From positions 1 to 64,000 of the forward strand of contig SVQZ01000002.1 in the NCBI GenBank assembly GCA_015065105.1: a stretch of DNA of 64,000 nucleotides, in the 5' to 3' direction. Positions 1 through 64,000 of this stretch are shown here, one piece after another. The DNA is from Oscillospiraceae bacterium. GTDB taxonomy: Bacteria > Bacillota > Clostridia > Oscillospirales > CAG-272. A program made the position numbers and the translations under genes. The first letter of the stretch is position 1; each line of letters opens with the position of its first letter. The notes under the pieces were generated by a model. That model did not search any database, was not told where the DNA came from, and saw only the letters and a program-made list of their open reading frames with translations.

Positions 1-73
1 TGAGCATATCCGAAACCTCCGATGAATGTTTGTCTGTCAACTTCATTCTATCAGATTTTTTCAGATATGCTCA
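1..73. repeat. Inverted repeat TGAGCATATC...GATATGCTCA at the window edge, followed by a T-run; possible terminator or element end
   Basis: Positions 1-10 are the exact reverse complement of 64-73; then tctttttttg. Confidence 0.4.
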
Positions 74-134
74 TCTTTTTTTGCCTATCTGTTAGGTTTC
101 ACCCCAACATTTAGTATAGAACCTTAATAATTAC

Positions 135-170
135 TTTCACACGTCCGACCGACTTTTTCGACAGTCTGAA
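135..170 (-). repeat. Dispersed 36-bp repeat, copy 1 (sense on minus strand: TTCAGACTGTCGAAAAAGTCGGTCGGACGTGTGAAA)
   Basis: 35/36 identical to 21900-21935 in opposite window orientation; both lie immediately 3' of a gene-terminal hairpin. Confidence 0.75.
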
Positions 171-192
171 GGCGGTTTTAAAAAACCGCCCT
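171..192 (-). terminator. Hairpin downstream of the Gfo/Idh gene (GGCGGTTTTTTAAAACCGCC)
   Basis: Inverted repeat immediately 3' of the minus-strand CDS. Confidence 0.6.
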
Positions 193-204
193 TTAATATA
201 TTGC

Positions 205-1374
205 TTATTTCATGTTGAAAGTATTGGAGAGGTCGGAAACCTTTTCGTTTACAACCTTCTTTTCCTTGGAGTTAGCAATTCTATCCTGGAGGATCTCCCA
301 ATAGAGCTCTCCGTCGTTAGGAATTTCTACCCAGTTATCGGTCCACTGAGAAAGAACCATTGCATTGGAAAGAGTTAAGCTGTTGATACCCTCTTCGCCG
401 GGCGCGAGAAGCTCGGTGCCGTTAAGGATATGGTCAACGAAGTTCTGGGTTACTGTACGGTGGCCCTTTGTAAAGCCTGTAGCGATAACCTCTTCCTCGG
501 TGTATTCAAGGGCGCCGAAGCTGTCGTCTGCCTTGAAGCAGTATTCTCTTTCGTCCATACCGAGACGGTAGAAGGTGAGCTTGCCGAATTCGTAAACAAG
601 CTTACCCTTTGTGCCTGTGATCTCGAGACGGTTTGTGCCGGGATATTCACCTGTTGTGGTGATGAATACACCTGTGGAGCCGTCAGCATATTCGGTATAT
701 GCGGTAACCTCGTCTTCAACCTCGATATCATGATACTTACCGAAGGAAGCAAATGCACGAACACGGGTAGGCATACCCATGATCCACTGCCAGAGGTCGA
801 GCTGATGAGGACACTGGTTGATAAGAACACCGCCGCCTTCACCGGAATATGTAGCTCTCCATCCGCCGCTGTTGTAATAGTCCTGAGTACGGTACCAGTT
901 GGTGATTATCCAGATGCTTCTCTTGATATCGCCGAGCTCGCCGCCCTTGACCATTTCTCTGATCTTCTGATAATAAGGCTCGGGACGGCAGTTGAACATA
1001 AGTCCGAACACCTTGCCCGATTTCTTTGCCGCATCGATAAAGTCCTTTGCGTGCTTGGTATAAACGCCGATAGGCTTTTCACTCATAACGTGAAGACCCT
1101 TTTCAAAAGCATAGATACCGATAACGGGATGTAAATAGTGGGGAGTAGCGATGATGATAGCATCGATCTCACCGGAATCGATCATTTCCTTATAGTCTGT
1201 ATAAAGCTTGATATCGGGGTTAACCTCGTCTCTTACCCAGTCAAGTCTGTCTTGCTTGATGTCACACGCTGCAGTAATTGTTGCACCAATTACCTTGCCT
1301 TCGTTGAGGTAGAGAACATGGGAACAACCCATATTACCAACACCGACAACGCCGAATCTTAAAGTTTTTTCCAT
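205..1374 (-). CDS. Gfo/Idh/MocA family oxidoreductase
   Basis: N-terminal GVVGVGNMGCSHV Rossmann motif; SEKPIG and GWRATYSGEGGGVLINQCPHQLDLWQW motifs typical of the family. Confidence 0.93.
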   Translation of the reverse strand: MEKTLRFGVVGVGNMGCSHVLYLNEGKVIGATITAACDIKQDRLDWVRDEVNPDIKLYTDYKEMIDSGEIDAIIIATPHYLHPVIGIYAFEKGLHVMSEKPIGVYTKHAKDFIDAAKKSGKVFGLMFNCRPEPYYQKIREMVKGGELGDIKRSIWIITNWYRTQDYYNSGGWRATYSGEGGGVLINQCPHQLDLWQWIMGMPTRVRAFASFGKYHDIEVEDEVTAYTEYADGSTGVFITTTGEYPGTNRLEITGTKGKLVYEFGKLTFYRLGMDEREYCFKADDSFGALEYTEEEVIATGFTKGHRTVTQNFVDHILNGTELLAPGEEGINSLTLSNAMVLSQWTDNWVEIPNDGELYWEILQDRIANSKEKKVVNEKVSDLSNTFNMK

Positions 1375-1403
1375 GATTTTATACTCCGTTTTTTAAGTAT
1401 AAT

Positions 1404-1428
1404 CCCACCGCAGTGCGGTGGGATCAAA
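1404..1428 (-). terminator. Hairpin terminator ATCCCACCGCA/TGCGGTGGGAT
   Basis: Perfect inverted repeat between the ispH-S1 stop and the next gene. Confidence 0.6.
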
Positions 1429-1439
1429 AATTACAAGGA

Positions 1440-3461
1440 TTATTCAGCAGCTTCTTCTGCTGCTGCTTCTTCAACAACTTCTTCCGCCGCTTCTTCAACG
1501 ATTTCTACTTCGATTTCTTCCTCTTCTTCAAGGAGAGCTCTCATAGAAAGGCTGATCTTGTGGTTTTCTTCGTCAATTTCTGTGATCTTTGCATCTACAA
1601 CCTGACCGATTTCAAGAACGTCAGCGGGCTTGCCGATCTTCTTGTTTGCGATCTGGGAGATGTGGATGAGACCGTCTGCGCCGGGGATAACCTCAGCAAA
1701 TGCGCCGAAGGGCATCATGGAAACGATCTTAACCTGAGCAACGTCGCCCTCGGAATACTGGTTGGTGAAGAGAGTCCAGGGATTGGTTTCTTCGGTCTTG
1801 TGTCCGAGAGAAATTCTCTTCTTTTCAACATCGAAATCAAGAACGAATACGTCAAGAGTATCACCAACAGAAACAACCTCTGCGGGATTCTTGATGCGCT
1901 TCCAGGAAAGCTCGGTAAGATGAACCATACCGTCAACGGGACCGAGGTTTACGAATGCGCCGTAGCTTGTAAGGGACTTAACCTTGCCGGTAAACTTCTT
2001 GTCCTTTTCGAGAGTTGCCCAGAATTCTGCCTCAGCTGCCTTCTTCTCTTCACGTGCAACAACGCGGATAGAAGCAACTGCGCGCTTTCTCTGTTCGTTA
2101 ACATCAATGATCTTAACCTTATGTACAGTACCCTGAAGCACGCTTAAATCAGCGTCCTTTGCAAGACCGGACTGGGATGCGGGGATAAATACCTTAACAG
2201 AATTGAGAACGATGATAACACCGCCGCGTACGACCTCTGTGATCTTACCTTCAAGAACAGTACCTTCGTTGTAAGCTGTAACGATGCTTTCCCATTTTTC
2301 GGAAGCTTCGATACGGCGGCGGCTTAATGTAGCCACACCGTCAACGTCGCTTACACGAACTGCAACAGCGGTAACGCTGTCGCCAACCTTGTAAAGGTCG
2401 GTAAGCTTAACCATGGGATCGATAATGTCGTTAGATGTGATAATTCCTGTAACCTTGGCACCAAGGTCAACATGAACTTCAGCGTCAGTAACTGACAACA
2501 CTGTTCCGGTAACGGTATCTCCTGTATTTAAAGTTTTGAATGATGCATCGAGTAATTCAGCGAAGTTTTCGCCGGTTGTGAGTTCTTTTTCACTCATTTT
2601 CTTCTTTACCTCCTTAATAATGCTGCCCGGCGTTGATGCGCCTGCAGCTATTCCCACCTTCATGCGGGGAGTTAACTTTATATCGGGCAGATCGTTGATA
2701 TCTTCAACAAAGTAGGTCTCGGGCTGATTTTTGCGGGCTATCTCATAAAGCTTGTTGGTATTGGAACTGTCTTTACCGCCTATGACCAGCATCAGATCAA
2801 CTCTCTTTGAGAGGTCATCAACCTCTTCCTGCCGATTTTCAGTAACACTACATATTGTATCAAAAATAAATGGATTTGTACAGACCTTTTTGAGATTTTT
2901 TTGACTTTTTTCCCATTCCGATAATTTTTGTGTCGTTTGAGACACACATAACAGCTTTTTATTGGTCATTTTGCCATAATCGAGGTCTTGGGACTTCTCA
3001 AAAACAAGATAATCTCCGTCAACGTAGGAGCAGATCCCCTGTACCTCGGGATGACCGATGTTGCCGAAAATAAGAGTAAGGTCTGCATCCTTTGAATGCT
3101 TCTCAACTATTTTGTGTATCTTTTTTACATGGGGACAGGTCATGTCGCAGATCCCGAAATAAGGATTAAGCTCTGCGTATCTGTTCAGCTTGTCGCTTAT
3201 CTCCTTTACCGCACCGTGGGCGCGGATAACTATAACGCAGGGATTATTTTCGTTTGTTTTTTCAAAAACGCGGTCGATATCCCCGCCCTCTATTACCTCT
3301 ACTCCTCTCTGAGCAAAGGATGAAACTATTGTGGGATTATGAATAAGCTTCCCTAAGGTATATATCTTTACGTTGCTTTCCGAGAGAAGCTTTTCCACAG
3401 AATCAACGGCTCTTTCCACACCGAAGCAAAAGCCCGCAAGGGAAGCGATCTCGATGTTCAT
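1440..3461 (-). CDS. ispH: Bifunctional 4-hydroxy-3-methylbut-2-enyl diphosphate reductase (IspH/LytB) - S1 RNA-binding domain protein
   Basis: N-terminal AGFCFGVERAV and CDMTCPHVKKIH IspH motifs; C-terminal tandem S1 domains ending in an acidic E/A-rich tail. Confidence 0.95.
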   Translation of the reverse strand: MNIEIASLAGFCFGVERAVDSVEKLLSESNVKIYTLGKLIHNPTIVSSFAQRGVEVIEGGDIDRVFEKTNENNPCVIVIRAHGAVKEISDKLNRYAELNPYFGICDMTCPHVKKIHKIVEKHSKDADLTLIFGNIGHPEVQGICSYVDGDYLVFEKSQDLDYGKMTNKKLLCVSQTTQKLSEWEKSQKNLKKVCTNPFIFDTICSVTENRQEEVDDLSKRVDLMLVIGGKDSSNTNKLYEIARKNQPETYFVEDINDLPDIKLTPRMKVGIAAGASTPGSIIKEVKKKMSEKELTTGENFAELLDASFKTLNTGDTVTGTVLSVTDAEVHVDLGAKVTGIITSNDIIDPMVKLTDLYKVGDSVTAVAVRVSDVDGVATLSRRRIEASEKWESIVTAYNEGTVLEGKITEVVRGGVIIVLNSVKVFIPASQSGLAKDADLSVLQGTVHKVKIIDVNEQRKRAVASIRVVAREEKKAAEAEFWATLEKDKKFTGKVKSLTSYGAFVNLGPVDGMVHLTELSWKRIKNPAEVVSVGDTLDVFVLDFDVEKKRISLGHKTEETNPWTLFTNQYSEGDVAQVKIVSMMPFGAFAEVIPGADGLIHISQIANKKIGKPADVLEIGQVVDAKITEIDEENHKISLSMRALLEEEEEIEVEIVEEAAEEVVEEAAAEEAAE

Positions 3462-3462
3462 A

Positions 3463-4074
3463 TTATTTTGCCCCCTTTTCGTGAAGCTTGAGTATTTCGG
3501 AGAATATCTTATCGGTAGCCGCTATCTGTTCCTCATGATTACCCTTTTCGAAGCCTAACTCATTATAGGAAATAGGCTTGCCTATTATAACGTCTATCGC
3601 TCTGAAGAGCTTGACCTTATAGTCCTTTGTGATTATGGCAACCGGAAGGATATTTGCATGGGCTCTCCATGCTATCATTCCTGCTCCCGGCTTTACCGAG
3701 GAATCCTTCGGATGGACCCCCTTGTATCTTGTTCCCTGGGGAAAGATGCCGACCGTTCCTCCCTCTCTTAAAAGAGAGATGCTCTTTTTTATTGCCGCAA
3801 CGTCACCTGCGCCTCTTTTTATCGGGAAGGTGCCCATTGCCTTTAAGAATTGCTTTAACAGGGGTATTTTGAAAAGCTCCGCCTTTGCCATGTAGCATAT
3901 TTTACGCTTGGGTATTGCTGCGCTTATAAATATAACGTCGGTGGCGGAAATATGGTTTGAGCAGACCATAAGAGCGCCCTCCTTCGGTATATTCTCAACA
4001 CCGTGGCAGCGGATACGAAAAAGCGCTTTGCATATCGGTGCCGCAGAGTTTCGTACTATAGAATAAAAACTCAT
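3463..4074 (-). CDS. plsC: 1-acyl-sn-glycerol-3-phosphate acyltransferase (PlsC family)
   Basis: SNHISATDV (NHxxxxD) and FPQGTR motifs. Confidence 0.92.
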   Translation of the reverse strand: MSFYSIVRNSAAPICKALFRIRCHGVENIPKEGALMVCSNHISATDVIFISAAIPKRKICYMAKAELFKIPLLKQFLKAMGTFPIKRGAGDVAAIKKSISLLREGGTVGIFPQGTRYKGVHPKDSSVKPGAGMIAWRAHANILPVAIITKDYKVKLFRAIDVIIGKPISYNELGFEKGNHEEQIAATDKIFSEILKLHEKGAK

Positions 4075-4076
4075 TT

Positions 4077-4751
4077 TTAACCTCTTCCAACTATAGCTTC
4101 GTCGATAATTCTGATTATTTCATCCACACTTTCCTCAATACCGAATTCGGTATTGTCGAAGAATATTGCGTCTTCGGCGGGTACTGCGGGAGCTATTTCG
4201 CGGCTTGAATCTGCTTTGTCGCGTTTTATCATATCGGAAAGCACCTCTTCATAGCTTGTGTCAACGCCCTTTTCCAAAAGCTCTTTATATCTTCTTTTTG
4301 CTCTGCCTTCATTTGAAGCGGTCATGAATATCTTAACGGTGGCATCGGGAAGGATAACTGTTCCGATATCGCGTCCGTCCATTATAACGTCATGCTTTTT
4401 TGCCATATCTCTCTGAAGGTCAAGAAGAAATGCTCTTACCTCCGGGATGGCGGATACCGCTGAGGCATACATGGAGATTTCGGGCAAACGGATGTCCCCG
4501 CTTACGTCCTCGCCGTTAAGATATACGCGCTGTACTCCTTCAACGTATCCAAGCTCAAGGAATATTTCAGGGAGAGTTGCCTTTATGCCCTCTTTATCCT
4601 CCTTTGCGATACCCTTACGGCATACGTAAAGACCGATAGAACGGTAAAGAGCGCCTGTATCAACGTAAATATATCCTTTTTTCTTTGCTACAGCCTTCGC
4701 TATAGTGCTTTTTCCCGCACCGGAAGGACCGTCGATTGCTATGTTTATCAT
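4077..4751 (-). CDS. cmk: (d)CMP kinase
   Basis: INIAIDGPSGAGKSTIAKAVAKKKGYIYVDTGALYR; start taken at MINIAIDG (4751) rather than the longer track ORF. Confidence 0.95.
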   Translation of the reverse strand: MINIAIDGPSGAGKSTIAKAVAKKKGYIYVDTGALYRSIGLYVCRKGIAKEDKEGIKATLPEIFLELGYVEGVQRVYLNGEDVSGDIRLPEISMYASAVSAIPEVRAFLLDLQRDMAKKHDVIMDGRDIGTVILPDATVKIFMTASNEGRAKRRYKELLEKGVDTSYEEVLSDMIKRDKADSSREIAPAVPAEDAIFFDNTEFGIEESVDEIIRIIDEAIVGRG

Positions 4752-4767
4752 AAAAAACCTCCGTAAA

Positions 4768-5994
4768 TCAAGAATTGATGATCGCGTTTGCCGCGGCATT
4801 TGCTGTGGAAAAGGCTATCTGCAGATTAAATCCGCCGGTGTATGCGTCAACATCGAGGACCTCTCCTGCAAAGTAGAGACCCGGGATAAGCTTTGACTCC
4901 ATAGTTTTGGGGTTTATTTCCTTTACGTCAACACCGCCCGAGGTGACTATTGCTTCGGATATGGGACGCAAGCCCTTGGCTGTATATGTAAGCCTTTTCA
5001 GAGTATCAACTATACGTTTTCTCTCTTCCTTGGTTATCGAATTCACCTTTTTCGTTTCGGGGATACCTACTGTCTTTACGAAAACGGGTATCATTTTCTG
5101 AGGGAGAAGATCGCCCAAAGAATTTATAAAATCCTTGTTCTGATATTTCTTGAAATCGTTTAGGATTCTTGTATCAAGAGTCTTTTCATCAAGGGCGGGC
5201 TTAAGATCTATAAATATCTTATATTTGTCCTTTTCTATATCATGCATATTTGAAGAAGCGGAAAGGACCAGGGGACCGGTTATTCCGAAATGGGTAAACA
5301 GCATTTCACCCTGCTCGGAAAAGATTATTTTTTTCTTTTGAGTGTTGTAGATATCAAGTCTTACGTTACGAAGCGAAAGACCCATCATCTCCGCCGGCTC
5401 TTTTTCTTCTGTTACTATCGGTATAAGAGAGGGAATAAGCGGGGTGATACTGTGTCCCGCCTGCCTGGCAAGGGTATAGCCGTCACCCGTTGAGCCTGTT
5501 AAGGGATAGGAAGCACCGCCTGTGGCTATAAGTACCCTGTCGAAGGAATACTTTTTCTTTTCGGTTATGATACCGCAAACACAAGAGTTCCCGATCACAA
5601 TATCGGTAACTCTTTCGTTTACAGGCTTGACTCCCATATACCTTTTCATTGCGTCAACGATATCGTAGGCTCTGTCGCTTACAGGGAATACTCTGTTTCC
5701 TCTTTCCGTTTTAAGCGGTACTCCCAGCGATTCGAAAAGCTCGATCGTGTCGCTTGGTGTGAAGGAGTAGATGGAGCTCATCATAAAACGGGGGTTTTTT
5801 ACCACATTTGTAAGAAATTCCTCGGGGGTACAGTTGTTCGTAAGGTTGCATCTGCCCTTTCCCGTTATGGCAAGCTTCCGTCCCGGCTTATCGTTTCTTT
5901 CGAATACGGTTACGTCCATGCCTGCTTCTCTGAGTCTGCCTGCCGCAAGCATTCCTGCGGCACCTGCTCCTATTATTGCAATTTTTTCTGTCAT
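4768..5994 (-). CDS. NAD(P)/FAD-dependent oxidoreductase, HI0933/YhiN family flavoprotein
   Basis: IAIIGAGAAGMLAA, GKGRCNLTN, and C-terminal GLYFAGEVLDVDAYTGGFNLQIAFSTA. Confidence 0.94.
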   Translation of the reverse strand: MTEKIAIIGAGAAGMLAAGRLREAGMDVTVFERNDKPGRKLAITGKGRCNLTNNCTPEEFLTNVVKNPRFMMSSIYSFTPSDTIELFESLGVPLKTERGNRVFPVSDRAYDIVDAMKRYMGVKPVNERVTDIVIGNSCVCGIITEKKKYSFDRVLIATGGASYPLTGSTGDGYTLARQAGHSITPLIPSLIPIVTEEKEPAEMMGLSLRNVRLDIYNTQKKKIIFSEQGEMLFTHFGITGPLVLSASSNMHDIEKDKYKIFIDLKPALDEKTLDTRILNDFKKYQNKDFINSLGDLLPQKMIPVFVKTVGIPETKKVNSITKEERKRIVDTLKRLTYTAKGLRPISEAIVTSGGVDVKEINPKTMESKLIPGLYFAGEVLDVDAYTGGFNLQIAFSTANAAANAIINS

Positions 5995-6018
5995 TTTATA
6001 GTGTAAAATTTATCTCCG

Positions 6019-8481
6019 TTATAAATTATTTGGATTTACGTCTATTGAAATTGAAAATTTTCCCGATGCTTTTGCCATAGCCTCCTTGATAAGGAAGGCG
6101 AGTAAAGCTCTTGTAGGCTTGTTGGAGATCCCCTTTATAACGAATCTCCAGCGGAATTTTTCATTTATTTTATATATCGGTGCCTCAAAGGGGCCGAATA
6201 TCTGAAGCTTGACTGCGGGGTTGTTCTTTAAAAGATCCTTTAATCTGTCATAAAGCTTTCTGCATACGTTGATACACTCCTCCTCGAATCTACTGCTTAC
6301 GGTGATAAGGAATATATCGCAGAAGGGAGGAAAAACAAGAGAACGGCGCAGAGCTATTTCGTTTTTATAAAAGCTTTTGTAGTCTTGGGCGGCAGCTAAT
6401 TTAAGGGTGGGGTGCTCGGGATTGAAGGTCTGGATAACGGCCTTGCCGGCTTTAGACGCTCTGCCCGCTCTGCCTACTACCTGAGTTATGATGGAAAAAG
6501 TACGCTCTCCTGCCCGGAAATCGTCGAGATAAAGCGACATATCCGCCAATAATACTCCCGAAAGAGTTACGTCGGGAAAGTCATGGCCCTTTGTTACCAT
6601 CTGTGTTCCTAAAAGTATATCCCCTTTATGGTTACGAAAGGCTGTTAGCATTTCCTCATAGGAGGACTTTGTTCCGGTGGTGTCCGCATCCATACGAAGC
6701 ACCTCTTTTTCGGGGAAAAGGTCTTTTAATTCCTCCTCGACCTTCTGGGTACCGTAACCGAGGCTCTGTATATGTTCACCGCCGCAGTTGGGGCATTTTT
6801 GAGGCATCTTTGAAGAATAACCGCAGTAATGGCAGACCAATTTCGGACCGCTTCTGTAGTTATGACGGGTAAGGGATACCGAGCAGTGAGGGCACATTAT
6901 CACCTCACCGCATTGGGGACAGCTTGCATAGCTCGAATATCCTCTGCGGTTAAGAAATATAACAGCCTGATTTCCCGCATCGGTTGCGTTTGCTATTTCA
7001 TTTCGTAAACGTGAACCGATGGCAGAAAGCGAGCCCTTGTTGAATTCCTCTCGCATATCGACTATTTCCGCCTCGGGAAGAAGCGCCTCTCCGTATCTCG
7101 AGGTAAGCTCTATTAATTCATAGTCACCCTTTTCAGCCTTGTAATAGCTTCCCACAGATGGGGTAGCTGAGGCTAAAAGCATCATGGCGCTATGATATCC
7201 GCATCTGAATCTTGCGATATCGACAGCGGCATACTTGGGATTGTTTTCCGATTTATAGGTATGCTCCTGCTCTTCGTCGATTACTATCATACCCAGCTTT
7301 GAAAAGGGAGCGAAAATTGCGCTTCTTGTACCGATACAAACGTTTACAAGTCCCTGTTCCATACGGCGGTACGCATCGTAGCGCTCACCTTGTGAAAGGG
7401 AAGAGTGCATTACTGCGATATTATCGCCGTAATATGCTCCGAATACCGAAAGGGTCTGGGGGGTAAGAGATATTTCGGGAACAAGGATTATTACCTGCTT
7501 TCCCATTGAAAGCACTTTATCCGTTACTGACTTTATAACGCTTGTCTTACCGCTTCCGGTAACACCGTGTAATAAAGCGGCGCAGGGAGCGTTTGAATCA
7601 AGCATTTTGCAGAGTCTTTCGTGAGCTCTTGCTTGCTCGCCGCTTAAGTGCAGCTCCTTTGAAGGGCTTTCACCTTCGGGAAAATCATAAGGATTACGGT
7701 ATAGGTCAACTCTTTCGTTTTTGATAAGTCCCTTTTTTTCAAGATTCTTTATTTGGGCGGAGGAAGCGTCAAGCTCCTGCTTTATATAAATATCGGTTGC
7801 CCTTCCGCATTCGCATACAAACCGTAGTATATCGATAAGCTTTTCGCTTCGCAGCTTTTTTTTACCGCTGATATATTCATCGGCAAGAGGTGTTACCGTA
7901 AGATAATTTAAATACTTGTTGCTTGTATTTTCTTTAAATTCAAAATCACGGTTGATATACTTGCCCTTTATAAGCGACGTAAGGATATCTTCTACAGGCA
8001 TATTAAGCTGTTTTTCTATATGACCCCGGGTCATACGTATATTATCCTTTATTGTGTTATAAACGAGAATATATTTTGATTCAAGGGATACGGGAGGCTC
8101 GGAAGCCTCGTTTACCGTATAGTAAAAGCCTAATTTAGCAAATGCTGCCGAGGGTAGTATTGCTCTTACCGCATCACCTGTGGTGCAAAAGCATCTTTCC
8201 TTTAAAAAATCCACCAGCTTAAGCTGTTCCTTATTTAATACAGGGGAATCGGTCATAAGTGAGCGTATGGGCTTTAATTGAGAAATATTGCACTCCGGAT
8301 CGTTTGTGAGCTCGGTTACAAGGGCATTTTGGGCATGGTTTCCCATACCGAAGGGTACTGCGGCAAAAATACCTGCGCAGATATTACCGCGCAGGTCATT
8401 GGGTACGAAATATTCGTAGGCGCGGTCTGCCTGATATGGAAGGTCCAATATATATACGCGTGCGCAAAGATATTCGGACAT
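6019..8481 (-). CDS. priA: Primosomal protein N' (replication restart helicase PriA)
   Basis: LLHGVTGSGKTSV Walker A, DEEQEHTYKSENNPKY, four-Cys-pair zinc region CPQCGEVIMCPHCSVSLTRH, GTQMVTKGHDFPDVTL. Confidence 0.96.
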   Translation of the reverse strand: MSEYLCARVYILDLPYQADRAYEYFVPNDLRGNICAGIFAAVPFGMGNHAQNALVTELTNDPECNISQLKPIRSLMTDSPVLNKEQLKLVDFLKERCFCTTGDAVRAILPSAAFAKLGFYYTVNEASEPPVSLESKYILVYNTIKDNIRMTRGHIEKQLNMPVEDILTSLIKGKYINRDFEFKENTSNKYLNYLTVTPLADEYISGKKKLRSEKLIDILRFVCECGRATDIYIKQELDASSAQIKNLEKKGLIKNERVDLYRNPYDFPEGESPSKELHLSGEQARAHERLCKMLDSNAPCAALLHGVTGSGKTSVIKSVTDKVLSMGKQVIILVPEISLTPQTLSVFGAYYGDNIAVMHSSLSQGERYDAYRRMEQGLVNVCIGTRSAIFAPFSKLGMIVIDEEQEHTYKSENNPKYAAVDIARFRCGYHSAMMLLASATPSVGSYYKAEKGDYELIELTSRYGEALLPEAEIVDMREEFNKGSLSAIGSRLRNEIANATDAGNQAVIFLNRRGYSSYASCPQCGEVIMCPHCSVSLTRHNYRSGPKLVCHYCGYSSKMPQKCPNCGGEHIQSLGYGTQKVEEELKDLFPEKEVLRMDADTTGTKSSYEEMLTAFRNHKGDILLGTQMVTKGHDFPDVTLSGVLLADMSLYLDDFRAGERTFSIITQVVGRAGRASKAGKAVIQTFNPEHPTLKLAAAQDYKSFYKNEIALRRSLVFPPFCDIFLITVSSRFEEECINVCRKLYDRLKDLLKNNPAVKLQIFGPFEAPIYKINEKFRWRFVIKGISNKPTRALLAFLIKEAMAKASGKFSISIDVNPNNL

Positions 8482-8511
8482 ACCGTCACCTCCGTTGGAT
8501 TTTGTTTGAAT

Positions 8512-8796
8512 TTACATTGTTGTGTTTTCGGGAACGGTTTCGTCCGAAATAACGTAAGTGCCGTCGTTCAAGCGGTTAACTGCGGTCGTAACAGCCTTTT
8601 CGTCGCGGATCTCCTTCTTTATCATGGATGCGATAGACTTATCGGTATCCTTGCTTGCGAGAAGCTTTTCTGCAACTGCGCGCTGTTCAACGTATTCATC
8701 GGTTATTGCTCTTGCACACTTTGCGGAAGCAATAACAAGGGTATATCTGTTGTATTTGCCTTCGTTGGAAAGCTGTTCGGGGGTGGGATAGATCAT
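8512..8796 (-). CDS. rpoZ: DNA-directed RNA polymerase subunit omega
   Basis: Small protein with RYTLVIASAKCARAI motif; gmk-rpoZ-priA gene order. Confidence 0.9.
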   Translation of the reverse strand: MIYPTPEQLSNEGKYNRYTLVIASAKCARAITDEYVEQRAVAEKLLASKDTDKSIASMIKKEIRDEKAVTTAVNRLNDGTYVISDETVPENTTM

Positions 8797-8812
8797 TTTA
8801 ATTTACCTCTCT

Positions 8813-9424
8813 TCAAATATTAAAAAACTTGTTATAAAAATTCTTATTGCGTTTTGTTGAATGTTTTTCCGATTCGATTATCGAAATGAAATTGCTTGAC
8901 ACCTCGTCTATATCGTCGTTTATAAGAAGATAATCATATTCGTCAAAGAACTTCAATTCCTCGCGGGAACGCTCGAGTCGGTTTTTTATATCATCCTCGG
9001 TGTTTGTTCCTCTGCCTCTTAATCTTGCCTCGAGAATATCGTAGCTCGGGGGAACAACAAGTATAAGCAGAGCTTCGGGAAATTTTTTCTTTATCTGCAT
9101 TGCACCGTCAACCTCTATCTCAAGGATAACGTTTTTGCCGTTACAAAGATCCTTTTCGATAACCGTACGCAGAGTTCCGTAATAATTTCCGCAATAGCAC
9201 GTATGCTCTACCACCGTATCGTCGGCTATAAGCTCTTCAAAGCGCTCCTTTGTGATAAAGTGATAATGAACTCCGTCCTCCTCTCCGGGACGGGGGGCGC
9301 GGGTGGTTGCGGAGACCGAATATACAAAGTCTTTTGATTTTTCGAATACCGCATTGAGTACGGTACCCTTGCCCGAGCCTGCGGGACCGGATACCACGAT
9401 AAGTATTCCTCTGTTTTCTGCCAT
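8813..9424 (-). CDS. gmk: Guanylate kinase
   Basis: GILIVVSGPAGSGKGTVLNAV, SVSATTRAPRPGEEDGVHYHF; start at MAENRG. Confidence 0.96.
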   Translation of the reverse strand: MAENRGILIVVSGPAGSGKGTVLNAVFEKSKDFVYSVSATTRAPRPGEEDGVHYHFITKERFEELIADDTVVEHTCYCGNYYGTLRTVIEKDLCNGKNVILEIEVDGAMQIKKKFPEALLILVVPPSYDILEARLRGRGTNTEDDIKNRLERSREELKFFDEYDYLLINDDIDEVSSNFISIIESEKHSTKRNKNFYNKFFNI

Positions 9425-9425
9425 A

Positions 9426-9689
9426 TTATTCTTCCTCGCTATCTTCTTTTTCACTTTCAAGGTTGAAACGGTTGAGTACCCTTTCGGGCTCAAGGGCGCA
9501 AAGAACAACGTGGTCGCTGTCGGTGATTATAACAGATCTGGTCTTTTTACCGCAGGAAGCGTCTATAGCTCTTCCGCTTTCCTTTGCGTCTATTATCATT
9601 CGCTTTATCGGTGCGGCTTCGGGAGACACCACCGATACTATTCTTTCGCGTACAAGGAGATTCCCGTATCCTATGTTTATAAGCTTCAT
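9426..9689 (-). CDS. remA: RemA/DUF370 family extracellular matrix regulator
   Basis: INIGYGNLLVRERIVSVVSPEAAPIKRMI...TRSVIITDSDHVVLCAL; yicC-remA-gmk synteny. Confidence 0.92.
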   Translation of the reverse strand: MKLINIGYGNLLVRERIVSVVSPEAAPIKRMIIDAKESGRAIDASCGKKTRSVIITDSDHVVLCALEPERVLNRFNLESEKEDSEEE

Positions 9690-9693
9690 GGTT

Positions 9694-10581
9694 TTACTCT
9701 ATATTCTGTATTTGTTCTCTTATCTTTTCGAGAATCGCCTTCATTTCAACAACAAGATGGGCGATCTGAGCATCATTGCACTTGGAGCCTGTAGTATTTA
9801 CCTCCCGGTTCATTTCCTGAAGCAAAAAGTCTATTCTTTTTGCGAGAGGCTCATTTGATTCAAGCATTTCGTCAAATGCCTTGAAATGACTCGCAAGACG
9901 CACCAGCTCCTCGTCTATAGCTATCTTGTCGGCGAATATTGCACATTCTGTAAGTATGCGCTGCTCATCAGGTTCTATTGACATCGTTTCAAGCGTTGCA
10001 CGGAGCTTTGTCTCAAGACGTGCGCGGTATTTCTCAACACCTGCCTCGGAAAGTGATCCTATCTCGGCTGCCAATTCCATAAGACGCTCCTTCTTTGCCG
10101 CGAGATCCATGCAGATACGCTCGCCTTCCTTGCTTCTCATGCCGTTATATTCCGCAATAGCCGCATCCAAAACAGGAAGAAGCTCGTTCCAATCCTTTTC
10201 GGTATCCTCCTCGGGACGTACGACCGTGAATATATCGCGGTTCTGCGCCACAGCCATAGTGGTTATATCGTCCTTTAAAGAGAAGGTATCTCTTAACTCG
10301 CATAATGCCTTGTAATAGCTTTCGGCATATGCGGGATCGAGATGCATCTCGATTCCCTCACTTTCGATAAGCTCAACGGAGATATGTACGTCAACCTTAC
10401 CTCTGGAGGTAGCATTCTTCTGAACGTATGAACGTACCTTTTCCTCAAGATGGCTGAATCTTCTTGATATTCTTATGCTGCAGTCAAAAAACCTGTTATT
10501 TACCGATTTTATATCAACGGTTATATTTTTACCGCTTGTCTGGGCAGCTGCTCTGCCGTATGCGGTCATACTTTTTATCAT
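9694..10581 (-). CDS. YicC family protein
   Basis: MIKSMTAYGRA N-terminus; C-terminal FLLQEMNREVNTTGSKCNDAQIAHLVVEMKAILEKIREQIQNIE. Confidence 0.96.
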   Translation of the reverse strand: MIKSMTAYGRAAAQTSGKNITVDIKSVNNRFFDCSIRISRRFSHLEEKVRSYVQKNATSRGKVDVHISVELIESEGIEMHLDPAYAESYYKALCELRDTFSLKDDITTMAVAQNRDIFTVVRPEEDTEKDWNELLPVLDAAIAEYNGMRSKEGERICMDLAAKKERLMELAAEIGSLSEAGVEKYRARLETKLRATLETMSIEPDEQRILTECAIFADKIAIDEELVRLASHFKAFDEMLESNEPLAKRIDFLLQEMNREVNTTGSKCNDAQIAHLVVEMKAILEKIREQIQNIE

Positions 10582-10655
10582 ATAAGTACCTCATCTGATA
10601 GTGCGTTACATTATATTCTACTATATTATTATAATTTTGTCAACGAAAATTCAAG

Positions 10656-11366
10656 TTATTCCTTTTCGATATTGAGAGATTTTTGCAACAACAGATTACA
10701 TTCGCCCCCTGCAACGATAATATGGTCGATAAGACGCTTGTTCATCGGCAGAAAGGCTCGGTATATCTCTCTTGTAACTGAAAGATCAAAATCGGAGGGC
10801 TCAAGACTTCCCGAGGGATGATTATGGGCAAGCAGAAAGTTTACTGCATTATGCTCGAATACCGATTCGGCGATTATCTGGGGATTAAGAGACGTTGAAT
10901 TCGGGTCGCCCTTCTGGATGGGAGTATGTGCGATAAGCTTCATGGAGGCGTCGAACATAAACAATTCAACGTATTCCTCGCTCTGACCTATAAAATGGTT
11001 TATAAGCAGTTCGGTTATATCGTCCATGGTTTTGAAAACTCTTTTTCCCGTGCTCTTATCGATCATATATCTTCTTGCAAGTTCGGGGATAATAGAAAAA
11101 AGAGTTGCGGTGTTAGTACCTACACCATTCTGCTTTAAAAAATCGGAGTAGCCTGCATCAAATACCGCCGAAAGGGAACCGTATTTGTTGAGTAAACGGT
11201 GCGCGGTTTCGTTGGTATCGCAACGCGGTATCGAAAAGAAAAGCATGAGCTCTAACACCTGATGATCGTTAAAGCTCTCCAATCCGTTTTGTAAAAATCT
11301 TTCTCTTGTTCTTTGTCTGTGTTTTTCGTGAAGATTCTCTTTCATAGTCGTTTCCTCAATATACAA
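10656..11366 (-). CDS. radC: RadC-family (JAB/MPN) DNA repair protein
   Basis: JAMM motif NAVNFLLAHNHPSGSLEPSDFDLSVT. Confidence 0.93.
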   Translation of the reverse strand: MYIEETTMKENLHEKHRQRTRERFLQNGLESFNDHQVLELMLFFSIPRCDTNETAHRLLNKYGSLSAVFDAGYSDFLKQNGVGTNTATLFSIIPELARRYMIDKSTGKRVFKTMDDITELLINHFIGQSEEYVELFMFDASMKLIAHTPIQKGDPNSTSLNPQIIAESVFEHNAVNFLLAHNHPSGSLEPSDFDLSVTREIYRAFLPMNKRLIDHIIVAGGECNLLLQKSLNIEKE

Positions 11367-11486
11367 TTGTTGATAGATAGTCTTATTATTATAGCATTTA
11401 CGGTAAGTTTTTTCAAGTATTTTATTATGATATCATTATTTATTCATAATTATGGGGTACAATTATGCTATTGAATATAATACTGA

Positions 11487-13157
11487 ATGATTTTTTCGGA
11501 GGATAATATTATGAAGCTCAATAAACTTACAGGCTTTGACGGTGTTAAGGGTCCTGTTGTTACTATTGTAATGGACGGAATCGGCTTGACCGAAAACGAG
11601 GCGGGAAACGCTATCAAGGTTGCTACTACCCCCACTCTTGATATGCTTATGTCAAAATACCCCATGGTAAGCCTTAAGGCTCACGGTACTGCCGTTGGTC
11701 TTCCCTCTGACGAGGATATGGGTAACAGTGAGGTTGGACATAATGCTCTCGGCTCGGGCCAGGTATTCAGCCAGGGCGCAAAGCTTGTTTCCGAGTCTAT
11801 CGAAAACGGTAAGATGTTTACAAGCGATACATGGTGCACACTCACCGATAACGTAAAGAATAACGATTCCACCCTTCACTTTATGGGACTTTTCTCTGAC
11901 GGTAACGTTCACTCCCATATCGATCACTTGAAGGCAATGCTTGCAAAGGCAAAGGAATGCGGTGTTAAGAAGGTAAGAGTTCATATCCTTCTTGACGGAC
12001 GTGACGTGGGCGAGACCTCCGCTCTTGAATACGTTGATCCCTTTGAAGCATATCTCGATACTCTCCGCGATGAAAGCTTTGACGTTATGATCGCTTCGGG
12101 CGGCGGACGTATGAAGATCACCATGGACCGTTACGAAGCTAACTGGGCAATGGTTGAAGCAGGCTGGAAGACACACGTTTTAGGCGAGGGTACACAGTAT
12201 GCATCCGCACATGAGGCTATCGAGGCGCTCAGAGCGGCTACAGGAGCTATCGACCAGGATCTTGACCCCTTCGTTATTGCACGCGACGGCAAGGCAGTCG
12301 GAACCATCGAGGATAATGACAGCGTTATCTTCTTTAACTTCCGCGGCGACCGTTCCATTGAGATCAGTGTTGCTTTTGAAGCTGAAAGCTTTGATAAGTT
12401 TGACCGTGTACGTTTCCCCAAGGTTATGTATGCAGGTATGCTTGAATATGACGGAGATCTTCACATTCCTTCCCGTTACCTTGTAAATCCCCCCGAGATA
12501 ACCAATACCATGGGTGAATATCTTGCGGATACAGGGGTAAAGCAGCTTGCTATCTCCGAAACACAGAAATACGGTCACGTTACCTACTTCTGGAACGGTA
12601 ACAAGAGCGGCAAATTCAGCGAGGAGCTTGAAACATATATTGAGATCCCTTCCGACGTTGTTCCCTTTGAGCAGAGACCCTGGATGAAGTGTGCGGAGAT
12701 CACCGATAAGCTTATTGAAATGCTTGAGAGCGGCGAGTATAAGTATCTGCGCTGCAACTATCCCAACGGCGATATGGTAGGCCATACAGGCAGTATGTTA
12801 GCAACAGAGGTGAGTGTTGAGGCTCTTGACCTCCAGCTTGCAAGACTTCTTGCGGTTATTGATAAGCTCGAGGGTGTTGCTATCATCACAGCTGACCACG
12901 GCAATGCAGACGAGATGTATGAGATCGACAAGAAGACCAAGGGAGCAAAGCTTAATAAGGACGGCACACCCAAGGCAAAGACCAGCCATACACTCAATCC
13001 CGTACCCTGCATCATCTACGATAACTTCTATGCAGATAAGTACACAGTTATCAAGGACGGTTCCTACGGACTTTCCAATGTTGCGGCTACCACCGTTAAC
13101 CTTCTCGGTTATGAAGCACCTGAAATGTGGGACGCTTCTGTAATTGAGGTAAAGTAA
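11487..13157 (+). CDS. gpmI: 2,3-bisphosphoglycerate-independent phosphoglycerate mutase
   Basis: DGIGLTENEAGNAI, DMGNSEVGHNALGSG, VHSHIDHL, ADHGNADEM. Confidence 0.96.
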   Translation: MIFSEDNIMKLNKLTGFDGVKGPVVTIVMDGIGLTENEAGNAIKVATTPTLDMLMSKYPMVSLKAHGTAVGLPSDEDMGNSEVGHNALGSGQVFSQGAKLVSESIENGKMFTSDTWCTLTDNVKNNDSTLHFMGLFSDGNVHSHIDHLKAMLAKAKECGVKKVRVHILLDGRDVGETSALEYVDPFEAYLDTLRDESFDVMIASGGGRMKITMDRYEANWAMVEAGWKTHVLGEGTQYASAHEAIEALRAATGAIDQDLDPFVIARDGKAVGTIEDNDSVIFFNFRGDRSIEISVAFEAESFDKFDRVRFPKVMYAGMLEYDGDLHIPSRYLVNPPEITNTMGEYLADTGVKQLAISETQKYGHVTYFWNGNKSGKFSEELETYIEIPSDVVPFEQRPWMKCAEITDKLIEMLESGEYKYLRCNYPNGDMVGHTGSMLATEVSVEALDLQLARLLAVIDKLEGVAIITADHGNADEMYEIDKKTKGAKLNKDGTPKAKTSHTLNPVPCIIYDNFYADKYTVIKDGSYGLSNVAATTVNLLGYEAPEMWDASVIEVK

Positions 13158-13189
13158 TTAAAAAATAATTTCAGAAAGGAGGCAATTTT

Positions 13190-14155
13190 ATGTCCGAAAA
13201 TAAAAAAAGCGGGGCAGAGGTTGCCTCCTCTTCGCTTTTTCTTGATTCTCTTAACAGAGCAAGCGATGATGATATATGTGCAATAACGGAGGAATGGGAG
13301 AAAAAACGAAGCGCCGAGCGTAAAAGCAATATCATCCGATATATTCTCATGGGCTTTTTCATACTTGTGGCTCTTATAAGCGTTATTTCTATAGTGAGAA
13401 CTCTTGCGGGCTACAGAAAAGCAGAGAATTTTTATTCGGATATGTATGCTTATCTTGACGACGGCGGAGCTTCTATTGCTTCGGAGACTGCAAGGATCCC
13501 CTCTCTTGATTCGTTCGGAACGGTTAACGGTCCGAAGGGTTCAAGCTCTGCGGTTTATAACCAACTGTTTTTGAGAATGAGAACAAGGATACTTTCCTTG
13601 AAGGAGATAAATCCCGATATATACGGTTGGGTAATAGTGCCGGGCACCGAGAATATCGACTATCCCGTTCTTCAGGGAACCGATAACGATTTTTATCTGA
13701 ATCACGAATATACCAAGGGATATATGCAGGCGGGCTCAATATATGCGGACTATCATTGCGACAGAGAGGTTGAAAGAAATTTCAATACTGTTCTGTACGG
13801 GCATAATATGCAGAATGACATGATGTTCAGCGAGCTTATAAAATTCCTTGATAAAGATTTTTTTGAAAAGAACGAATACGTTTATCTCTATACAGAGAAC
13901 GGTATTTATACCTACCGTATCTTTTCTGTATTCAAGGCGGATTACCGTTCGGGTTACGTTGAAACAGGCTTTCCCTCCGAGGAAGACTTTATTACCTTTG
14001 CAAAGGATATGAAGTCAAAGTCTATGTATGAAAGAACGGGAATAGAGTTTGACGAAAACAGCCGTATAATCACTCTTTCTACCTGTACCAACGGTCTGAA
14101 GAGTGACAGATACTGCGTTCAGGGGCTTTTGGTTGATGTATATTACCAACCCTGA
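13190..14155 (+). CDS. Class B sortase
   Basis: N-terminal TM; DIYGWVIVPGTENIDYPVLQG, YGHNM, ITLSTCTNG...RYCVQGLLV. Confidence 0.93.
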   Translation: MSENKKSGAEVASSSLFLDSLNRASDDDICAITEEWEKKRSAERKSNIIRYILMGFFILVALISVISIVRTLAGYRKAENFYSDMYAYLDDGGASIASETARIPSLDSFGTVNGPKGSSSAVYNQLFLRMRTRILSLKEINPDIYGWVIVPGTENIDYPVLQGTDNDFYLNHEYTKGYMQAGSIYADYHCDREVERNFNTVLYGHNMQNDMMFSELIKFLDKDFFEKNEYVYLYTENGIYTYRIFSVFKADYRSGYVETGFPSEEDFITFAKDMKSKSMYERTGIEFDENSRIITLSTCTNGLKSDRYCVQGLLVDVYYQP

Positions 14156-14189
14156 TTTGACAAATAAAAAAGGATATGCTAAAATAAAC

Positions 14190-14540
14190 TGACTAAGCTA
14201 TACGGTCGCGCGGTATCATGCCGAAAGGTAGTACCGTGAGGAAAGTCCGGGCTTCACAGGACAGGATAACGGATAACGTCCGCCGAGGGTGACCTCAGGG
14301 AAAGTGCAACAGAAATAAACCGCCGTATTTATACGGTAAGGATGGAAAGGCGAGGTAAGAGCTCACCGGCACACTGGCGACTTTGTGCAAATGTAAACCC
14401 TATCCGAAGCAACACCGTATGTGGGAGCAGATCTTCTGATGTCTGTCCGGCAGAATCCCACGGGTGGCACAGAGCTTTGCGGTAACGTAAAGACAAGATA
14501 GATGACCGTACACGACAGAACCCGGCTTATTGCTTGGTCA
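14190..14540 (+). ncRNA. rnpB: RNase P RNA, class A
   Basis: GAGGAAAGTCCGGGCTTCACAGG and ACAGAACCCGGCTTATTGCTTGGTCA; terminal P1 pairing TGACTAAGC/GCTTGGTCA. Confidence 0.95.
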
Positions 14541-14556
14541 AAACATAAAAAACAAA

Positions 14557-14598
14557 AGGGCTGTCTCAAATGCGTTTTTTCGCATTTGAGACAGCCCT
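14557..14598. terminator. Perfect 18-bp stem-loop (AGGGCTGTCTCAAATGCG/CGCATTTGAGACAGCCCT), likely bidirectional terminator
   Basis: Between rnpB and the convergent CD1247-like gene; T6 loop. Confidence 0.85.
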
Positions 14599-14619
14599 AT
14601 TATATTATAAAAGACTTAA

Positions 14620-14976
14620 TTATTCAGCGTCTGCTTCTTCGCAGTCACAATCGCAATCGCAATCGCAATCACAGTCACATTCATCGTCGCAATCGCAGTT
14701 GCAGTCACAGCAGTCCCATTCGTCCCATTCATCGCAATCGCAGTCATCGGGACCGTAGATATATTCTTCTGCGTCACCGAGATCCTCGTCGATCTCTTCG
14801 ATATATGCTTCGAGGGTGTCAACGTCCTCTTCAAGATCGGTAACGTAAAGAGCGAGCTCGTTTACGCAGTCGATAAGAGCGTTGATAAGCTTGGTTTCGG
14901 GCTTAGCGGGATCAAGAGCGATGCCCTCTGCAAGACCCTTTAAATAAGCTGCCTTTTCAGTAATGTTCATTTTCAT
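14620..14976 (-). CDS. CD1247 N-terminal-domain-like acidic protein with C-terminal Cys/Asp repeat tail
   Basis: ITEKAAYLKGLAEGIALDPAKPETKLINALIDCVNELALYVTDLEEDVDTLEAYIEEIDEDL followed by CDCDEWDEWDCCDCNCDCDDECDCDCDCDCDCDCEE. Confidence 0.8.
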   Translation of the reverse strand: MKMNITEKAAYLKGLAEGIALDPAKPETKLINALIDCVNELALYVTDLEEDVDTLEAYIEEIDEDLGDAEEYIYGPDDCDCDEWDEWDCCDCNCDCDDECDCDCDCDCDCDCEEADAE

Positions 14977-15017
14977 TACCTCCTTAATATTTTATGTTAA
15001 ATAATAGGGTTTAAGCT

Positions 15018-15190
15018 ATTATTATATCGGGCATTATGAGGATGGTTCAAATTAAACTCTATACCCGATTATTGCCGACAGGGGCTCCGTCGTTAATATA
15101 ATAAACCAAAATCTATTATATTTCGGGTACTAAAGATAAGGATCAAATCGAACTTCATACCCGATTATTGCCGGCAGGGGCTCCCTGTTA
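15018..15190 (-). promoter_or_regulatory. Two tandem ~75-nt structured elements between efp and the CD1247-like gene
   Basis: Minus strand: GGAGCCCCTG(C/T)CGGCAATAATCGGGTA...TACCCG or TGCCCG, repeated with ~92-bp period; end-stem pairing kept in both copies. Confidence 0.55.
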
Positions 15191-15745
15191 TGCTCTTTCG
15201 AGATATTCGCCTGTACGGGTATCGATGCGGAGAACGTTACCGATCTCGATGAACAAGGGAACCTTAATGGTTGCGCCTGTTTCAAGAGTAGCGGGCTTTG
15301 TAGCACCCTGAGCTGTATCGCCCTTGAAGCCGGGCTCGGTATCGGTTACCTCAAGTTCAACGAACATGGGGGGTTCAACTGCGAAGATGTCGCCCTTATA
15401 GGAAACGATCTTACACATCATCTCTTCCTTTACAAATCTGAAGTTGTCGTCAAGCTTGTCCTGACCGATAGGAAGCTGCTCATAGCTTTCCATATCCATG
15501 AAGTAGTAAAGATCACCGTCGGTATAAAGATACTGCATTTCTCTTCTTTCTACCTGTGCATTCTCAAATTTGTCTGTAGGGCTGAATGTACGCTCTACAA
15601 CTGCACCTGTCTTAACGTTCTTGCACTTTGTACGAACGAAAGCGGCACCCTTACCGGGCTTTACGTGCTGGAATTCAACTACCTGAAGTACGTTGCCCTC
15701 CATTTCAAAAGTTAAGCCGTTTCTGAAATCACCAGCTGTTACCAT
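15188..15745 (-). CDS. efp: Elongation factor P
   Basis: [46 protein letters not shown]-terminal [17 protein letters not shown]. Confidence 0.97.
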
Positions 15746-15820
15746 AGTATATAACCTCCAAATTGTTTTTAAACGTATTTTCTTTATTTTACATTAAATC
15801 AAGTGATATTTCAAGGGTTT

Positions 15821-16888
15821 TTAATAAATTTCTATCAAATCTTTAGAACTTTTTGTGATATTGACTACCGTCCCGGGGTAAAAAATGAGCATATCCTCTA
15901 TTCTGACACCGTATTTACCCTCTAAATAGATGCCGGGCTCACAGGTTACAACGTGTCCCGTGTCCAGCTTTTTTTCCAAAGCATATGGTGAAAGGTTGGG
16001 AGCTTCGTGAATATCCATACCCACACCGTGACCGAGGCTGTGTCCGAAGCAGCCCTTATATCCCATGTCATTTATATGATCTCTGGCAAGAGCGTCCGCA
16101 TCACGGCAGATAATACCGTGCTTTATTCCCTCTATTGCTCTTTTCTGCGCTTCAAGGACTGTGTTATAGACCCGCTTCATTTCCTCGTTGGCTCTGCCTA
16201 TACAAACGGTTCTTGTCATGTCCGAGCAATATCCGTTGTATATTGCTCCGAAATCCATTGTAAGGAAGCCTTTTTCAAGCTTGCGGTCTCTCGGCACTCC
16301 GTGGGGCATTGAGGAGGCGGTACCCGATACTGCAATAGTTTCGAAGGAGATACCGTCGGCGCCGAGCCGTCTCATTTCAAACTCAAGCTCAAGGGCTGTC
16401 TCACGCTCTGTTCTTTCGGGTGTAATAAAATCTAAAATATGCTCAAATGCCTTTTCGGCTATTCTCTGTGCGCGGATTATATTATCAAATTCAGATAAGT
16501 CCTTGTATTCGCGCAATTCGGATATGACAGCGCCGATACCCTTTAACTGAACGCAAGGAAGATCCTCCGAAAGTCTGTGATATTCCGATACTGTCAGATG
16601 TCTGTCCTCATATCCCAAAACAGCTACTTCGTTATCCTTCAAGGCGTCTGCGAGCCATTTAGATCTTTTTCCGCTGAACATTATGATCTCAAAGAAGGGG
16701 TGCGCATTCTTTTTTGCCGCCTCGATATATCTGAAATCGCAGAAGAGAAGAGCTCTTTCCTTTGTTATCAAAAGACAGCCGTCGGTATAATCGAATCCGC
16801 AGAGATACCTTATATTTTTTTGATCGGTTACGATCATTGCATCATAGTCCGCTTTGAATTTGTTTCTTAATTTGTTTAGACGATTCAT
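15821..16888 (-). CDS. Xaa-Pro peptidase family protein (M24B)
   Basis: LTMDFGAIYNGYCSDMTRT, GHSLGHGVGMDIHEAPNLSP, VVTCEPGIYLEGKYGVRIEDM. Confidence 0.95.
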   Translation of the reverse strand: MNRLNKLRNKFKADYDAMIVTDQKNIRYLCGFDYTDGCLLITKERALLFCDFRYIEAAKKNAHPFFEIIMFSGKRSKWLADALKDNEVAVLGYEDRHLTVSEYHRLSEDLPCVQLKGIGAVISELREYKDLSEFDNIIRAQRIAEKAFEHILDFITPERTERETALELEFEMRRLGADGISFETIAVSGTASSMPHGVPRDRKLEKGFLTMDFGAIYNGYCSDMTRTVCIGRANEEMKRVYNTVLEAQKRAIEGIKHGIICRDADALARDHINDMGYKGCFGHSLGHGVGMDIHEAPNLSPYALEKKLDTGHVVTCEPGIYLEGKYGVRIEDMLIFYPGTVVNITKSSKDLIEIY

Positions 16889-17745
16889 ATCTTCTCCAAA
16901 TAACTGTTGTAGCAGTTTTTCATCATAAGGGCGTCATCCGCCTGCGTTCCTGCCGATTCGCATATTATACGGGGGCAAAGCCCTTCTTTCGCTATAGCCT
17001 CACAAAGGGGCTCGAAGGCGGGGCCGAATATATTATCCTCAAAGGTGAGGTGCTTTTTTTCTCCCTGTGAGGTATATTCTATTTTTGAAAAATGACAGTG
17101 GAGATATTTTGCCTTTTCCTCTCCGAGCTTGCTTCCTATCAGATCGAAGACCCTTCGGTAATCGTCGAAGGTAACGAACACACCGCCCGCGTCTCTTGCA
17201 TTAAGATGTCCGAAATCGACACAAGGAGCAAGTCTTTTGTCGATAGAGCATAACTCTATGACCTCGTCAAGAGTGCCGAGCTGATTCTTTTTACCCATGG
17301 TCTCAAGACAGAGGGTGATACTTTTGTCAATAGGCATATCAAGGGCGCGCAGCATCGTATCCTTTGCAAGCGAAAGAGCCTCGTCTCTTGATATTTTTGA
17401 AGCGCTTCCCGTGTGGATAACGATCCTGTCGGCGCCGAGAGCGGATGCGGCATCCGCACTGGTCTTTATATAGTCAAGGCTTTTTAGGCGCTTTTCTTCT
17501 TCGATTCCGGAAAGGGAAATATAATAAGGGGCATGGAGGGAAAGAGATATGCCGTATCTCTTTGCTTCCTTGCCCAGTTCCTTAAAGGTTTCGAGTTTTG
17601 TGCGTATTCCGTTGCCGCACTGATATTCGTATGCGTCTATATTGTTTTTTTCGAGCCATTTGAAGGCCTCTATGCTGTGCTTGTTACCCTCGGCATAGAA
17701 GCGGTCGCAATTACCCGCAGGCCCGAACAACGCTTTTTGCATCAC
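16885..17745 (-). CDS. TIM-barrel protein, deoxyribonuclease IV/AP endonuclease family
   Basis: SLHAPYYISL, IVIHTGSASKISRDEAL, LAPCVDFGHLNAR, HCHFSKIEYT metal-ligand motifs. Confidence 0.85.
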   Translation of the reverse strand: MMQKALFGPAGNCDRFYAEGNKHSIEAFKWLEKNNIDAYEYQCGNGIRTKLETFKELGKEAKRYGISLSLHAPYYISLSGIEEEKRLKSLDYIKTSADAASALGADRIVIHTGSASKISRDEALSLAKDTMLRALDMPIDKSITLCLETMGKKNQLGTLDEVIELCSIDKRLAPCVDFGHLNARDAGGVFVTFDDYRRVFDLIGSKLGEEKAKYLHCHFSKIEYTSQGEKKHLTFEDNIFGPAFEPLCEAIAKEGLCPRIICESAGTQADDALMMKNCYNSYLEKI

Positions 17746-18257
17746 TTCTTGCCTCCGTTGAGCTTTTCGTATTTTCTCATAAAGGGTCTCTCAATTATTC
17801 TTTTTGCTTTTGTGAAAATACCTTTTTTGTCGTTTATGGGGCGGACTAAAAGTGCTTTTTTGAGTTTTGCTCTCTTTGCCGCCAAGATATCCGTTAATAT
17901 CTGATCGCCTATAAGGGCGGTCTCGTCGGCGGTTACGCCCATATGTGCCATGGCGCGGCGTACGTATTTACGGGAGGGCTTGTTGCCGAAGCCTCTTGCA
18001 AAAAAACCGAGATCCTCATTGAAAAGAGCAACTCTTTTATGGTTATTATTTGAAACGAGAGCCATGGATATACCCGCCTCCTTCATCTGTCTGAACCAAT
18101 TCAATACAGGCTCGGTAGGCTTAGGATCATCATATGTAACGAGGGTATTATCAATGTCAAGAACGAGGGCTTTGATGCCTGCCTTCTTTAAAAACTCGGG
18201 GGTTATTTCATAAATATTTTCAAAGAAGACGTCAGGTATAAAATATCTGCTGATCAT
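17742..18257 (-). CDS. YqeG family HAD-IIIA type phosphatase
   Basis: IKALVLDIDNTLVTYDDPKPT, LVSNNN, ALIGDQILTDILAAKR. Confidence 0.93.
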   Translation of the reverse strand: MISRYFIPDVFFENIYEITPEFLKKAGIKALVLDIDNTLVTYDDPKPTEPVLNWFRQMKEAGISMALVSNNNHKRVALFNEDLGFFARGFGNKPSRKYVRRAMAHMGVTADETALIGDQILTDILAAKRAKLKKALLVRPINDKKGIFTKAKRIIERPFMRKYEKLNGGKK

Positions 18258-18377
18258 ATATAATCTCCGAAAAACAAATTAAACTCATTATACCATGCTT
18301 TTTTAAAAAAAGCAAGTATAAGTTCGACAATATTTTAATATATTTATAGTACTTATAATTTTACGGGGGAATCATAT

Positions 18378-18869
18378 ATGTTCGTATATTCTGTTCGCGC
18401 ATCTACTTTAAAGTTTTTCGGTGCGGTGGTGCTGTCGGTGGCTGTGCTTGTAGCCTTGATAATTTTCATTCCCGACTACGGAGCTGTAGGGAGCACCGAG
18501 GCGTTCAGCGTAGGTAAGACGGTATCTTATGATAAGGTTGACACAAACGAAAAAAGAATAGAGTTTCTTTCCCAATTCGGCTGGGAACTTGAAGCAGAGC
18601 CCAAGGAGGAGAAGAAGGTTACCGTTCCTGACAAGTTCAACAAGGTATTTTCGGGTTATAACGAGATACAAAAGGAGCAGGGGCTTGATCTTGAAAAATA
18701 CAAGCGTAAGGAGATAACGAGATATACCTATACGGTAACCAACTATCCCGATTATGACGGTAAGGTATATGCCAATCTTCTGATCTACCGTGGAAAGGTC
18801 ATAGGCGGAGATATATGCTCTGCCGATATAAACGGCTTTGTTCACGGCTTTGAATTGAAAAAAGGATAA
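18378..18869 (+). CDS. DUF4830-like domain protein with N-terminal membrane anchor
   Basis: N-terminal TM then NEKRIEFLSQFGWELEAEPKEEKKVTVPDKFNKVFSGYNEIQKEQGLDLEKYKRKEITRYTY. Confidence 0.75.
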   Translation: MFVYSVRASTLKFFGAVVLSVAVLVALIIFIPDYGAVGSTEAFSVGKTVSYDKVDTNEKRIEFLSQFGWELEAEPKEEKKVTVPDKFNKVFSGYNEIQKEQGLDLEKYKRKEITRYTYTVTNYPDYDGKVYANLLIYRGKVIGGDICSADINGFVHGFELKKG

Positions 18870-18887
18870 ATTTTATTTTCTAAATAA

Positions 18888-18916
18888 TTGACAACAAAAG
18901 CAAAGTGTGTTATAAT
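18888..18916 (+). promoter_or_regulatory. Consensus sigma-A promoter (TTGACA-17 nt-TATAAT) for the SCIFF peptide gene
   Basis: TTGACA 18888-18893, 17-bp spacer, TATAAT 18911-18916. Confidence 0.85.
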
Positions 18917-18953
18917 CAATTCAATGATTTGAAAATACATGGAGGTTTTACTC

Positions 18954-19103
18954 ATGAGCAGAATTAAGACTATCGAAACCAAGGATATTGTTAAGACCGT
19001 TAAGAACGGCGGATGCGGCGAATGCCAGACTTCCTGCCAGTCTGCTTGCAAGACTTCTTGCGGCGTTGCTAACCAGGCTTGCGAAAACAAGAAGGCTAAG
19101 TAA
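18954..19103 (+). CDS. SCIFF RiPP precursor peptide (49 aa, six cysteines); absent from the ORF track
   Basis: MSRIKTIETKDIVKTVKNGGCGECQTSCQSACKTSCGVANQACENKKAK; GGAGG RBS; adjacent maturase. Confidence 0.95.
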   Translation: MSRIKTIETKDIVKTVKNGGCGECQTSCQSACKTSCGVANQACENKKAK

Positions 19104-19118
19104 TTTTATTTACGGTTA

Positions 19119-19146
19119 TAACGCTGTCTTGATTTAAGACAGCGTT
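19119..19146 (+). terminator. Hairpin AACGCTGTCTTgatttAAGACAGCGTT + T-run between SCIFF peptide and maturase
   Basis: Perfect inverted repeat followed by ttatatttta; possible attenuator. Confidence 0.75.
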
Positions 19147-19175
19147 TTATATTTTATTTCAGTAAGGAAACGAAT

Positions 19176-20552
19176 ATGGTACATCAGTATAAATTAAACG
19201 GATATAATATAGTTCTTGATACCTGCAGCGGCTCGGTACATACTGTGGATGAGGTGGCTTACGATATCATTGAAATGTATAACTCTCATACCGCAGAGGA
19301 TATAGTTGAGATAATTTCCGAAAGGTACAAGCATCTTCCCGATGTTACAGAAGCGGAGATCCTCGAATGCATCGGGGATGTAAGGTCTCTTGCAGAGGCA
19401 GGAAAGCTTTTCTCCGAGGATAAATACGAGTCCCTTGCATATACATATAAAAATAACAGTAACGTTGTAAAGGCGCTTTGTCTCCACGTTGCACACGTTT
19501 GTAACCTTAATTGCTCCTATTGCTTTGCAAGTCAGGGCAAGTATCAGGGTGAGCGTGCTTTAATGAGCTTTGAGGTGGGCAAGCAGGCCTTTGACTGGCT
19601 TATTGCAAACTCGGGTACAAGAAGAAATCTTGAGGTGGATTTCTTCGGCGGCGAGCCCCTGATGAATTGGGAGGTTGTAAAGCAGCTTGTTGAATATGCG
19701 AGAAGTATTGAAAAGAAATATGATAAGAACTTCAGATTCACCCTTACCACAAACGGTGTTTTGGTGGATGATGACGTAATAGAATTTGCCAACCGTGAAA
19801 TGAGCAACGTGGTGCTCAGCCTTGACGGAAGAAAGTGTGTTCACGATCATTTCCGTGTGGATTATGCGGGTAAGGGAAGCTACGATACCATAGTTCCCAA
19901 ATTTAAAAAGTTTGTTGAAGCCCGCGGCGCCAAGGACTACTACATGAGAGGCACCTTTACCCATAATAACGTTGACTTTACCGAGGATATCTTCCATATG
20001 GCGGATCTCGGTTTTACAGAGTTGAGCATGGAGCCTGTAGTTTGTCCTCCCGATGATCCCTATGCATTGACCGATGAGGATATGCCCAAGCTTTTTGAAC
20101 AGTACGAGATACTTGCAAAGGAAATGATAAAGCGCAAAAAAGAGGGAAGACCCTTCACCTTCTATCACTATATGCTCGATTTGAAAAACGGCCCCTGCAT
20201 TTATAAGAGGATCACGGGATGCGGCTCGGGAACGGAATATATGGCGGTTACTCCCTGGGGCGAGCTTTTTCCCTGCCATCAGTTCGTAGGTGACGAAAAA
20301 TACAGCCTCGGCAACGTTTGGGAGGGTGTTACCAATAAAGAGGTTCAGGATCAGTTCAGATGCTGTAATGCATACAGCCGTGAGGAATGTAAGGATTGCT
20401 GGGCCCGCCTTTACTGCTCGGGCGGATGCGCCGCTAACTCTTATCATGCCACCGGCTCTATCGGCGGTGTTTATAAATACGGCTGTGAGCTTTTCAAAAA
20501 GCGTATAGAATGCGCCGTTATGATGCAGGTTGCCGAATCTGAGGAAGAATGA
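19176..20552 (+). CDS. Thioether cross-link-forming SCIFF peptide maturase (radical SAM/SPASM)
   Basis: VCNLNCSYCFASQG radical SAM CxxxCxxC; SPASM cysteines CGSGTEYMAVTPWGELFPCHQF...CCNAYSREECKDCWARLYCSGGCAANSY; next to SCIFF. Confidence 0.95.
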   Translation: MVHQYKLNGYNIVLDTCSGSVHTVDEVAYDIIEMYNSHTAEDIVEIISERYKHLPDVTEAEILECIGDVRSLAEAGKLFSEDKYESLAYTYKNNSNVVKALCLHVAHVCNLNCSYCFASQGKYQGERALMSFEVGKQAFDWLIANSGTRRNLEVDFFGGEPLMNWEVVKQLVEYARSIEKKYDKNFRFTLTTNGVLVDDDVIEFANREMSNVVLSLDGRKCVHDHFRVDYAGKGSYDTIVPKFKKFVEARGAKDYYMRGTFTHNNVDFTEDIFHMADLGFTELSMEPVVCPPDDPYALTDEDMPKLFEQYEILAKEMIKRKKEGRPFTFYHYMLDLKNGPCIYKRITGCGSGTEYMAVTPWGELFPCHQFVGDEKYSLGNVWEGVTNKEVQDQFRCCNAYSREECKDCWARLYCSGGCAANSYHATGSIGGVYKYGCELFKKRIECAVMMQVAESEEE

Positions 20553-21868
20553 TGAAAACTCCTATTTCCGATTTTGTAAAAAAGTATGCAGAGGCAGAGA
20601 TCTCCCGCTTTCATATGCCCGGGCACAAGGGCAAGAGCTTTTTGGGCTGTGAACCCCTGGATATAACCGAGATCACGGGAGCCGACGTACTTTACAGCTG
20701 TAACGGAATAATAAAAGAAAGCGAAGATCACACGTCTTCGCTTTTTGGTACTGCCCACAGCTTTTTTTCAACCGAGGGTTCAACTCTTTGCATAAAGGCT
20801 ATGCTTGCTTTAGCTATCCAAGGTAAAGAAAAACCTCTTGTTTTGGCAGGCAGAAACGTGCATAAGGCGTTTTGCTATGCGGCGGCTTTGCTTGATTTAG
20901 ACGTGGAATTTATTTATTCTGCATCAAATCACCTGTGTAGCTGTGAAATTACGGCAGAGGATGCCAAAAGGGCTATAGAGGGTTGCAACAGAATGCCCGA
21001 TGCCCTTTATATAACCACTCCGGATTATCTTGGTAATATTGCCGAGGTTGAGGGCATCGCAAGGGTGTGCAGGGAATATGATATCCCTCTGCTTTGCGAT
21101 AATGCCCACGGGGCTTATCTTAAATTCCTGCCTAAATCACTTCACCCCATAGATCTTGGCGCAAGTATGTGCTGTGATTCCGCCCATAAGACCCTGCCCG
21201 TTTTAACAGGAGGCGCATATCTGCATATTTCAAAGGATGCGCCGAAGGCTTACCTTGAAAATGCAAGGGAAATGCTCTCGCTTTTTGCTTCAACCTCTCC
21301 TTCCTATCTTATAATGCAGAGCCTTGATCTTTGCAATAAATATCTTGCCGGGGGATTTTGCGAAAAGCTTGCCGATACGATAGGCAGAGTAAATGAAATT
21401 AAAGAGAAGATTTCAGCAGAGGGATTTTGTGTTAAGAAAAGCGAGCCTTTGAAATTGGTTATTGAAATAAATGAAGCACCAAAGCTCTGCGAATATCTGC
21501 ATAACAACAAAATTGAAGGGGAATTTTGCGATGAAGATACCCTTGTGTTTATGATAAGCACGGAAAATACCCAAGAGGAGCTTTCAAGGCTTTGCATTTG
21601 CTTAAAGACTTACGGCGGCGATAAAGCCCCCAAAAGGGAAGAAGCCGACCTTGTTTTTAAGGCGCAGAGGGTAATGAGCATCCGATCTGCAATGCTTTCT
21701 CAAAGCGAGCTTGTAAATACGAGGGATGCGGTTGGAAGAATTTCTGCCGCCCCCGCCGTTTCCTGCCCCCCTGCAGTACCCATTGCGGTAAGCGGAGAGC
21801 TTATAACAGCGCAAGCGGCGGCCTTGTTTGAGAAATATAATATTGAAAGAATAAGTGTTGTAAAATAA
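20549..21868 (+). CDS. PLP-dependent Orn/Lys/Arg decarboxylase family protein
   Basis: FHMPGHKGKSFLG; LLCDNAHGAYLKF; DSAHKTLPVLTGGAYLH. Confidence 0.93.
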   Translation: MMKTPISDFVKKYAEAEISRFHMPGHKGKSFLGCEPLDITEITGADVLYSCNGIIKESEDHTSSLFGTAHSFFSTEGSTLCIKAMLALAIQGKEKPLVLAGRNVHKAFCYAAALLDLDVEFIYSASNHLCSCEITAEDAKRAIEGCNRMPDALYITTPDYLGNIAEVEGIARVCREYDIPLLCDNAHGAYLKFLPKSLHPIDLGASMCCDSAHKTLPVLTGGAYLHISKDAPKAYLENAREMLSLFASTSPSYLIMQSLDLCNKYLAGGFCEKLADTIGRVNEIKEKISAEGFCVKKSEPLKLVIEINEAPKLCEYLHNNKIEGEFCDEDTLVFMISTENTQEELSRLCICLKTYGGDKAPKREEADLVFKAQRVMSIRSAMLSQSELVNTRDAVGRISAAPAVSCPPAVPIAVSGELITAQAAALFEKYNIERISVVK

Positions 21869-21901
21869 TAAACTGCCGCAGTATAGTTCCTGCGGCAGTT
21901 T
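21869..21901 (+). terminator. Hairpin AACTGCCGCAGtatagttCCTGCGGCAGTT
   Basis: Inverted repeat just 3' of the decarboxylase gene. Confidence 0.75.
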
Positions 21902-21935
21902 CAGACTGTCGAAAAACTCGGTCGGACGTGTGAAA
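21900..21935 (+). repeat. Dispersed 36-bp repeat, copy 2 (TTCAGACTGTCGAAAAACTCGGTCGGACGTGTGAAA)
   Basis: 35/36 match to copy at 135-170. Confidence 0.75.
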
Positions 21936-22017
21936 TAATATTTTATAATAGTTGTTTGCTCCACTTTATAAATACTAAAATTTACATTTTATTCTCCGCA
22001 TATAGCTGAATAGGTAT

Positions 22018-22058
22018 TCAAAAGCACCGTAAACATTGAGTTCACGGTGCTTTTTCAC
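22018..22058. terminator. Hairpin AAGCACCGTaaacattgagttcACGGTGCTT with T-run
   Basis: Inverted repeat within the structured intergenic region. Confidence 0.6.
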
Positions 22059-22142
22059 ACTTTTTTGCCAAATCCTCTCTACCGTACCAAGTACGCCGAC
22101 GAGAAGATTTGACGAAAACCTACCTTCGCTTTTCAAAGTCTG

Positions 22143-22204
22143 CCAGCTTGTCGATAAGTTTATCGACAAGCTGAAACTGCCGCAGGATAGTTCCTGCGGC
22201 AGTT
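22143..22204 (-). repeat. Two stacked hairpins: CAGCTTGTCGATAA-gt-TTATCGACAAGCTG and AAACTGCCGCAGGatagttCCTGCGGCAGTTT
   Basis: Perfect 14-bp inverted repeat abutting a second stem; second stem is a near copy of 21869-21901. Confidence 0.7.
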
Positions 22205-22226
22205 TCCCTATATGAAAGAAGGCGAT

Positions 22227-23768
22227 TTATTTAGGAATAACGTTTCCGATCTTTGATGTGATCGTATTTCCTTTAGCGTCTTTTATGACACAGTAAACAC
22301 CTACGTTGTTATAATCGTCAAAATCATAATCGGTGAATTCACGGGTGAATGTGGACGAGTTAACTGTTGTTGTTGAGGAAATCTCAGCGATTTCCTCGTT
22401 ATCGTATAAAGTGTACCAGGTGTATGTGTAGGGGGCAGTACCGCCGCCAACCTTCACGGTAAACTCAACATTCTCCTGAGAATAGGTCATCTGATGATCC
22501 TGGGGCTGAGCTGCTATTCTGAAGGTATCCTTGGACCAAACCGCACCATGTCTGGTTTTTACGGTTTCGGCATTTGAATTTGCGTGCTGATCCATGATCG
22601 TACAGTAAACGCTGATATCTCTGTAATCATCAAAATCATAATCGGAAAATTCGTGCTTAAAGGTGTTGGTCTTTTCATCCGAAAGGTCGTTTTCGGTATA
22701 AGTTACTTCGCCGTCGCAAAGAACCGTCCAGGTGTATGAATAGGGAGCAAAGCCGCCGTCAACCTCAATGGTAAAGGTTGCTTCTTCCTGAGAAGTTTTC
22801 ATATAGTAGTCTTCGAGATCTGAAACAACGGTAAGGTGGGGATAATGTTCCTTTGCATATACACTAACTCTGTTTGAAGTGATCTCTGTACCCTCTATAT
22901 CGGTAACGTTGCAATATACTATCAGTTCTTTTGTACTATTGAAATTATCAAAATCATAATCGGTGATCTCAACGGTAAATTCATCCTCGGTATCGGATGT
23001 TGCCCCGTGTAAGGTCGTATATGGACCGTTCTCGTAAAGAACTACCCATTCATAATAGTAGTTGGGTACTCCGCCCTCAATTGTAATAGAGAAGGTAACC
23101 TCTTCCTGAGAACCTCTCATATAATGATCCTCGGGCTGAACAACTATCTTTAATTCGGAGGCTTCGTTATTAAAGCATCTGTAAAGGAAGGTAACGATCT
23201 GTGCACGGCTGCAGGTCTTGGTGGGGCTGAAATAGCCGCCGCCTGTACCGGTGGTGATGTCGTTGTTTACTGCCCAGAGAACTGCGTTACGGTAAAAGGC
23301 GTCAATAGAAACGTCTGTAAAGGGAGCGGGACCGTCAATTACGGGTGCACCCATGGTTCTCCAAAGGAAGGTAACGATCTGTGCTCTTGAGCATTTCATT
23401 GTGGGAGCAAAGGTGGTAGCGGAGGTACCTGTGGTTATATTATTCTCAAGCGCCCAAAGAACTGCGGTATAATAGTATGCGTCCTTGTTAATATCGGTAA
23501 AGTTGGTCTTGGTTAATGTAGGAGTGGGGCTTCCTGCCGCACGCCATAAGAAGGTTACTGCCTGCGCACGGCTGCAGTCTGCCTTAGGGCTGAAGGTGGT
23601 GTCGGATGTACCGGTGGTGATTCCTTTTTCGAGTGCCCACTTTACGGCATCGTAATAATAATCCGATTCTTTTACGTCAACAAACGCCGCGCTTGCAACG
23701 GTTGTAAATGCAGATAAAAGCATTAACGTACATAAAAGAAGGCTTAAGAGTTTTTTGAAGTTCTTCAT
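22227..23768 (-). CDS. S-layer homology (SLH) domain protein: signal peptide, three SLH repeats, three Ig-like repeats
   Basis: Three SLH units (FVDVKESDYYYDAVKWALEKGITTGTSDTTFSPKADCSRAQAVTFLWRAAG etc.); three SQExxxFxIxVxGGxxPYxYxW repeats. Confidence 0.92.
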   Translation of the reverse strand: MKNFKKLLSLLLCTLMLLSAFTTVASAAFVDVKESDYYYDAVKWALEKGITTGTSDTTFSPKADCSRAQAVTFLWRAAGSPTPTLTKTNFTDINKDAYYYTAVLWALENNITTGTSATTFAPTMKCSRAQIVTFLWRTMGAPVIDGPAPFTDVSIDAFYRNAVLWAVNNDITTGTGGGYFSPTKTCSRAQIVTFLYRCFNNEASELKIVVQPEDHYMRGSQEEVTFSITIEGGVPNYYYEWVVLYENGPYTTLHGATSDTEDEFTVEITDYDFDNFNSTKELIVYCNVTDIEGTEITSNRVSVYAKEHYPHLTVVSDLEDYYMKTSQEEATFTIEVDGGFAPYSYTWTVLCDGEVTYTENDLSDEKTNTFKHEFSDYDFDDYRDISVYCTIMDQHANSNAETVKTRHGAVWSKDTFRIAAQPQDHQMTYSQENVEFTVKVGGGTAPYTYTWYTLYDNEEIAEISSTTTVNSSTFTREFTDYDFDDYNNVGVYCVIKDAKGNTITSKIGNVIPK

Positions 23769-24207
23769 TTTGATCTTCTCCTTTTGGAATAATTAAAATT
23801 CGGGGCGGGTTCCGCAGTTTTGGCGCGTTGCAGAGCCTTTTTGAAAGGGTACCCCATTGAATCGACAAGGTTTATACCCTTCTTGTAAACCTTATGTAAT
23901 TCTAATTATAAATAAATTTTAAATAATGTCACCACACTTTCAGAGTAAAATGGGGTGGGATGGATCAATAAATGGTGAAAAGGGTGGGAAAAAAGGTGGG
24001 AAATCGGGTGTTGTTTGTATATTTTATGAATTTTTTGCTATTGACTCTTTATAGGAGATATGTTATAATCAATTATAGGAATTTTGCGATGGCTTTGTTA
24101 TGTTGGCGCGTTGACAAGGTCTTTTTATATTTTGCATTTCTATTGACAAGGCAAACCTTCTGAGTTTGTTTTATATAATTTGTGTATTACAGCTTAAGGA
24201 GAAATAT

Positions 24208-25260
24208 ATGAAAAAATTTCATATTGGCGCGGTTTTGGCTTGTGTGCTTTTTCTTTTGTCCGGTTGTTCTTCGATAGGAGAAAAATCGCAAAGTCTTTCT
24301 TTGGTATATTTGATCACCGTGATCCTGTCTTTGGCTCTTTTCTTGGGCTATATTATCATTATGAAAAAGCGTGAGCCGTGGTTTGTTCTGCTTTTCTTTT
24401 CTGTTTTTGTTGTGAATCTCGGTTATCTTTGTATTTCCCTTTCCCGTGATCTTCAAACCGCTCTTTACTCGAATACGTTAGCATATCTGGGCTCTGTGCT
24501 TCTGCCCTTGTCCATGCTGTTCATTATATTCAAATCCTGTAATATAAAGGTATCAAGCCCGATAAGGATCCTGATGTTCGTTATTACGTTTTTGATATTT
24601 ATTTTAGCGGCGAGTCCCCTTTTGGGAGTTAAGCTTTACTATTCAAACGTCGAATGGCTGGAGTGTGCGGGAGCAGGATCACTTTATAAAGAATACGGAA
24701 GCCTGCATTCTTTGTATTTTGTTTATCTGATCCTCTATTTTTCCATAATGATCTGTTCGATTATCAGATCTGCCTTGAAAAAGAAGCTTGATTCACCGGT
24801 ATATGACGTAATACTTTCCATGGCGGTTTTTTTGAATATCGGTATTTGGCTGCTTGAGCAATTGGTGAGAATAGATTTTGAGGTTCTTTCGGTTTCTTAT
24901 ATAATAACCGAGCTTTTCCTTTTGGCTTTGGATGTTATGATGCTGGAGGCGAAGAATAAGAATCCTGTTGAAGGGGAAGAGCAGGCCGTTATTGCCAAGG
25001 AAGAGGAGCCGTTGAGGGAAGGCGTTGATACCGAACACTTCGATTATTATGAATCCCAGATCCCCTTCCTGACTCCCACAGAGAAAAAGGTCTTCGATCT
25101 TTATGTTGAGGGAAAGAAAACAAAAGAGGTTTTGGAGATCCTCAATATAAAAGAAAATACCTTAAAATATCATAATAAGAATATATACGGTAAGCTCGGA
25201 GTTTCTTCAAGAAAGGAGCTTATCGAAATAGCAATAGCCGTTAATAAGAAAAAAACGTAA
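24208..25260 (+). CDS. Seven-TM membrane protein with C-terminal LuxR-type HTH and N-terminal lipobox-like signal
   Basis: MKKFHIGAVLACVLFLLSGCSS; about 7 hydrophobic segments; C-terminal FLTPTEKKVFDLYVEGKKTKEVLEILNIKENTLKYHNKNIYGKLGVSSRKELIEI. Confidence 0.85.
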   Translation: MKKFHIGAVLACVLFLLSGCSSIGEKSQSLSLVYLITVILSLALFLGYIIIMKKREPWFVLLFFSVFVVNLGYLCISLSRDLQTALYSNTLAYLGSVLLPLSMLFIIFKSCNIKVSSPIRILMFVITFLIFILAASPLLGVKLYYSNVEWLECAGAGSLYKEYGSLHSLYFVYLILYFSIMICSIIRSALKKKLDSPVYDVILSMAVFLNIGIWLLEQLVRIDFEVLSVSYIITELFLLALDVMMLEAKNKNPVEGEEQAVIAKEEEPLREGVDTEHFDYYESQIPFLTPTEKKVFDLYVEGKKTKEVLEILNIKENTLKYHNKNIYGKLGVSSRKELIEIAIAVNKKKT

Positions 25261-25290
25261 GGAGCAAAAATGTTCCTTGCGTTTTTTGTA
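25256..25290 (+). terminator. Rho-independent terminator (AACGTAAGGAGCaaaaatGTTCCTTGCGTTTTTT)
   Basis: Inverted repeat + T6. Confidence 0.8.
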
Positions 25291-25343
25291 TAACGAAATT
25301 CACGCGATAGTCGCGTGGTTGAAAAGAGGTTGACCGGTGAGAA

Positions 25344-25690
25344 AAATCCTCCTAATGTGATATAATGTGAAAGACCTGCCAGTCGAACACAAAACACATT
25401 AGGAGGATTTATCTATGAAAAAAGTAAGCATAGACAATAATAGTTTATCACATACGAAGTGGGATTGCAAGTACCATATAGTGTTTGCAACGAAATATCG
25501 AAGAAAAACGCATAGAAATAAGAGAAATATTACGACAATCGGTTGAGTATGTTTGACCCGCGTGATCCTTTACGGGTAGCAGGTAACAATTGCATGGCCG
25601 GCAGGCCAATCTAAAGCGCACTTGTGCGCCGCCGGCAGTGGGCAGGGCTTTGCCCGAAAATGAAATACCACCCGTTTTACGGGTGGTATT
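25344..25690 (+). mobile_element. Decayed IS200/IS605-family element (internally deleted)
   Basis: 5' foldback + TnpA N-terminus, then an abrupt jump to TnpA-3'-like sequence (DPRDPLRVAGNN...CMAGRQANLKRTCAPP) and hairpin ATACCACCCGttttaCGGGTGGTAT (25665-25689). Confidence 0.7.
25415..25546 (+). pseudogene. tnpA: IS200-like transposase TnpA fragment (frameshifted/deleted)
   Basis: MKKVSIDNNSLSHTKWDCKYHIVFATKYRRKTHRNKRNITTIG*; another frame continues as EIREILRQSVEY, matching the next TnpA segment. Confidence 0.8.
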
Positions 25691-25693
25691 TAT

Positions 25694-25756
25694 TGGCGGA
25701 GAAGGAGAGATTCGAACTCTCGAACGGCTTATGACCGTTACACGATTTCCAATCGT
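25694..25756 (-). tRNA. tRNA-Ser(GGA) 3' fragment (anticodon arm through CCA); candidate prophage attL
   Basis: Minus strand CGATTGGAAATCGTGTAACGGTCATAAGCCGTTCGAGAGTTCGAATCTCTCCTTCTCCGCCA: anticodon loop, long variable arm, T-arm GTTCGAATC, CCA; no acceptor/D-arm 5' half upstream. Confidence 0.85.
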
Positions 25757-25788
25757 TTTAATATTGTGCGTTTACAAGGCTTCTTGGG

Positions 25789-25828
25789 TTTTGTACCCCT
25801 TGAATACCTCGAAGTTTATTTTGTACCC
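25789..25828. promoter_or_regulatory. Candidate integrase arm-type sites (two direct TTTTGTACCC repeats)
   Basis: TTTTGTACCC at 25789-25798 and 25819-25828, spacing 30 bp, between tRNA fragment and int. Confidence 0.45.
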
Positions 25829-26871
25829 GTTTTTTCACTGATAAATGCATCGAGCTTTTCCTTTGCGGTATCGATGTTTCGGCGGTTGAGGTGTGTATAT
25901 TTATCTCTCATTGTGGATATGTTAGAGTGACCGGTGTTGCTCATTGCTGCCATTTCGTCTATATCTGCGTTATAGAGTAATGTGACGTAACCGTGGCGCA
26001 GTTGATGCGGGCGCAACGTTCCATACTTTTGGAACAGAGCGTATGTTTCCCTCTTTCTCATGTATCCTCCCGTTTTGCCGGGAAAAAGAATTCCTTTTCG
26101 TGAGATATACCCCTCGGCTATAAGGCGATCTTTAAGTACCTTTGGGAGCATGATAGTTCTTGTGGAGGTTTCGTTCTTTGTTCCGTCACGGAGAACAGGC
26201 TCCTCCCCGTGCCACTCGATAACTTTGTTGATAGCAATTCTGTCGTGCAGGTAATCTATATCCTCGCAGTTCAGAGCGGCAAGCTCTCCGCGACGAAGCC
26301 CGGTATAATAGTAGAATGCTATAATAAGGGGACAATCTCCCGATTCGATTTTCTCAACGTCATTATCGGATGCAGTTCCATAACTTCCGCTTGTCAGCTT
26401 CTTCGGCAAAGTGATATAGGGCATGGGATCCGAGCCGATGGGTATATATCCTTTGAGAACAGCGTGTTTGAATATTTGATTCAGTACTATAATACGGAGC
26501 TTGACTGTCTGCTTTTTGTATCCCTTCTTTGCATAGAGATCTATTTCCTTTTGAATATCACCGGGGGTAAGCTCTTTTATGTATCGATCCCTGAACCACT
26601 CTATAACATTTTTGGTCGGTGCTTTATAACATTCCTCTGTATAATACTTTACGCTTCCCTCTATACTTGCCTGCCATTCCTCCGCTACGTTCTTGAAGAG
26701 AAGCCCCTGCTCCTCGGTCTCGCGGAAGGCGGCGATCTTCTTGTTTATTGCTTGAATGGACGTACCGTAAAAGTACTTTCGGGTCTTTTTTCCGTTGACC
26801 GTAACGGTAACGGATTTCTTTTTTAACTGTTGATTTTTAGGCATAAAAAATTCTCCTTGATTTTTTTGCAA
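25816..26871 (-). CDS. int: Prophage tyrosine recombinase/integrase
   Basis: YYTGLRRGELAALNCEDI; LRPHQLRHGYVTLLYNADIDEMAAMSNTGHSNISTMRDKYTH (RHRY). Confidence 0.96.
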   Translation of the reverse strand: MQKNQGEFFMPKNQQLKKKSVTVTVNGKKTRKYFYGTSIQAINKKIAAFRETEEQGLLFKNVAEEWQASIEGSVKYYTEECYKAPTKNVIEWFRDRYIKELTPGDIQKEIDLYAKKGYKKQTVKLRIIVLNQIFKHAVLKGYIPIGSDPMPYITLPKKLTSGSYGTASDNDVEKIESGDCPLIIAFYYYTGLRRGELAALNCEDIDYLHDRIAINKVIEWHGEEPVLRDGTKNETSTRTIMLPKVLKDRLIAEGYISRKGILFPGKTGGYMRKRETYALFQKYGTLRPHQLRHGYVTLLYNADIDEMAAMSNTGHSNISTMRDKYTHLNRRNIDTAKEKLDAFISEKTGTK

Positions 26872-26934
26872 GGAGATGCTATAATAAATGGGTATAGTAT
26901 CCCCTTGGTGATTTGGGTGGGTTCTATATTTCTA

Positions 26935-26965
26935 ACCTCTGACTGTTGCAGCAGTCAGGGGTTGT
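26935..26965. terminator. Hairpin AACCTCTGACTGttgcagCAGTCAGGGGTT
   Basis: Near-perfect inverted repeat + T-rich flank. Confidence 0.6.
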
Positions 26966-26977
26966 TATTTTTATTGA

Positions 26978-27664
26978 TTAAATCGTTAATAAAATATATC
27001 CCAAAGGAACCCCCATAAAAAACATAATGCACGATACAATATCGCAATATTTTTTACAACTATTGGCTTTGTATGCATAGTTCTCAATCTCTTTGAGATA
27101 TTCATAGTGTTTGCTGATCATAAAATTGTTGAAATCATCTTCTTTTGATACGTTGTAATTAGAACGATGAAATAACATTTTCAATTCTTCTTCAGAATAA
27201 CAAAATTCTTTAAAAGGGATTGTTCGACGAGACAAAAGAAAAAGTATTACAGGGATGATTCCAGCTGTAACGAAAACAAATATTATCATCAATATTAACT
27301 TGTTTGGGATGATAAATTTTAAAAACCCCGAAATTGGACAAAAAGATGTGAGTGCGATTATGAATACAGGCTGATTGTTAGGTTCTAAAAGCGTTTCGAG
27401 TTTTTTTCTTAATGTAAAATAGTCTTGTGACGGTTTGATAACCTTTTCTGTATAATCCTCGACTTTATAACGATAGTCTAAACTATCGTTACATAAATCG
27501 AGATCTCTGATCGAAGGTTTACGTAACCACAATTCTTCTCTATATTTATTACCATTAGCATTATAGTACCAAACATTAATACGTCTGGAGGAATATACAT
27601 ATGAGTAAAGAAATGTACTATAAGCAATCAAGTAAATGATAAGCCCTACGATAGCTAACATCAT
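26978..27664 (-). CDS. Hypothetical multi-pass membrane protein (prophage cargo)
   Basis: N-terminal TM, central TM pair, C-terminal TM; lysogeny-module position. Confidence 0.7.
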   Translation of the reverse strand: MMLAIVGLIIYLIAYSTFLYSYVYSSRRINVWYYNANGNKYREELWLRKPSIRDLDLCNDSLDYRYKVEDYTEKVIKPSQDYFTLRKKLETLLEPNNQPVFIIALTSFCPISGFLKFIIPNKLILMIIFVFVTAGIIPVILFLLSRRTIPFKEFCYSEEELKMLFHRSNYNVSKEDDFNNFMISKHYEYLKEIENYAYKANSCKKYCDIVSCIMFFMGVPLGYILLTI

Positions 27665-27761
27665 AACCTCACTTATATTATCGAACTCTGGAATGCCACG
27701 GCTTTGCCGAGGATCCTGATCTGGTTAAGTTCCTCGCCGGTATAGACGAAGGGCGCGTACT
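27664..27761 (-). pseudogene. Truncated 3' copy of the LexA/CI-like repressor gene (last 28 codons)
   Basis: Encodes YAPFVYTGEELNQIRILGKAVAFQSSII*, same peptide as the 3' end of 28319..28978; only synonymous differences seen. Confidence 0.88.
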
Positions 27762-27773
27762 GTGAAAATTTTT

Positions 27774-28304
27774 TCATTTTTTACAATAGTGCTTCATCAT
27801 ATAATTATATACGTCTACGTCAATTTTTTTACTTTCGTAAAGCTCGATCACAAGTTTTTCACCTAAGTCATGATTCTTTTTACAAGTTTTTATGCACCGT
27901 TCGGGAACAACTGAACAAATATATTCATTCACACTCATTCCCTTTTCTGATGCTTTTGACTCCAAGGCGCTTAGGCTCTTTTTGTTTTTCTCGTTGATTT
28001 CATTGGTTCGGTTTGTAACTAAAGGGGGAGTCTTTGAGAAGAAATGAGTCCCTGTGAATAGTTTACAGAATAGGTCGATAAAGAAGAACATGGAACCGTA
28101 ATATATAAATGCTGGTATGGCTCCTAACATTATGCCAAAATCTGTTCTTAGTACTGTAATTATTACTGCATATAAAACAAAGATAGTTGCCGCTATTATA
28201 AATCTAACAGGAAATCTTTTTTTAATGATTTTCCAAATAATTGATATAATTGCTACAGGGATCATCAACATAGCAAATGCAATTAAATAGAACAAAATAT
28301 TCAT
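27774..28304 (-). CDS. Hypothetical membrane protein (prophage cargo)
   Basis: About three N-terminal TMs followed by a hydrophilic domain. Confidence 0.7.
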   Translation of the reverse strand: MNILFYLIAFAMLMIPVAIISIIWKIIKKRFPVRFIIAATIFVLYAVIITVLRTDFGIMLGAIPAFIYYGSMFFFIDLFCKLFTGTHFFSKTPPLVTNRTNEINEKNKKSLSALESKASEKGMSVNEYICSVVPERCIKTCKKNHDLGEKLVIELYESKKIDVDVYNYMMKHYCKK

Positions 28305-28318
28305 AATCCTTACCTCAC

Positions 28319-28978
28319 TTATATTATTGAACTCTGGAATGCAACGGCTTTGCCGAGGATCCTGATCTGGTTGAGCTCCTCGCCGGTATAGACGAAGGGC
28401 GCGTACTTGGGGTTCTCTGCGCTAAGGACGAGCTTGCCCTGGTCGGGGTAATAGTAAACTCTCTTGAGTGTTGCCTCGTCCTCTATGATCACGGCGGCGA
28501 TCTCTCCGTTATCTACCATTTGTTGTTGACGGACGAATACTATATCACCGTCATTGATACGTGCGCCGGTCATGCTGTCGCCGTGGCACTTAAGGCAGAA
28601 ATCAGCATTGATCTTCTCATCGGCAAGAACGTACTCGGTTCTTGTTTCATCTGCAAAAATAGGCTGACCGCAGGCTATGTCTCCCAACAGGGGGACTTTT
28701 TTTCTTTTTACCTGAGATATCGGGATGATGTTGGAGGGATATGGTATATCTTTGTTGGTGTCTTTTCGTTCCATTGATACATCATAACCCATAAGCCAAG
28801 CTTCACTTACATTAAGTGCTTTTGCTAAAGCATGAGTACGATGTGCTTTAGGCTTAAAACTACCTGATATATATTGGCTCATAGCGGATTTAGGAATATC
28901 GGTTAATTCACATAAATCTGTTTGTGTTATACCTTTTCTCGACATTGCTTGTTTAAGTCGATCGTTAAACATATCCAT
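28319..28978 (-). CDS. Prophage repressor, XRE HTH + S24/LexA-like peptidase domain
   Basis: HTH GITQTDLCELTDIPKSAMSQYISG; S24 core HGDSMTGARINDGDIVFVRQQ, AVIIEDEATLKRVYYYP. Confidence 0.93.
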   Translation of the reverse strand: MDMFNDRLKQAMSRKGITQTDLCELTDIPKSAMSQYISGSFKPKAHRTHALAKALNVSEAWLMGYDVSMERKDTNKDIPYPSNIIPISQVKRKKVPLLGDIACGQPIFADETRTEYVLADEKINADFCLKCHGDSMTGARINDGDIVFVRQQQMVDNGEIAAVIIEDEATLKRVYYYPDQGKLVLSAENPKYAPFVYTGEELNQIRILGKAVAFQSSII

Positions 28979-29046
28979 GGTAATACCTCCTTTATGATTT
29001 GATTATACACGTTTTTGATTTAAAAATCAATATAAATTGAAAAAAA

Positions 29047-29118
29047 GTTTAGAAAAATTGAAAAATGGTGTTGACAAACTAAAAAATGTATGATAGTATA
29101 AGTTTAGAAAAACTAAAC
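29047..29118 (+). promoter_or_regulatory. Early (PR-like) promoter and operator region
   Basis: TTGACA 29071-29076, 17 bp, TAGTAT 29094-29099; palindrome GTTTAG-AAAAA-CTAAAC 29102-29118; degenerate site GTTTAGaaaaaTTGAAA from 29047. Confidence 0.75.
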
Positions 29119-29133
29119 ATCGGAGGTGATGTA

Positions 29134-29355
29134 ATGAAAGAAAAGTATGATTACAAACGATTAAAAGGACGTATCAAGGAAGTATGCGGCACTCAAAAAG
29201 AGTTTTCAAAACAGATGAATTTATCAAATCAGTCTGTCAGTAAGAAGCTTAATAATGTTGTGGAATTTACTCAGGATGAGATCATGGATGCTGTCAAAGT
29301 ATTATCGATACCGGGCGAATCTATAACAGATTATTTTTTTTGCACTAAAGTTTAG
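29134..29355 (+). CDS. Cro-like small HTH protein (DUF739-like)
   Basis: MKEKYDYKRLKGRIKEVCGTQKEFSKQMNLSNQSVSKKLNN; divergent from repressor. Confidence 0.85.
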   Translation: MKEKYDYKRLKGRIKEVCGTQKEFSKQMNLSNQSVSKKLNNVVEFTQDEIMDAVKVLSIPGESITDYFFCTKV

Positions 29356-29365
29356 AAAACTAAAC
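29350..29365. promoter_or_regulatory. Second operator palindrome GTTTAG-AAAA-CTAAAC overlapping the cro-like stop codon
   Basis: Same half-sites as 29102-29118; TAG stop lies inside the left half-site. Confidence 0.65.
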
Positions 29366-29383
29366 AAGAGAAAGGAGAAAGGT

Positions 29384-29506
29384 ATGAACTATTTCGAAAT
29401 AAGGGCAAAAAGAAATCGCATATATCTTGCGAGGATATATGCGACAAGGAACGTGCTGAATGTCAGCACGAAAGAAATTATTGAAAGGATACCGGTTATC
29501 AGATGA
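29384..29506 (+). CDS. Hypothetical 40-aa protein
   Basis: GAAAGGAGAAAGGT RBS; MNYFEIRAKRNRIYLARIYATRNVLNVSTKEIIERIPVIR. Confidence 0.5.
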   Translation: MNYFEIRAKRNRIYLARIYATRNVLNVSTKEIIERIPVIR

Positions 29507-30000
29507 AGAAGGAATCTCTTGAATTAATCGAACAGATCAGGTTTAAAGATGAAAAGGAGAAAGAGATCTTTATTATTTGCGAAGAGTTGAAGGATATACC
29601 GTACAGCACTCTTGCCAAGATGGCCAATGCTCTTATTGTTTGGGAGTGGCCTGATGAGCTTCCCGGCAGGCCCAAAGGATGGGATGGAATGTCCGACGAT
29701 GAAAAGTACGATTGGACGGCCCCGATAATAAAAATGATTAAGGTTATTATCGGAGAAAAAGCGATAGCGAGATATCGTATGACTAATGAAGACGGTATGA
29801 CGGACAGGGAGTTTGAGGATTGGTGGGATTCAAACGCCAACAAAGAATTACAAGAGTTGCTTGATGAAATCTATAAGAACGACTACGAAGGTTGCACCGG
29901 CGATACAAAGAGAAACAATAGCAATGACTTTATTTTGACGATTTGCTCTTTTGTTTTCGGCGTTATTACGGCGTTTCTCATATTCATCCTCATAAGCTAA
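29503..30000 (+). CDS. Hypothetical protein with C-terminal TM
   Basis: ATGA overlap with upstream ORF; C-terminal FILTICSFVFGVITAFLIFILIS. Confidence 0.7.
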   Translation: MKKESLELIEQIRFKDEKEKEIFIICEELKDIPYSTLAKMANALIVWEWPDELPGRPKGWDGMSDDEKYDWTAPIIKMIKVIIGEKAIARYRMTNEDGMTDREFEDWWDSNANKELQELLDEIYKNDYEGCTGDTKRNNSNDFILTICSFVFGVITAFLIFILIS

Positions 30001-30201
30001 TATTCCGTGAGAAGTTAATCTCAAATTACCAGACCCGACGGCTTTACCCACTAACTGTGGGTTGGAGTTAATAAGATCGTTAAGTATGGTGTTGGCATAA
30101 TTTATTTTGCCGAGGTGAGCATTGAGAATATCAGATCGGTGCGCTTGATGTTCTGGTGATTTATAAAGTGTTTCTAAAATTTCAAATTTCAAATCGTCCA
30201 T
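29848..30201 (-). CDS. Winged-helix-like hypothetical protein with C-terminal TM
   Basis: MDDLKFEILETLYKSPEHQAHRSDILNAHLGKINYANTILNDLINSNPQLVGKAVGSGNLRLTSHG; AGGTTACC RBS; TM VIAIVSLCIAGATFVVVLIDFI. Confidence 0.7.
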   Translation of the reverse strand: MDDLKFEILETLYKSPEHQAHRSDILNAHLGKINYANTILNDLINSNPQLVGKAVGSGNLRLTSHGILAYEDEYEKRRNNAENKRANRQNKVIAIVSLCIAGATFVVVLIDFIKQLL

Positions 30202-30277
30202 AGGTAACCTCCGATTTTCACGATATATATACAATATAACACAAAATTCGGGGGATGTAAAGAGAAAGGAGAAAGGT

Positions 30278-30424
30278 ATGAGAGAAGAAGTAATTAAGTC
30301 AATAAGAGACTGGATAGTTAAAACCACAAAAGGAGAAACGACCCCCAGGGAGCTTGAGCTTCTTCCGGAAGTCGTTTGTGCATTAGCGCAATTACTTATG
30401 GTTGATAAAGATCACTGGTCCTGA
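30278..30424 (+). CDS. Hypothetical 48-aa protein
   Basis: AAAGGAGAAAGGT RBS; MREEVIKSIRDWIVKTTKGETTPRELELLPEVVCALAQLLMVDKDHWS. Confidence 0.55.
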   Translation: MREEVIKSIRDWIVKTTKGETTPRELELLPEVVCALAQLLMVDKDHWS

Positions 30425-30564
30425 TCTTCGTCAATATCAAGGTTGTTGTAAACAGTATTGTAGAGCTCGGCAATTTCTTTACCAAGTTCTTTCATGTCAA
30501 CTGTGTAAGTTACATCATTAATTCTTGCCAAGCATAACTGCATTGCGATTTCAGCCTTATTCAT
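30412..30564 (-). CDS. Hypothetical 50-aa phage protein
   Basis: AGGAGGTATTTTA-ATG RBS; MNKAEIAMQLCLARINDVTYTVDMKELGKEIAELYNTVYNNLDIDEDQDQ. Confidence 0.6.
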   Translation of the reverse strand: MNKAEIAMQLCLARINDVTYTVDMKELGKEIAELYNTVYNNLDIDEDQDQ

Positions 30565-30576
30565 TAAAATACCTCC

Positions 30577-30608
30577 TTTCTGTGTTTTTAGACAGTATAA
30601 CACAGAAA
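30577..30608. promoter_or_regulatory. Divergent promoter/operator module, copy 2: TTTCTGTGTT-12 nt-AACACAGAAA
   Basis: 10-bp perfect inverted repeat; near-identical to 31206-31237, related to 30203-30278. Confidence 0.65.
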
Positions 30609-30638
30609 AGTGGGGATGTAAAGAGAAAGGAGAAATGT

Positions 30639-31025
30639 ATGGAGAAGAGAGAAAACTATATTTCGGTTCTTCGAGGGTTGATAAGTTATCATGAAAGAAT
30701 GACTACCGTATGCGAGAGTACATATAAGGCTTGTTACGGAGAGAACGGGTTGATACGACCGGTTAAGGTAGAATGTTCTTTGCAATCTCATTGCAAAGTT
30801 TATATCGATACAATTCGAACTGCGGTGAAGGTACTTGAAGGAGGTCCGGATATATCAGCTGATGAGTTGAATGAGAGTATTGTAATAATTCGATGCTTGA
30901 TCGGGTATCACAAGGCAGTAAATAATAAAAGCCCCAAGGCAGAGGGAGATATCTACCTTGAGGCGCTGGAGGAATCACTCCGGGTATCTAATGAAAGGGT
31001 TACCGCTTTTGAGGAGCTTGATTAG
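30639..31025 (+). CDS. Hypothetical phage protein
   Basis: AAAGGAGAAATGT RBS; MEKRENYISVLRGLISYHERMTTVCESTYKACYGENGLIRPV. Confidence 0.65.
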   Translation: MEKRENYISVLRGLISYHERMTTVCESTYKACYGENGLIRPVKVECSLQSHCKVYIDTIRTAVKVLEGGPDISADELNESIVIIRCLIGYHKAVNNKSPKAEGDIYLEALEESLRVSNERVTAFEELD

Positions 31026-31196
31026 TTCATCTACTGCGGCATCTGAATGTTGCTCTAAACAGTCTTTACAGGCTTTTGAACCGTTGAATTTTTCGCAACC
31101 GTCCATTGAAATGTATCCATCCGGCAATGGATGATAGTAGATGGTCTCGGGTTCGCCTGAAACAGGACAGGTTACTTGAAGTTTAACGTATCGCAT
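30975..31196 (-). CDS. Hypothetical Cys-containing phage protein
   Basis: MRYVKLQVTCPVSGEPETIYYHPLPDGYISMDGCEKFNGSKACKDCLEQH; AGGAGGAAAT RBS. Confidence 0.65.
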   Translation of the reverse strand: MRYVKLQVTCPVSGEPETIYYHPLPDGYISMDGCEKFNGSKACKDCLEQHSDAAVDELIKLLKSGNPFIRYPE

Positions 31197-31205
31197 ATTT
31201 CCTCC

Positions 31206-31237
31206 TTTCTGTGTTTTTAGACAGTATAACACAGAAA
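31206..31237. promoter_or_regulatory. Divergent promoter/operator module, copy 3: TTTCTGTGTT-12 nt-AACACAGAAA
   Basis: Same 32-bp block as copy 2. Confidence 0.65.
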
Positions 31238-31282
31238 ACGGGGGATGTAAAGGATAGCTACTTTTTAAGAAAGGAAAATTAT

Positions 31283-31480
31283 ATGGCAAGGGAAAAGGAA
31301 AATTATAGGGATAACCTGCAGCGGCTTGACGAACGGTTTCCCGACAAAGAATTACTTAATGTTAAGGAAGCGGCTGTATGGCTCGGGGTGGATCCTCGCA
31401 CAGTGCCTAAGCTTTTGGGTTCAAAGGTTCTACCTGGTAGTAAGGTGTCAAAGGTTGCTCTTGCGAAGGCCATCAGCTGA
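31283..31480 (+). CDS. Excisionase-like/MerR-type HTH protein
   Basis: LLNVKEAAVWLGVDPRTVPKLLGSKVLPGSKVSKVALAKAI. Confidence 0.75.
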   Translation: MAREKENYRDNLQRLDERFPDKELLNVKEAAVWLGVDPRTVPKLLGSKVLPGSKVSKVALAKAIS

Positions 31481-31494
31481 AAGGAGGTATGGGA

Positions 31495-31668
31495 ATGGCG
31501 AAGGAGCTCACGGTTACTTTGTATGTAGGTAATGAAAAGGTAGATAAGCTTACGGATGACCAGCTTGATCGGATGTCGGAAAGACTATCTGAAGCAATGA
31601 GCCGTACTAAGGAATACTTGGTTTTGCTTAAAAATGATGAATTAAAAAAGGGAAGGAATGAGAAATGA
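31495..31668 (+). CDS. Hypothetical 57-aa protein
   Basis: AAAGGAGGTATGGGA RBS; MAKELTVTLYVGNEKVDKLTDDQLDRMSERLSEAMSRTKEYLVLLKNDELKKGRNEK; overlaps next start. Confidence 0.6.
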   Translation: MAKELTVTLYVGNEKVDKLTDDQLDRMSERLSEAMSRTKEYLVLLKNDELKKGRNEK

Positions 31669-32363
31669 AATTAACAAGATATCAGTTTAATTCGCTTATC
31701 GCGGTAATATGTTCTATGGTTTTGGCACTTATGGTTATTGCTTTCGGTTATGCTTATGAGTTCGGGGTGGATCCAATAGCGGAGGATACGGACACGGTTT
31801 CCAAAGAAACGGATATAACCATAGAGACGGTACCGTTTTCGGAAATCGTTTCAGAAACAACGGAAACGGAGTCCAAATCAACGGAGAGTGTTGAAACAAT
31901 AACGATTTTCGAGGAAGAATCAACGGAAAGTGAACCGAGTATACACGAGCTTACACCAACCTACACGGATTCCAAACAAGCAACTGAAGCGGCGCCGGTG
32001 GTATATGAAGAAGAGTTTCCCTGGTACACATCAGACTATGAGTTGCTTGCTCGCTTGGTTTGGGCGGAAGCTCGGGGAGAGAGCTTTGAGGGGCAGCTTG
32101 CGGTAGTAGAGGTTGTGTTTAACCGCGTTGAATCCCCGAACTTTCCCGATACTGTGTATGACGTTATATATGAACCCGGGCAATTTACTACGGCCTCAAG
32201 TCTGGAATATGTGACACCTACGCAGACACAGTATGACGTTGTTACAGCTGCTTTGCGCATGGAGAGAGTACTTAATAATGATAAGTGTGTGTACTTCAAT
32301 ACCGGAAGTTGTTGCGGTGCCTATTATATGACGATAGGTAATCATGTGTTTGGATGCGAATAA
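31665..32363 (+). CDS. SleB-like cell wall hydrolase with N-terminal membrane anchor and T/E/S-rich linker
   Basis: N-terminal TM; LLARLVWAEARGESFEGQLAVVEVVFNRVESPNFPDTVYDVIYEPGQF. Confidence 0.9.
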   Translation: MKLTRYQFNSLIAVICSMVLALMVIAFGYAYEFGVDPIAEDTDTVSKETDITIETVPFSEIVSETTETESKSTESVETITIFEEESTESEPSIHELTPTYTDSKQATEAAPVVYEEEFPWYTSDYELLARLVWAEARGESFEGQLAVVEVVFNRVESPNFPDTVYDVIYEPGQFTTASSLEYVTPTQTQYDVVTAALRMERVLNNDKCVYFNTGSCCGAYYMTIGNHVFGCE

Positions 32364-32382
32364 ACAGGAAGGAGGAAAGATA

Positions 32383-32916
32383 ATGAAAATAAAGGATTTA
32401 TTTTATAGTGTAAGAAATCCTTGCAGGTGGTCGCTTGACGGCGGGCCTGCTCTTGAGAAGGACGAGTTCTTTGATGCGTATTTCTCTGCAGGAATGTTTG
32501 ATCTTGAGGTCGGTACCGTGAATATCAAGAACGAAATATTCAAGGGTATCGTGATCGATATTGCAAGCCTGGCAGAGGGTATATGCGCAGAGGATGAAGA
32601 GATCCTTGAGGATGTGGTATCACGTGACTGCAATATGGTTACGCTCACGGGCAGGGTACAGGCTATACCAAAGATACAGAAACACGCTACGGGATATACA
32701 TTTGCTAACTTCAAACTGAACTGCAGGTATGCAGACGGTGTAGATGTATTTGATATTGGTGTATATGGTGCTACAGCCGAAAAGGTGGTACCGCTGCTTA
32801 ATACCGAGGATACATACGTTATCGAGGGTAAGCTCCGCAACCGTGTGCGAGTCGATTCGGACGGAGAAAAACAGAAAATAACTAATATTGTGGCGAAGAG
32901 AATTTATAAGTTATAA
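32383..32916 (+). CDS. Single-stranded DNA-binding (OB-fold)-like protein
   Basis: VTLTGRVQAIPKIQKHATGYTFANFKLNCRYADGVDVFDIGVYGATAEKVVPLLNTEDTYVIEGKLRNR. Confidence 0.65.
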   Translation: MKIKDLFYSVRNPCRWSLDGGPALEKDEFFDAYFSAGMFDLEVGTVNIKNEIFKGIVIDIASLAEGICAEDEEILEDVVSRDCNMVTLTGRVQAIPKIQKHATGYTFANFKLNCRYADGVDVFDIGVYGATAEKVVPLLNTEDTYVIEGKLRNRVRVDSDGEKQKITNIVAKRIYKL

Positions 32917-33037
32917 GCAGGGTGCTGGCACCCTGCTCCCGCATGATCGGGCATGAAGAATAGTGTGTGTTTTCCGTTTAGTGCCCGAAGCGCGGTTTAA
33001 TATAAGAATTAAAGTGATTAGAAGAAAGGTAGATTAT

Positions 33038-33316
33038 ATGAAATATGCATTAAGGAGGAAACTTACGTATAACAAGGTTGTGCTTTGGGCTTTGGATGAT
33101 GAGCACAATTTTAAGGAAGTAAGATACGGTTATATTAATAGCCGGAACCGTACTATAACGGTATATAAAGATCATAAAAAAGTAGATACATTCGCTGATG
33201 TGTTCCTTGTACCGTTGCGAAACGTTAAAGGTTTAAAAGATTCGTATATAAGGGCTCTTATGGCAGATGGATGTATTACACCTGCAGAGGGTGAGAAAAT
33301 GGCGGTGGGTACATGA
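33038..33316 (+). CDS. Hypothetical phage protein
   Basis: ORF in early operon with upstream AAGAAAGGTAG. Confidence 0.6.
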   Translation: MKYALRRKLTYNKVVLWALDDEHNFKEVRYGYINSRNRTITVYKDHKKVDTFADVFLVPLRNVKGLKDSYIRALMADGCITPAEGEKMAVGT

Positions 33317-33765
33317 AGGATATTATAGCAGGTCTCACCGAGCTGCGCGACACCGGTAAGATCCCCGATGGGCTTGACCTTGATCTTGTAATTAAGATCG
33401 TGGCGCAATACTGCCGCAAGGGAACTCCCAAGAAATCATTAGACGTTTTATTTGACCGCTTTTGGTCGGTGTACCCCCGAAAGGTGGCAAAGGCGGATGC
33501 AAAAAAAGCATTCTGCAAGATCTCTCCCGATGAAGATCTCCTGCAGAAGATGATAAAAGCTCTTGAACGGGATAAGCGTTCCTCTCAGTGGGTCAAGGAT
33601 AACGGGCAGTTCATTCCCTATGCTTCGACCTGGCTGAACGGCCGAAGGTGGGAGGATGAAGGGGAGACGGTTCCAGAGAGACGAGGTAGTTTTGATACGG
33701 ATGTTTTTTTTGAAATTGCTTTGAGAAGAAGTCAAGAAAAGATGAAAAATTATGCAGGAGGGTAA
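33313..33765 (+). CDS. Phage replication-associated protein (replisome-organizer C-terminal-like)
   Basis: FDRFWSVYPRKVAKADAKKAFCKI...QFIPYASTWLNGRRWEDE. Confidence 0.6.
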   Translation: MKDIIAGLTELRDTGKIPDGLDLDLVIKIVAQYCRKGTPKKSLDVLFDRFWSVYPRKVAKADAKKAFCKISPDEDLLQKMIKALERDKRSSQWVKDNGQFIPYASTWLNGRRWEDEGETVPERRGSFDTDVFFEIALRRSQEKMKNYAGG

Positions 33766-33767
33766 TT

Positions 33768-34058
33768 ATGAGCGAGAAAATCAGTGTTGTAATAATAGAG
33801 CCGGGGAAGAGTCCCCGGCATGTACTTATATCAAATACTCTTGAAAACTTGCAGAAGACGGTAGGCGGATATATCGAAACGGTAACTCTTGCCTCTGATC
33901 TTGTGATCATCTGTGATGAAGAGGGAAGGATCAAGAACAAGCCCTACTGCTGTGATATATGCGGTATATCCTTTGTGGGTACCGTTATAATCTGTGGCAT
34001 TGAGGGTGAAGAGTTTGCAGATCTTCCGGTGGAGTATAAGTATATAAAAAATCCCTAA
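33768..34058 (+). CDS. DUF3846-like protein
   Basis: VVIIEPGKSPRHVLISNTLENLQKTVGGYIETVTLASDLVIICDEEGRIKNKPYC. Confidence 0.75.
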   Translation: MSEKISVVIIEPGKSPRHVLISNTLENLQKTVGGYIETVTLASDLVIICDEEGRIKNKPYCCDICGISFVGTVIICGIEGEEFADLPVEYKYIKNP

Positions 34059-34101
34059 AATTACTATATTTGCGGTGTAATGTGAAAGGCGGTGTGGAGG
34101 A

Positions 34102-34314
34102 ATGAACAGACTTATGTGCTTTCTCACGGGCGGTCATAAATATTCCGATGCGAATATAAAAACACAAACAATGCCCGATGATTCCAATATTGTAGAAATA
34201 ACAAATCCGTGTATAAAGTGTGATACATTATCGGTGTTTTATATGAATGTGCAAAAACAAATCGAACAGGATATTGCAAAGTTGAAAGGCGGTGAGGGGA
34301 GTGAAATTAGATAA
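34102..34314 (+). CDS. Hypothetical phage micro-gene product
   Basis: Preceded by GAAAGGCGGTGTGGAGGA junction. Confidence 0.6.
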   Translation: MNRLMCFLTGGHKYSDANIKTQTMPDDSNIVEITNPCIKCDTLSVFYMNVQKQIEQDIAKLKGGEGSEIR

Positions 34315-34639
34315 AAAATGGTTTTATGAAAACTTAAAACCATTTGCAAATCCTCATTTGCCGATCCACATTGATATTCCGATAAGCAAAGAGAATCTGG
34401 GATACCGTATCATTTTCTCGTGGCAGAGTAAAAAGCCCAATGGCGATTTTAATCCCATTATGTCATGTCAGTTAATAGATACAACGAAACAAGGGTGGCA
34501 TAAATATGTAGTTCCTGACTTGATTTTTAATTGCAAAGAAAAAGGGACAACAACAGATTATAAACTGTATAAGTATTTAGCAAAATGGGTTGAAGATGCC
34601 CTCGCAACTTACCAAACCGAGAAAGGCGGTGAGGGGTGA
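34301..34639 (+). CDS. Hypothetical phage protein
   Basis: GAAAGGCGGTGAGGGGA-GTG junction/RBS. Confidence 0.6.
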   Translation: MKLDKKWFYENLKPFANPHLPIHIDIPISKENLGYRIIFSWQSKKPNGDFNPIMSCQLIDTTKQGWHKYVVPDLIFNCKEKGTTTDYKLYKYLAKWVEDALATYQTEKGGEG

Positions 34640-34887
34640 TGGCTATGGCTACGAGTAGATTACAAGGCTGGGATTATATCAATTCTTTAATTTCAAAATG
34701 CCCCGATTGCGGACAAACGGCAACGCTTGGAAATTTGCCTTTTTCAAACAAATGGCGTGTATGTTGTATGAATATATGTTGTCATAATCACAATTCAACG
34801 CAAGAATGGGAAAATCCTTTGACCGCTATTCACGAATGGAATACAAAAAACGGCACACCAAAAGAAAGAGGTGGTGAGGAGAAATGA
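34639..34887 (+). CDS. Lar-like (restriction alleviation family) zinc-ribbon protein
   Basis: SKCPDCGQTATLGNLPFSNKWRVCCMNICCHNHNSTQEWENPLTAIHEWN. Confidence 0.65.
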   Translation: MAMATSRLQGWDYINSLISKCPDCGQTATLGNLPFSNKWRVCCMNICCHNHNSTQEWENPLTAIHEWNTKNGTPKERGGEEK

Positions 34888-35063
34888 GCAAGTTAAATTT
34901 GATTGATAGCAGAAAACTATTAACCGACACTATGGAATGGGCGAAAGACAAAAAAGATGAGGTTAAATTTATAATGCTTGATTATGTGGCAGAAGTCATT
35001 GATAAGCAACCAACGGTTATAACACCCGAAAGAAAGGCGGTGAGGGGAAATGAAACCGATTAA
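34884..35063 (+). CDS. Hypothetical 59-aa protein
   Basis: ORF in cassette array; preceded by GAAAGAGGTGGTGAGGAGAA. Confidence 0.55.
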   Translation: MSKLNLIDSRKLLTDTMEWAKDKKDEVKFIMLDYVAEVIDKQPTVITPERKAVRGNETD

Positions 35064-35316
35064 GTTTAATGAAGCAAACAAGAATTTGTTAAAACCGCAG
35101 AATATGACCGATGAAGAATGTTCGAACCTTTGGGTATATACAGACGGTCAGCAATGTATATCTTGTTGGAAAATGACATTTAAGCAAAGATTGTCTGCAT
35201 TGATACACGGCAAAGTGTGGCTATCTGTTTGTAGCGGACAAACACAACCGCCTGTATGGGTTGATTGTTGCGACACAGTATTCGACCACCCAGCCGAGAA
35301 AGGCGGTGGTGAATAA
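35050..35316 (+). CDS. Hypothetical phage protein
   Basis: Preceded by GAAAGGCGGTGAGGGGAA junction. Confidence 0.6.
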   Translation: MKPIKFNEANKNLLKPQNMTDEECSNLWVYTDGQQCISCWKMTFKQRLSALIHGKVWLSVCSGQTQPPVWVDCCDTVFDHPAEKGGGE

Positions 35317-35498
35317 TGACAAAAGAACAGGCTATAAAACGATTAGAACAAACAAAGGATTTTTTTAGAGAAGCACGGCAAGAAAAAATAAAAGAATGTA
35401 AAATTCCTGAACTTATACCTGTTATTAAGAAAACATATTCGGACAATATGAAAGCACTTCAAATGGCTATTGATATATTGAAAGGCGGTGAGGGGTGA
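35316..35498 (+). CDS. Hypothetical phage protein
   Basis: Preceded by GAAAGGCGGTGGTGAATA junction. Confidence 0.55.
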   Translation: MTKEQAIKRLEQTKDFFREARQEKIKECKIPELIPVIKKTYSDNMKALQMAIDILKGGEG

Positions 35499-35614
35499 TG
35501 GTTGAATTTTCACCTTGCCCGTTCTGCGGTTCGGACGAAAACACACTTGAAGTGTTGATGATTAAAGATATATTACTCGGTGAAGGTAATGGGAAAAGCT
35601 CGAAACTGGACTAA
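35498..35614 (+). pseudogene. Truncated Lar-like zinc-ribbon ORF
   Basis: MVEFSPCPFCGSDENTLEVLMIKDILLGEGNGKSSKLD*: first CPxCG knuckle present, second half absent. Confidence 0.5.
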
Positions 35615-36701
35615 GGAAGAACGCGAACGGTTTGAAACAGAGTGGGGGTTATATTCTATTCCTACAATGGCCAAACGCTTTGGACGGACCATAGATGCAA
35701 TTAAAAACAAGCAACAACGTTGGAATCTTCCGGATCTTATTCATGCGACTGAGTATATAACACTTAATGAACTTATAGAGCAATTTGGACTTAATTACGG
35801 GTATGATGTACCTCGCTTAAAGGCTATGGGTTTTCCCATAAGATATAAGCTTGTTGTTACCAAAAGAGTGGCGATGGTGGATCTTGAAGAGTTCTGGATC
35901 TTCGCCGAAAGAAATGCATACTTCTTTGATTTTTCTCGGCTTGAAGAAAACATATTTGGTGTTGAGCCGGAGTGGGTGAAGGCTAAAAGAAAAACCGATC
36001 TGCAAAGAAAACTCATGATACAGCCTCACAATGCCAAGTGGAGCTCCGGAGAAGATCAGATGCTTATAACCCTTGTTAACCAGTTCAAATACACAGCAAC
36101 AGAAATCGGGGCACGTCTGCACAGGAGCGAGGGTGCGGTTCAACGCAGGTTACTTGATTTGGGTATAAAGGCTCGTCCTCTGAAGGCCGATAACCATATC
36201 AAATGGACTAAAGAAGAATACCGTATTCTCGGGGAGGGCATCAAAGTCGGCAAAAGCTATGCTGTGCTTAGCCTTGAAATAGGTAAGTCCGAGAAGGCTA
36301 TACGTGGGAAGGTATTCACGGCATATCTTACCGAGAATATGAATAAGGCACGTAAGATGATGGGGAACGGGGCGTTTGGTGATAATGCTCCTCCCAGATG
36401 CCTGAAGCACAAGAATGTTATGTCTTATGATGAAAAGCAGCTTATGAAGGGAGATCTCTCTTATCTTGCCGGTCTCCTTGTTCTCCGAATGAAACAGCTC
36501 TCCGGCGCCGGTGACGGCTATGAGGAATACTGGCAAAAAGATATGTGTATGAATTGGGATGATGTTCAGGGATGCACGAAGGGCGAGAGAAACTGCGATG
36601 AATGTTCTTCTTTCGAGAGGATCAAACCTCAGAATTGTAAACGTTGCGGAAAAACATTCTTTAGCCGCAAAGAGACTCTTGTATGCAATGAGTGCTCTTG
36701 A
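35589..36701 (+). CDS. Myb/SANT-like multi-HTH phage protein with C-terminal zinc ribbon
   Basis: WTKEERERFETEWGLYSIPTMAKRFGRTIDAIKNKQQRW; WSSGEDQMLITLVNQFKYTATEIGARLHRSEGAVQRRL; CKRCGKTFFSRKETLVCNEC. Confidence 0.75.
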   Translation: MGKARNWTKEERERFETEWGLYSIPTMAKRFGRTIDAIKNKQQRWNLPDLIHATEYITLNELIEQFGLNYGYDVPRLKAMGFPIRYKLVVTKRVAMVDLEEFWIFAERNAYFFDFSRLEENIFGVEPEWVKAKRKTDLQRKLMIQPHNAKWSSGEDQMLITLVNQFKYTATEIGARLHRSEGAVQRRLLDLGIKARPLKADNHIKWTKEEYRILGEGIKVGKSYAVLSLEIGKSEKAIRGKVFTAYLTENMNKARKMMGNGAFGDNAPPRCLKHKNVMSYDEKQLMKGDLSYLAGLLVLRMKQLSGAGDGYEEYWQKDMCMNWDDVQGCTKGERNCDECSSFERIKPQNCKRCGKTFFSRKETLVCNECS

Positions 36702-37068
36702 TAGTCTTGAAAATAAGTATAAGGAGCTTCAGGAGTGCTACGTTTCTGCAGTTGACCGTTTTATAGCAAATTCGAAAGTGTTGCATTCGGTATTCAATGA
36801 TATCGTTCTCTTAGAAAAAGAAAATGCAATGCTTTGGAGTAAGCTTGCACCGATTCCGGCAACGACAGAAGTAGTTGACTATGAATATGATATGAAGATT
36901 ATACGTTGTCCCTGCTGTGGAAATCGTTTGTTTAAGAAGAAAGCCTTCTGCGAGAGCTGCGGACAGGCTCTGGCGACGGAATCGCAACGTAAAGCGGGAA
37001 CTGCAGAGGGTAGGAAGATCGAAGAGAAGGAACTTGAAGATATAATAAATCTTAATGATAGGAGTTGA
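36688..37068 (+). CDS. Hypothetical coiled-coil/zinc-ribbon protein
   Basis: CPCCGNRLFKKKAFCESCGQAL. Confidence 0.65.
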   Translation: MSALDSLENKYKELQECYVSAVDRFIANSKVLHSVFNDIVLLEKENAMLWSKLAPIPATTEVVDYEYDMKIIRCPCCGNRLFKKKAFCESCGQALATESQRKAGTAEGRKIEEKELEDIINLNDRS

Positions 37069-37073
37069 TTATT

Positions 37074-37223
37074 ATGAATTTAGATGAAGCAAAGGAGCTT
37101 CTTGAAAAAGAATATGAGAGAGCGCAGACTCTTGCTTATGTCAATGATCCGTTGGCGTTTGCTTTGTACCAGGTTTGGAAAAAGGTTGACAGACGTCATA
37201 ACAAAGGAGGGGTAAGATGTTAG
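37074..37223 (+). CDS. Hypothetical 49-aa protein
   Basis: Upstream GGAG; overlaps next start. Confidence 0.55.
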   Translation: MNLDEAKELLEKEYERAQTLAYVNDPLAFALYQVWKKVDRRHNKGGVRC

Positions 37224-37384
37224 CAACGATATGGACCAAGGAAAAGGGCCTTAGATATGACCGTGAGGTAGAGGTTATAGCAGTCGGTGTAGGTTTTCTT
37301 TGCCGCTATGCCGTAGTTCTTGACGAAAGCACCGGCAAGCTTGAAAAGGTCAAGATGAAGAAGCTTAAGGTTGTTGTAAGATGA
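37217..37384 (+). CDS. Hypothetical 55-aa protein
   Basis: AAAGGAGGGGTAAG RBS. Confidence 0.55.
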   Translation: MLATIWTKEKGLRYDREVEVIAVGVGFLCRYAVVLDESTGKLEKVKMKKLKVVVR

Positions 37385-37395
37385 GGATGTGTAAG

Positions 37396-37725
37396 ATGGA
37401 AATAAGGGAAGAAATTTTGAGAAGAGATTTTTCAAATGCATTTATAGAAAAAATGAAAAATGCTATTGAAATGTCACATTACAAATATGGATGGGCGAGT
37501 AAAACATATCCCGAACTTGCACAGGCTTATAAGTGTATCAGAGAGAGACTGGAAGAATACGAAAAAACTCATAACAAAGAATATCTTATAGATGTTGCTA
37601 ATTTTGCTATGTTAGAGTTTTTGTACCCTGCTTTTGGTGATGCGAGATATATACCAACCGATAGTGATAAGTCCCCCGGACTTGCAGGAGGTATTTCTTA
37701 TAAAGAACTTATGAAAGGAGAATGA
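37396..37725 (+). CDS. Hypothetical phage protein
   Basis: MEIREEILRRDFSNAFIEKMKNAIEMSHYKYGWASKTYPELAQAYKCIRERLEEYEKTHNKEYLIDVANFAMLEF. Confidence 0.65.
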   Translation: MEIREEILRRDFSNAFIEKMKNAIEMSHYKYGWASKTYPELAQAYKCIRERLEEYEKTHNKEYLIDVANFAMLEFLYPAFGDARYIPTDSDKSPGLAGGISYKELMKGE

Positions 37726-37728
37726 GTA

Positions 37729-38061
37729 TTGATACATGAACTTAAAATACTTCCCGAATATTTTAAAGCGGTCATATCGGGAGAAAAAAGCTTTGAAATC
37801 AGAAAGAACGATAGACCGTATCATAAAGGTGATTTGTTGGCACTGAATGAATATGACGGACAATACTGGACCGGCAACAGTTGTCTTGTTTATATCGACT
37901 ACATCTTGGATAATGCAGAGTATGTCAAAAAAGATATGGTTGTTATGTCAATTAAACCATGTACGGTGCACCGTCACGAAACTCCTTTTAGAATGTCGGA
38001 TTTAAAAAAGGATTATTCTGTACCGTTGGTAACGAGAGGAGAACAGGGTGAATACGTCTGA
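37729..38061 (+). CDS. DUF3850/ASCH-like domain protein
   Basis: HELKILPEYFKAVISGEKSFEIRKNDRPYHKGDLLALNEY. Confidence 0.85.
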   Translation: MIHELKILPEYFKAVISGEKSFEIRKNDRPYHKGDLLALNEYDGQYWTGNSCLVYIDYILDNAEYVKKDMVVMSIKPCTVHRHETPFRMSDLKKDYSVPLVTRGEQGEYV

Positions 38062-38281
38062 AGCAATAGAACGTCATTACTGCTCGGAGGAGGCTTGCGG
38101 TGACTGTGCCTATTATAAATATTTCTCAGGCGTTTGGGCTTGCCATTATACCCTTGATACGGGGATCATACGCAAGGGGCCTATAACTCCCGAATGCCCT
38201 TATAAGAGAATCGCTACTCCCGAGGAACTGAAAGAGATCAAGCGACAAGCTCGGCAGATCAGAGCGCAAGCGAAAAGATGA
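38048..38281 (+). CDS. Hypothetical Cys-rich phage protein
   Basis: EEACGDCAYYKYFSGVWACHYTLDTGIIRKGPITPECPYKR. Confidence 0.6.
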   Translation: MNTSEAIERHYCSEEACGDCAYYKYFSGVWACHYTLDTGIIRKGPITPECPYKRIATPEELKEIKRQARQIRAQAKR

Positions 38282-38302
38282 ATACTTAATGACCGTAATT
38301 GG

Positions 38303-38326
38303 CAGAGCTTAGAATCCTAAGCTCTG
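38303..38326. other. Perfect 10-bp hairpin CAGAGCTTAG-AATC-CTAAGCTCTG (outer TAATGA/TCATTA arms)
   Basis: Direct sequence inspection; noncoding gap between 38281 and the Rep-like ORF. Confidence 0.7.
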
Positions 38327-38373
38327 TGACTTATGTTCATTAGCAAAAGAATATTACAAGGCGGGTACCGTCG

Positions 38374-38404
38374 GCGCGTTACGCGCGTGCGCGCGCGTGC
38401 GCGT
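38374..38404. other. GC hairpin (GCGCGttaCGCGC) merging into a 24-bp alternating purine-pyrimidine tract
   Basis: acgcgcgtgcgcgcgcgtgcgcgt (38381-38404) alternates strictly R/Y. Confidence 0.75.
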
Positions 38405-39251
38405 CTTCGGCCTTGTAGTGCATTCTTACAAATCAACGAAGTTAAAAGAAAGAGATACAAGCGATATGTTATATGCGGAAAAAAGAACTAAGAGTGGGAA
38501 AATGTTAGAAGTGGATTTTTACCCGGTATATCCATCGGGCCGTAAATATTCGGATAAACCGAAAAACAAAGGAACAACCCCTGTTAAAGCTGAATGCAAC
38601 AGAAGAGCCGCTGCAAAAAAACTTGCCGCAGTTGTTAATACGAATTTTGACACAGGAGATCTTCTCGTTCATCTTACATATCTCCCCGAAAAAGCTCCGC
38701 AAACGTACGAAGAAGCACATAGGGACATATCTAACTATACTCGTCGTATAGGATATTGGCGTAGAAAAAAGGGTCTTCCTGAAGGGAAATATGTTATTAC
38801 CATTGAGGAACAGATCTACAAGACCGGAACTCGTAAAGGACGTTCAAACTGGCATTTTCACGTGTTTCTTACCGAAATGCCGCGTGATGTAGCTGAGGAT
38901 CTTTGGAAGGACGGAGAACGTGTTAACGCGGACCGTTTTCAACCTGAGCGCTTTGGTCAGAAGGCTGCGGCAGAATATCTCTCCAAGGATCCCCGCGGTA
39001 CTAAGAGATATATTTGCTCACGTAATTGCAAGAAGCCCGTGGTTAAGACCTCGGAGCCTAAGCAGCTCTCCGCCGCCAAGCTCAAGAATATGTGTGAGAC
39101 CTACGTTGGCGACAATGCCTACTGGGAGAGAAGATACCCCGGGTATCGCTTTATTGAAGCATACCCTGTTTGGAACGATTACAATAAGCGTTGGTACCTA
39201 TACCTCGAGATGCGGAAGATCGAGGAACCGAAGAAAAAGAAGCGTAAGTAA
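38397..39251 (+). CDS. HUH-endonuclease/rolling-circle Rep-like protein (start GTG 38397 or ATG 38466)
   Basis: LLVHLTY motif, SNWHFHVFLTE (HxH), AAEYLSKDPRGTKRYICSRN (YxxK-type motif 3). Confidence 0.65.
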   Translation: MRVFGLVVHSYKSTKLKERDTSDMLYAEKRTKSGKMLEVDFYPVYPSGRKYSDKPKNKGTTPVKAECNRRAAAKKLAAVVNTNFDTGDLLVHLTYLPEKAPQTYEEAHRDISNYTRRIGYWRRKKGLPEGKYVITIEEQIYKTGTRKGRSNWHFHVFLTEMPRDVAEDLWKDGERVNADRFQPERFGQKAAAEYLSKDPRGTKRYICSRNCKKPVVKTSEPKQLSAAKLKNMCETYVGDNAYWERRYPGYRFIEAYPVWNDYNKRWYLYLEMRKIEEPKKKKRK

Positions 39252-39310
39252 TTGCTCTGGAATTGTTCAGAGTTTTGTTGTCTTGCCTATATAGGCTGAA
39301 AGGAGAAATA

Positions 39311-39532
39311 ATGCCCAAGAATTGGGGAGAAGATGAACACATAAAATGCCCTTTCTATGTGAAAGAGAAGGGAGTATCAATGCAATGCGAATCACCTTGC
39401 AACTACGAGGGCGTGGAGGCAAGGCTTTTGATAGTGCCCAATAATAAAAAAGCCAGGAAGAAAAGGTATTGCTATGATGATTATAAATCCTGCCCGATAT
39501 ACAAGGACTGCATGAAAAAGTATGAAAAATGA
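39311..39532 (+). CDS. Hypothetical Cys-rich phage protein
   Basis: KCPFYVKEKGVSMQCESPCNYEG...YDDYKSCPIYKDC; GAAAGGAGAAATA RBS. Confidence 0.65.
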   Translation: MPKNWGEDEHIKCPFYVKEKGVSMQCESPCNYEGVEARLLIVPNNKKARKKRYCYDDYKSCPIYKDCMKKYEK

Positions 39533-39607
39533 GCGGTTAAATACCGCTTGTTTTTTTATTATCTAATACCCTGCAAATATTTTTTTTGCTAAGTATAATT
39601 AAATTAA

Positions 39608-39661
39608 GCCCGGGCGGGATCTGTCTTTTGTCACCTCTGAAGATCCCGCTCGACCCCGGGC
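39608..39661. other. Nested inverted repeat upstream of terminase
   Basis: GCCCGGG/CCCGGGC outer arms; CGGGATCT/AGATCCCG inner arms. Confidence 0.75.
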
Positions 39662-39695
39662 GGTTGATGAATTATAAATTTTTTTAAGTGTAGAT

Positions 39696-40259
39696 ATGAG
39701 TGAAAAAAAGATAGATTGGATAGCATTAAAAACCGAATATGCGCGGGAAAAAATTTCTCTTTCCGAATTTGCAAAAAAGCACGATATATCCTACTCTACT
39801 CTTATTAAAAGAGCAAGAAAAGAAAAGTGGGACGAAGAACGGTCAAACTATGGTCAAATCGTGGTTAAGAAAATCTATAACCGAATGTCAAATGCCGATG
39901 CGAAGAAATTTGCTAAGTATGAAAAGGCTTTGGATCGTTTGTTTGAAGCTATATATAAGAGTCTGGACCCCGAGCTTAAGGAACTGTACAAGTACCGTGT
40001 AAGTGTTGACGGACAACCTAACAGTACGATCGAGCTTGATCAGCTGAATACCGGTCATCTTACAGAGTTACTGAAGGTCCTTAAGGAAGTTGAAAGACAG
40101 ATGAGTGCTCTTCGCGGTATTCTTCCAATGGAAAAGCAAAAGGAATATGAGCTTGAACTGAAGCGTATCGAGGCGGAGATGCAAGCGGTTAATGAAGAAA
40201 ACTCTGCAGGATCATCAACGATAAGTATTAAGGGCGGAACGGATGAGTACGCGCAATGA
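39696..40259 (+). CDS. Terminase small subunit
   Basis: N-terminal HTH (DWIALKTEYAREKISLSEFAKKHDISYSTLIKRARKEKWDEER); abuts TerL. Confidence 0.8.
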   Translation: MSEKKIDWIALKTEYAREKISLSEFAKKHDISYSTLIKRARKEKWDEERSNYGQIVVKKIYNRMSNADAKKFAKYEKALDRLFEAIYKSLDPELKELYKYRVSVDGQPNSTIELDQLNTGHLTELLKVLKEVERQMSALRGILPMEKQKEYELELKRIEAEMQAVNEENSAGSSTISIKGGTDEYAQ

Positions 40260-41644
40260 GGAAAAAGAAAAAGAATAATACTCCGGTACACATTTTCATT
40301 GATGAGCCTTCGGAAAAACAAAAATTATTCCTTAAGGCTGATACAAAGCACGTTGGCTTTGGGGGAGCACGTGGCGGCGGTAAGAGTTGGGCGGTGCGAA
40401 CAAAGGCGAAATTGCTTGCAGCGAATTATCCGGGAATCAGGATACTTATAGTTCGTCGTACTTACCCCGAGCTTATGAACAACCATATAAGAATTCTTAA
40501 AAGTGAACTCTTGGGAGCAGCTAAATATAATGACAAGGACAAGTTGTTGACGTTTGTTAATACAAGTACCATAAGTTTTAGCTATTGCGCAAGAGATGCT
40601 GATCTTGACAGGCTGCAGGGCGTTGAATATGATGTTATTTTTCTTGATGAGGCGACACAACTTTCCGAATATCAGATGAGGGCAATAACTGCATGTGTGA
40701 GAGGTGTTAACAGGTTCCCGAAAAGAATTTATTATACATGTAACCCGGGAGGAAAAGGCCATGCCTATATTAAGCGATTATTTATCGACCGTAGATATAA
40801 CGAAACGGAAGATCCCTCTCAGTATAGTTTTATTCAGGCTCTTGTAACCGATAATAAACCCCTTATGCGTGAGAATCCTGATTATATCAAACAGCTTGAT
40901 GCACTTCCTCCAAAGTTACGTGATGCCTGGCGTTATGGTGATTGGAATATATTTGAGGGGCAATTTTTTGAGGAATTTATTGACGATCCCGAACACTACA
41001 GAGACAAGACGTGGACCCATGTTATTGAGCCCTTTGATATTCCGAGCGGGTGGACGATATACCGATCATACGACTTCGGTTATAACCGTCCCTTCTCCTG
41101 CGGTTGGTGGGCGGTTGATTATGACGGTGTTGCATACCGTATTCTTGAACTTTACGGCTGCACGAGCACACCGAATGAGGGCGTTAAGTGGACCCCCGAA
41201 AAGCAGTTTTCGGAGATTGCAAGAATCGAGCGTGAGCATCCTTATCTTGCGGGCCGTAATATATACGGTGTTGCCGACCCCTCGATCTGGGACACCTCAC
41301 GAGGTGACAGCGTTGCCGATACCGCCGCAAGGTACGGCATATATTTTGATCCCGGAGATAATGCAAGAATCCAGGGCTGGATGCAGATGCATTACCGTTT
41401 TGCATTCGACTGCAACGGATTTCCGATGATGTATGTGTTTAATAATTGCAAACATGCTATAAGGACATTGCCGCTTCTTGTTTATTCCGAAACAAATGTA
41501 GAAGATCTTGACACCGAAGGTGAGGATCACATCGCGGACGAGATGAGATACTTCTGTATGTCACGACCTATAAAGCCTGTAAAGAGCGAGCCGATAAGAG
41601 ATATCGGCGATGATCCGCTTGATCAACGTAAATATCACAATTAA
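40256..41644 (+). CDS. Terminase large subunit
   Basis: Walker A-like GFGGARGGGKSWAVRTKAKLL; VIFLDEATQLSEYQ; NPGGKGHAYIKRLF; SYDFGYNRPFSCGWW. Confidence 0.94.
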   Translation: MRKKKKNNTPVHIFIDEPSEKQKLFLKADTKHVGFGGARGGGKSWAVRTKAKLLAANYPGIRILIVRRTYPELMNNHIRILKSELLGAAKYNDKDKLLTFVNTSTISFSYCARDADLDRLQGVEYDVIFLDEATQLSEYQMRAITACVRGVNRFPKRIYYTCNPGGKGHAYIKRLFIDRRYNETEDPSQYSFIQALVTDNKPLMRENPDYIKQLDALPPKLRDAWRYGDWNIFEGQFFEEFIDDPEHYRDKTWTHVIEPFDIPSGWTIYRSYDFGYNRPFSCGWWAVDYDGVAYRILELYGCTSTPNEGVKWTPEKQFSEIARIEREHPYLAGRNIYGVADPSIWDTSRGDSVADTAARYGIYFDPGDNARIQGWMQMHYRFAFDCNGFPMMYVFNNCKHAIRTLPLLVYSETNVEDLDTEGEDHIADEMRYFCMSRPIKPVKSEPIRDIGDDPLDQRKYHN

Positions 41645-41657
41645 CGGAGAGATAAAA

Positions 41658-43640
41658 ATGAGTTTAAAAGATATATTTCATAAAAGAGATAACGAAGAAG
41701 CACCGGCGATGATCGGCTTGGGTACGGGGGAAGGTTTGGCACCGAGATCTGCAGAGGAAATACCGGCAGAGGGGAACGACGAACCGAAAAGATCTTTTTT
41801 TGCAAGAGAGACAAAAAAGCCTATAGGTGCAAATGAAATATCAAAGGCAAATTCTATTCTCGCTAAATATAAAAGCGGCAAGGCAAATCTCGAAAGCAAA
41901 ATAGTTGCAAACGAGGATGAATGGAAACTTCGTGCATGGCGCGGTATCGGCAAGGAGAACAAGGAAACGGTAGAGAAGAATTCCGCCTGGCTCTGGAACT
42001 GCATCGTTTCAAAGCACGCGGACGCTATGGATTCCTATCCCGAGCCTAATATTCGTCCTCGAATGCAGGATGACGAGGAGGAAGCCAAGGTTCTTTCACA
42101 GATAATCCCCGTTATACTTGAGCAGTGCAATTTTGAAAAGGTGTATTCTGACATACAGTGGTATAAGCTGAAGCAGGGTGCGGGTGTGTACGGAGTGTTT
42201 TGGGACTCTACGGTTAACGGTGGGCTTGGAGAAATAAAGTTGAAAAAGGTCGATATACTCAACCTTTTCTGGAAGCCCGGTGTAACCGATATACAGGATT
42301 CACCGAATCTGTTTTACGTGAGTATGGTTGATAAGGAAACACTGGAAGTTGCTTATCCCGATTTCAAATTTAAGACGGGACAGCAGAACGTTAGTCTTAA
42401 GCAATATCGCTATGATGATAATGTTGATACGAGCGATATGGCGATAGTGGTTGACTGGTATTATCATAAATACACCGAAGACGGCCGTAAGATCTTGCAT
42501 CTGTGTAAATACAGCGGAAATCAAGTGCTCTTTGCCACTGAAAATGAACCCGAACTTTTTCCGAATGGTTGGTATGACCATGGTTTATATCCTTTTGTTT
42601 TGGATGTGCTTTTCGGCATCGAGGGAACACCTTGCGGATATAGCTATATCGATATAGGCAAGGGTGTACAGAAGCAGATAGATATACTTGATGATGCTAT
42701 ACTTAAAAACGTTTATGCGGCAGCGCATCCCCGTTTCTTTATACGTGGAGACGGAAAAGTGAATGAAGAGGAATTTGCGGATCCCACAAAAACGTTTATT
42801 CATACCCAGGGCAGCCTTGGAGATGATAGTTTAAAGCAGATCGTTATTACTCCCGTCAGTGATATTGCTATAGCTGTCCTTAACAACAAGATCGAGGAGC
42901 TGAAGGACACCACTACCAACAGGGACGTTGCCAACGGCGCCACGACCTCCGGTGTTACAGCCGCCTCCGGTATAGCGGCAATGCAGGAGGCTGCAGGAAA
43001 GGTTTCGAGAGATACCAACAAAAATTCCTATAACTCATACCGTGAGGTTATTTTCATGATCATAGAGCTTATAAGACAGTTCTATGACATATCAAGATGG
43101 TTCAGAGTTCTTGACGATAAGGGCAAGGATACCTTTATAGCATACAGCAACAAAAAGCTGGTGGCTCAGCCTCAGGAAGCGGGTCTGGGAGGTGAAGATT
43201 CTGGTTACCGTTTGCCGATATTTGATATCGAGGTGCATCCTCAGAAGCGTACTCCATATTCCAAGATGGCACAGAATGAGTTATCGTTACAGTTTTTGAA
43301 AGCGGGGTTCTTTAACCCACAGAATGCTATGGTTGCTCGTGCTGCTCTTGAAATGATGGATTTCGACCACAAGGATGATGTGGTTGACATAATAAACAGC
43401 AATGATCAGATGAGGCAGCAGTACACAATGCTTGTACAACTGGCGCTCGGTATGGCAAGCAAGTATGACCCGAATGTTATTCCTCAGATAGCGCCTATGG
43501 CCCAGGCACTTAATATGGAGGTGCCTAAGGTTACAGAGGCGACTGTGGCAGCAGCGGAATATGACGGTACTCTTGCGGAAGAGGATACGAGAATGCAGAA
43601 TGCAAGACAGAGAACACAGGAAAGTACGCAGGTGCAATAA
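41658..43640 (+). CDS. Portal protein
   Basis: Size and position directly after TerL; WKLRAWRGIGKENKETVEKNSAWLWNCIVSKHADAMDSYPEPNIRPR; ATTSGVTAASGIAAMQEAAGKVSRDTN. Confidence 0.85.
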   Translation: MSLKDIFHKRDNEEAPAMIGLGTGEGLAPRSAEEIPAEGNDEPKRSFFARETKKPIGANEISKANSILAKYKSGKANLESKIVANEDEWKLRAWRGIGKENKETVEKNSAWLWNCIVSKHADAMDSYPEPNIRPRMQDDEEEAKVLSQIIPVILEQCNFEKVYSDIQWYKLKQGAGVYGVFWDSTVNGGLGEIKLKKVDILNLFWKPGVTDIQDSPNLFYVSMVDKETLEVAYPDFKFKTGQQNVSLKQYRYDDNVDTSDMAIVVDWYYHKYTEDGRKILHLCKYSGNQVLFATENEPELFPNGWYDHGLYPFVLDVLFGIEGTPCGYSYIDIGKGVQKQIDILDDAILKNVYAAAHPRFFIRGDGKVNEEEFADPTKTFIHTQGSLGDDSLKQIVITPVSDIAIAVLNNKIEELKDTTTNRDVANGATTSGVTAASGIAAMQEAAGKVSRDTNKNSYNSYREVIFMIIELIRQFYDISRWFRVLDDKGKDTFIAYSNKKLVAQPQEAGLGGEDSGYRLPIFDIEVHPQKRTPYSKMAQNELSLQFLKAGFFNPQNAMVARAALEMMDFDHKDDVVDIINSNDQMRQQYTMLVQLALGMASKYDPNVIPQIAPMAQALNMEVPKVTEATVAAAEYDGTLAEEDTRMQNARQRTQESTQVQ

Positions 43641-43948
43641 TGATAGACGTATTAATAACAAAGGACAGTATAGAGGTTATAGGACACGCAGGAGCGGCAG
43701 AACCGGGAAGGGATCTTGTTTGCGCTGCAGTATCTACAGTGACATTTATGCTTGTTAATCTTATTGATTGTATTCGTGATAAGCTTGAAGAATGTGAAAT
43801 AGAAACTAAAAGCGGATATACGAAGGTGAGGTATGTTGCAAAAGAGGAATACGAAGACATCCTTCGGGCTCAGCTTGAGGTTATAAAAATAGGATTCTAT
43901 ATGGTAGCGAGCCGTTATGAGCAGTTCGTTTCCGTTAAAGATATTTGA
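43640..43948 (+). CDS. Prp-family (ribosomal-processing-type) cysteine protease encoded in the head module
   Basis: VIGHAGAAEPGRDLVCAAVSTVTFMLVNLI: conserved His and Cys with Prp spacing. Confidence 0.88.
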   Translation: MIDVLITKDSIEVIGHAGAAEPGRDLVCAAVSTVTFMLVNLIDCIRDKLEECEIETKSGYTKVRYVAKEEYEDILRAQLEVIKIGFYMVASRYEQFVSVKDI

Positions 43949-43998
43949 CGCGAGGGAAAGACCTCTGAAATACAGACGCGAGGGAAAGACCTCTGAAA
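43947..43998 (+). repeat. Tandem 24-bp repeat GACGCGAGGGAAAGACCTCTGAAA (two copies)
   Basis: 43947-43970 and 43975-43998 identical. Confidence 0.9.
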
Positions 43999-44008
43999 AG
44001 GAGTATAT

Positions 44009-45028
44009 ATGAAATACTTATTTATTATTCAGCAGTTCGCAGAGGGTGCGGCTCCTGCCAGTAGTACCGGAGCAGTGAGTGCGGCTTCTACATCTGCTGT
44101 AGCGTCCGAAGCTGCGGAAAGTACACCCAAGGCAGAGGATAAGGGAAGCGGTTTAGGTAAGCGCAAGGCGAAGGTAAATCCCCTTGGTAACGTTATCTAT
44201 GGCAGAACTCCCGAAAATGTTTCTGGACAGTCTAAGGAAAGTGAAGAAGCTTCCGAGGCTAAGACGACAGAAACAGAAAGTAAAAGAAAGACACTTGCAG
44301 AACTTCTTGAAGCAGATCCGGAACTGAAGAAGGAATATGAAGCAACAGTGAAAACACAGGTAAGTGAGAGAACAAAGGCCCATCTTGACAGACGTGTACA
44401 AGGAAGCAATGCGAGTAAAGCAGAGCTTGATGCTATGCGCCCAATGCTTGATGTTCTTGCACAGCATTATAAGTTGGATCCGAAGGATACATCTGCAATA
44501 GCTAAAGCAGTATCCGAGGACGAAAACTATTTTAAACGTGCCGGATTTGAAAGCGGTACCGATGCTAAGACTGCAAAGAATACATTTGAGCTACTTCGTG
44601 AAAACCGAAGGCTTAAGGATGAAGCAGAGGCAAGACGAAAGTCAGACGAACAGGCAAATAACCGCAAGGTGTTATTTGATTCCTGGAACAAGGAGATTCC
44701 TGAGGTCAAAAAGCTCTATCCTTCCTTTAACATGGACGAGGAGATGAAAAATCCCGAATTCCGCGAGTTTGCTCTTCAGGGCAAGGTAAAGGAAGGCTAT
44801 GAGAAGGTTCACCGTGCCGAGATCGATGCGGCTATGATGAAATATGCTCACGATAAGGCAGAGGAAAAGATAGCAAACAGCGTTGCTGCCGGAAGAGCGA
44901 GACCTGCGGAGGGTGCTATGAGCCGAGATGCTTCACCTGTGTATAAGACGCGTCCTTCTGATCTTACAAAGGAGGACAGAGCAGAAATTAAAAGACGTGT
45001 ACGCAGCGGCGAAAAAATAATTTGGTAG
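44009..45028 (+). CDS. Scaffold-type protein
   Basis: Position before capsid; charged, low-complexity helical sequence; N-terminal IIQQFA motif. Confidence 0.75.
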   Translation: MKYLFIIQQFAEGAAPASSTGAVSAASTSAVASEAAESTPKAEDKGSGLGKRKAKVNPLGNVIYGRTPENVSGQSKESEEASEAKTTETESKRKTLAELLEADPELKKEYEATVKTQVSERTKAHLDRRVQGSNASKAELDAMRPMLDVLAQHYKLDPKDTSAIAKAVSEDENYFKRAGFESGTDAKTAKNTFELLRENRRLKDEAEARRKSDEQANNRKVLFDSWNKEIPEVKKLYPSFNMDEEMKNPEFREFALQGKVKEGYEKVHRAEIDAAMMKYAHDKAEEKIANSVAAGRARPAEGAMSRDASPVYKTRPSDLTKEDRAEIKRRVRSGEKIIW

Positions 45029-45049
45029 CCTCTGCAGAGAGGAGAAAAA

Positions 45050-46336
45050 ATGATTACAAAATATTTATTTAATATTCAGCTTTTTGCTGAAGCAAACGTT
45101 CAGACTACAAACATGGCAGCTGAGGGCAATGATCTTTCGCCTTCCATGAAGGAATATTATGATACAGAGCTTCTTGAGAATGCCAAGGAGGAACTGTTCT
45201 TTAATCAGTTCGGTAAGCTACAGAACCTTCCCGCAAAGAGGGGTAAGAAGATCTCCTGGAGAAAGTTTGACACTCTCGGTCCCGCTCTTGTTCCCCTTGA
45301 AGAGGGTGTTACCCCTGACGGTAATAAGATTAATATGACAAGCGTTGAAGCGGAGATAACCGAGCATGGTGACTACACCACCGTTTCTGATGTTCTCGAC
45401 CTTACCGCGGTTGATGATATTATTCTCGGTTGTACAGAGGAGCACGGCTCGCAGGCCGGTCTTACAATGGATACGCTCACAAGAGATATTGTATGTAATG
45501 AAGCGACGGTAATGTATGCGCCCTCTGTGGTGAATGGTGTTTCCACTCCTACATTAGACAGATTGCTTCTTGATAAAAACTGCAAGATCACTCCTTCACT
45601 TGTCAACAAGGTTGTTACCAGACTTAAGAAGAACAAGGCACCCAAGATCGACGGCAAATATATCTGCATCATTCATCCTTCTGTTTCCGAGGACCTTCGT
45701 GAGTGTGAGGGCTGGATCGAGGCTCATAAGTACGCTGCCGTTACCGAGATTTTCAACGGTGAAATCGGTGAGCTTCACGGTGTGCGCTTTATCGAAACTA
45801 ATCAGGCCCCGGTATATAAGTTTGCGAAGGTTTGGCCTAATTACGGCAGAATGACTATAAGTGCCGTTGATACCGCCAATTCGAGAATCACCTTGAGGAA
45901 TGACAAGGGCGTATCTCCCAATTTCGTTGCAGGTGAATGGATGGACGAAAAGTTCGTTATGATCAACGGAGTACAGTATATTATTACCGAAAGCACAACT
46001 GATCGTCTTAAGCTTACCGATATGGAAGGTAACAATATTACCGCGGCTGTTGGTAATGTAGGTGACGAGGTTCTTATCAATACCGGTACCGCCGAGGGAC
46101 TTGCGGTGTTCGGCTGTATCTTTTTCGGTCGTGATGCTTACGGTAGAGTTGAACTCTCAGGCGGTGCTATGAGAATGATTGTTAAGGCTCTCGGCTCTGC
46201 AGGCTCATCCGATCCTCTTGATCAGAGACAGACAGTGGGCTGGAAGGGCTTCCATGCAGCAGCAGTTCTCTATCCTGAAAGAATCATTCGTCTTGAGGTA
46301 TGCTCAAGCTATAGCGAAGATGACGAACAGAATTAA
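45050..46336 (+). CDS. Major capsid protein, N4-gp56 family
   Basis: DLSPSMKEYYDTELLENAKEELFFNQFGKLQNLPAKRGKKISWRKF...ITEHGDYTTVSDVLDLTAVDDII; RDAYGRVELSGGAMRMIVKALGSAGSSDPLDQRQTVGWKGFHAA. Confidence 0.92.
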   Translation: MITKYLFNIQLFAEANVQTTNMAAEGNDLSPSMKEYYDTELLENAKEELFFNQFGKLQNLPAKRGKKISWRKFDTLGPALVPLEEGVTPDGNKINMTSVEAEITEHGDYTTVSDVLDLTAVDDIILGCTEEHGSQAGLTMDTLTRDIVCNEATVMYAPSVVNGVSTPTLDRLLLDKNCKITPSLVNKVVTRLKKNKAPKIDGKYICIIHPSVSEDLRECEGWIEAHKYAAVTEIFNGEIGELHGVRFIETNQAPVYKFAKVWPNYGRMTISAVDTANSRITLRNDKGVSPNFVAGEWMDEKFVMINGVQYIITESTTDRLKLTDMEGNNITAAVGNVGDEVLINTGTAEGLAVFGCIFFGRDAYGRVELSGGAMRMIVKALGSAGSSDPLDQRQTVGWKGFHAAAVLYPERIIRLEVCSSYSEDDEQN

Positions 46337-46348
46337 GGAGGTATAAAT

Positions 46349-46615
46349 ATGTCAATGAAAGATGAAACCAAGGTAGAAAAAACTCAGGTAGCTCCTGCTG
46401 AAGAGACCAAGGTAGATAAAAGACACGAAGCGCTTGTTAAAAAGCTCAAAAGCAAAGTGAACATCAAGATTCCCAGAACACGTGACGGAGATGCGCCGGT
46501 GTATGTTCTCTGGAATCAGAAGGATTATAAGATTGCTCGCGGCTATGCCGTAGAGGTTCCTTATCCTGTGTATAAGGCTTTGGTTCGTGCAAAATACGAT
46601 CCTATAGTATGTTAA
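46349..46615 (+). CDS. Hypothetical virion protein
   Basis: ORF between capsid and connector. Confidence 0.6.
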   Translation: MSMKDETKVEKTQVAPAEETKVDKRHEALVKKLKSKVNIKIPRTRDGDAPVYVLWNQKDYKIARGYAVEVPYPVYKALVRAKYDPIVC

Positions 46616-46684
46616 TAAGCGAACGCCTGGCGGCGATCGGGGGCGCAAGCTCCCGATTTTCGCTTATATAAGGAGGTCAAAAGA

Positions 46685-47047
46685 TTGAAAGCGAATGATA
46701 TTATAAAAGATGTAGATCTGCAGAGGGCAGGGCATGAGCTGAGTTCGGGAACCCTGTGCTCTTATATTGCAGAGCTTGAAGAACGAATATACACGGAGCT
46801 TGTGTGTACACATAAGAATCCCGATAATATAGAATATACCGCAATAAGCGAAGATACAACTCTTATAGCTCCTGCAAGATACAAGGATATGTATGTATTC
46901 TACGTGCTTGCAAAGATCGATTATATCCGCCAGGATACCTCTCGATATACCAATAATATGATCATGTATAACGAGCTGTATTCGGATTTTGCGAACTGGT
47001 GGAACCGTACGTATCTTCCTAATCAGAAATACAAAATGGAGTGGTAA
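46685..47047 (+). CDS. Putative head-tail connector/hypothetical virion protein
   Basis: Position and size; helical sequence. Confidence 0.55.
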   Translation: MKANDIIKDVDLQRAGHELSSGTLCSYIAELEERIYTELVCTHKNPDNIEYTAISEDTTLIAPARYKDMYVFYVLAKIDYIRQDTSRYTNNMIMYNELYSDFANWWNRTYLPNQKYKMEW

Positions 47048-47053
47048 TATAAT

Positions 47054-49051
47054 ATGTTTTTACCCAAAATACAAAATATAAAAAGAACTTCAAGGATCCT
47101 TAATACCTTCGGAGGTATCAACCGCCAGGAAAGCGCATCCGTGAATGAATTTGCCGATGCTCTTAATATGAGCTCTGCAGAGTTTCCGTGCGTTGCGGTT
47201 CGGCCGAAGAGAAAGAGTATAAATGTAGCCTTGGAAGGGATTACCGGATTAATTAACAATAACGGTTTGTATGCTTTGGCCATGGACGGCTATGACACCA
47301 GCGTGCTGTACAAATATGATGAAAGCACGGGAGTATTAAGTGAGAAGGCAAGATTATCGGACAGCTTTATGGCGGGGTATTGGGAATGTAATAAGGACAC
47401 ACAGTCTTTGTTCCTTACCCACGACGGTCTTTGTACCTTGGATCTTTCGGATCCCGATAATATACAGGGCAGGAGGATAGCGAAGGAATATAAAATAGCA
47501 AACAAATTTGCATCAGCTCAAGTCCTTAAAATAAATCCTTTGGACCATGGCGATTACTGTAGATTACGTCTGTTTTTCGAGGATGACGGTAGTTTTATAT
47601 CAAATTATGGTACTTATTCTGATTATAATGCGTTGTACGATGAATATTCGGCGAATTCTAATGAATTCGGCAATACCACCTTATATTTTGTTGATGTTAA
47701 AGGAACAAATTACCGTATGGCATACAGAATAAACCCCGGTGTTAATACATTGATTCCTGTTGATGGTGTTGTTGCCCGATTCCTTTTGCCTGCGGTGAAC
47801 GGGATCAGCTTTATGAAGGGTGACTATATTCATATTACCGGCATGAAGTTTTATAACGGATCCGGATTTGTTGCGGAAGTGGAAAACATGGTAAACGGAT
47901 TTCATGAGGTTATAAATGCAGGTTCGCAAAAAAGTGTTATATCCGAGGGAGTGACAATTGATGAGGTATATTTTGATGTACGTATAGATGTTTGCTATGC
48001 GGTATATGAAACGTTAAGAGGATATGGAGGCATGGGATATTTTGAAGGTCAGACACATCCTGCAAAAAACCAAATGTTTTTATATAACGATACACTTATA
48101 TCTCTTGATGTTCCCGAACTTGATTGTATTTGCGAAGCGCAAAACAGAATATGGGGCGCGTCTAACAAAGAACACAGTATATATTGCTGTGCTCTCGGCG
48201 CGGTAAATAATTGGTATCGATATGAAGGTATATCATCGGACAGCTGGGCGGCGACGGTGGGAAGTGAAGGAGAGTTTACTGCCTGTACTGCACTTAACGG
48301 TGCGCCTGTATTCTTTAAAGAGAATGAAATGATCGTTGTTAACGGCTCGCGTCCTGCATCTTATTCCATTACATCCTACGACTGTCCCGGAGCAGTTGAC
48401 GGTCCGGGGAGGAAGACCTGCGTTCATAGGGGCTCTCTTTTTTACGTGTCTCGTGACGGTGTTTATTCCTATACAAGCTCAGGACCTGTGTGTATTTCCT
48501 CCAATATTTGTGATGAGATCTCTAACTGGAGCAGAGCAAGTATCTTCTGCTACCGTAACCGTTTATATGTGATGCTGGATAAAGTTACTTATGTTTATGA
48601 TCTTGAAAAGGGCATCTGGCATAAGGAAGATAGTATAAATCATCAGAGCGTTGCTGTGACAAATGAAGGACTTGTGTATGTATCGTTCAACAGTTCCGGC
48701 TCGGCGTTGGTTTATGACGATACCGGTATGAACAATATTGCCAAAGAATATGAGGAAGATCTCTCCTGGTATCTTGAAACCAAAACATTGGGCAATGACG
48801 TGCCGGCAAAAAAGTATCTTGCTCAGATAGATATAGCTCTTGAACTCAAGGGCAGTTGTACAGTACTCGTTAAATACGATTCCGGTGAATGGATCCGTAT
48901 TCGCGAATTTAATGACGATAAAAGAAAGACTGAGAAACTTTGCTTTTATCCTCGCCGTAGTGATCATTTCAAATTGAGGCTTGAGGGTGTGGGGGATGCA
49001 AAGATTTTCTCTATAACTCAAACCTTGGAGGAGGCCTATGAGAACGGATAA
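47054..49051 (+). CDS. Large virion structural protein (beta-rich; tail-nozzle-like position)
   Basis: 665 aa, N-terminal GGINRQESASVNEFADALNMSSAEFPCVAVRPK. Confidence 0.55.
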   Translation: MFLPKIQNIKRTSRILNTFGGINRQESASVNEFADALNMSSAEFPCVAVRPKRKSINVALEGITGLINNNGLYALAMDGYDTSVLYKYDESTGVLSEKARLSDSFMAGYWECNKDTQSLFLTHDGLCTLDLSDPDNIQGRRIAKEYKIANKFASAQVLKINPLDHGDYCRLRLFFEDDGSFISNYGTYSDYNALYDEYSANSNEFGNTTLYFVDVKGTNYRMAYRINPGVNTLIPVDGVVARFLLPAVNGISFMKGDYIHITGMKFYNGSGFVAEVENMVNGFHEVINAGSQKSVISEGVTIDEVYFDVRIDVCYAVYETLRGYGGMGYFEGQTHPAKNQMFLYNDTLISLDVPELDCICEAQNRIWGASNKEHSIYCCALGAVNNWYRYEGISSDSWAATVGSEGEFTACTALNGAPVFFKENEMIVVNGSRPASYSITSYDCPGAVDGPGRKTCVHRGSLFYVSRDGVYSYTSSGPVCISSNICDEISNWSRASIFCYRNRLYVMLDKVTYVYDLEKGIWHKEDSINHQSVAVTNEGLVYVSFNSSGSALVYDDTGMNNIAKEYEEDLSWYLETKTLGNDVPAKKYLAQIDIALELKGSCTVLVKYDSGEWIRIREFNDDKRKTEKLCFYPRRSDHFKLRLEGVGDAKIFSITQTLEEAYENG

Positions 49052-49115
49052 TATGCATTTAATTGTATGTTTGCCGAAAAGTTAAAGCTACCGCAAGACG
49101 GTGAAAGGGGTAAAG

Positions 49116-49274
49116 ATGGCTGAGAGCTATATCAAGAAGATTAAACGTGAGCCGAGTAATAAGGAAATTGTAGAATACCTTGATTATCTCGCGGAAACAC
49201 TTTCACAGAGATTTGAAAATATAGACGAAGAGAATCTTACCGATTCTCTTAAAAAGAAAATAGGAGGAAAATAA
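49116..49274 (+). CDS. Hypothetical 52-aa protein
   Basis: MAESYIKKIKREPSNKEIVEYLDYLAETLSQRFENIDEENLTDSLKKKIGGK. Confidence 0.6.
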   Translation: MAESYIKKIKREPSNKEIVEYLDYLAETLSQRFENIDEENLTDSLKKKIGGK

Positions 49275-49275
49275 G

Positions 49276-50286
49276 ATGGCTATAACCGGTGTTAGTGACG
49301 AAACGAAAAAGAAGCAGGAGGAATATATGAATCCTACCGCAGCTGTAACAGATGCACAAAAAGCAGCGGAGGATTATAAAGCAAACAACGATCCCACAAA
49401 TTCCAAATATGGGGTGGTCGCAGAAGAGCTTCTTGATCAATATCTTAACCGTGATGATTTCAGCTATGACGTTAACGGCGACGCTCTCTATGCTCAATAT
49501 AAGAATCAGTACACAAAGAATGCGAATAAAGCAATGAAGGATACCGTGGCGCAGTCTGCAGCATATAGCGGCGGTTACTCGAATTCCTGGGGACAAACGG
49601 CGGGCCAGCAGATATACCAGGACTATATGACCGAGCTTGACAATAAGATTCCCGAACTTCGTCAGCAGGCGCAAAACGAATATCTTGCAGAGGGTGAAAT
49701 GCTGCTGGATAAATACGGTATTACGCAGGGTCATTATCAGGATCTTATGAATCAGTTTTATGCCGAGCGCGATTACCTCGATAACAAGGCAAACGAAGAA
49801 TATTCCAAATGGTTTGATGAGCGTAATTATTGGGACGGTGTTGCGGCGAACGAAAGTGCTGATTATTGGAATGTACAGAATTATAATAATTCTTCGCCTG
49901 CTTCATCCGGTGAAGGTTATTATGAAGAAAACGATTTTGAGCGTATGGTTCAAAACGGAAGTTATATAAATGATGATGGAAAAACCATATATACATATTA
50001 TCGCGGTGATAAAAAATATGAGTTTGAAGAAGGTAAAAACCCATATACCGGAACGATCAACCCTGATGCTAAAGACAAGGATGGAAAGTATGACTCTTCC
50101 AAAACTTTCAGCAACGGCTATCAGCCAAACAATATTGAAGGCAAAAAACTCTCAAAAACCGGATATGAAGGTACCGTTAATGGCGTTGTTCAAAATGTTT
50201 GGACTACCGGCGATGGACGTTATTGGATGTGGGACGGAAGTATAAACGATTATTTTGAAGTTAATGATCCGAAGACACAAGAGTAA
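49276..50286 (+). CDS. Hypothetical virion protein
   Basis: 336 aa, Tyr/Asn/Gln-rich, between tail and giant ORF. Confidence 0.65.
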   Translation: MAITGVSDETKKKQEEYMNPTAAVTDAQKAAEDYKANNDPTNSKYGVVAEELLDQYLNRDDFSYDVNGDALYAQYKNQYTKNANKAMKDTVAQSAAYSGGYSNSWGQTAGQQIYQDYMTELDNKIPELRQQAQNEYLAEGEMLLDKYGITQGHYQDLMNQFYAERDYLDNKANEEYSKWFDERNYWDGVAANESADYWNVQNYNNSSPASSGEGYYEENDFERMVQNGSYINDDGKTIYTYYRGDKKYEFEEGKNPYTGTINPDAKDKDGKYDSSKTFSNGYQPNNIEGKKLSKTGYEGTVNGVVQNVWTTGDGRYWMWDGSINDYFEVNDPKTQE

Positions 50287-50295
50287 GGAGTAGTT

Positions 50296-53200
50296 ATGAG
50301 AAAGATTGAGAATCTTAACAAAGGAAGTAAAACACTCCCTAAAATTGAAAATCTTCGTAAAGATGAAATTGGTGCGTATAAAGTTCAAAAAGAATTTGAA
50401 GGCGATCTTGGCACAGTAAACGAGTATGTAAACTCGATTACTAACGGAAAATATATATCAAGTGATGATTTCGAAAGATACCGTACAGCAGCCCAGCGAT
50501 ATAAAAATAATTACAGAGATTATAAATACTTGAACTCCTCTAAAGAAGAAAGTGATCGATGGATAGATAACATAATAAGTTCATTTGACGCAAATGAAAA
50601 TTATTACTCTCAATTTGCTGACGAGAGCGATTATAACCGTTATACCAAGTATGGTAATATGACATCTGATGAACTTCTTGAGGAATACAAAAAAAGCCGT
50701 ACCGGCATCAGTGACGGAAGTGTATCAAGAGAAAATGCGCAGTGGTTGTATGAGCAATATAAGACCGTTAAAAATGAGGAAGATATTGAAATTCAAAAAT
50801 ACGGTACCAACGGTGAGTTGAGGGATTTGACAAGTTCAGATCTGCTTGATCAATTTTTAGAAGCCGACAAAAGCGGAGACGAAAAAACAGCCGATATATT
50901 ATACAACTCTATAGTCCTTCGGGTATCAAAACCCGAACTTGATACGTGGCTTTCCGAAAAAGAAAAAAGCGGTGAAGATGTTGATTCAGAATATATGCGC
51001 GGTATTTTTCTTGGCACTTCAAGAAACGATTTAAATAATGATTCAACATATATCGGTGATAATGAAACGAAGTTTGTGCTCACAGATGAAAATATAAGCT
51101 ACGAAGACGCGGATACGTTTTTGAATTCTGTGGTAGATAAACAGATAGCAAACGGAAATAACTATAGCGATGCAGAATATGACAGTAAGATGTCTTCAGC
51201 ATATCGAAGCAGAATATTATATGATTATGATATGCTTGAAAAAGAAGTTACAACTATTGACGAGTTTCTAAAAACCCCTTTGGAATACTCACCCGAAAAC
51301 GTTGAACTTCTCAAAAGGTATTATCTTCGTTATGCGCCCGAATACTATTACGATACATCCCGTTTTAGCGGACTTGTACATTCTAACCTAAGCGGGCACG
51401 GATCTATAGCTGATACTATTGATGATGGTCCTGATGCGTTTTATATTGCGTTGCAGGAATTCGAAAAAGCGGTAGAGGGGACTTTATCCCAGTATTACTT
51501 TTTGAAGAATGAAACTCAGGAAAGCAATATAGGACAAGATGTCAGAATGTCTGATGTTGTTACGGATTATGAATCCTATATGGACGAACATAACAGGATA
51601 AGCAAAGCTAAAGAAGCGGAGTATGCCGAGATATTTGAAAAATACGGTTACGATTTTACTTCATATCATGAATACAAGACGAGAAAAAGAAATGAAAAAA
51701 AGGCAGAAGATAGAACAAATAAAATAGAATCTGCCGTAGGTCAAGGAGGAATTAAAGGAATTTGGGCGGGCGCTTGGCGTACCGGAGCGAGTATAGCGAC
51801 TAATCTTTTAAGCGTTTCCTCTTTGTATGGGATAGCAAAAGAGTACGTTCATAACAGCGGTGAGGATGCGCTTGATTACGTTCCTATAGATTTTAATAGT
51901 AATTCTTTCTATATGATGAATTTTACTAATACAATTCGTGGTACGGTAACCAAGGAACTCGAAGAAGAAACAGATTGGACTTTGTTCGGGAAAAATGTTA
52001 CAAGTTTCCTATATCAAACGGGAACCTCGATAGGAGATTTTGTTGCAGCAGCAGCTTTAACTGGAGGTACGGAATGGAGCCTTTTGGTAATGGGTCTTAC
52101 GAGTGCTTCGAATACGGCGGTAGAAACACTTCAAAACGGTGGTACGATTGAGCAAGCTGTAGGTTATGGTATCGTATCGGGTTGTCTTGAAGCATTCTTT
52201 GAAAAATTCTCTTTGGGTAACTTAAAAGCTTTTGATGATATCGGAATAGATACAGCCAAAAAATGGCTTATTAATACATTCAAACAAGGCTTTGTTGAAG
52301 CTACTGAAGAGGGTGCAACAGCTGCAGCCGATTTCTTCGTTGATAATCTTATCAATGGGGAAAATTCTGAATATAACCGCGCGGTAGAAGCATATGTATC
52401 AGAAGGTTATAGCCTTGCTACCGCTCAGTCAATAGCGTTACAGGACAGTTTGGTTGACGGTGTATTTCAGATGTTAGGCGGTGGTATATCGGGTACCGTG
52501 ATGGGCGGTGCTGCTGGCGGTGCTCGTTATGTTTCGGAGCAAAAATATAATTCTTCTCTAATTACTGATGAAGAGCTACAAGACTATAATCCTGACACAC
52601 AAGAAGGCAGGGATAATATTCAGTCACTCGTAGATTCTGTAATCGATTGGAAGTCTTCCGGTTTTGCAGATGTTGGTTCTTCTACACTAAAACTCGCGGA
52701 TAGTATTAATTATAAGCTTGATAATGATGAGGATATATCACTTAAAGAAATAAGACGTTTGGCTACGGCCGTTGTCGGTGCAGCTCCGGCACAGAGCGAA
52801 AAAATGAATTACGATAAGCCTGATGACGAAGATATTTTTGATTCCTACGAGATTCGCAAAAATAACGGAAAAGTCGGCAACGATATGATACCTCAGATCG
52901 TTAATACAGCGCTTGATATGGAGGCAGAGGGAGTATTCAAGGAAGATTCCGAAATTGGTCAACGTGTTGTTGATTTATATTCCCGCTATGTTTCGGGCGG
53001 GGATATATCCCGTGCGGAGATCTCCAAGCTCTATGATGATCTCTATTCTCTACAGAATAACCGTGTTGATATCAGTGGAGACAATATCATAGGCATTGAA
53101 AGCTCGGACGGTGCCGGATCTATGGTGGTCCAGACGAGGGATGGTAACTATGAGCTGAGTGAGCTCAGGATCGAGGGCGAGGAAGGAGAGCTCTTTGCGG

Positions 53201-56200
53201 CAGCATCCGATTACAGCACTGAGGGTGCGAATGCCTTTATAGAAGGGTATGAGGTCGCAAAGGCGGATAATTCTTCTCTTACGGTTGCCGAATACAAGGC
53301 GGCCTTTGATCCCATTTATACACAGAGCTATGAGGGAGTTTCCACCGAGGAGGTGGTTGCGAACAATAGTGACAATATTGACGTGCTTGGTGATCAGGCT
53401 ACAGGACGTGTGCTGGATGCGGCGCAGAGGGATATGCGTGCGGCACAGTACCGCTCAGAGCAGAAGGAGAGTGCGGCGATTAACGGTAAGCATACTGTAA
53501 TGTATAACGGACGGGATGCGGAAATTGTAGGATATGCTTCACGCGGCAATGTGAAAATCAAAGTTGGTGATTCGATTGAAACTGTATCTATGGATCTTAT
53601 TGGTTCTCCTAACGGTGCTACATCATATATGATAGATACAGCCAAGCTCTACAGTTCACAAAAAGCCGAATCGTATATGAATAATTACGATGGTAAATAT
53701 GATCCGGAGATATATACAAGGGGCTTCAGATACTTTTATGATGCCGGTATAGAAGGCAGAAGCTTTGATGAATCTGTTTCAAATATGAAAAAGCTTTATG
53801 GTGATAAACTCGATTATGCTGCTATGAAACGTATTTATGAAAATGCTTCAGCCCATAAGAAAAAGGCAGATTCAAAAAGAGTTAAAAAGTCAGAATATCG
53901 CAGTAAAAAAGGTAATGTACATCTTCATGTGGATTTCTCGACTATGACAGAAAGGCAGAAGGCTTCTCTTAAGGCTATTGAGTTTATATCCGAAGTAACA
54001 GGTGTTGAATTTCATCTGTATGCTTCATATAAAAACAAACAGGGAGAGACGGTATTTAAGGATTTTGACGGTAAGGTTAAAAAAGCGCCCAACGGCTGGT
54101 ATGTAGATTCAACGGTATATCTTGATATAAATGCCGGTAATTCAAACGAGGGGGTTATGCTCTATACCGTAGCTCATGAGCTTACGCATTTCATAAGAGA
54201 GTGGTCTCCCGGTAAATTTGATGTACTTGCAGATTTTCTTGTTGATAAGTATGCTGAAAAGGGTGTAAGCATTAAATCTCTTGTACAGGCACAGATAGAA
54301 AAAGCCGAAGCAAATGACAGAAAGTTGAGCTATGACAAAGCTTTCGAAGAGGTTGTTGCTGATTCTATGGAGACCATGCTTGCGGACGGTGATATATTGG
54401 AGAATCTTTCCGAGCTTGCATCGAACGATCTAACTCTTTTCAAAAAAATAAAAAGCTACTTTAAGCAGCTTTTGGAAAAGATAAGAAAATTGTATGCGGG
54501 CATGAATCCTAATTCCCGTGAGGGACAAATTGTGTCTGAAATGAATGACAGCATCGGAAAGCTTCATGCACTCTTTGAGACGGCACTTGTAGATGCAAGT
54601 GAACACCTTAATAATTCAACAGAAAATAGTGTATATAAAATCACAGATTCGTATCAAGAATATTCAAATCGTGGTTATGGTGGGTTGCGTGGTGTACTTG
54701 CTAAAAAAGGATTAGATGATTTAAGCGTAAAACTCGGAAATTATTTTCCATTATCCGCGTTATTTGATAGTACTATTCGAAATGATAATACCCCGTTATC
54801 TTTAGAAACTGTAACTAAAAATAGAGTCCAGCGAAAAGTTAATAACGGAAGATTTGAAAGCTTTTTCAAAACAGGAAAAGATGCATTTAAAACTGCTTAT
54901 GGAGATACAAAAACAGATGTTAAAATCGAACAACTTGGTATTACTGCTACTCTATATCAAGATATAGTAAGTGAAAGTTTGAGTAAAGAAATGGGCACAG
55001 GACGAGAACAATCTATTATAGATGTTGTTCCTTCACTGAGAGAAATAATTTCGAATAGTGTGTTGATGTCTGTTGAGAAAGTACAGCACACTGATAACAA
55101 ACATACTTCGCTATATGGTTATAGATTATATAATTTTTATAAATATAACGATGGTCATAGAACGAGTATAAATTGTCTTGTAAGTACGGTTATACAAAAT
55201 CTTGATGGAACAGAAGGTCATGTTTTTAAAAATATAGAAAATGTCACCATCGAACAGGGCCTGCCCGGTAATAATACCGATATGTCCCCGACGTCCAATG
55301 GCGACACCTATACTATAGCACAGCTTTATAAATTTGTCAAGAGTCTTGATCGAGATAATGGGGGGATAAAGTATAATTCAAAAAACAAAGAAAAGTATTT
55401 GTTTAATTATACTGAAAGAAATGATAAGGTTCCATATTCCTTCCGTTCCGGTAGAGCGACAAGCCGTGAAATGCTTGTATCGGCACTTGAAAACTTTGTA
55501 CAGAGCCAAGAAGAATTTGAAATTCTTGATGAATACAGAAGAAAGATAATTGAATTGGATAAGGCTGAGGTAAAGCTTGCTAAGCTTCGTAACGAGATAA
55601 ATGAAATGCAGTATGCCAAGGGTAAACGAAGCGAGGCTTTCACGAAAAAGTTGGATGAGCTTCGAAAAAAAGCAAGGAATCTTGCTGACAGTATATCCAA
55701 GCAAGATGAACAGCTTTTAAGATTGGAGAGCACACAGGCCTTAAGAAATCTTTTGAACCGTGAACGTATAAGAGCGGCTACCTCCCAAAAGGAAACGGAT
55801 AAAAGATTGATGAAGGATTATCGTGAGGGACGAAAAAAAACAGCCTTGAAGCAGGATATACTTAAGCAAATCTCGGATATAGACCGTGTTCTTAACCGTG
55901 GCACCAAGGAACGAAATGTAAAGCCTGATCTTGAGAAAAGTGTGGGCTCGGCATTGAAGCTCGGAAAACTTCTCTTTGATGAGTATCTTCGCAATTCTGA
56001 TATTGTTCTTAACGGAGTTAAATCCGTTACTGCAAAGGAAGCTGAGCTCCTTTCCGAGTATAAAGAGCTGCTTGAACAGAGAGAGTATGCAAAGGAATAC
56101 AGAAAGGAAGAGGTAAAGTCTATAGAACGAAATGCGGATTTGAGCTATTCGGAAAAGCAAAAGAAGATCGATGAGCTTGACTCGAGTATTAAGGAAAAAC

Positions 56201-59200
56201 GCAGACAGATCGACCTTAAGATCAAGGAGCTTGATGGTAAGCTCGCTGAGGTATTTGAACGTGAAAGAAACAGCTTGGAAAACACAAATGTTTCTGCCGC
56301 TATAGACGAGCTGTCTTCTGCTTATAAAAAATTGATCGATTCAGAGGATGAATATATAAAGCAAGCCTATTCGGAAGTTGTAAGTAATTTGATAGACGAT
56401 CTTAAGCAAAGCCTTGGAAATGTAAAACGAGGCGAACTGACCTTATATCAACTTGAAAAGGTTAAAAAGGTGTTCAGCGCCGTGAAGCATACTATCAGCA
56501 CCGCAAATAAGATATTCAGGCAGGGCAAAACAGAAGAATTACAGACGGTGGTTGATAGGGTACAGAGTGAAATCTTGAAAAATGAAAAACAAAGAGCGGA
56601 TCCTACAGTTGCCGGAGCGGCGATAAGTGATGCTTATAATGATTTCAAGGTTAATGAAATGAAACCGGTATATTTCTTTGAATATCTCGGTTCTCAAAAA
56701 TATCTTGAACTATACAAGGATGCTGCACATGCTGACGGTGTATGGGCTAAGGATCTTGACGAGGTGAAGACATTTATTCAAGAAACAAGGAAAAAGTACC
56801 ACTATACTTCTTGGGATTGGAAAAGAGCTCGGACGTTTACCTTGGAGGACGGACGAAAATTTACAGCAACACTCGGTGAAATATTAAGCATATATGCTTA
56901 TTCAAGAAGAACGCAAGCTATAGATCACATGGCAATCGGCGGTGTCCAACATGGTAAGGGTACAAAATACAAGCCTGGTAAAAAACGTTTTGAACGATTC
57001 AGAACACACTTGGAGGGAGAGAAACCTTATAATTTAGGTTTTAGTGTTATTAACGAAATTATAAATTCACTTAATAAAGAACAAAGGGCGTATGTTGAGT
57101 CTGTTCAAAAGTACATGTCTGACTTCGGTAAAAAAGGTAATGAAATTTCAAGAGAACTATATGGAATCGATCTTTTTACCGAGAAATACTATATGCCGAT
57201 ACAATCGGTTAAAGAATACCTTGATAATGTAAGACAAACATTACAAAAGACACCTACTACGGTTTCCCTTAAAAATATGGGAGCCGCAAAGCCTACTACC
57301 CCGAATGCAAATAATCCTATGATATTAAGAGCATTTGATGATGTATGTGTCGAGCACCTTAACAGCATGGCTACATATCATGCGTATGTCTTACCGATAG
57401 AAAACTTGCAGAGGGTTTATAACAATGTGTCAAAAGAAGGAGGGTATAGTTCTACAAGGGAGATTATAGAACGTGTACTGGGTAGCTCTGCGGATACATA
57501 TTTGCAGAATTATATAACTGATCTAAACGGAGGTCCACAAGCTAAGGGCATCATAAGTCCCCTTATGAGTTTATTTTCAAAAAGCATGAAAGTAGCGGTT
57601 GCGAATAGCTTATCTGTAGCTATTCAGCAGCCTACGGCAATAATACGTGCTATGGATATGATAAATCCTTTGCACTTCAGACCTATTTACGATCACGACA
57701 ATCATTTTAATATATCTAAAACTTATGCAGAAATGAGAAAATATGCACCTATTACCATAGTTAAGGAAATAGGCGGTCATGAAATAGGATATTCAAAAAG
57801 TGCTTATGATTATGTTGGTACCAACGAATATGGCAGGGCCGGTGTGAGAGGATTCTTTACGGATGCACAATACAGGAAAACAAAGCTTGATAATGCATCG
57901 ATGAAGTTTCCTGAGCTTATGGATAAGTTCGGTTGGTGTGCGATATGGGCTGCAGTTAAAAATGAAATCCGTGCATCTGAAAAATATGCAGAGGGTTCCA
58001 AAGAGTTTTTTGAAGCTTGTGATATAAGGTTTACCGATGTAATAATGTATACACAGGTTTACGATTCTGTTAATTCCCGAAGCGGTTATATGAGGTCTAA
58101 GAGTGACCTTGTGAAATTCTCGACCTCCTTCAAAGGCGAACCGACCACAACTGTTAACATGGCATATAATGCTATATTAAAAGTAGCGCGTACTGAGGGA
58201 AGGAGCGAAAAAGCAAAGGCTACGGCGAAAGCATTTAAAACTGTTGGTATAGTAACTCTCAGCGTTCTCGCTGGTGCTGCGGCGTATTCTATAGTTGCGG
58301 CGCTAAGAGACGATGACGATGATGAGACGTATGCTAAAAAATACGGACAAGCCTTAAAATCAAGGTTACTATCAGATATGAATCCTTTGAATATGCTTCC
58401 GTTTACAAGTGACGTGATGTCGTTAATAGACGGTTGGGATGTTGAACGTCCGGATATGACGTTGCTTTCTGAATTTATCGGTGATATTCGAAAATTTTCC
58501 AAAGCTGTAGCAGAGGGTGATTTGGACGAATTGACTATCGATGATTATGCTGACTATATAGGAGACCTTTCTAACATTTTAGGATTAGGTCTGAAAAACT
58601 TCTATAGGGATGCCAAAGCATTAACTTATAACGTTTATAAACGACTTACCGATGAAGAGAAGTACGATTCTTTTGGAGATTTCTTTGATGAAATCGCAGA
58701 GGGATTTTCTAAGGGAACAGATGAAATGAGCGAAAAAGATATTGTCCTTGGCTCATATTTACTTTATAAAGAAGGAGATCGCGGAGCGATGCATGAAACA
58801 CTTGACGACCTCCGAGAGATAATAAGAAAGGATGTGTTGGAGAAATACCCGAACATATCTAAAAAAGGCCTTGAAGCTGAAATTGAATCTATACTTGCAT
58901 CGAAAATCAAGAGCTCGTTAAGAGAGGATTTTCTTGACGCCTATGAAGAGGGGGATCTTAAAGAAGCTAAAAGAATCCAAAATTATCTCGATGCTACCGA
59001 ATTATACGATGATACACAGACGATCGTTGATGATTGGATAGACGGTAAGGAAGAAAACGAAAACGAGGACTGGTATCAGACAAAGGACGGCAAATTCTAT
59101 ATGGTGGAAGAAGCATATACCGAAGGAGATCAGGACAAGATGACCGAAATTGTTGACGGTCTTATTGAGGAAAAAGCGGACACACAGCTTGAAGAATATC

Positions 59201-59430
59201 CCAACAAGCCTATGGGTCAGGTGGAAAAGGAGGCTCGTAGCAGTGTAAGGAGTTCGTTCACGAGCAGATACAAGAAACCATATCTTAAGGCCTATGAGGA
59301 TGGTGACGGAGCTGAGACGAAGAGAATTCTTGCTCTTCTTGAAATGACCGGTCTTTATGACGATGTTGAAGCGAAGGCTCAAGACTGGATAGAAGCATAC
59401 GAAGAAAAGAAACTCCTTAATGGAGAATAA
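50296..59430 (+). CDS. Giant (3044 aa) polyvalent/ejection-type phage protein with zincin metallopeptidase motif
   Basis: Hydrophobic Gly-rich segments, HELTH...EEVVADSMETML metallopeptidase signature, coiled coils, C-terminal duplicated ~90-aa module. Confidence 0.8.
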   Translation: MRKIENLNKGSKTLPKIENLRKDEIGAYKVQKEFEGDLGTVNEYVNSITNGKYISSDDFERYRTAAQRYKNNYRDYKYLNSSKEESDRWIDNIISSFDANENYYSQFADESDYNRYTKYGNMTSDELLEEYKKSRTGISDGSVSRENAQWLYEQYKTVKNEEDIEIQKYGTNGELRDLTSSDLLDQFLEADKSGDEKTADILYNSIVLRVSKPELDTWLSEKEKSGEDVDSEYMRGIFLGTSRNDLNNDSTYIGDNETKFVLTDENISYEDADTFLNSVVDKQIANGNNYSDAEYDSKMSSAYRSRILYDYDMLEKEVTTIDEFLKTPLEYSPENVELLKRYYLRYAPEYYYDTSRFSGLVHSNLSGHGSIADTIDDGPDAFYIALQEFEKAVEGTLSQYYFLKNETQESNIGQDVRMSDVVTDYESYMDEHNRISKAKEAEYAEIFEKYGYDFTSYHEYKTRKRNEKKAEDRTNKIESAVGQGGIKGIWAGAWRTGASIATNLLSVSSLYGIAKEYVHNSGEDALDYVPIDFNSNSFYMMNFTNTIRGTVTKELEEETDWTLFGKNVTSFLYQTGTSIGDFVAAAALTGGTEWSLLVMGLTSASNTAVETLQNGGTIEQAVGYGIVSGCLEAFFEKFSLGNLKAFDDIGIDTAKKWLINTFKQGFVEATEEGATAAADFFVDNLINGENSEYNRAVEAYVSEGYSLATAQSIALQDSLVDGVFQMLGGGISGTVMGGAAGGARYVSEQKYNSSLITDEELQDYNPDTQEGRDNIQSLVDSVIDWKSSGFADVGSSTLKLADSINYKLDNDEDISLKEIRRLATAVVGAAPAQSEKMNYDKPDDEDIFDSYEIRKNNGKVGNDMIPQIVNTALDMEAEGVFKEDSEIGQRVVDLYSRYVSGGDISRAEISKLYDDLYSLQNNRVDISGDNIIGIESSDGAGSMVVQTRDGNYELSELRIEGEEGELFAAASDYSTEGANAFIEGYEVAKADNSSLTVAEYKAAFDPIYTQSYEGVSTEEVVANNSDNIDVLGDQATGRVLDAAQRDMRAAQYRSEQKESAAINGKHTVMYNGRDAEIVGYASRGNVKIKVGDSIETVSMDLIGSPNGATSYMIDTAKLYSSQKAESYMNNYDGKYDPEIYTRGFRYFYDAGIEGRSFDESVSNMKKLYGDKLDYAAMKRIYENASAHKKKADSKRVKKSEYRSKKGNVHLHVDFSTMTERQKASLKAIEFISEVTGVEFHLYASYKNKQGETVFKDFDGKVKKAPNGWYVDSTVYLDINAGNSNEGVMLYTVAHELTHFIREWSPGKFDVLADFLVDKYAEKGVSIKSLVQAQIEKAEANDRKLSYDKAFEEVVADSMETMLADGDILENLSELASNDLTLFKKIKSYFKQLLEKIRKLYAGMNPNSREGQIVSEMNDSIGKLHALFETALVDASEHLNNSTENSVYKITDSYQEYSNRGYGGLRGVLAKKGLDDLSVKLGNYFPLSALFDSTIRNDNTPLSLETVTKNRVQRKVNNGRFESFFKTGKDAFKTAYGDTKTDVKIEQLGITATLYQDIVSESLSKEMGTGREQSIIDVVPSLREIISNSVLMSVEKVQHTDNKHTSLYGYRLYNFYKYNDGHRTSINCLVSTVIQNLDGTEGHVFKNIENVTIEQGLPGNNTDMSPTSNGDTYTIAQLYKFVKSLDRDNGGIKYNSKNKEKYLFNYTERNDKVPYSFRSGRATSREMLVSALENFVQSQEEFEILDEYRRKIIELDKAEVKLAKLRNEINEMQYAKGKRSEAFTKKLDELRKKARNLADSISKQDEQLLRLESTQALRNLLNRERIRAATSQKETDKRLMKDYREGRKKTALKQDILKQISDIDRVLNRGTKERNVKPDLEKSVGSALKLGKLLFDEYLRNSDIVLNGVKSVTAKEAELLSEYKELLEQREYAKEYRKEEVKSIERNADLSYSEKQKKIDELDSSIKEKRRQIDLKIKELDGKLAEVFERERNSLENTNVSAAIDELSSAYKKLIDSEDEYIKQAYSEVVSNLIDDLKQSLGNVKRGELTLYQLEKVKKVFSAVKHTISTANKIFRQGKTEELQTVVDRVQSEILKNEKQRADPTVAGAAISDAYNDFKVNEMKPVYFFEYLGSQKYLELYKDAAHADGVWAKDLDEVKTFIQETRKKYHYTSWDWKRARTFTLEDGRKFTATLGEILSIYAYSRRTQAIDHMAIGGVQHGKGTKYKPGKKRFERFRTHLEGEKPYNLGFSVINEIINSLNKEQRAYVESVQKYMSDFGKKGNEISRELYGIDLFTEKYYMPIQSVKEYLDNVRQTLQKTPTTVSLKNMGAAKPTTPNANNPMILRAFDDVCVEHLNSMATYHAYVLPIENLQRVYNNVSKEGGYSSTREIIERVLGSSADTYLQNYITDLNGGPQAKGIISPLMSLFSKSMKVAVANSLSVAIQQPTAIIRAMDMINPLHFRPIYDHDNHFNISKTYAEMRKYAPITIVKEIGGHEIGYSKSAYDYVGTNEYGRAGVRGFFTDAQYRKTKLDNASMKFPELMDKFGWCAIWAAVKNEIRASEKYAEGSKEFFEACDIRFTDVIMYTQVYDSVNSRSGYMRSKSDLVKFSTSFKGEPTTTVNMAYNAILKVARTEGRSEKAKATAKAFKTVGIVTLSVLAGAAAYSIVAALRDDDDDETYAKKYGQALKSRLLSDMNPLNMLPFTSDVMSLIDGWDVERPDMTLLSEFIGDIRKFSKAVAEGDLDELTIDDYADYIGDLSNILGLGLKNFYRDAKALTYNVYKRLTDEEKYDSFGDFFDEIAEGFSKGTDEMSEKDIVLGSYLLYKEGDRGAMHETLDDLREIIRKDVLEKYPNISKKGLEAEIESILASKIKSSLREDFLDAYEEGDLKEAKRIQNYLDATELYDDTQTIVDDWIDGKEENENEDWYQTKDGKFYMVEEAYTEGDQDKMTEIVDGLIEEKADTQLEEYPNKPMGQVEKEARSSVRSSFTSRYKKPYLKAYEDGDGAETKRILALLEMTGLYDDVEAKAQDWIEAYEEKKLLNGE
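58763..59403 (+). repeat. Two diverged ~90-aa repeats at the C-terminus of the giant protein
   Basis: YKEGDRGAMHETLDDL...LREDFLDAYEEGDLKEAKRIQNYLDATELYDDTQTIVDDWID versus YTEGDQDKMTEIVDGL...YKKPYLKAYEDGDGAETKRILALLEMTGLYDDVEAKAQDWIEA. Confidence 0.85.
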
Positions 59431-59466
59431 GACAGGGGGTGGCAACACCTCCGGAAAGGAAAGGAT

Positions 59467-62340
59467 ATGAAAACAGAATTAAGATTTACGCTTGACGGTC
59501 AGAAACTCAGGCGTATTGATGATAATACCGTAGCTTCCAATGCGGTTAATGTGCCGACAGCATTATTTGAAAATCTGCGTGAAAATGAATGGGCAGGATT
59601 TGGTTCATACACTGCTGAATTTAAAAACGGTAACACAGTAATAAGTGTTCCTTTGGTTGGTGTCAACAAATGTGCGGTGCCTCATGAGGTTCTGTCTCCC
59701 GGTTATATGTGTGTTACCGTGTATGCTGAAAGTGTTGACGGTGGAGAGATCTCTGCATCGATAACTTCAACGGAGGCGGAGGTTCGCATAGAGCGCGGCC
59801 CGAGTAAGCACGGAGATAACAGCCGAGCTCCTACAGCTGACGAGGTTACTGTTATTCAGGCAGCTGCGGAAGCAGCGGCAAGTGTACGCGCAGATGCCGA
59901 TGCAGGCAAGTTTAACGGCGAAGTAGGTGCAACACCTAATATAACTATAGGTACGGTCACAACTCTTGATGCAGGTAGTGAGGCTACAGCAACACTTACG
60001 GGAACTACCGAAGCTCCTATATTGAATCTTGGCATTCCTATGGGAAAGCAGGGTATAAACGGAAAATCGTTGTATGCGGTAAGCAATATAGATGAATTAT
60101 ATGCAAGGTGTAAAGAATACTCCACGGTTGGTGTGCCTTCGTCTATAGAAAGTGTGTGTGTTGCCGAAGGGTTAGATATAACAATTTGGTCTGTTGATTC
60201 AGAAGGCAAATGGATGGCCACAGGGTTATACACAATGAAAGCAGGTTGCTGCTACAAAGTTTCGTTTACCCGAATTCCGGCGGGAGTTAGAGTAACAGCA
60301 GTAACCGAAACGATTTCCTTTGGTGGCAATATATCCGATGAGCAAATTCAAACGGCTGTTAATAATTATCTTACAGAAAATCCACCTGAAGGCGGTGACA
60401 GCGGAGCAGACGGCAAATCTGCGTACGAGATATGGCTTGAACAGGGGAACGAAGGAACTGAAGCGGATTTTATTGAATCTCTCAAGGGTAAAGACGGCAA
60501 CGATGGTTATACACCTCTAAAGGGTAAAGATTATAACGATGGAAAAGATGGAAATGGTATATCTTCTGTTGTACTTAATGCAGATTACACATTGACGTTG
60601 CATTTCACAAACGGAACTTCACATACTACACCAAGTATTAGAGGTGAATCCGGCGCTACGGGTGCTAAAGGTTCGGACGGTATATCAGTAAGATCAGTTA
60701 AGCAAACCATAACGTCAAATGAAGATGATGGAGAAAATGTTATAACCGTAACTTTAAGCAACGGTCAAACAGCTACGTTCACCGTTAAAAACGGTAAGAC
60801 CGGCGGTGTAGGCGATACGGGCAAGACCCCTAATATTACTATTGGTACAGTAACAACTCTTACCGAAGGTAGTAATGCTACAGCAACGATCACAGGCACG
60901 GCTGAAAATCCTATACTTAATCTTGGAATTCCTAAAGGTGATATGGGTAAAGGTGCGGATATAGATACATCTGCAATCATGATGAAGGAAGAATATGTTC
61001 GCGATACAGGTGAGACTATTGCACCTTATACCAATATACTTGACAAATATGGTTACAAGTCAAGAACATATCTCGGAAGAAACGGCGAGGAAGTAATTGC
61101 GACATATAACGTATGGACTACTAATTTTATACCTCTTAAAAAGGGACAGGTACTCCGCATCAAATTCAATGATAGATCATCTATCAACAAAACGAATACT
61201 TATTGGGGTTTGTATGACGAAAACAAGACCATATCAACATCATACAATATAACGTATAATCTTGACACCATCGAACAATATAACACGTATGGTGATTTGG
61301 TTGTGAATGGTAACACAGCAATTTGGGACACATCCACAATAGCATTCGGCGGTTGGAACGGATTTGCTTATGCAAGATTGATGCTTGAATCCCTTGATTG
61401 CATCATAACCATTGATGAAGAAATAACGGATGATGTGAAACCTATATATGAGTTAAAGCCCACGTTGAAAGTGCCGAGGAGTAATCTTGAATTTAACGCA
61501 GCTGAGAAGCCCCTTGTAGGAAAGAAGGTGATTTGCTTCGGTGACAGCTTGTTCGGAAGAACAAGGGACGAAACATCTGCTTTGTATAAGACAGCACAGA
61601 TAACAGGAGCAGACCTCTATAATGTCGGTTTTGGTGGTACATCAATGAGCAGACTCGGAAGTGGTGCCTACTCTTATTTCTCTTTTCCTGCACTTGTGGA
61701 TTCTATAATAAGCAATACTTGGACAAATCAAGACAACAATGTGTCAACTGTTGAGCATTGGAGTGAACAGCTTGAGAAACTTAGGGTTATTGACTTCTCT
61801 AATGTAGATATCGTAGTTCTTCACTACGGCACTAATGACTTTGCAGGTGGTGATAGGTCTATAGACAATGCATCTGATATAGATGATATTACGTCGATAT
61901 GTGGTGGATTAAGATACGGTCTCAACAAGATGCTAACAGCATATCCACAAATTAAGTTTTACATCTCTGTCCCCGTATTTAGATATTGGGGAAGTGAAGG
62001 CTCTTATTCATACCCCGACACATATACCAATGCAAAAGGCAACACTTTGCTTGATGTTATTGAGGGATTACGTAAGGTAGCTATTGAGTATAATCTTCCT
62101 GTTATAGACGGATATTATGGCATGGGCATCAACAAACTCAATGCGGCATATTATCTCGCAGACCAAACGCACCATAATATAGCAGGTATGAAACTCTTTG
62201 GTGAATTTATTGCAGCCCAGCTTTCAAGTCAACAAAACATGTATGCCAATGTTACAGATGGTTATTCGAAGGATGAAATTGACACAATGTTTGGTACATA
62301 TATCGACGACCTTGCAGACCTTATAGGAGGAAACGCATAA
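59467..62340 (+). CDS. Tail fibre/BppU-like protein with collagen-like linker and C-terminal SGNH hydrolase domain
   Basis: Baseplate-upper-like N-terminus; GKDGNDGYTPLKGKDYNDGKDGNG; VICFGDSLFGRT, HYGTNDFAGG, QTHHNIAG catalytic blocks. Confidence 0.88.
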   Translation: MKTELRFTLDGQKLRRIDDNTVASNAVNVPTALFENLRENEWAGFGSYTAEFKNGNTVISVPLVGVNKCAVPHEVLSPGYMCVTVYAESVDGGEISASITSTEAEVRIERGPSKHGDNSRAPTADEVTVIQAAAEAAASVRADADAGKFNGEVGATPNITIGTVTTLDAGSEATATLTGTTEAPILNLGIPMGKQGINGKSLYAVSNIDELYARCKEYSTVGVPSSIESVCVAEGLDITIWSVDSEGKWMATGLYTMKAGCCYKVSFTRIPAGVRVTAVTETISFGGNISDEQIQTAVNNYLTENPPEGGDSGADGKSAYEIWLEQGNEGTEADFIESLKGKDGNDGYTPLKGKDYNDGKDGNGISSVVLNADYTLTLHFTNGTSHTTPSIRGESGATGAKGSDGISVRSVKQTITSNEDDGENVITVTLSNGQTATFTVKNGKTGGVGDTGKTPNITIGTVTTLTEGSNATATITGTAENPILNLGIPKGDMGKGADIDTSAIMMKEEYVRDTGETIAPYTNILDKYGYKSRTYLGRNGEEVIATYNVWTTNFIPLKKGQVLRIKFNDRSSINKTNTYWGLYDENKTISTSYNITYNLDTIEQYNTYGDLVVNGNTAIWDTSTIAFGGWNGFAYARLMLESLDCIITIDEEITDDVKPIYELKPTLKVPRSNLEFNAAEKPLVGKKVICFGDSLFGRTRDETSALYKTAQITGADLYNVGFGGTSMSRLGSGAYSYFSFPALVDSIISNTWTNQDNNVSTVEHWSEQLEKLRVIDFSNVDIVVLHYGTNDFAGGDRSIDNASDIDDITSICGGLRYGLNKMLTAYPQIKFYISVPVFRYWGSEGSYSYPDTYTNAKGNTLLDVIEGLRKVAIEYNLPVIDGYYGMGINKLNAAYYLADQTHHNIAGMKLFGEFIAAQLSSQQNMYANVTDGYSKDEIDTMFGTYIDDLADLIGGNA

Positions 62341-63095
62341 TGAGTAACTTTGGTACTATATACAATGAATTAAAAGAAATTCGTGATAGAGCGAATGCAA
62401 AGACGGGCAGTAATGATACGAATATAAGTGATGCAGTTGATACTCTTATATCGGGTTTTGGAAAGGGAAATGGAACTGTAACACCTTCAGGAACAAAGCA
62501 GATAGTTACCAACGGCACACATAATGTATCTACCTATGAATATGCCGAGGTCAATGTGCCTGTGGGCATCACACCTTCGGGAACATTGGATATATCTTCA
62601 AACGGCACATTCGATGTGACCAATTATGCTACGGCAAATGTGGCTATTCCTACAATAAGTGTGGTAAGGAGAATAACGTTGGCAAACGATCTCGGTGCTG
62701 CCGATCCTTATCAATACAATCAAACTGTAATAAGCGGTGATGATTTCGTTAAGGAACATTACAATGATACAGGATTGTTGGCGTTGTTGATCCCTATGGA
62801 AGCTATCGGTCTTGTTCCCAACACAGTAAATTGGATTATTCAGAGCAATTCGCCGTTATATTACAATGGCACAACACCGTATTATGGTGCATCTCCGACA
62901 GCATTATCTGCAAGTAATATAACGTTGTCTTCTCTGCCTATAAGCACTAAGCTTACGAGCAGACTGTATACTAACGCTTCGGCGTTATTGCTTGACAGCA
63001 GTGGCAACGTGAATATATGCGGTGGTGGAACATCAGCAAAACCGAGGATAGTTAAAGCAGGCACATATCTGCTTATACTGTCGGTTGCAAGATAG
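62340..63095 (+). CDS. Phage tail-associated protein with TPSGT...NGT repeats
   Basis: VTPSGTKQIVTNGTHNVSTYEYAEVNVPVGITPSGTLDISSNGTFDVTNYATANVAIP. Confidence 0.75.
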   Translation: MSNFGTIYNELKEIRDRANAKTGSNDTNISDAVDTLISGFGKGNGTVTPSGTKQIVTNGTHNVSTYEYAEVNVPVGITPSGTLDISSNGTFDVTNYATANVAIPTISVVRRITLANDLGAADPYQYNQTVISGDDFVKEHYNDTGLLALLIPMEAIGLVPNTVNWIIQSNSPLYYNGTTPYYGASPTALSASNITLSSLPISTKLTSRLYTNASALLLDSSGNVNICGGGTSAKPRIVKAGTYLLILSVAR

Positions 63096-63106
63096 GGGGT
63101 GATGAT

Positions 63107-63388
63107 ATGTCTATATCATCAATAGCAACCTTCATTACCGAGATCGGTATTTTGTTGGGGGTAATAATCCCCGTTATTATAAGTATGAGAAAAATTTCTA
63201 ACGGTGCCAAGTGCCAATTGCGCAGCGAAATGCTTCGTATATATTACCGTCATAAAGATACAAAGATTATTCGGCAGTATGAATATGAGAATTTCGTTAT
63301 GCTATGTGAAGCGTATAAAGCGCTCAAAGGAAACTCGTTTATTGACAAAATCTATTTGGAAGTTAAAACATGGGAGGTTGAATCATGA
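63107..63388 (+). CDS. Hypothetical protein with N-terminal TM (lysis module)
   Basis: SIATFITEIGILLGVIIPVIISMRKISNGAKCQLRSEMLRIYYRHKD. Confidence 0.7.
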   Translation: MSISSIATFITEIGILLGVIIPVIISMRKISNGAKCQLRSEMLRIYYRHKDTKIIRQYEYENFVMLCEAYKALKGNSFIDKIYLEVKTWEVES

Positions 63389-63558
63389 GGAAAAATCTTG
63401 CAAATCTTATTAAAGTAAAAACCATTGTGACATTGGCTGTGATGCTCGTGTTCTCTATTCTTGCACTGAAGGGCAACATCTCTGCAGATAATGTGATGAT
63501 AATTGTTTCTTCTGTGATAGCATTTTATTTCGGTACCCAGCACGAAAAGAAGGAGTGA
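63385..63558 (+). CDS. Holin-like small membrane protein
   Basis: MRKNLANLIKVKTIVTLAVMLVFSILALKGNISADNVMIIVSSVIAFYFGTQHEKKE; upstream of lysin. Confidence 0.8.
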   Translation: MRKNLANLIKVKTIVTLAVMLVFSILALKGNISADNVMIIVSSVIAFYFGTQHEKKE

Positions 63559-63562
63559 TCAA

Positions 63563-64000
63563 ATGCTTAATCCATATAAAGGCGGTAAATTCCGCGTAAC
63601 CTCGAAATACGGTCTGCGTGTATTGAACGGTTCACAGGCTTTTCACTCTGGGCTTGACCTCGTCGGAGAATCAAGCAAAGAACTTGTTGCTTTGTGCAAT
63701 GGTACCGTAACACAGAGCCGAATTGTCACGAATAAATCTGATCTTACGTGGCAGTGGGGCAATTATGTATGTCTCAAGGCAGACACAGGAGAGCTGATAT
63801 TCTATTGCCATCTTTCCGAAAGAAAAGTATATAAGGGGCAGAGGGTAAAGAAGGGTGACGTTATCGGCATAGAAGGTAATACCGGTTATTCCTTCGGCAG
63901 CCATTGCCATCTTGAAGTTAGAAATGCTTCTAACAAAGTTACGGATGAAGTAAATACACCGAAGTTCACGGGTATACCGAATACTATAGGTACATATACA
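63563..64000 (+). CDS. M23-family peptidase endolysin (truncated by window end)
   Basis: VTSKYGLRVLNGSQAFHSGLDL; YCHLSERKVYKGQRVKKGDVIGIEGNTGYSFGSHCHLEVR. Confidence 0.92.
   Translation, partial: MLNPYKGGKFRVTSKYGLRVLNGSQAFHSGLDLVGESSKELVALCNGTVTQSRIVTNKSDLTWQWGNYVCLKADTGELIFYCHLSERKVYKGQRVKKGDVIGIEGNTGYSFGSHCHLEVRNASNKVTDEVNTPKFTGIPNTIGTYT

Follow-up and report, generated by a model that had tools for sequence, protein, structure and literature searches.

The Prp cysteine protease encoded between the portal and scaffold genes of a prophage in a gut-dwelling Oscillospiraceae bacterium is quite probably dedicated to the phage, i.e., it would trim the phage's own scaffold and capsid proteins at a phage-specific motif, independently of the host Prp and with host ribosomal protein L27 probably being spared. 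The stretch analysed comprises positions 1 to 64,000 (forward strand) of contig SVQZ01000002.1 from Oscillospiraceae bacterium GCA_015065105.1, and this whole stretch of 64,000 nucleotides is referred to as the window. The suggested mechanism assumes that during head assembly the phage enzyme makes use of the Prp cysteine-histidine mechanism, whereby scaffold residues 1-10 (cut at F10|A11, the bar marking the scissile bond) and capsid residues 1-12 (cut at F12|A13) would be removed. Here, the enzyme is assumed to recognise a variant of the L27 motif that is specific to the phage, and as a consequence it would neither depend on the host Prp nor, probably, act on host L27.

The prophage has a length of 38,753 bp (~38.75 kb), is bounded by two exact 64-bp repeats at a tRNA-Ser gene and appears intact. 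The first repeat copy (attL, 25693..25756) overlaps the tRNA-Ser gene, and the second copy (attR, contig positions 64446-64509) is located just beyond the window end. A tyrosine integrase (25816-26871, minus strand; PF00589) and an S24-type repressor are encoded. A viral contig (L016) whose sequence is identical to that of the prophage was not counted as independent proof of a virion, as its ends are about the same and it may derive from the same sample. The head genes reside on the plus strand, starting with a putative small terminase (39696..40259), which was assigned by position only, with no clear family match, followed by the large terminase (40256..41644; PF03237, E 7.6e-11; phrog_979) and a P22-like portal (41610..43640; PF16510, E 5.1e-23). 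The portal stop codon and the start codon of the 102-aa Prp (43640..43948) overlap by one base (TAATG). Downstream, the putative scaffold gene (44009..45028), predicted to encode a Prp substrate, owes its assignment to its size and its position between Prp and capsid, the matching phrog_13908 carrying no named function. The second predicted substrate, encoded at 45050..46336, is solidly identified as a major capsid protein of the N4-gp56 family (TIGR04387, E 1.9e-69, 234 bits as compared to a cut-off of 60; phrog_1357). Within the gap between the Prp and scaffold genes (window 43946-43999), a 24-bp sequence that includes a small inverted repeat (GAGG...CCTC) is present in two nearly tandem copies. 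Further downstream, a 3044-aa phage protein (window 50296-59430) for which no Pfam match was obtained is very large and, judging by its position, may be located internally or be ejected.

The assignment of the 102-aa product to Prp, which an earlier reading of the sequence only had proposed, was confirmed by matches to PF04327 Peptidase_Prp (E 1.8e-14, 54.2 bits at a Pfam cut-off of 27) and to phrog_4478 'peptidase' (E 2.7e-17), while the NCBIfam Prp equivalog cut-offs, which were built for host subgroups, were not reached (best 47 of 135). The histidine and cysteine whose misalignment would have indicated an inactive phage protein were found in place, with H16 and C28 aligning with the catalytic pair H22 and C34 of the Staphylococcus aureus enzyme (SaPrp). 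Likewise, G15, G23, D25 and V27 correspond to SaPrp G21, G29, D31 and V33, the essential SaPrp residues G21, D31 and S38 are matched by G15, D25 and S32, and S32 and F36 are the counterparts of S38 and F42, both of which are in contact with the substrate in structure 7KLD. Among 52 phage Prps, G15, H16, G23, D25, V27 and C28 were found to be invariant. The AlphaFold (AF2) model of the phage protein (pLDDT 93.4) superimposes on 7kld with a TM score of 0.79, hence a Prp fold is predicted.

The closest known system is that of S. aureus Prp (MEROPS C108) and phage 80alpha, which is alike in protease family, fold, catalytic residues and the presence of an F|A motif on both scaffold and capsid. However, in the 80alpha system the protease is that of the host, whereas here it is encoded by the phage and the sites are unlike that of host L27; host-dependent processing of the 80alpha type presupposes a phage lacking a Prp of its own, while this phage possesses one. 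The capsid protease of phage Cp-1 (MEROPS clan CR) is a relative of Prp and removes an N-terminal part of ~40 residues from the capsid protein (PMC9405229), as compared to the 10-12 residues predicted to be removed here. Further structural matches to the phage Prp are a predicted protein of Streptococcus phage SOCP (E 1.2e-4) and proteins of metagenomic phages automatically annotated as 'YsxB-like protein' or 'Cysteine protease', for which the records seen state no link to a substrate.

Both presumed substrates begin with an L27-like motif, as the sequence-only reading had recognised. The scaffold N-terminus reads MKYLFIIQQFAEGAAP and that of the capsid protein MITKYLFNIQLFAEANVQ. Since such a motif is carried within the first 50 residues by only 7 of 677 background ORFs (1%), its occurrence on both proteins is not attributed to chance. 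The position of the cut had to be corrected: it had been placed after FA, i.e., one residue too far downstream, as Prp cleaves 80alpha capsid and scaffold proteins as well as S. aureus L27 between F and A (PMC5744158, PMC9405229). Following this F|A rule (PMC5744158), the extensions predicted to be removed are MKYLFIIQQF (44009..44038, plus strand; F10|A11) from the scaffold and MITKYLFNIQLF (45050..45085, plus strand; F12|A13) from the capsid protein, and the mature proteins are predicted to start with AEGAAP and AEANVQ, respectively.

Three Prps were identified in the genome, namely a host copy, the prophage copy and a copy in a second phage-like module. The host gene is located between those of L21 and L27 (rplU-rpmA), which is the location of a host L27-processing Prp (ysxB), whereas the phage gene is located between portal and scaffold. 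Host L27 starts with MIMLRIGLQFF|AHKK. A comparison of its site (RIGLQFF|AHKK) with those of scaffold (IIQQF|AEG) and capsid (NIQLF|AEA) revealed a common core of P3 Q, P1 F and P1' A, with P5, P4 and P2 all being different, which suggests separate specificities of phage and host Prp. This bears on the proposal, also raised by the sequence-only reading, that the phage enzyme processes host L27 as well or even mainly, thereby supporting or altering ribosomes during infection. Membership of the same enzyme family and the common site core would allow for such an activity; the differences at P5, P4 and P2 argue mildly against it, the phage gene adjoins head genes with nothing ribosomal nearby, and Prp enzymes can be species-specific, as documented for Clostridioides difficile Prp, which is inactive towards a peptide of S. 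aureus L27 (PMC9405229). As Prp-bearing phages moreover diverge from host L27, action on L27 found no support and is considered highly improbable. The second module is located ~63 kb away and shows identical gene order, with FRLQYF|A on its scaffold and FDIQAF|A on its capsid protein. It is shorter (G000 contig C45, ~103.8-112.6 kb; L008 1-8614), consisting of terminase, portal, Prp, scaffold and capsid genes without the giant internal protein, is followed by ffh-like and groEL-like genes, and is perhaps a remnant or a satellite.

The pairing of Prp with motif-bearing neighbours was found to recur among phages. A scan of viral contigs yielded 231 Prp relatives, 80 of which were kept, while a genome scan with a second Prp alignment gave mostly host Prps. 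Among all those phage Prp loci for which the downstream sequence extends over no less than 1.8 kb (n=143), at least one motif-bearing gene was identified downstream in 119, at least two in 93 and at least three in 26, the background being 1%. When the first and second motif gene within a phage were compared, the same P2 residue was present in 36 of 47 lineages, as compared to 22.4 expected (p ~5e-5; Prps clustered at 60%), and in 15 of 23 as compared to 8.4 at the coarser 45% clustering. This shared P2 flavour on scaffold and capsid, i.e., on two different proteins, points to one common enzyme, which probably cuts both. The third motif gene sometimes encodes a tail protein, as in Dorea phage DO134P1 (OP172779), where an unannotated Prp ORF (L011 10001-10282) was noticed beside motif-bearing scaffold, capsid and tail genes; a tail protein of phi13 bears the same motif (PMC5744158). 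Some Prp-bearing relatives (L288-L290) possess a scaffold without the motif, and in the Prp-less relatives L101, L150, L014 and L015 the proteins begin at or near the mature end. In a Prp tree, phage and host labels were mostly separate (4 changes as compared to 39.6 when shuffled), the 117 alignment columns being too short to derive the direction of transfer.

The motif might alternatively be regarded as a structural or chaperone signal to which the neighbouring Prp binds instead of cutting it. In 80alpha, cleavage of the capsid protein is dispensable, and for the scaffold the intact N-terminus is required but its cleavage is not (PMC5744158); Prp may furthermore act as a chaperone for L27 (PMC9405229). 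Yet, the catalytic residues are all conserved in the phage Prp and the motif occurs on different kinds of proteins, those of the tail included, so that binding in place of cleavage is hardly to be expected. Proteolytic trimming by the phage Prp is hence preferred, whereby the dispensability of capsid cleavage in 80alpha implies that cleavage need not matter in this phage.

Prophage loci and L27 genes were compared from the same genomes, N4-gp56 capsid genes being carried by 88 of 298 genomes of the window's family and by 55 of 392 of the class. In Prp-bearing phages 103 of 105 capsids possess the motif, a generous count, as the regular expression for divergent motifs was widened after variants had been seen, and the two negatives resemble motif variants; in Prp-less phages 17 capsids possess it and 34 do not. 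A strict expression identified the motif in 37 of 52 capsids of the host-linked set. Locus L308, which has no clear portal, was excluded from the contingency counts. Likewise, L300, L303, L338 and L340 (genus g9) were dropped as Prp-less motif bearers, as host genes lie upstream and the portal is absent; their motif-bearing scaffold and capsid genes directly follow host-type genes and are read as remnants or as reuse of a capsid. On the capsid tree, the Prp status changes ~13 times. Out of 10 independent pairs, Prp and motif change alike in 4.6 and oppositely in 0.1, with the motif unchanged in 5.3 (median p 0.125, not significant alone), hence the link is consistent in direction, though phylogeny alone does not prove it.

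Agreement with host L27 over P5, P4 and P2 amounts to 1.50 residues without and 0.82 with Prp (Mann-Whitney p 0.004, kinship uncorrected). In the window's family, F at P2 is absent from every recognisable motif of a Prp-bearing phage, whereas host L27 there has F in 48 cases and Y in one. The Prp-less phages L309, L314, L315 and L320 on hosts with a long L27 carry LQFF|A on the scaffold, as does host L27, and L308 carries LQFF|G. In genome G157, the Prp-less L336 possesses the host-type LSLQFF|A on its scaffold and the near copy RIGYQFF|A on its capsid protein under a host L27 of RLGLQFF|A, while in the same host the capsid protein of a Prp-bearing phage starts with MKKFSLKLF|GAGD. Such Prp-less phages presumably copy the host L27 motif to borrow the host Prp, these mimics representing about two lineages only in the window's family (genus g41 and L336). 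Capsids of Prp-less phages on long-L27 hosts comprise 7 with a strict motif, 8 with a loose one and 16 with none, 4 of the latter 16 being accompanied by a host-like motif on the scaffold instead. The Prp-less f56 phages carry LNIQHF|A or LNIQRF|A, where the host L27 reads LNIQLF|A, i.e., P5 and P4 are host-like while P2 is different. As a consequence, P2 alone cannot separate host-type from phage-type sites, and F at P2 as a mark of host-Prp use was given up in general and retained for the window's family only. Divergent ends were further seen on Prp-less capsids, with LTLF|D in f23 (L423, L425-L428) and LSKF|G-like ends in f35 (L403, L409, L413, L417); relics or sites for another enzyme are candidate readings of both. 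In 17 genomes of families with a short L27, in most of which L27 was read to start with MAHKK, no PF04327 match was obtained anywhere, and their prophages showed no Prp, no strict motif in 16 capsids and one loose match. In G049, G171, G203, G002, G069 and G386, capsid and L27 genes were observed to share a contig at a distance of 10-48 kb, which may be chance.

These comparisons allow weighing whether the host Prp cuts the phage proteins, as in 80alpha, with the phage copy being redundant or raising enzyme supply during lytic growth. Such a division of labour would be consistent with the host Prp gene between L21 and L27, with the cleavage of 80alpha proteins by host Prp, a site bearing H in the P2 position included (PMC5744158, PMC9405229), and with the f56 prophages, whose capsids retain the motif while the module encodes no Prp. 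It is nevertheless judged quite unlikely, as Prp-bearing phages differ from host L27 at P5 and P2 (P5 matching in 1 of 40, as compared to 7 of 12 Prp-less phages, kinship uncorrected) and as the motif is nearly always kept in Prp-bearing phages, whereas it is often missing in Prp-less ones. The findings support a phage-autonomous maturation protease as the simplest reading. That the phage carries its own Prp beside two likely substrates, as first read from the sequence, has stood; that head maturation may not depend on the host enzyme is reasonable to assume, because the phage has its own Prp, the pairing is recurrent and the presence of the motif follows that of Prp.

Prp itself, its use by phages and phage genes automatically annotated as Prp-like were already known. 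In the literature searched, no account was found of Prps that phages encode alongside matched substrates, nor of how such phages contrast with relatives mimicking the host, earlier reports being possible. In that literature, phage use of Prp was described as host-dependent; here, many phages carry their own Prp together with matched substrates, while in relatives lacking Prp the host signal is imitated, a divergent one is kept or none is present. Phage Prps, being naturally paired with their substrates, thus lend themselves to studies of Prp specificity, which is of relevance because the host Prp is an antibiotic target. It is conceivable, though unlikely, that the essential Firmicute L27-Prp pair began as a phage head-maturation protease with its signal and was captured by the host ribosome. 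Some phages would subsequently have retained an enzyme and signal of their own, and others would have come to mimic the host signal so as to exploit the domesticated enzyme again. With the set of phage Prps and substrates, the origin of the L27 extension becomes testable.
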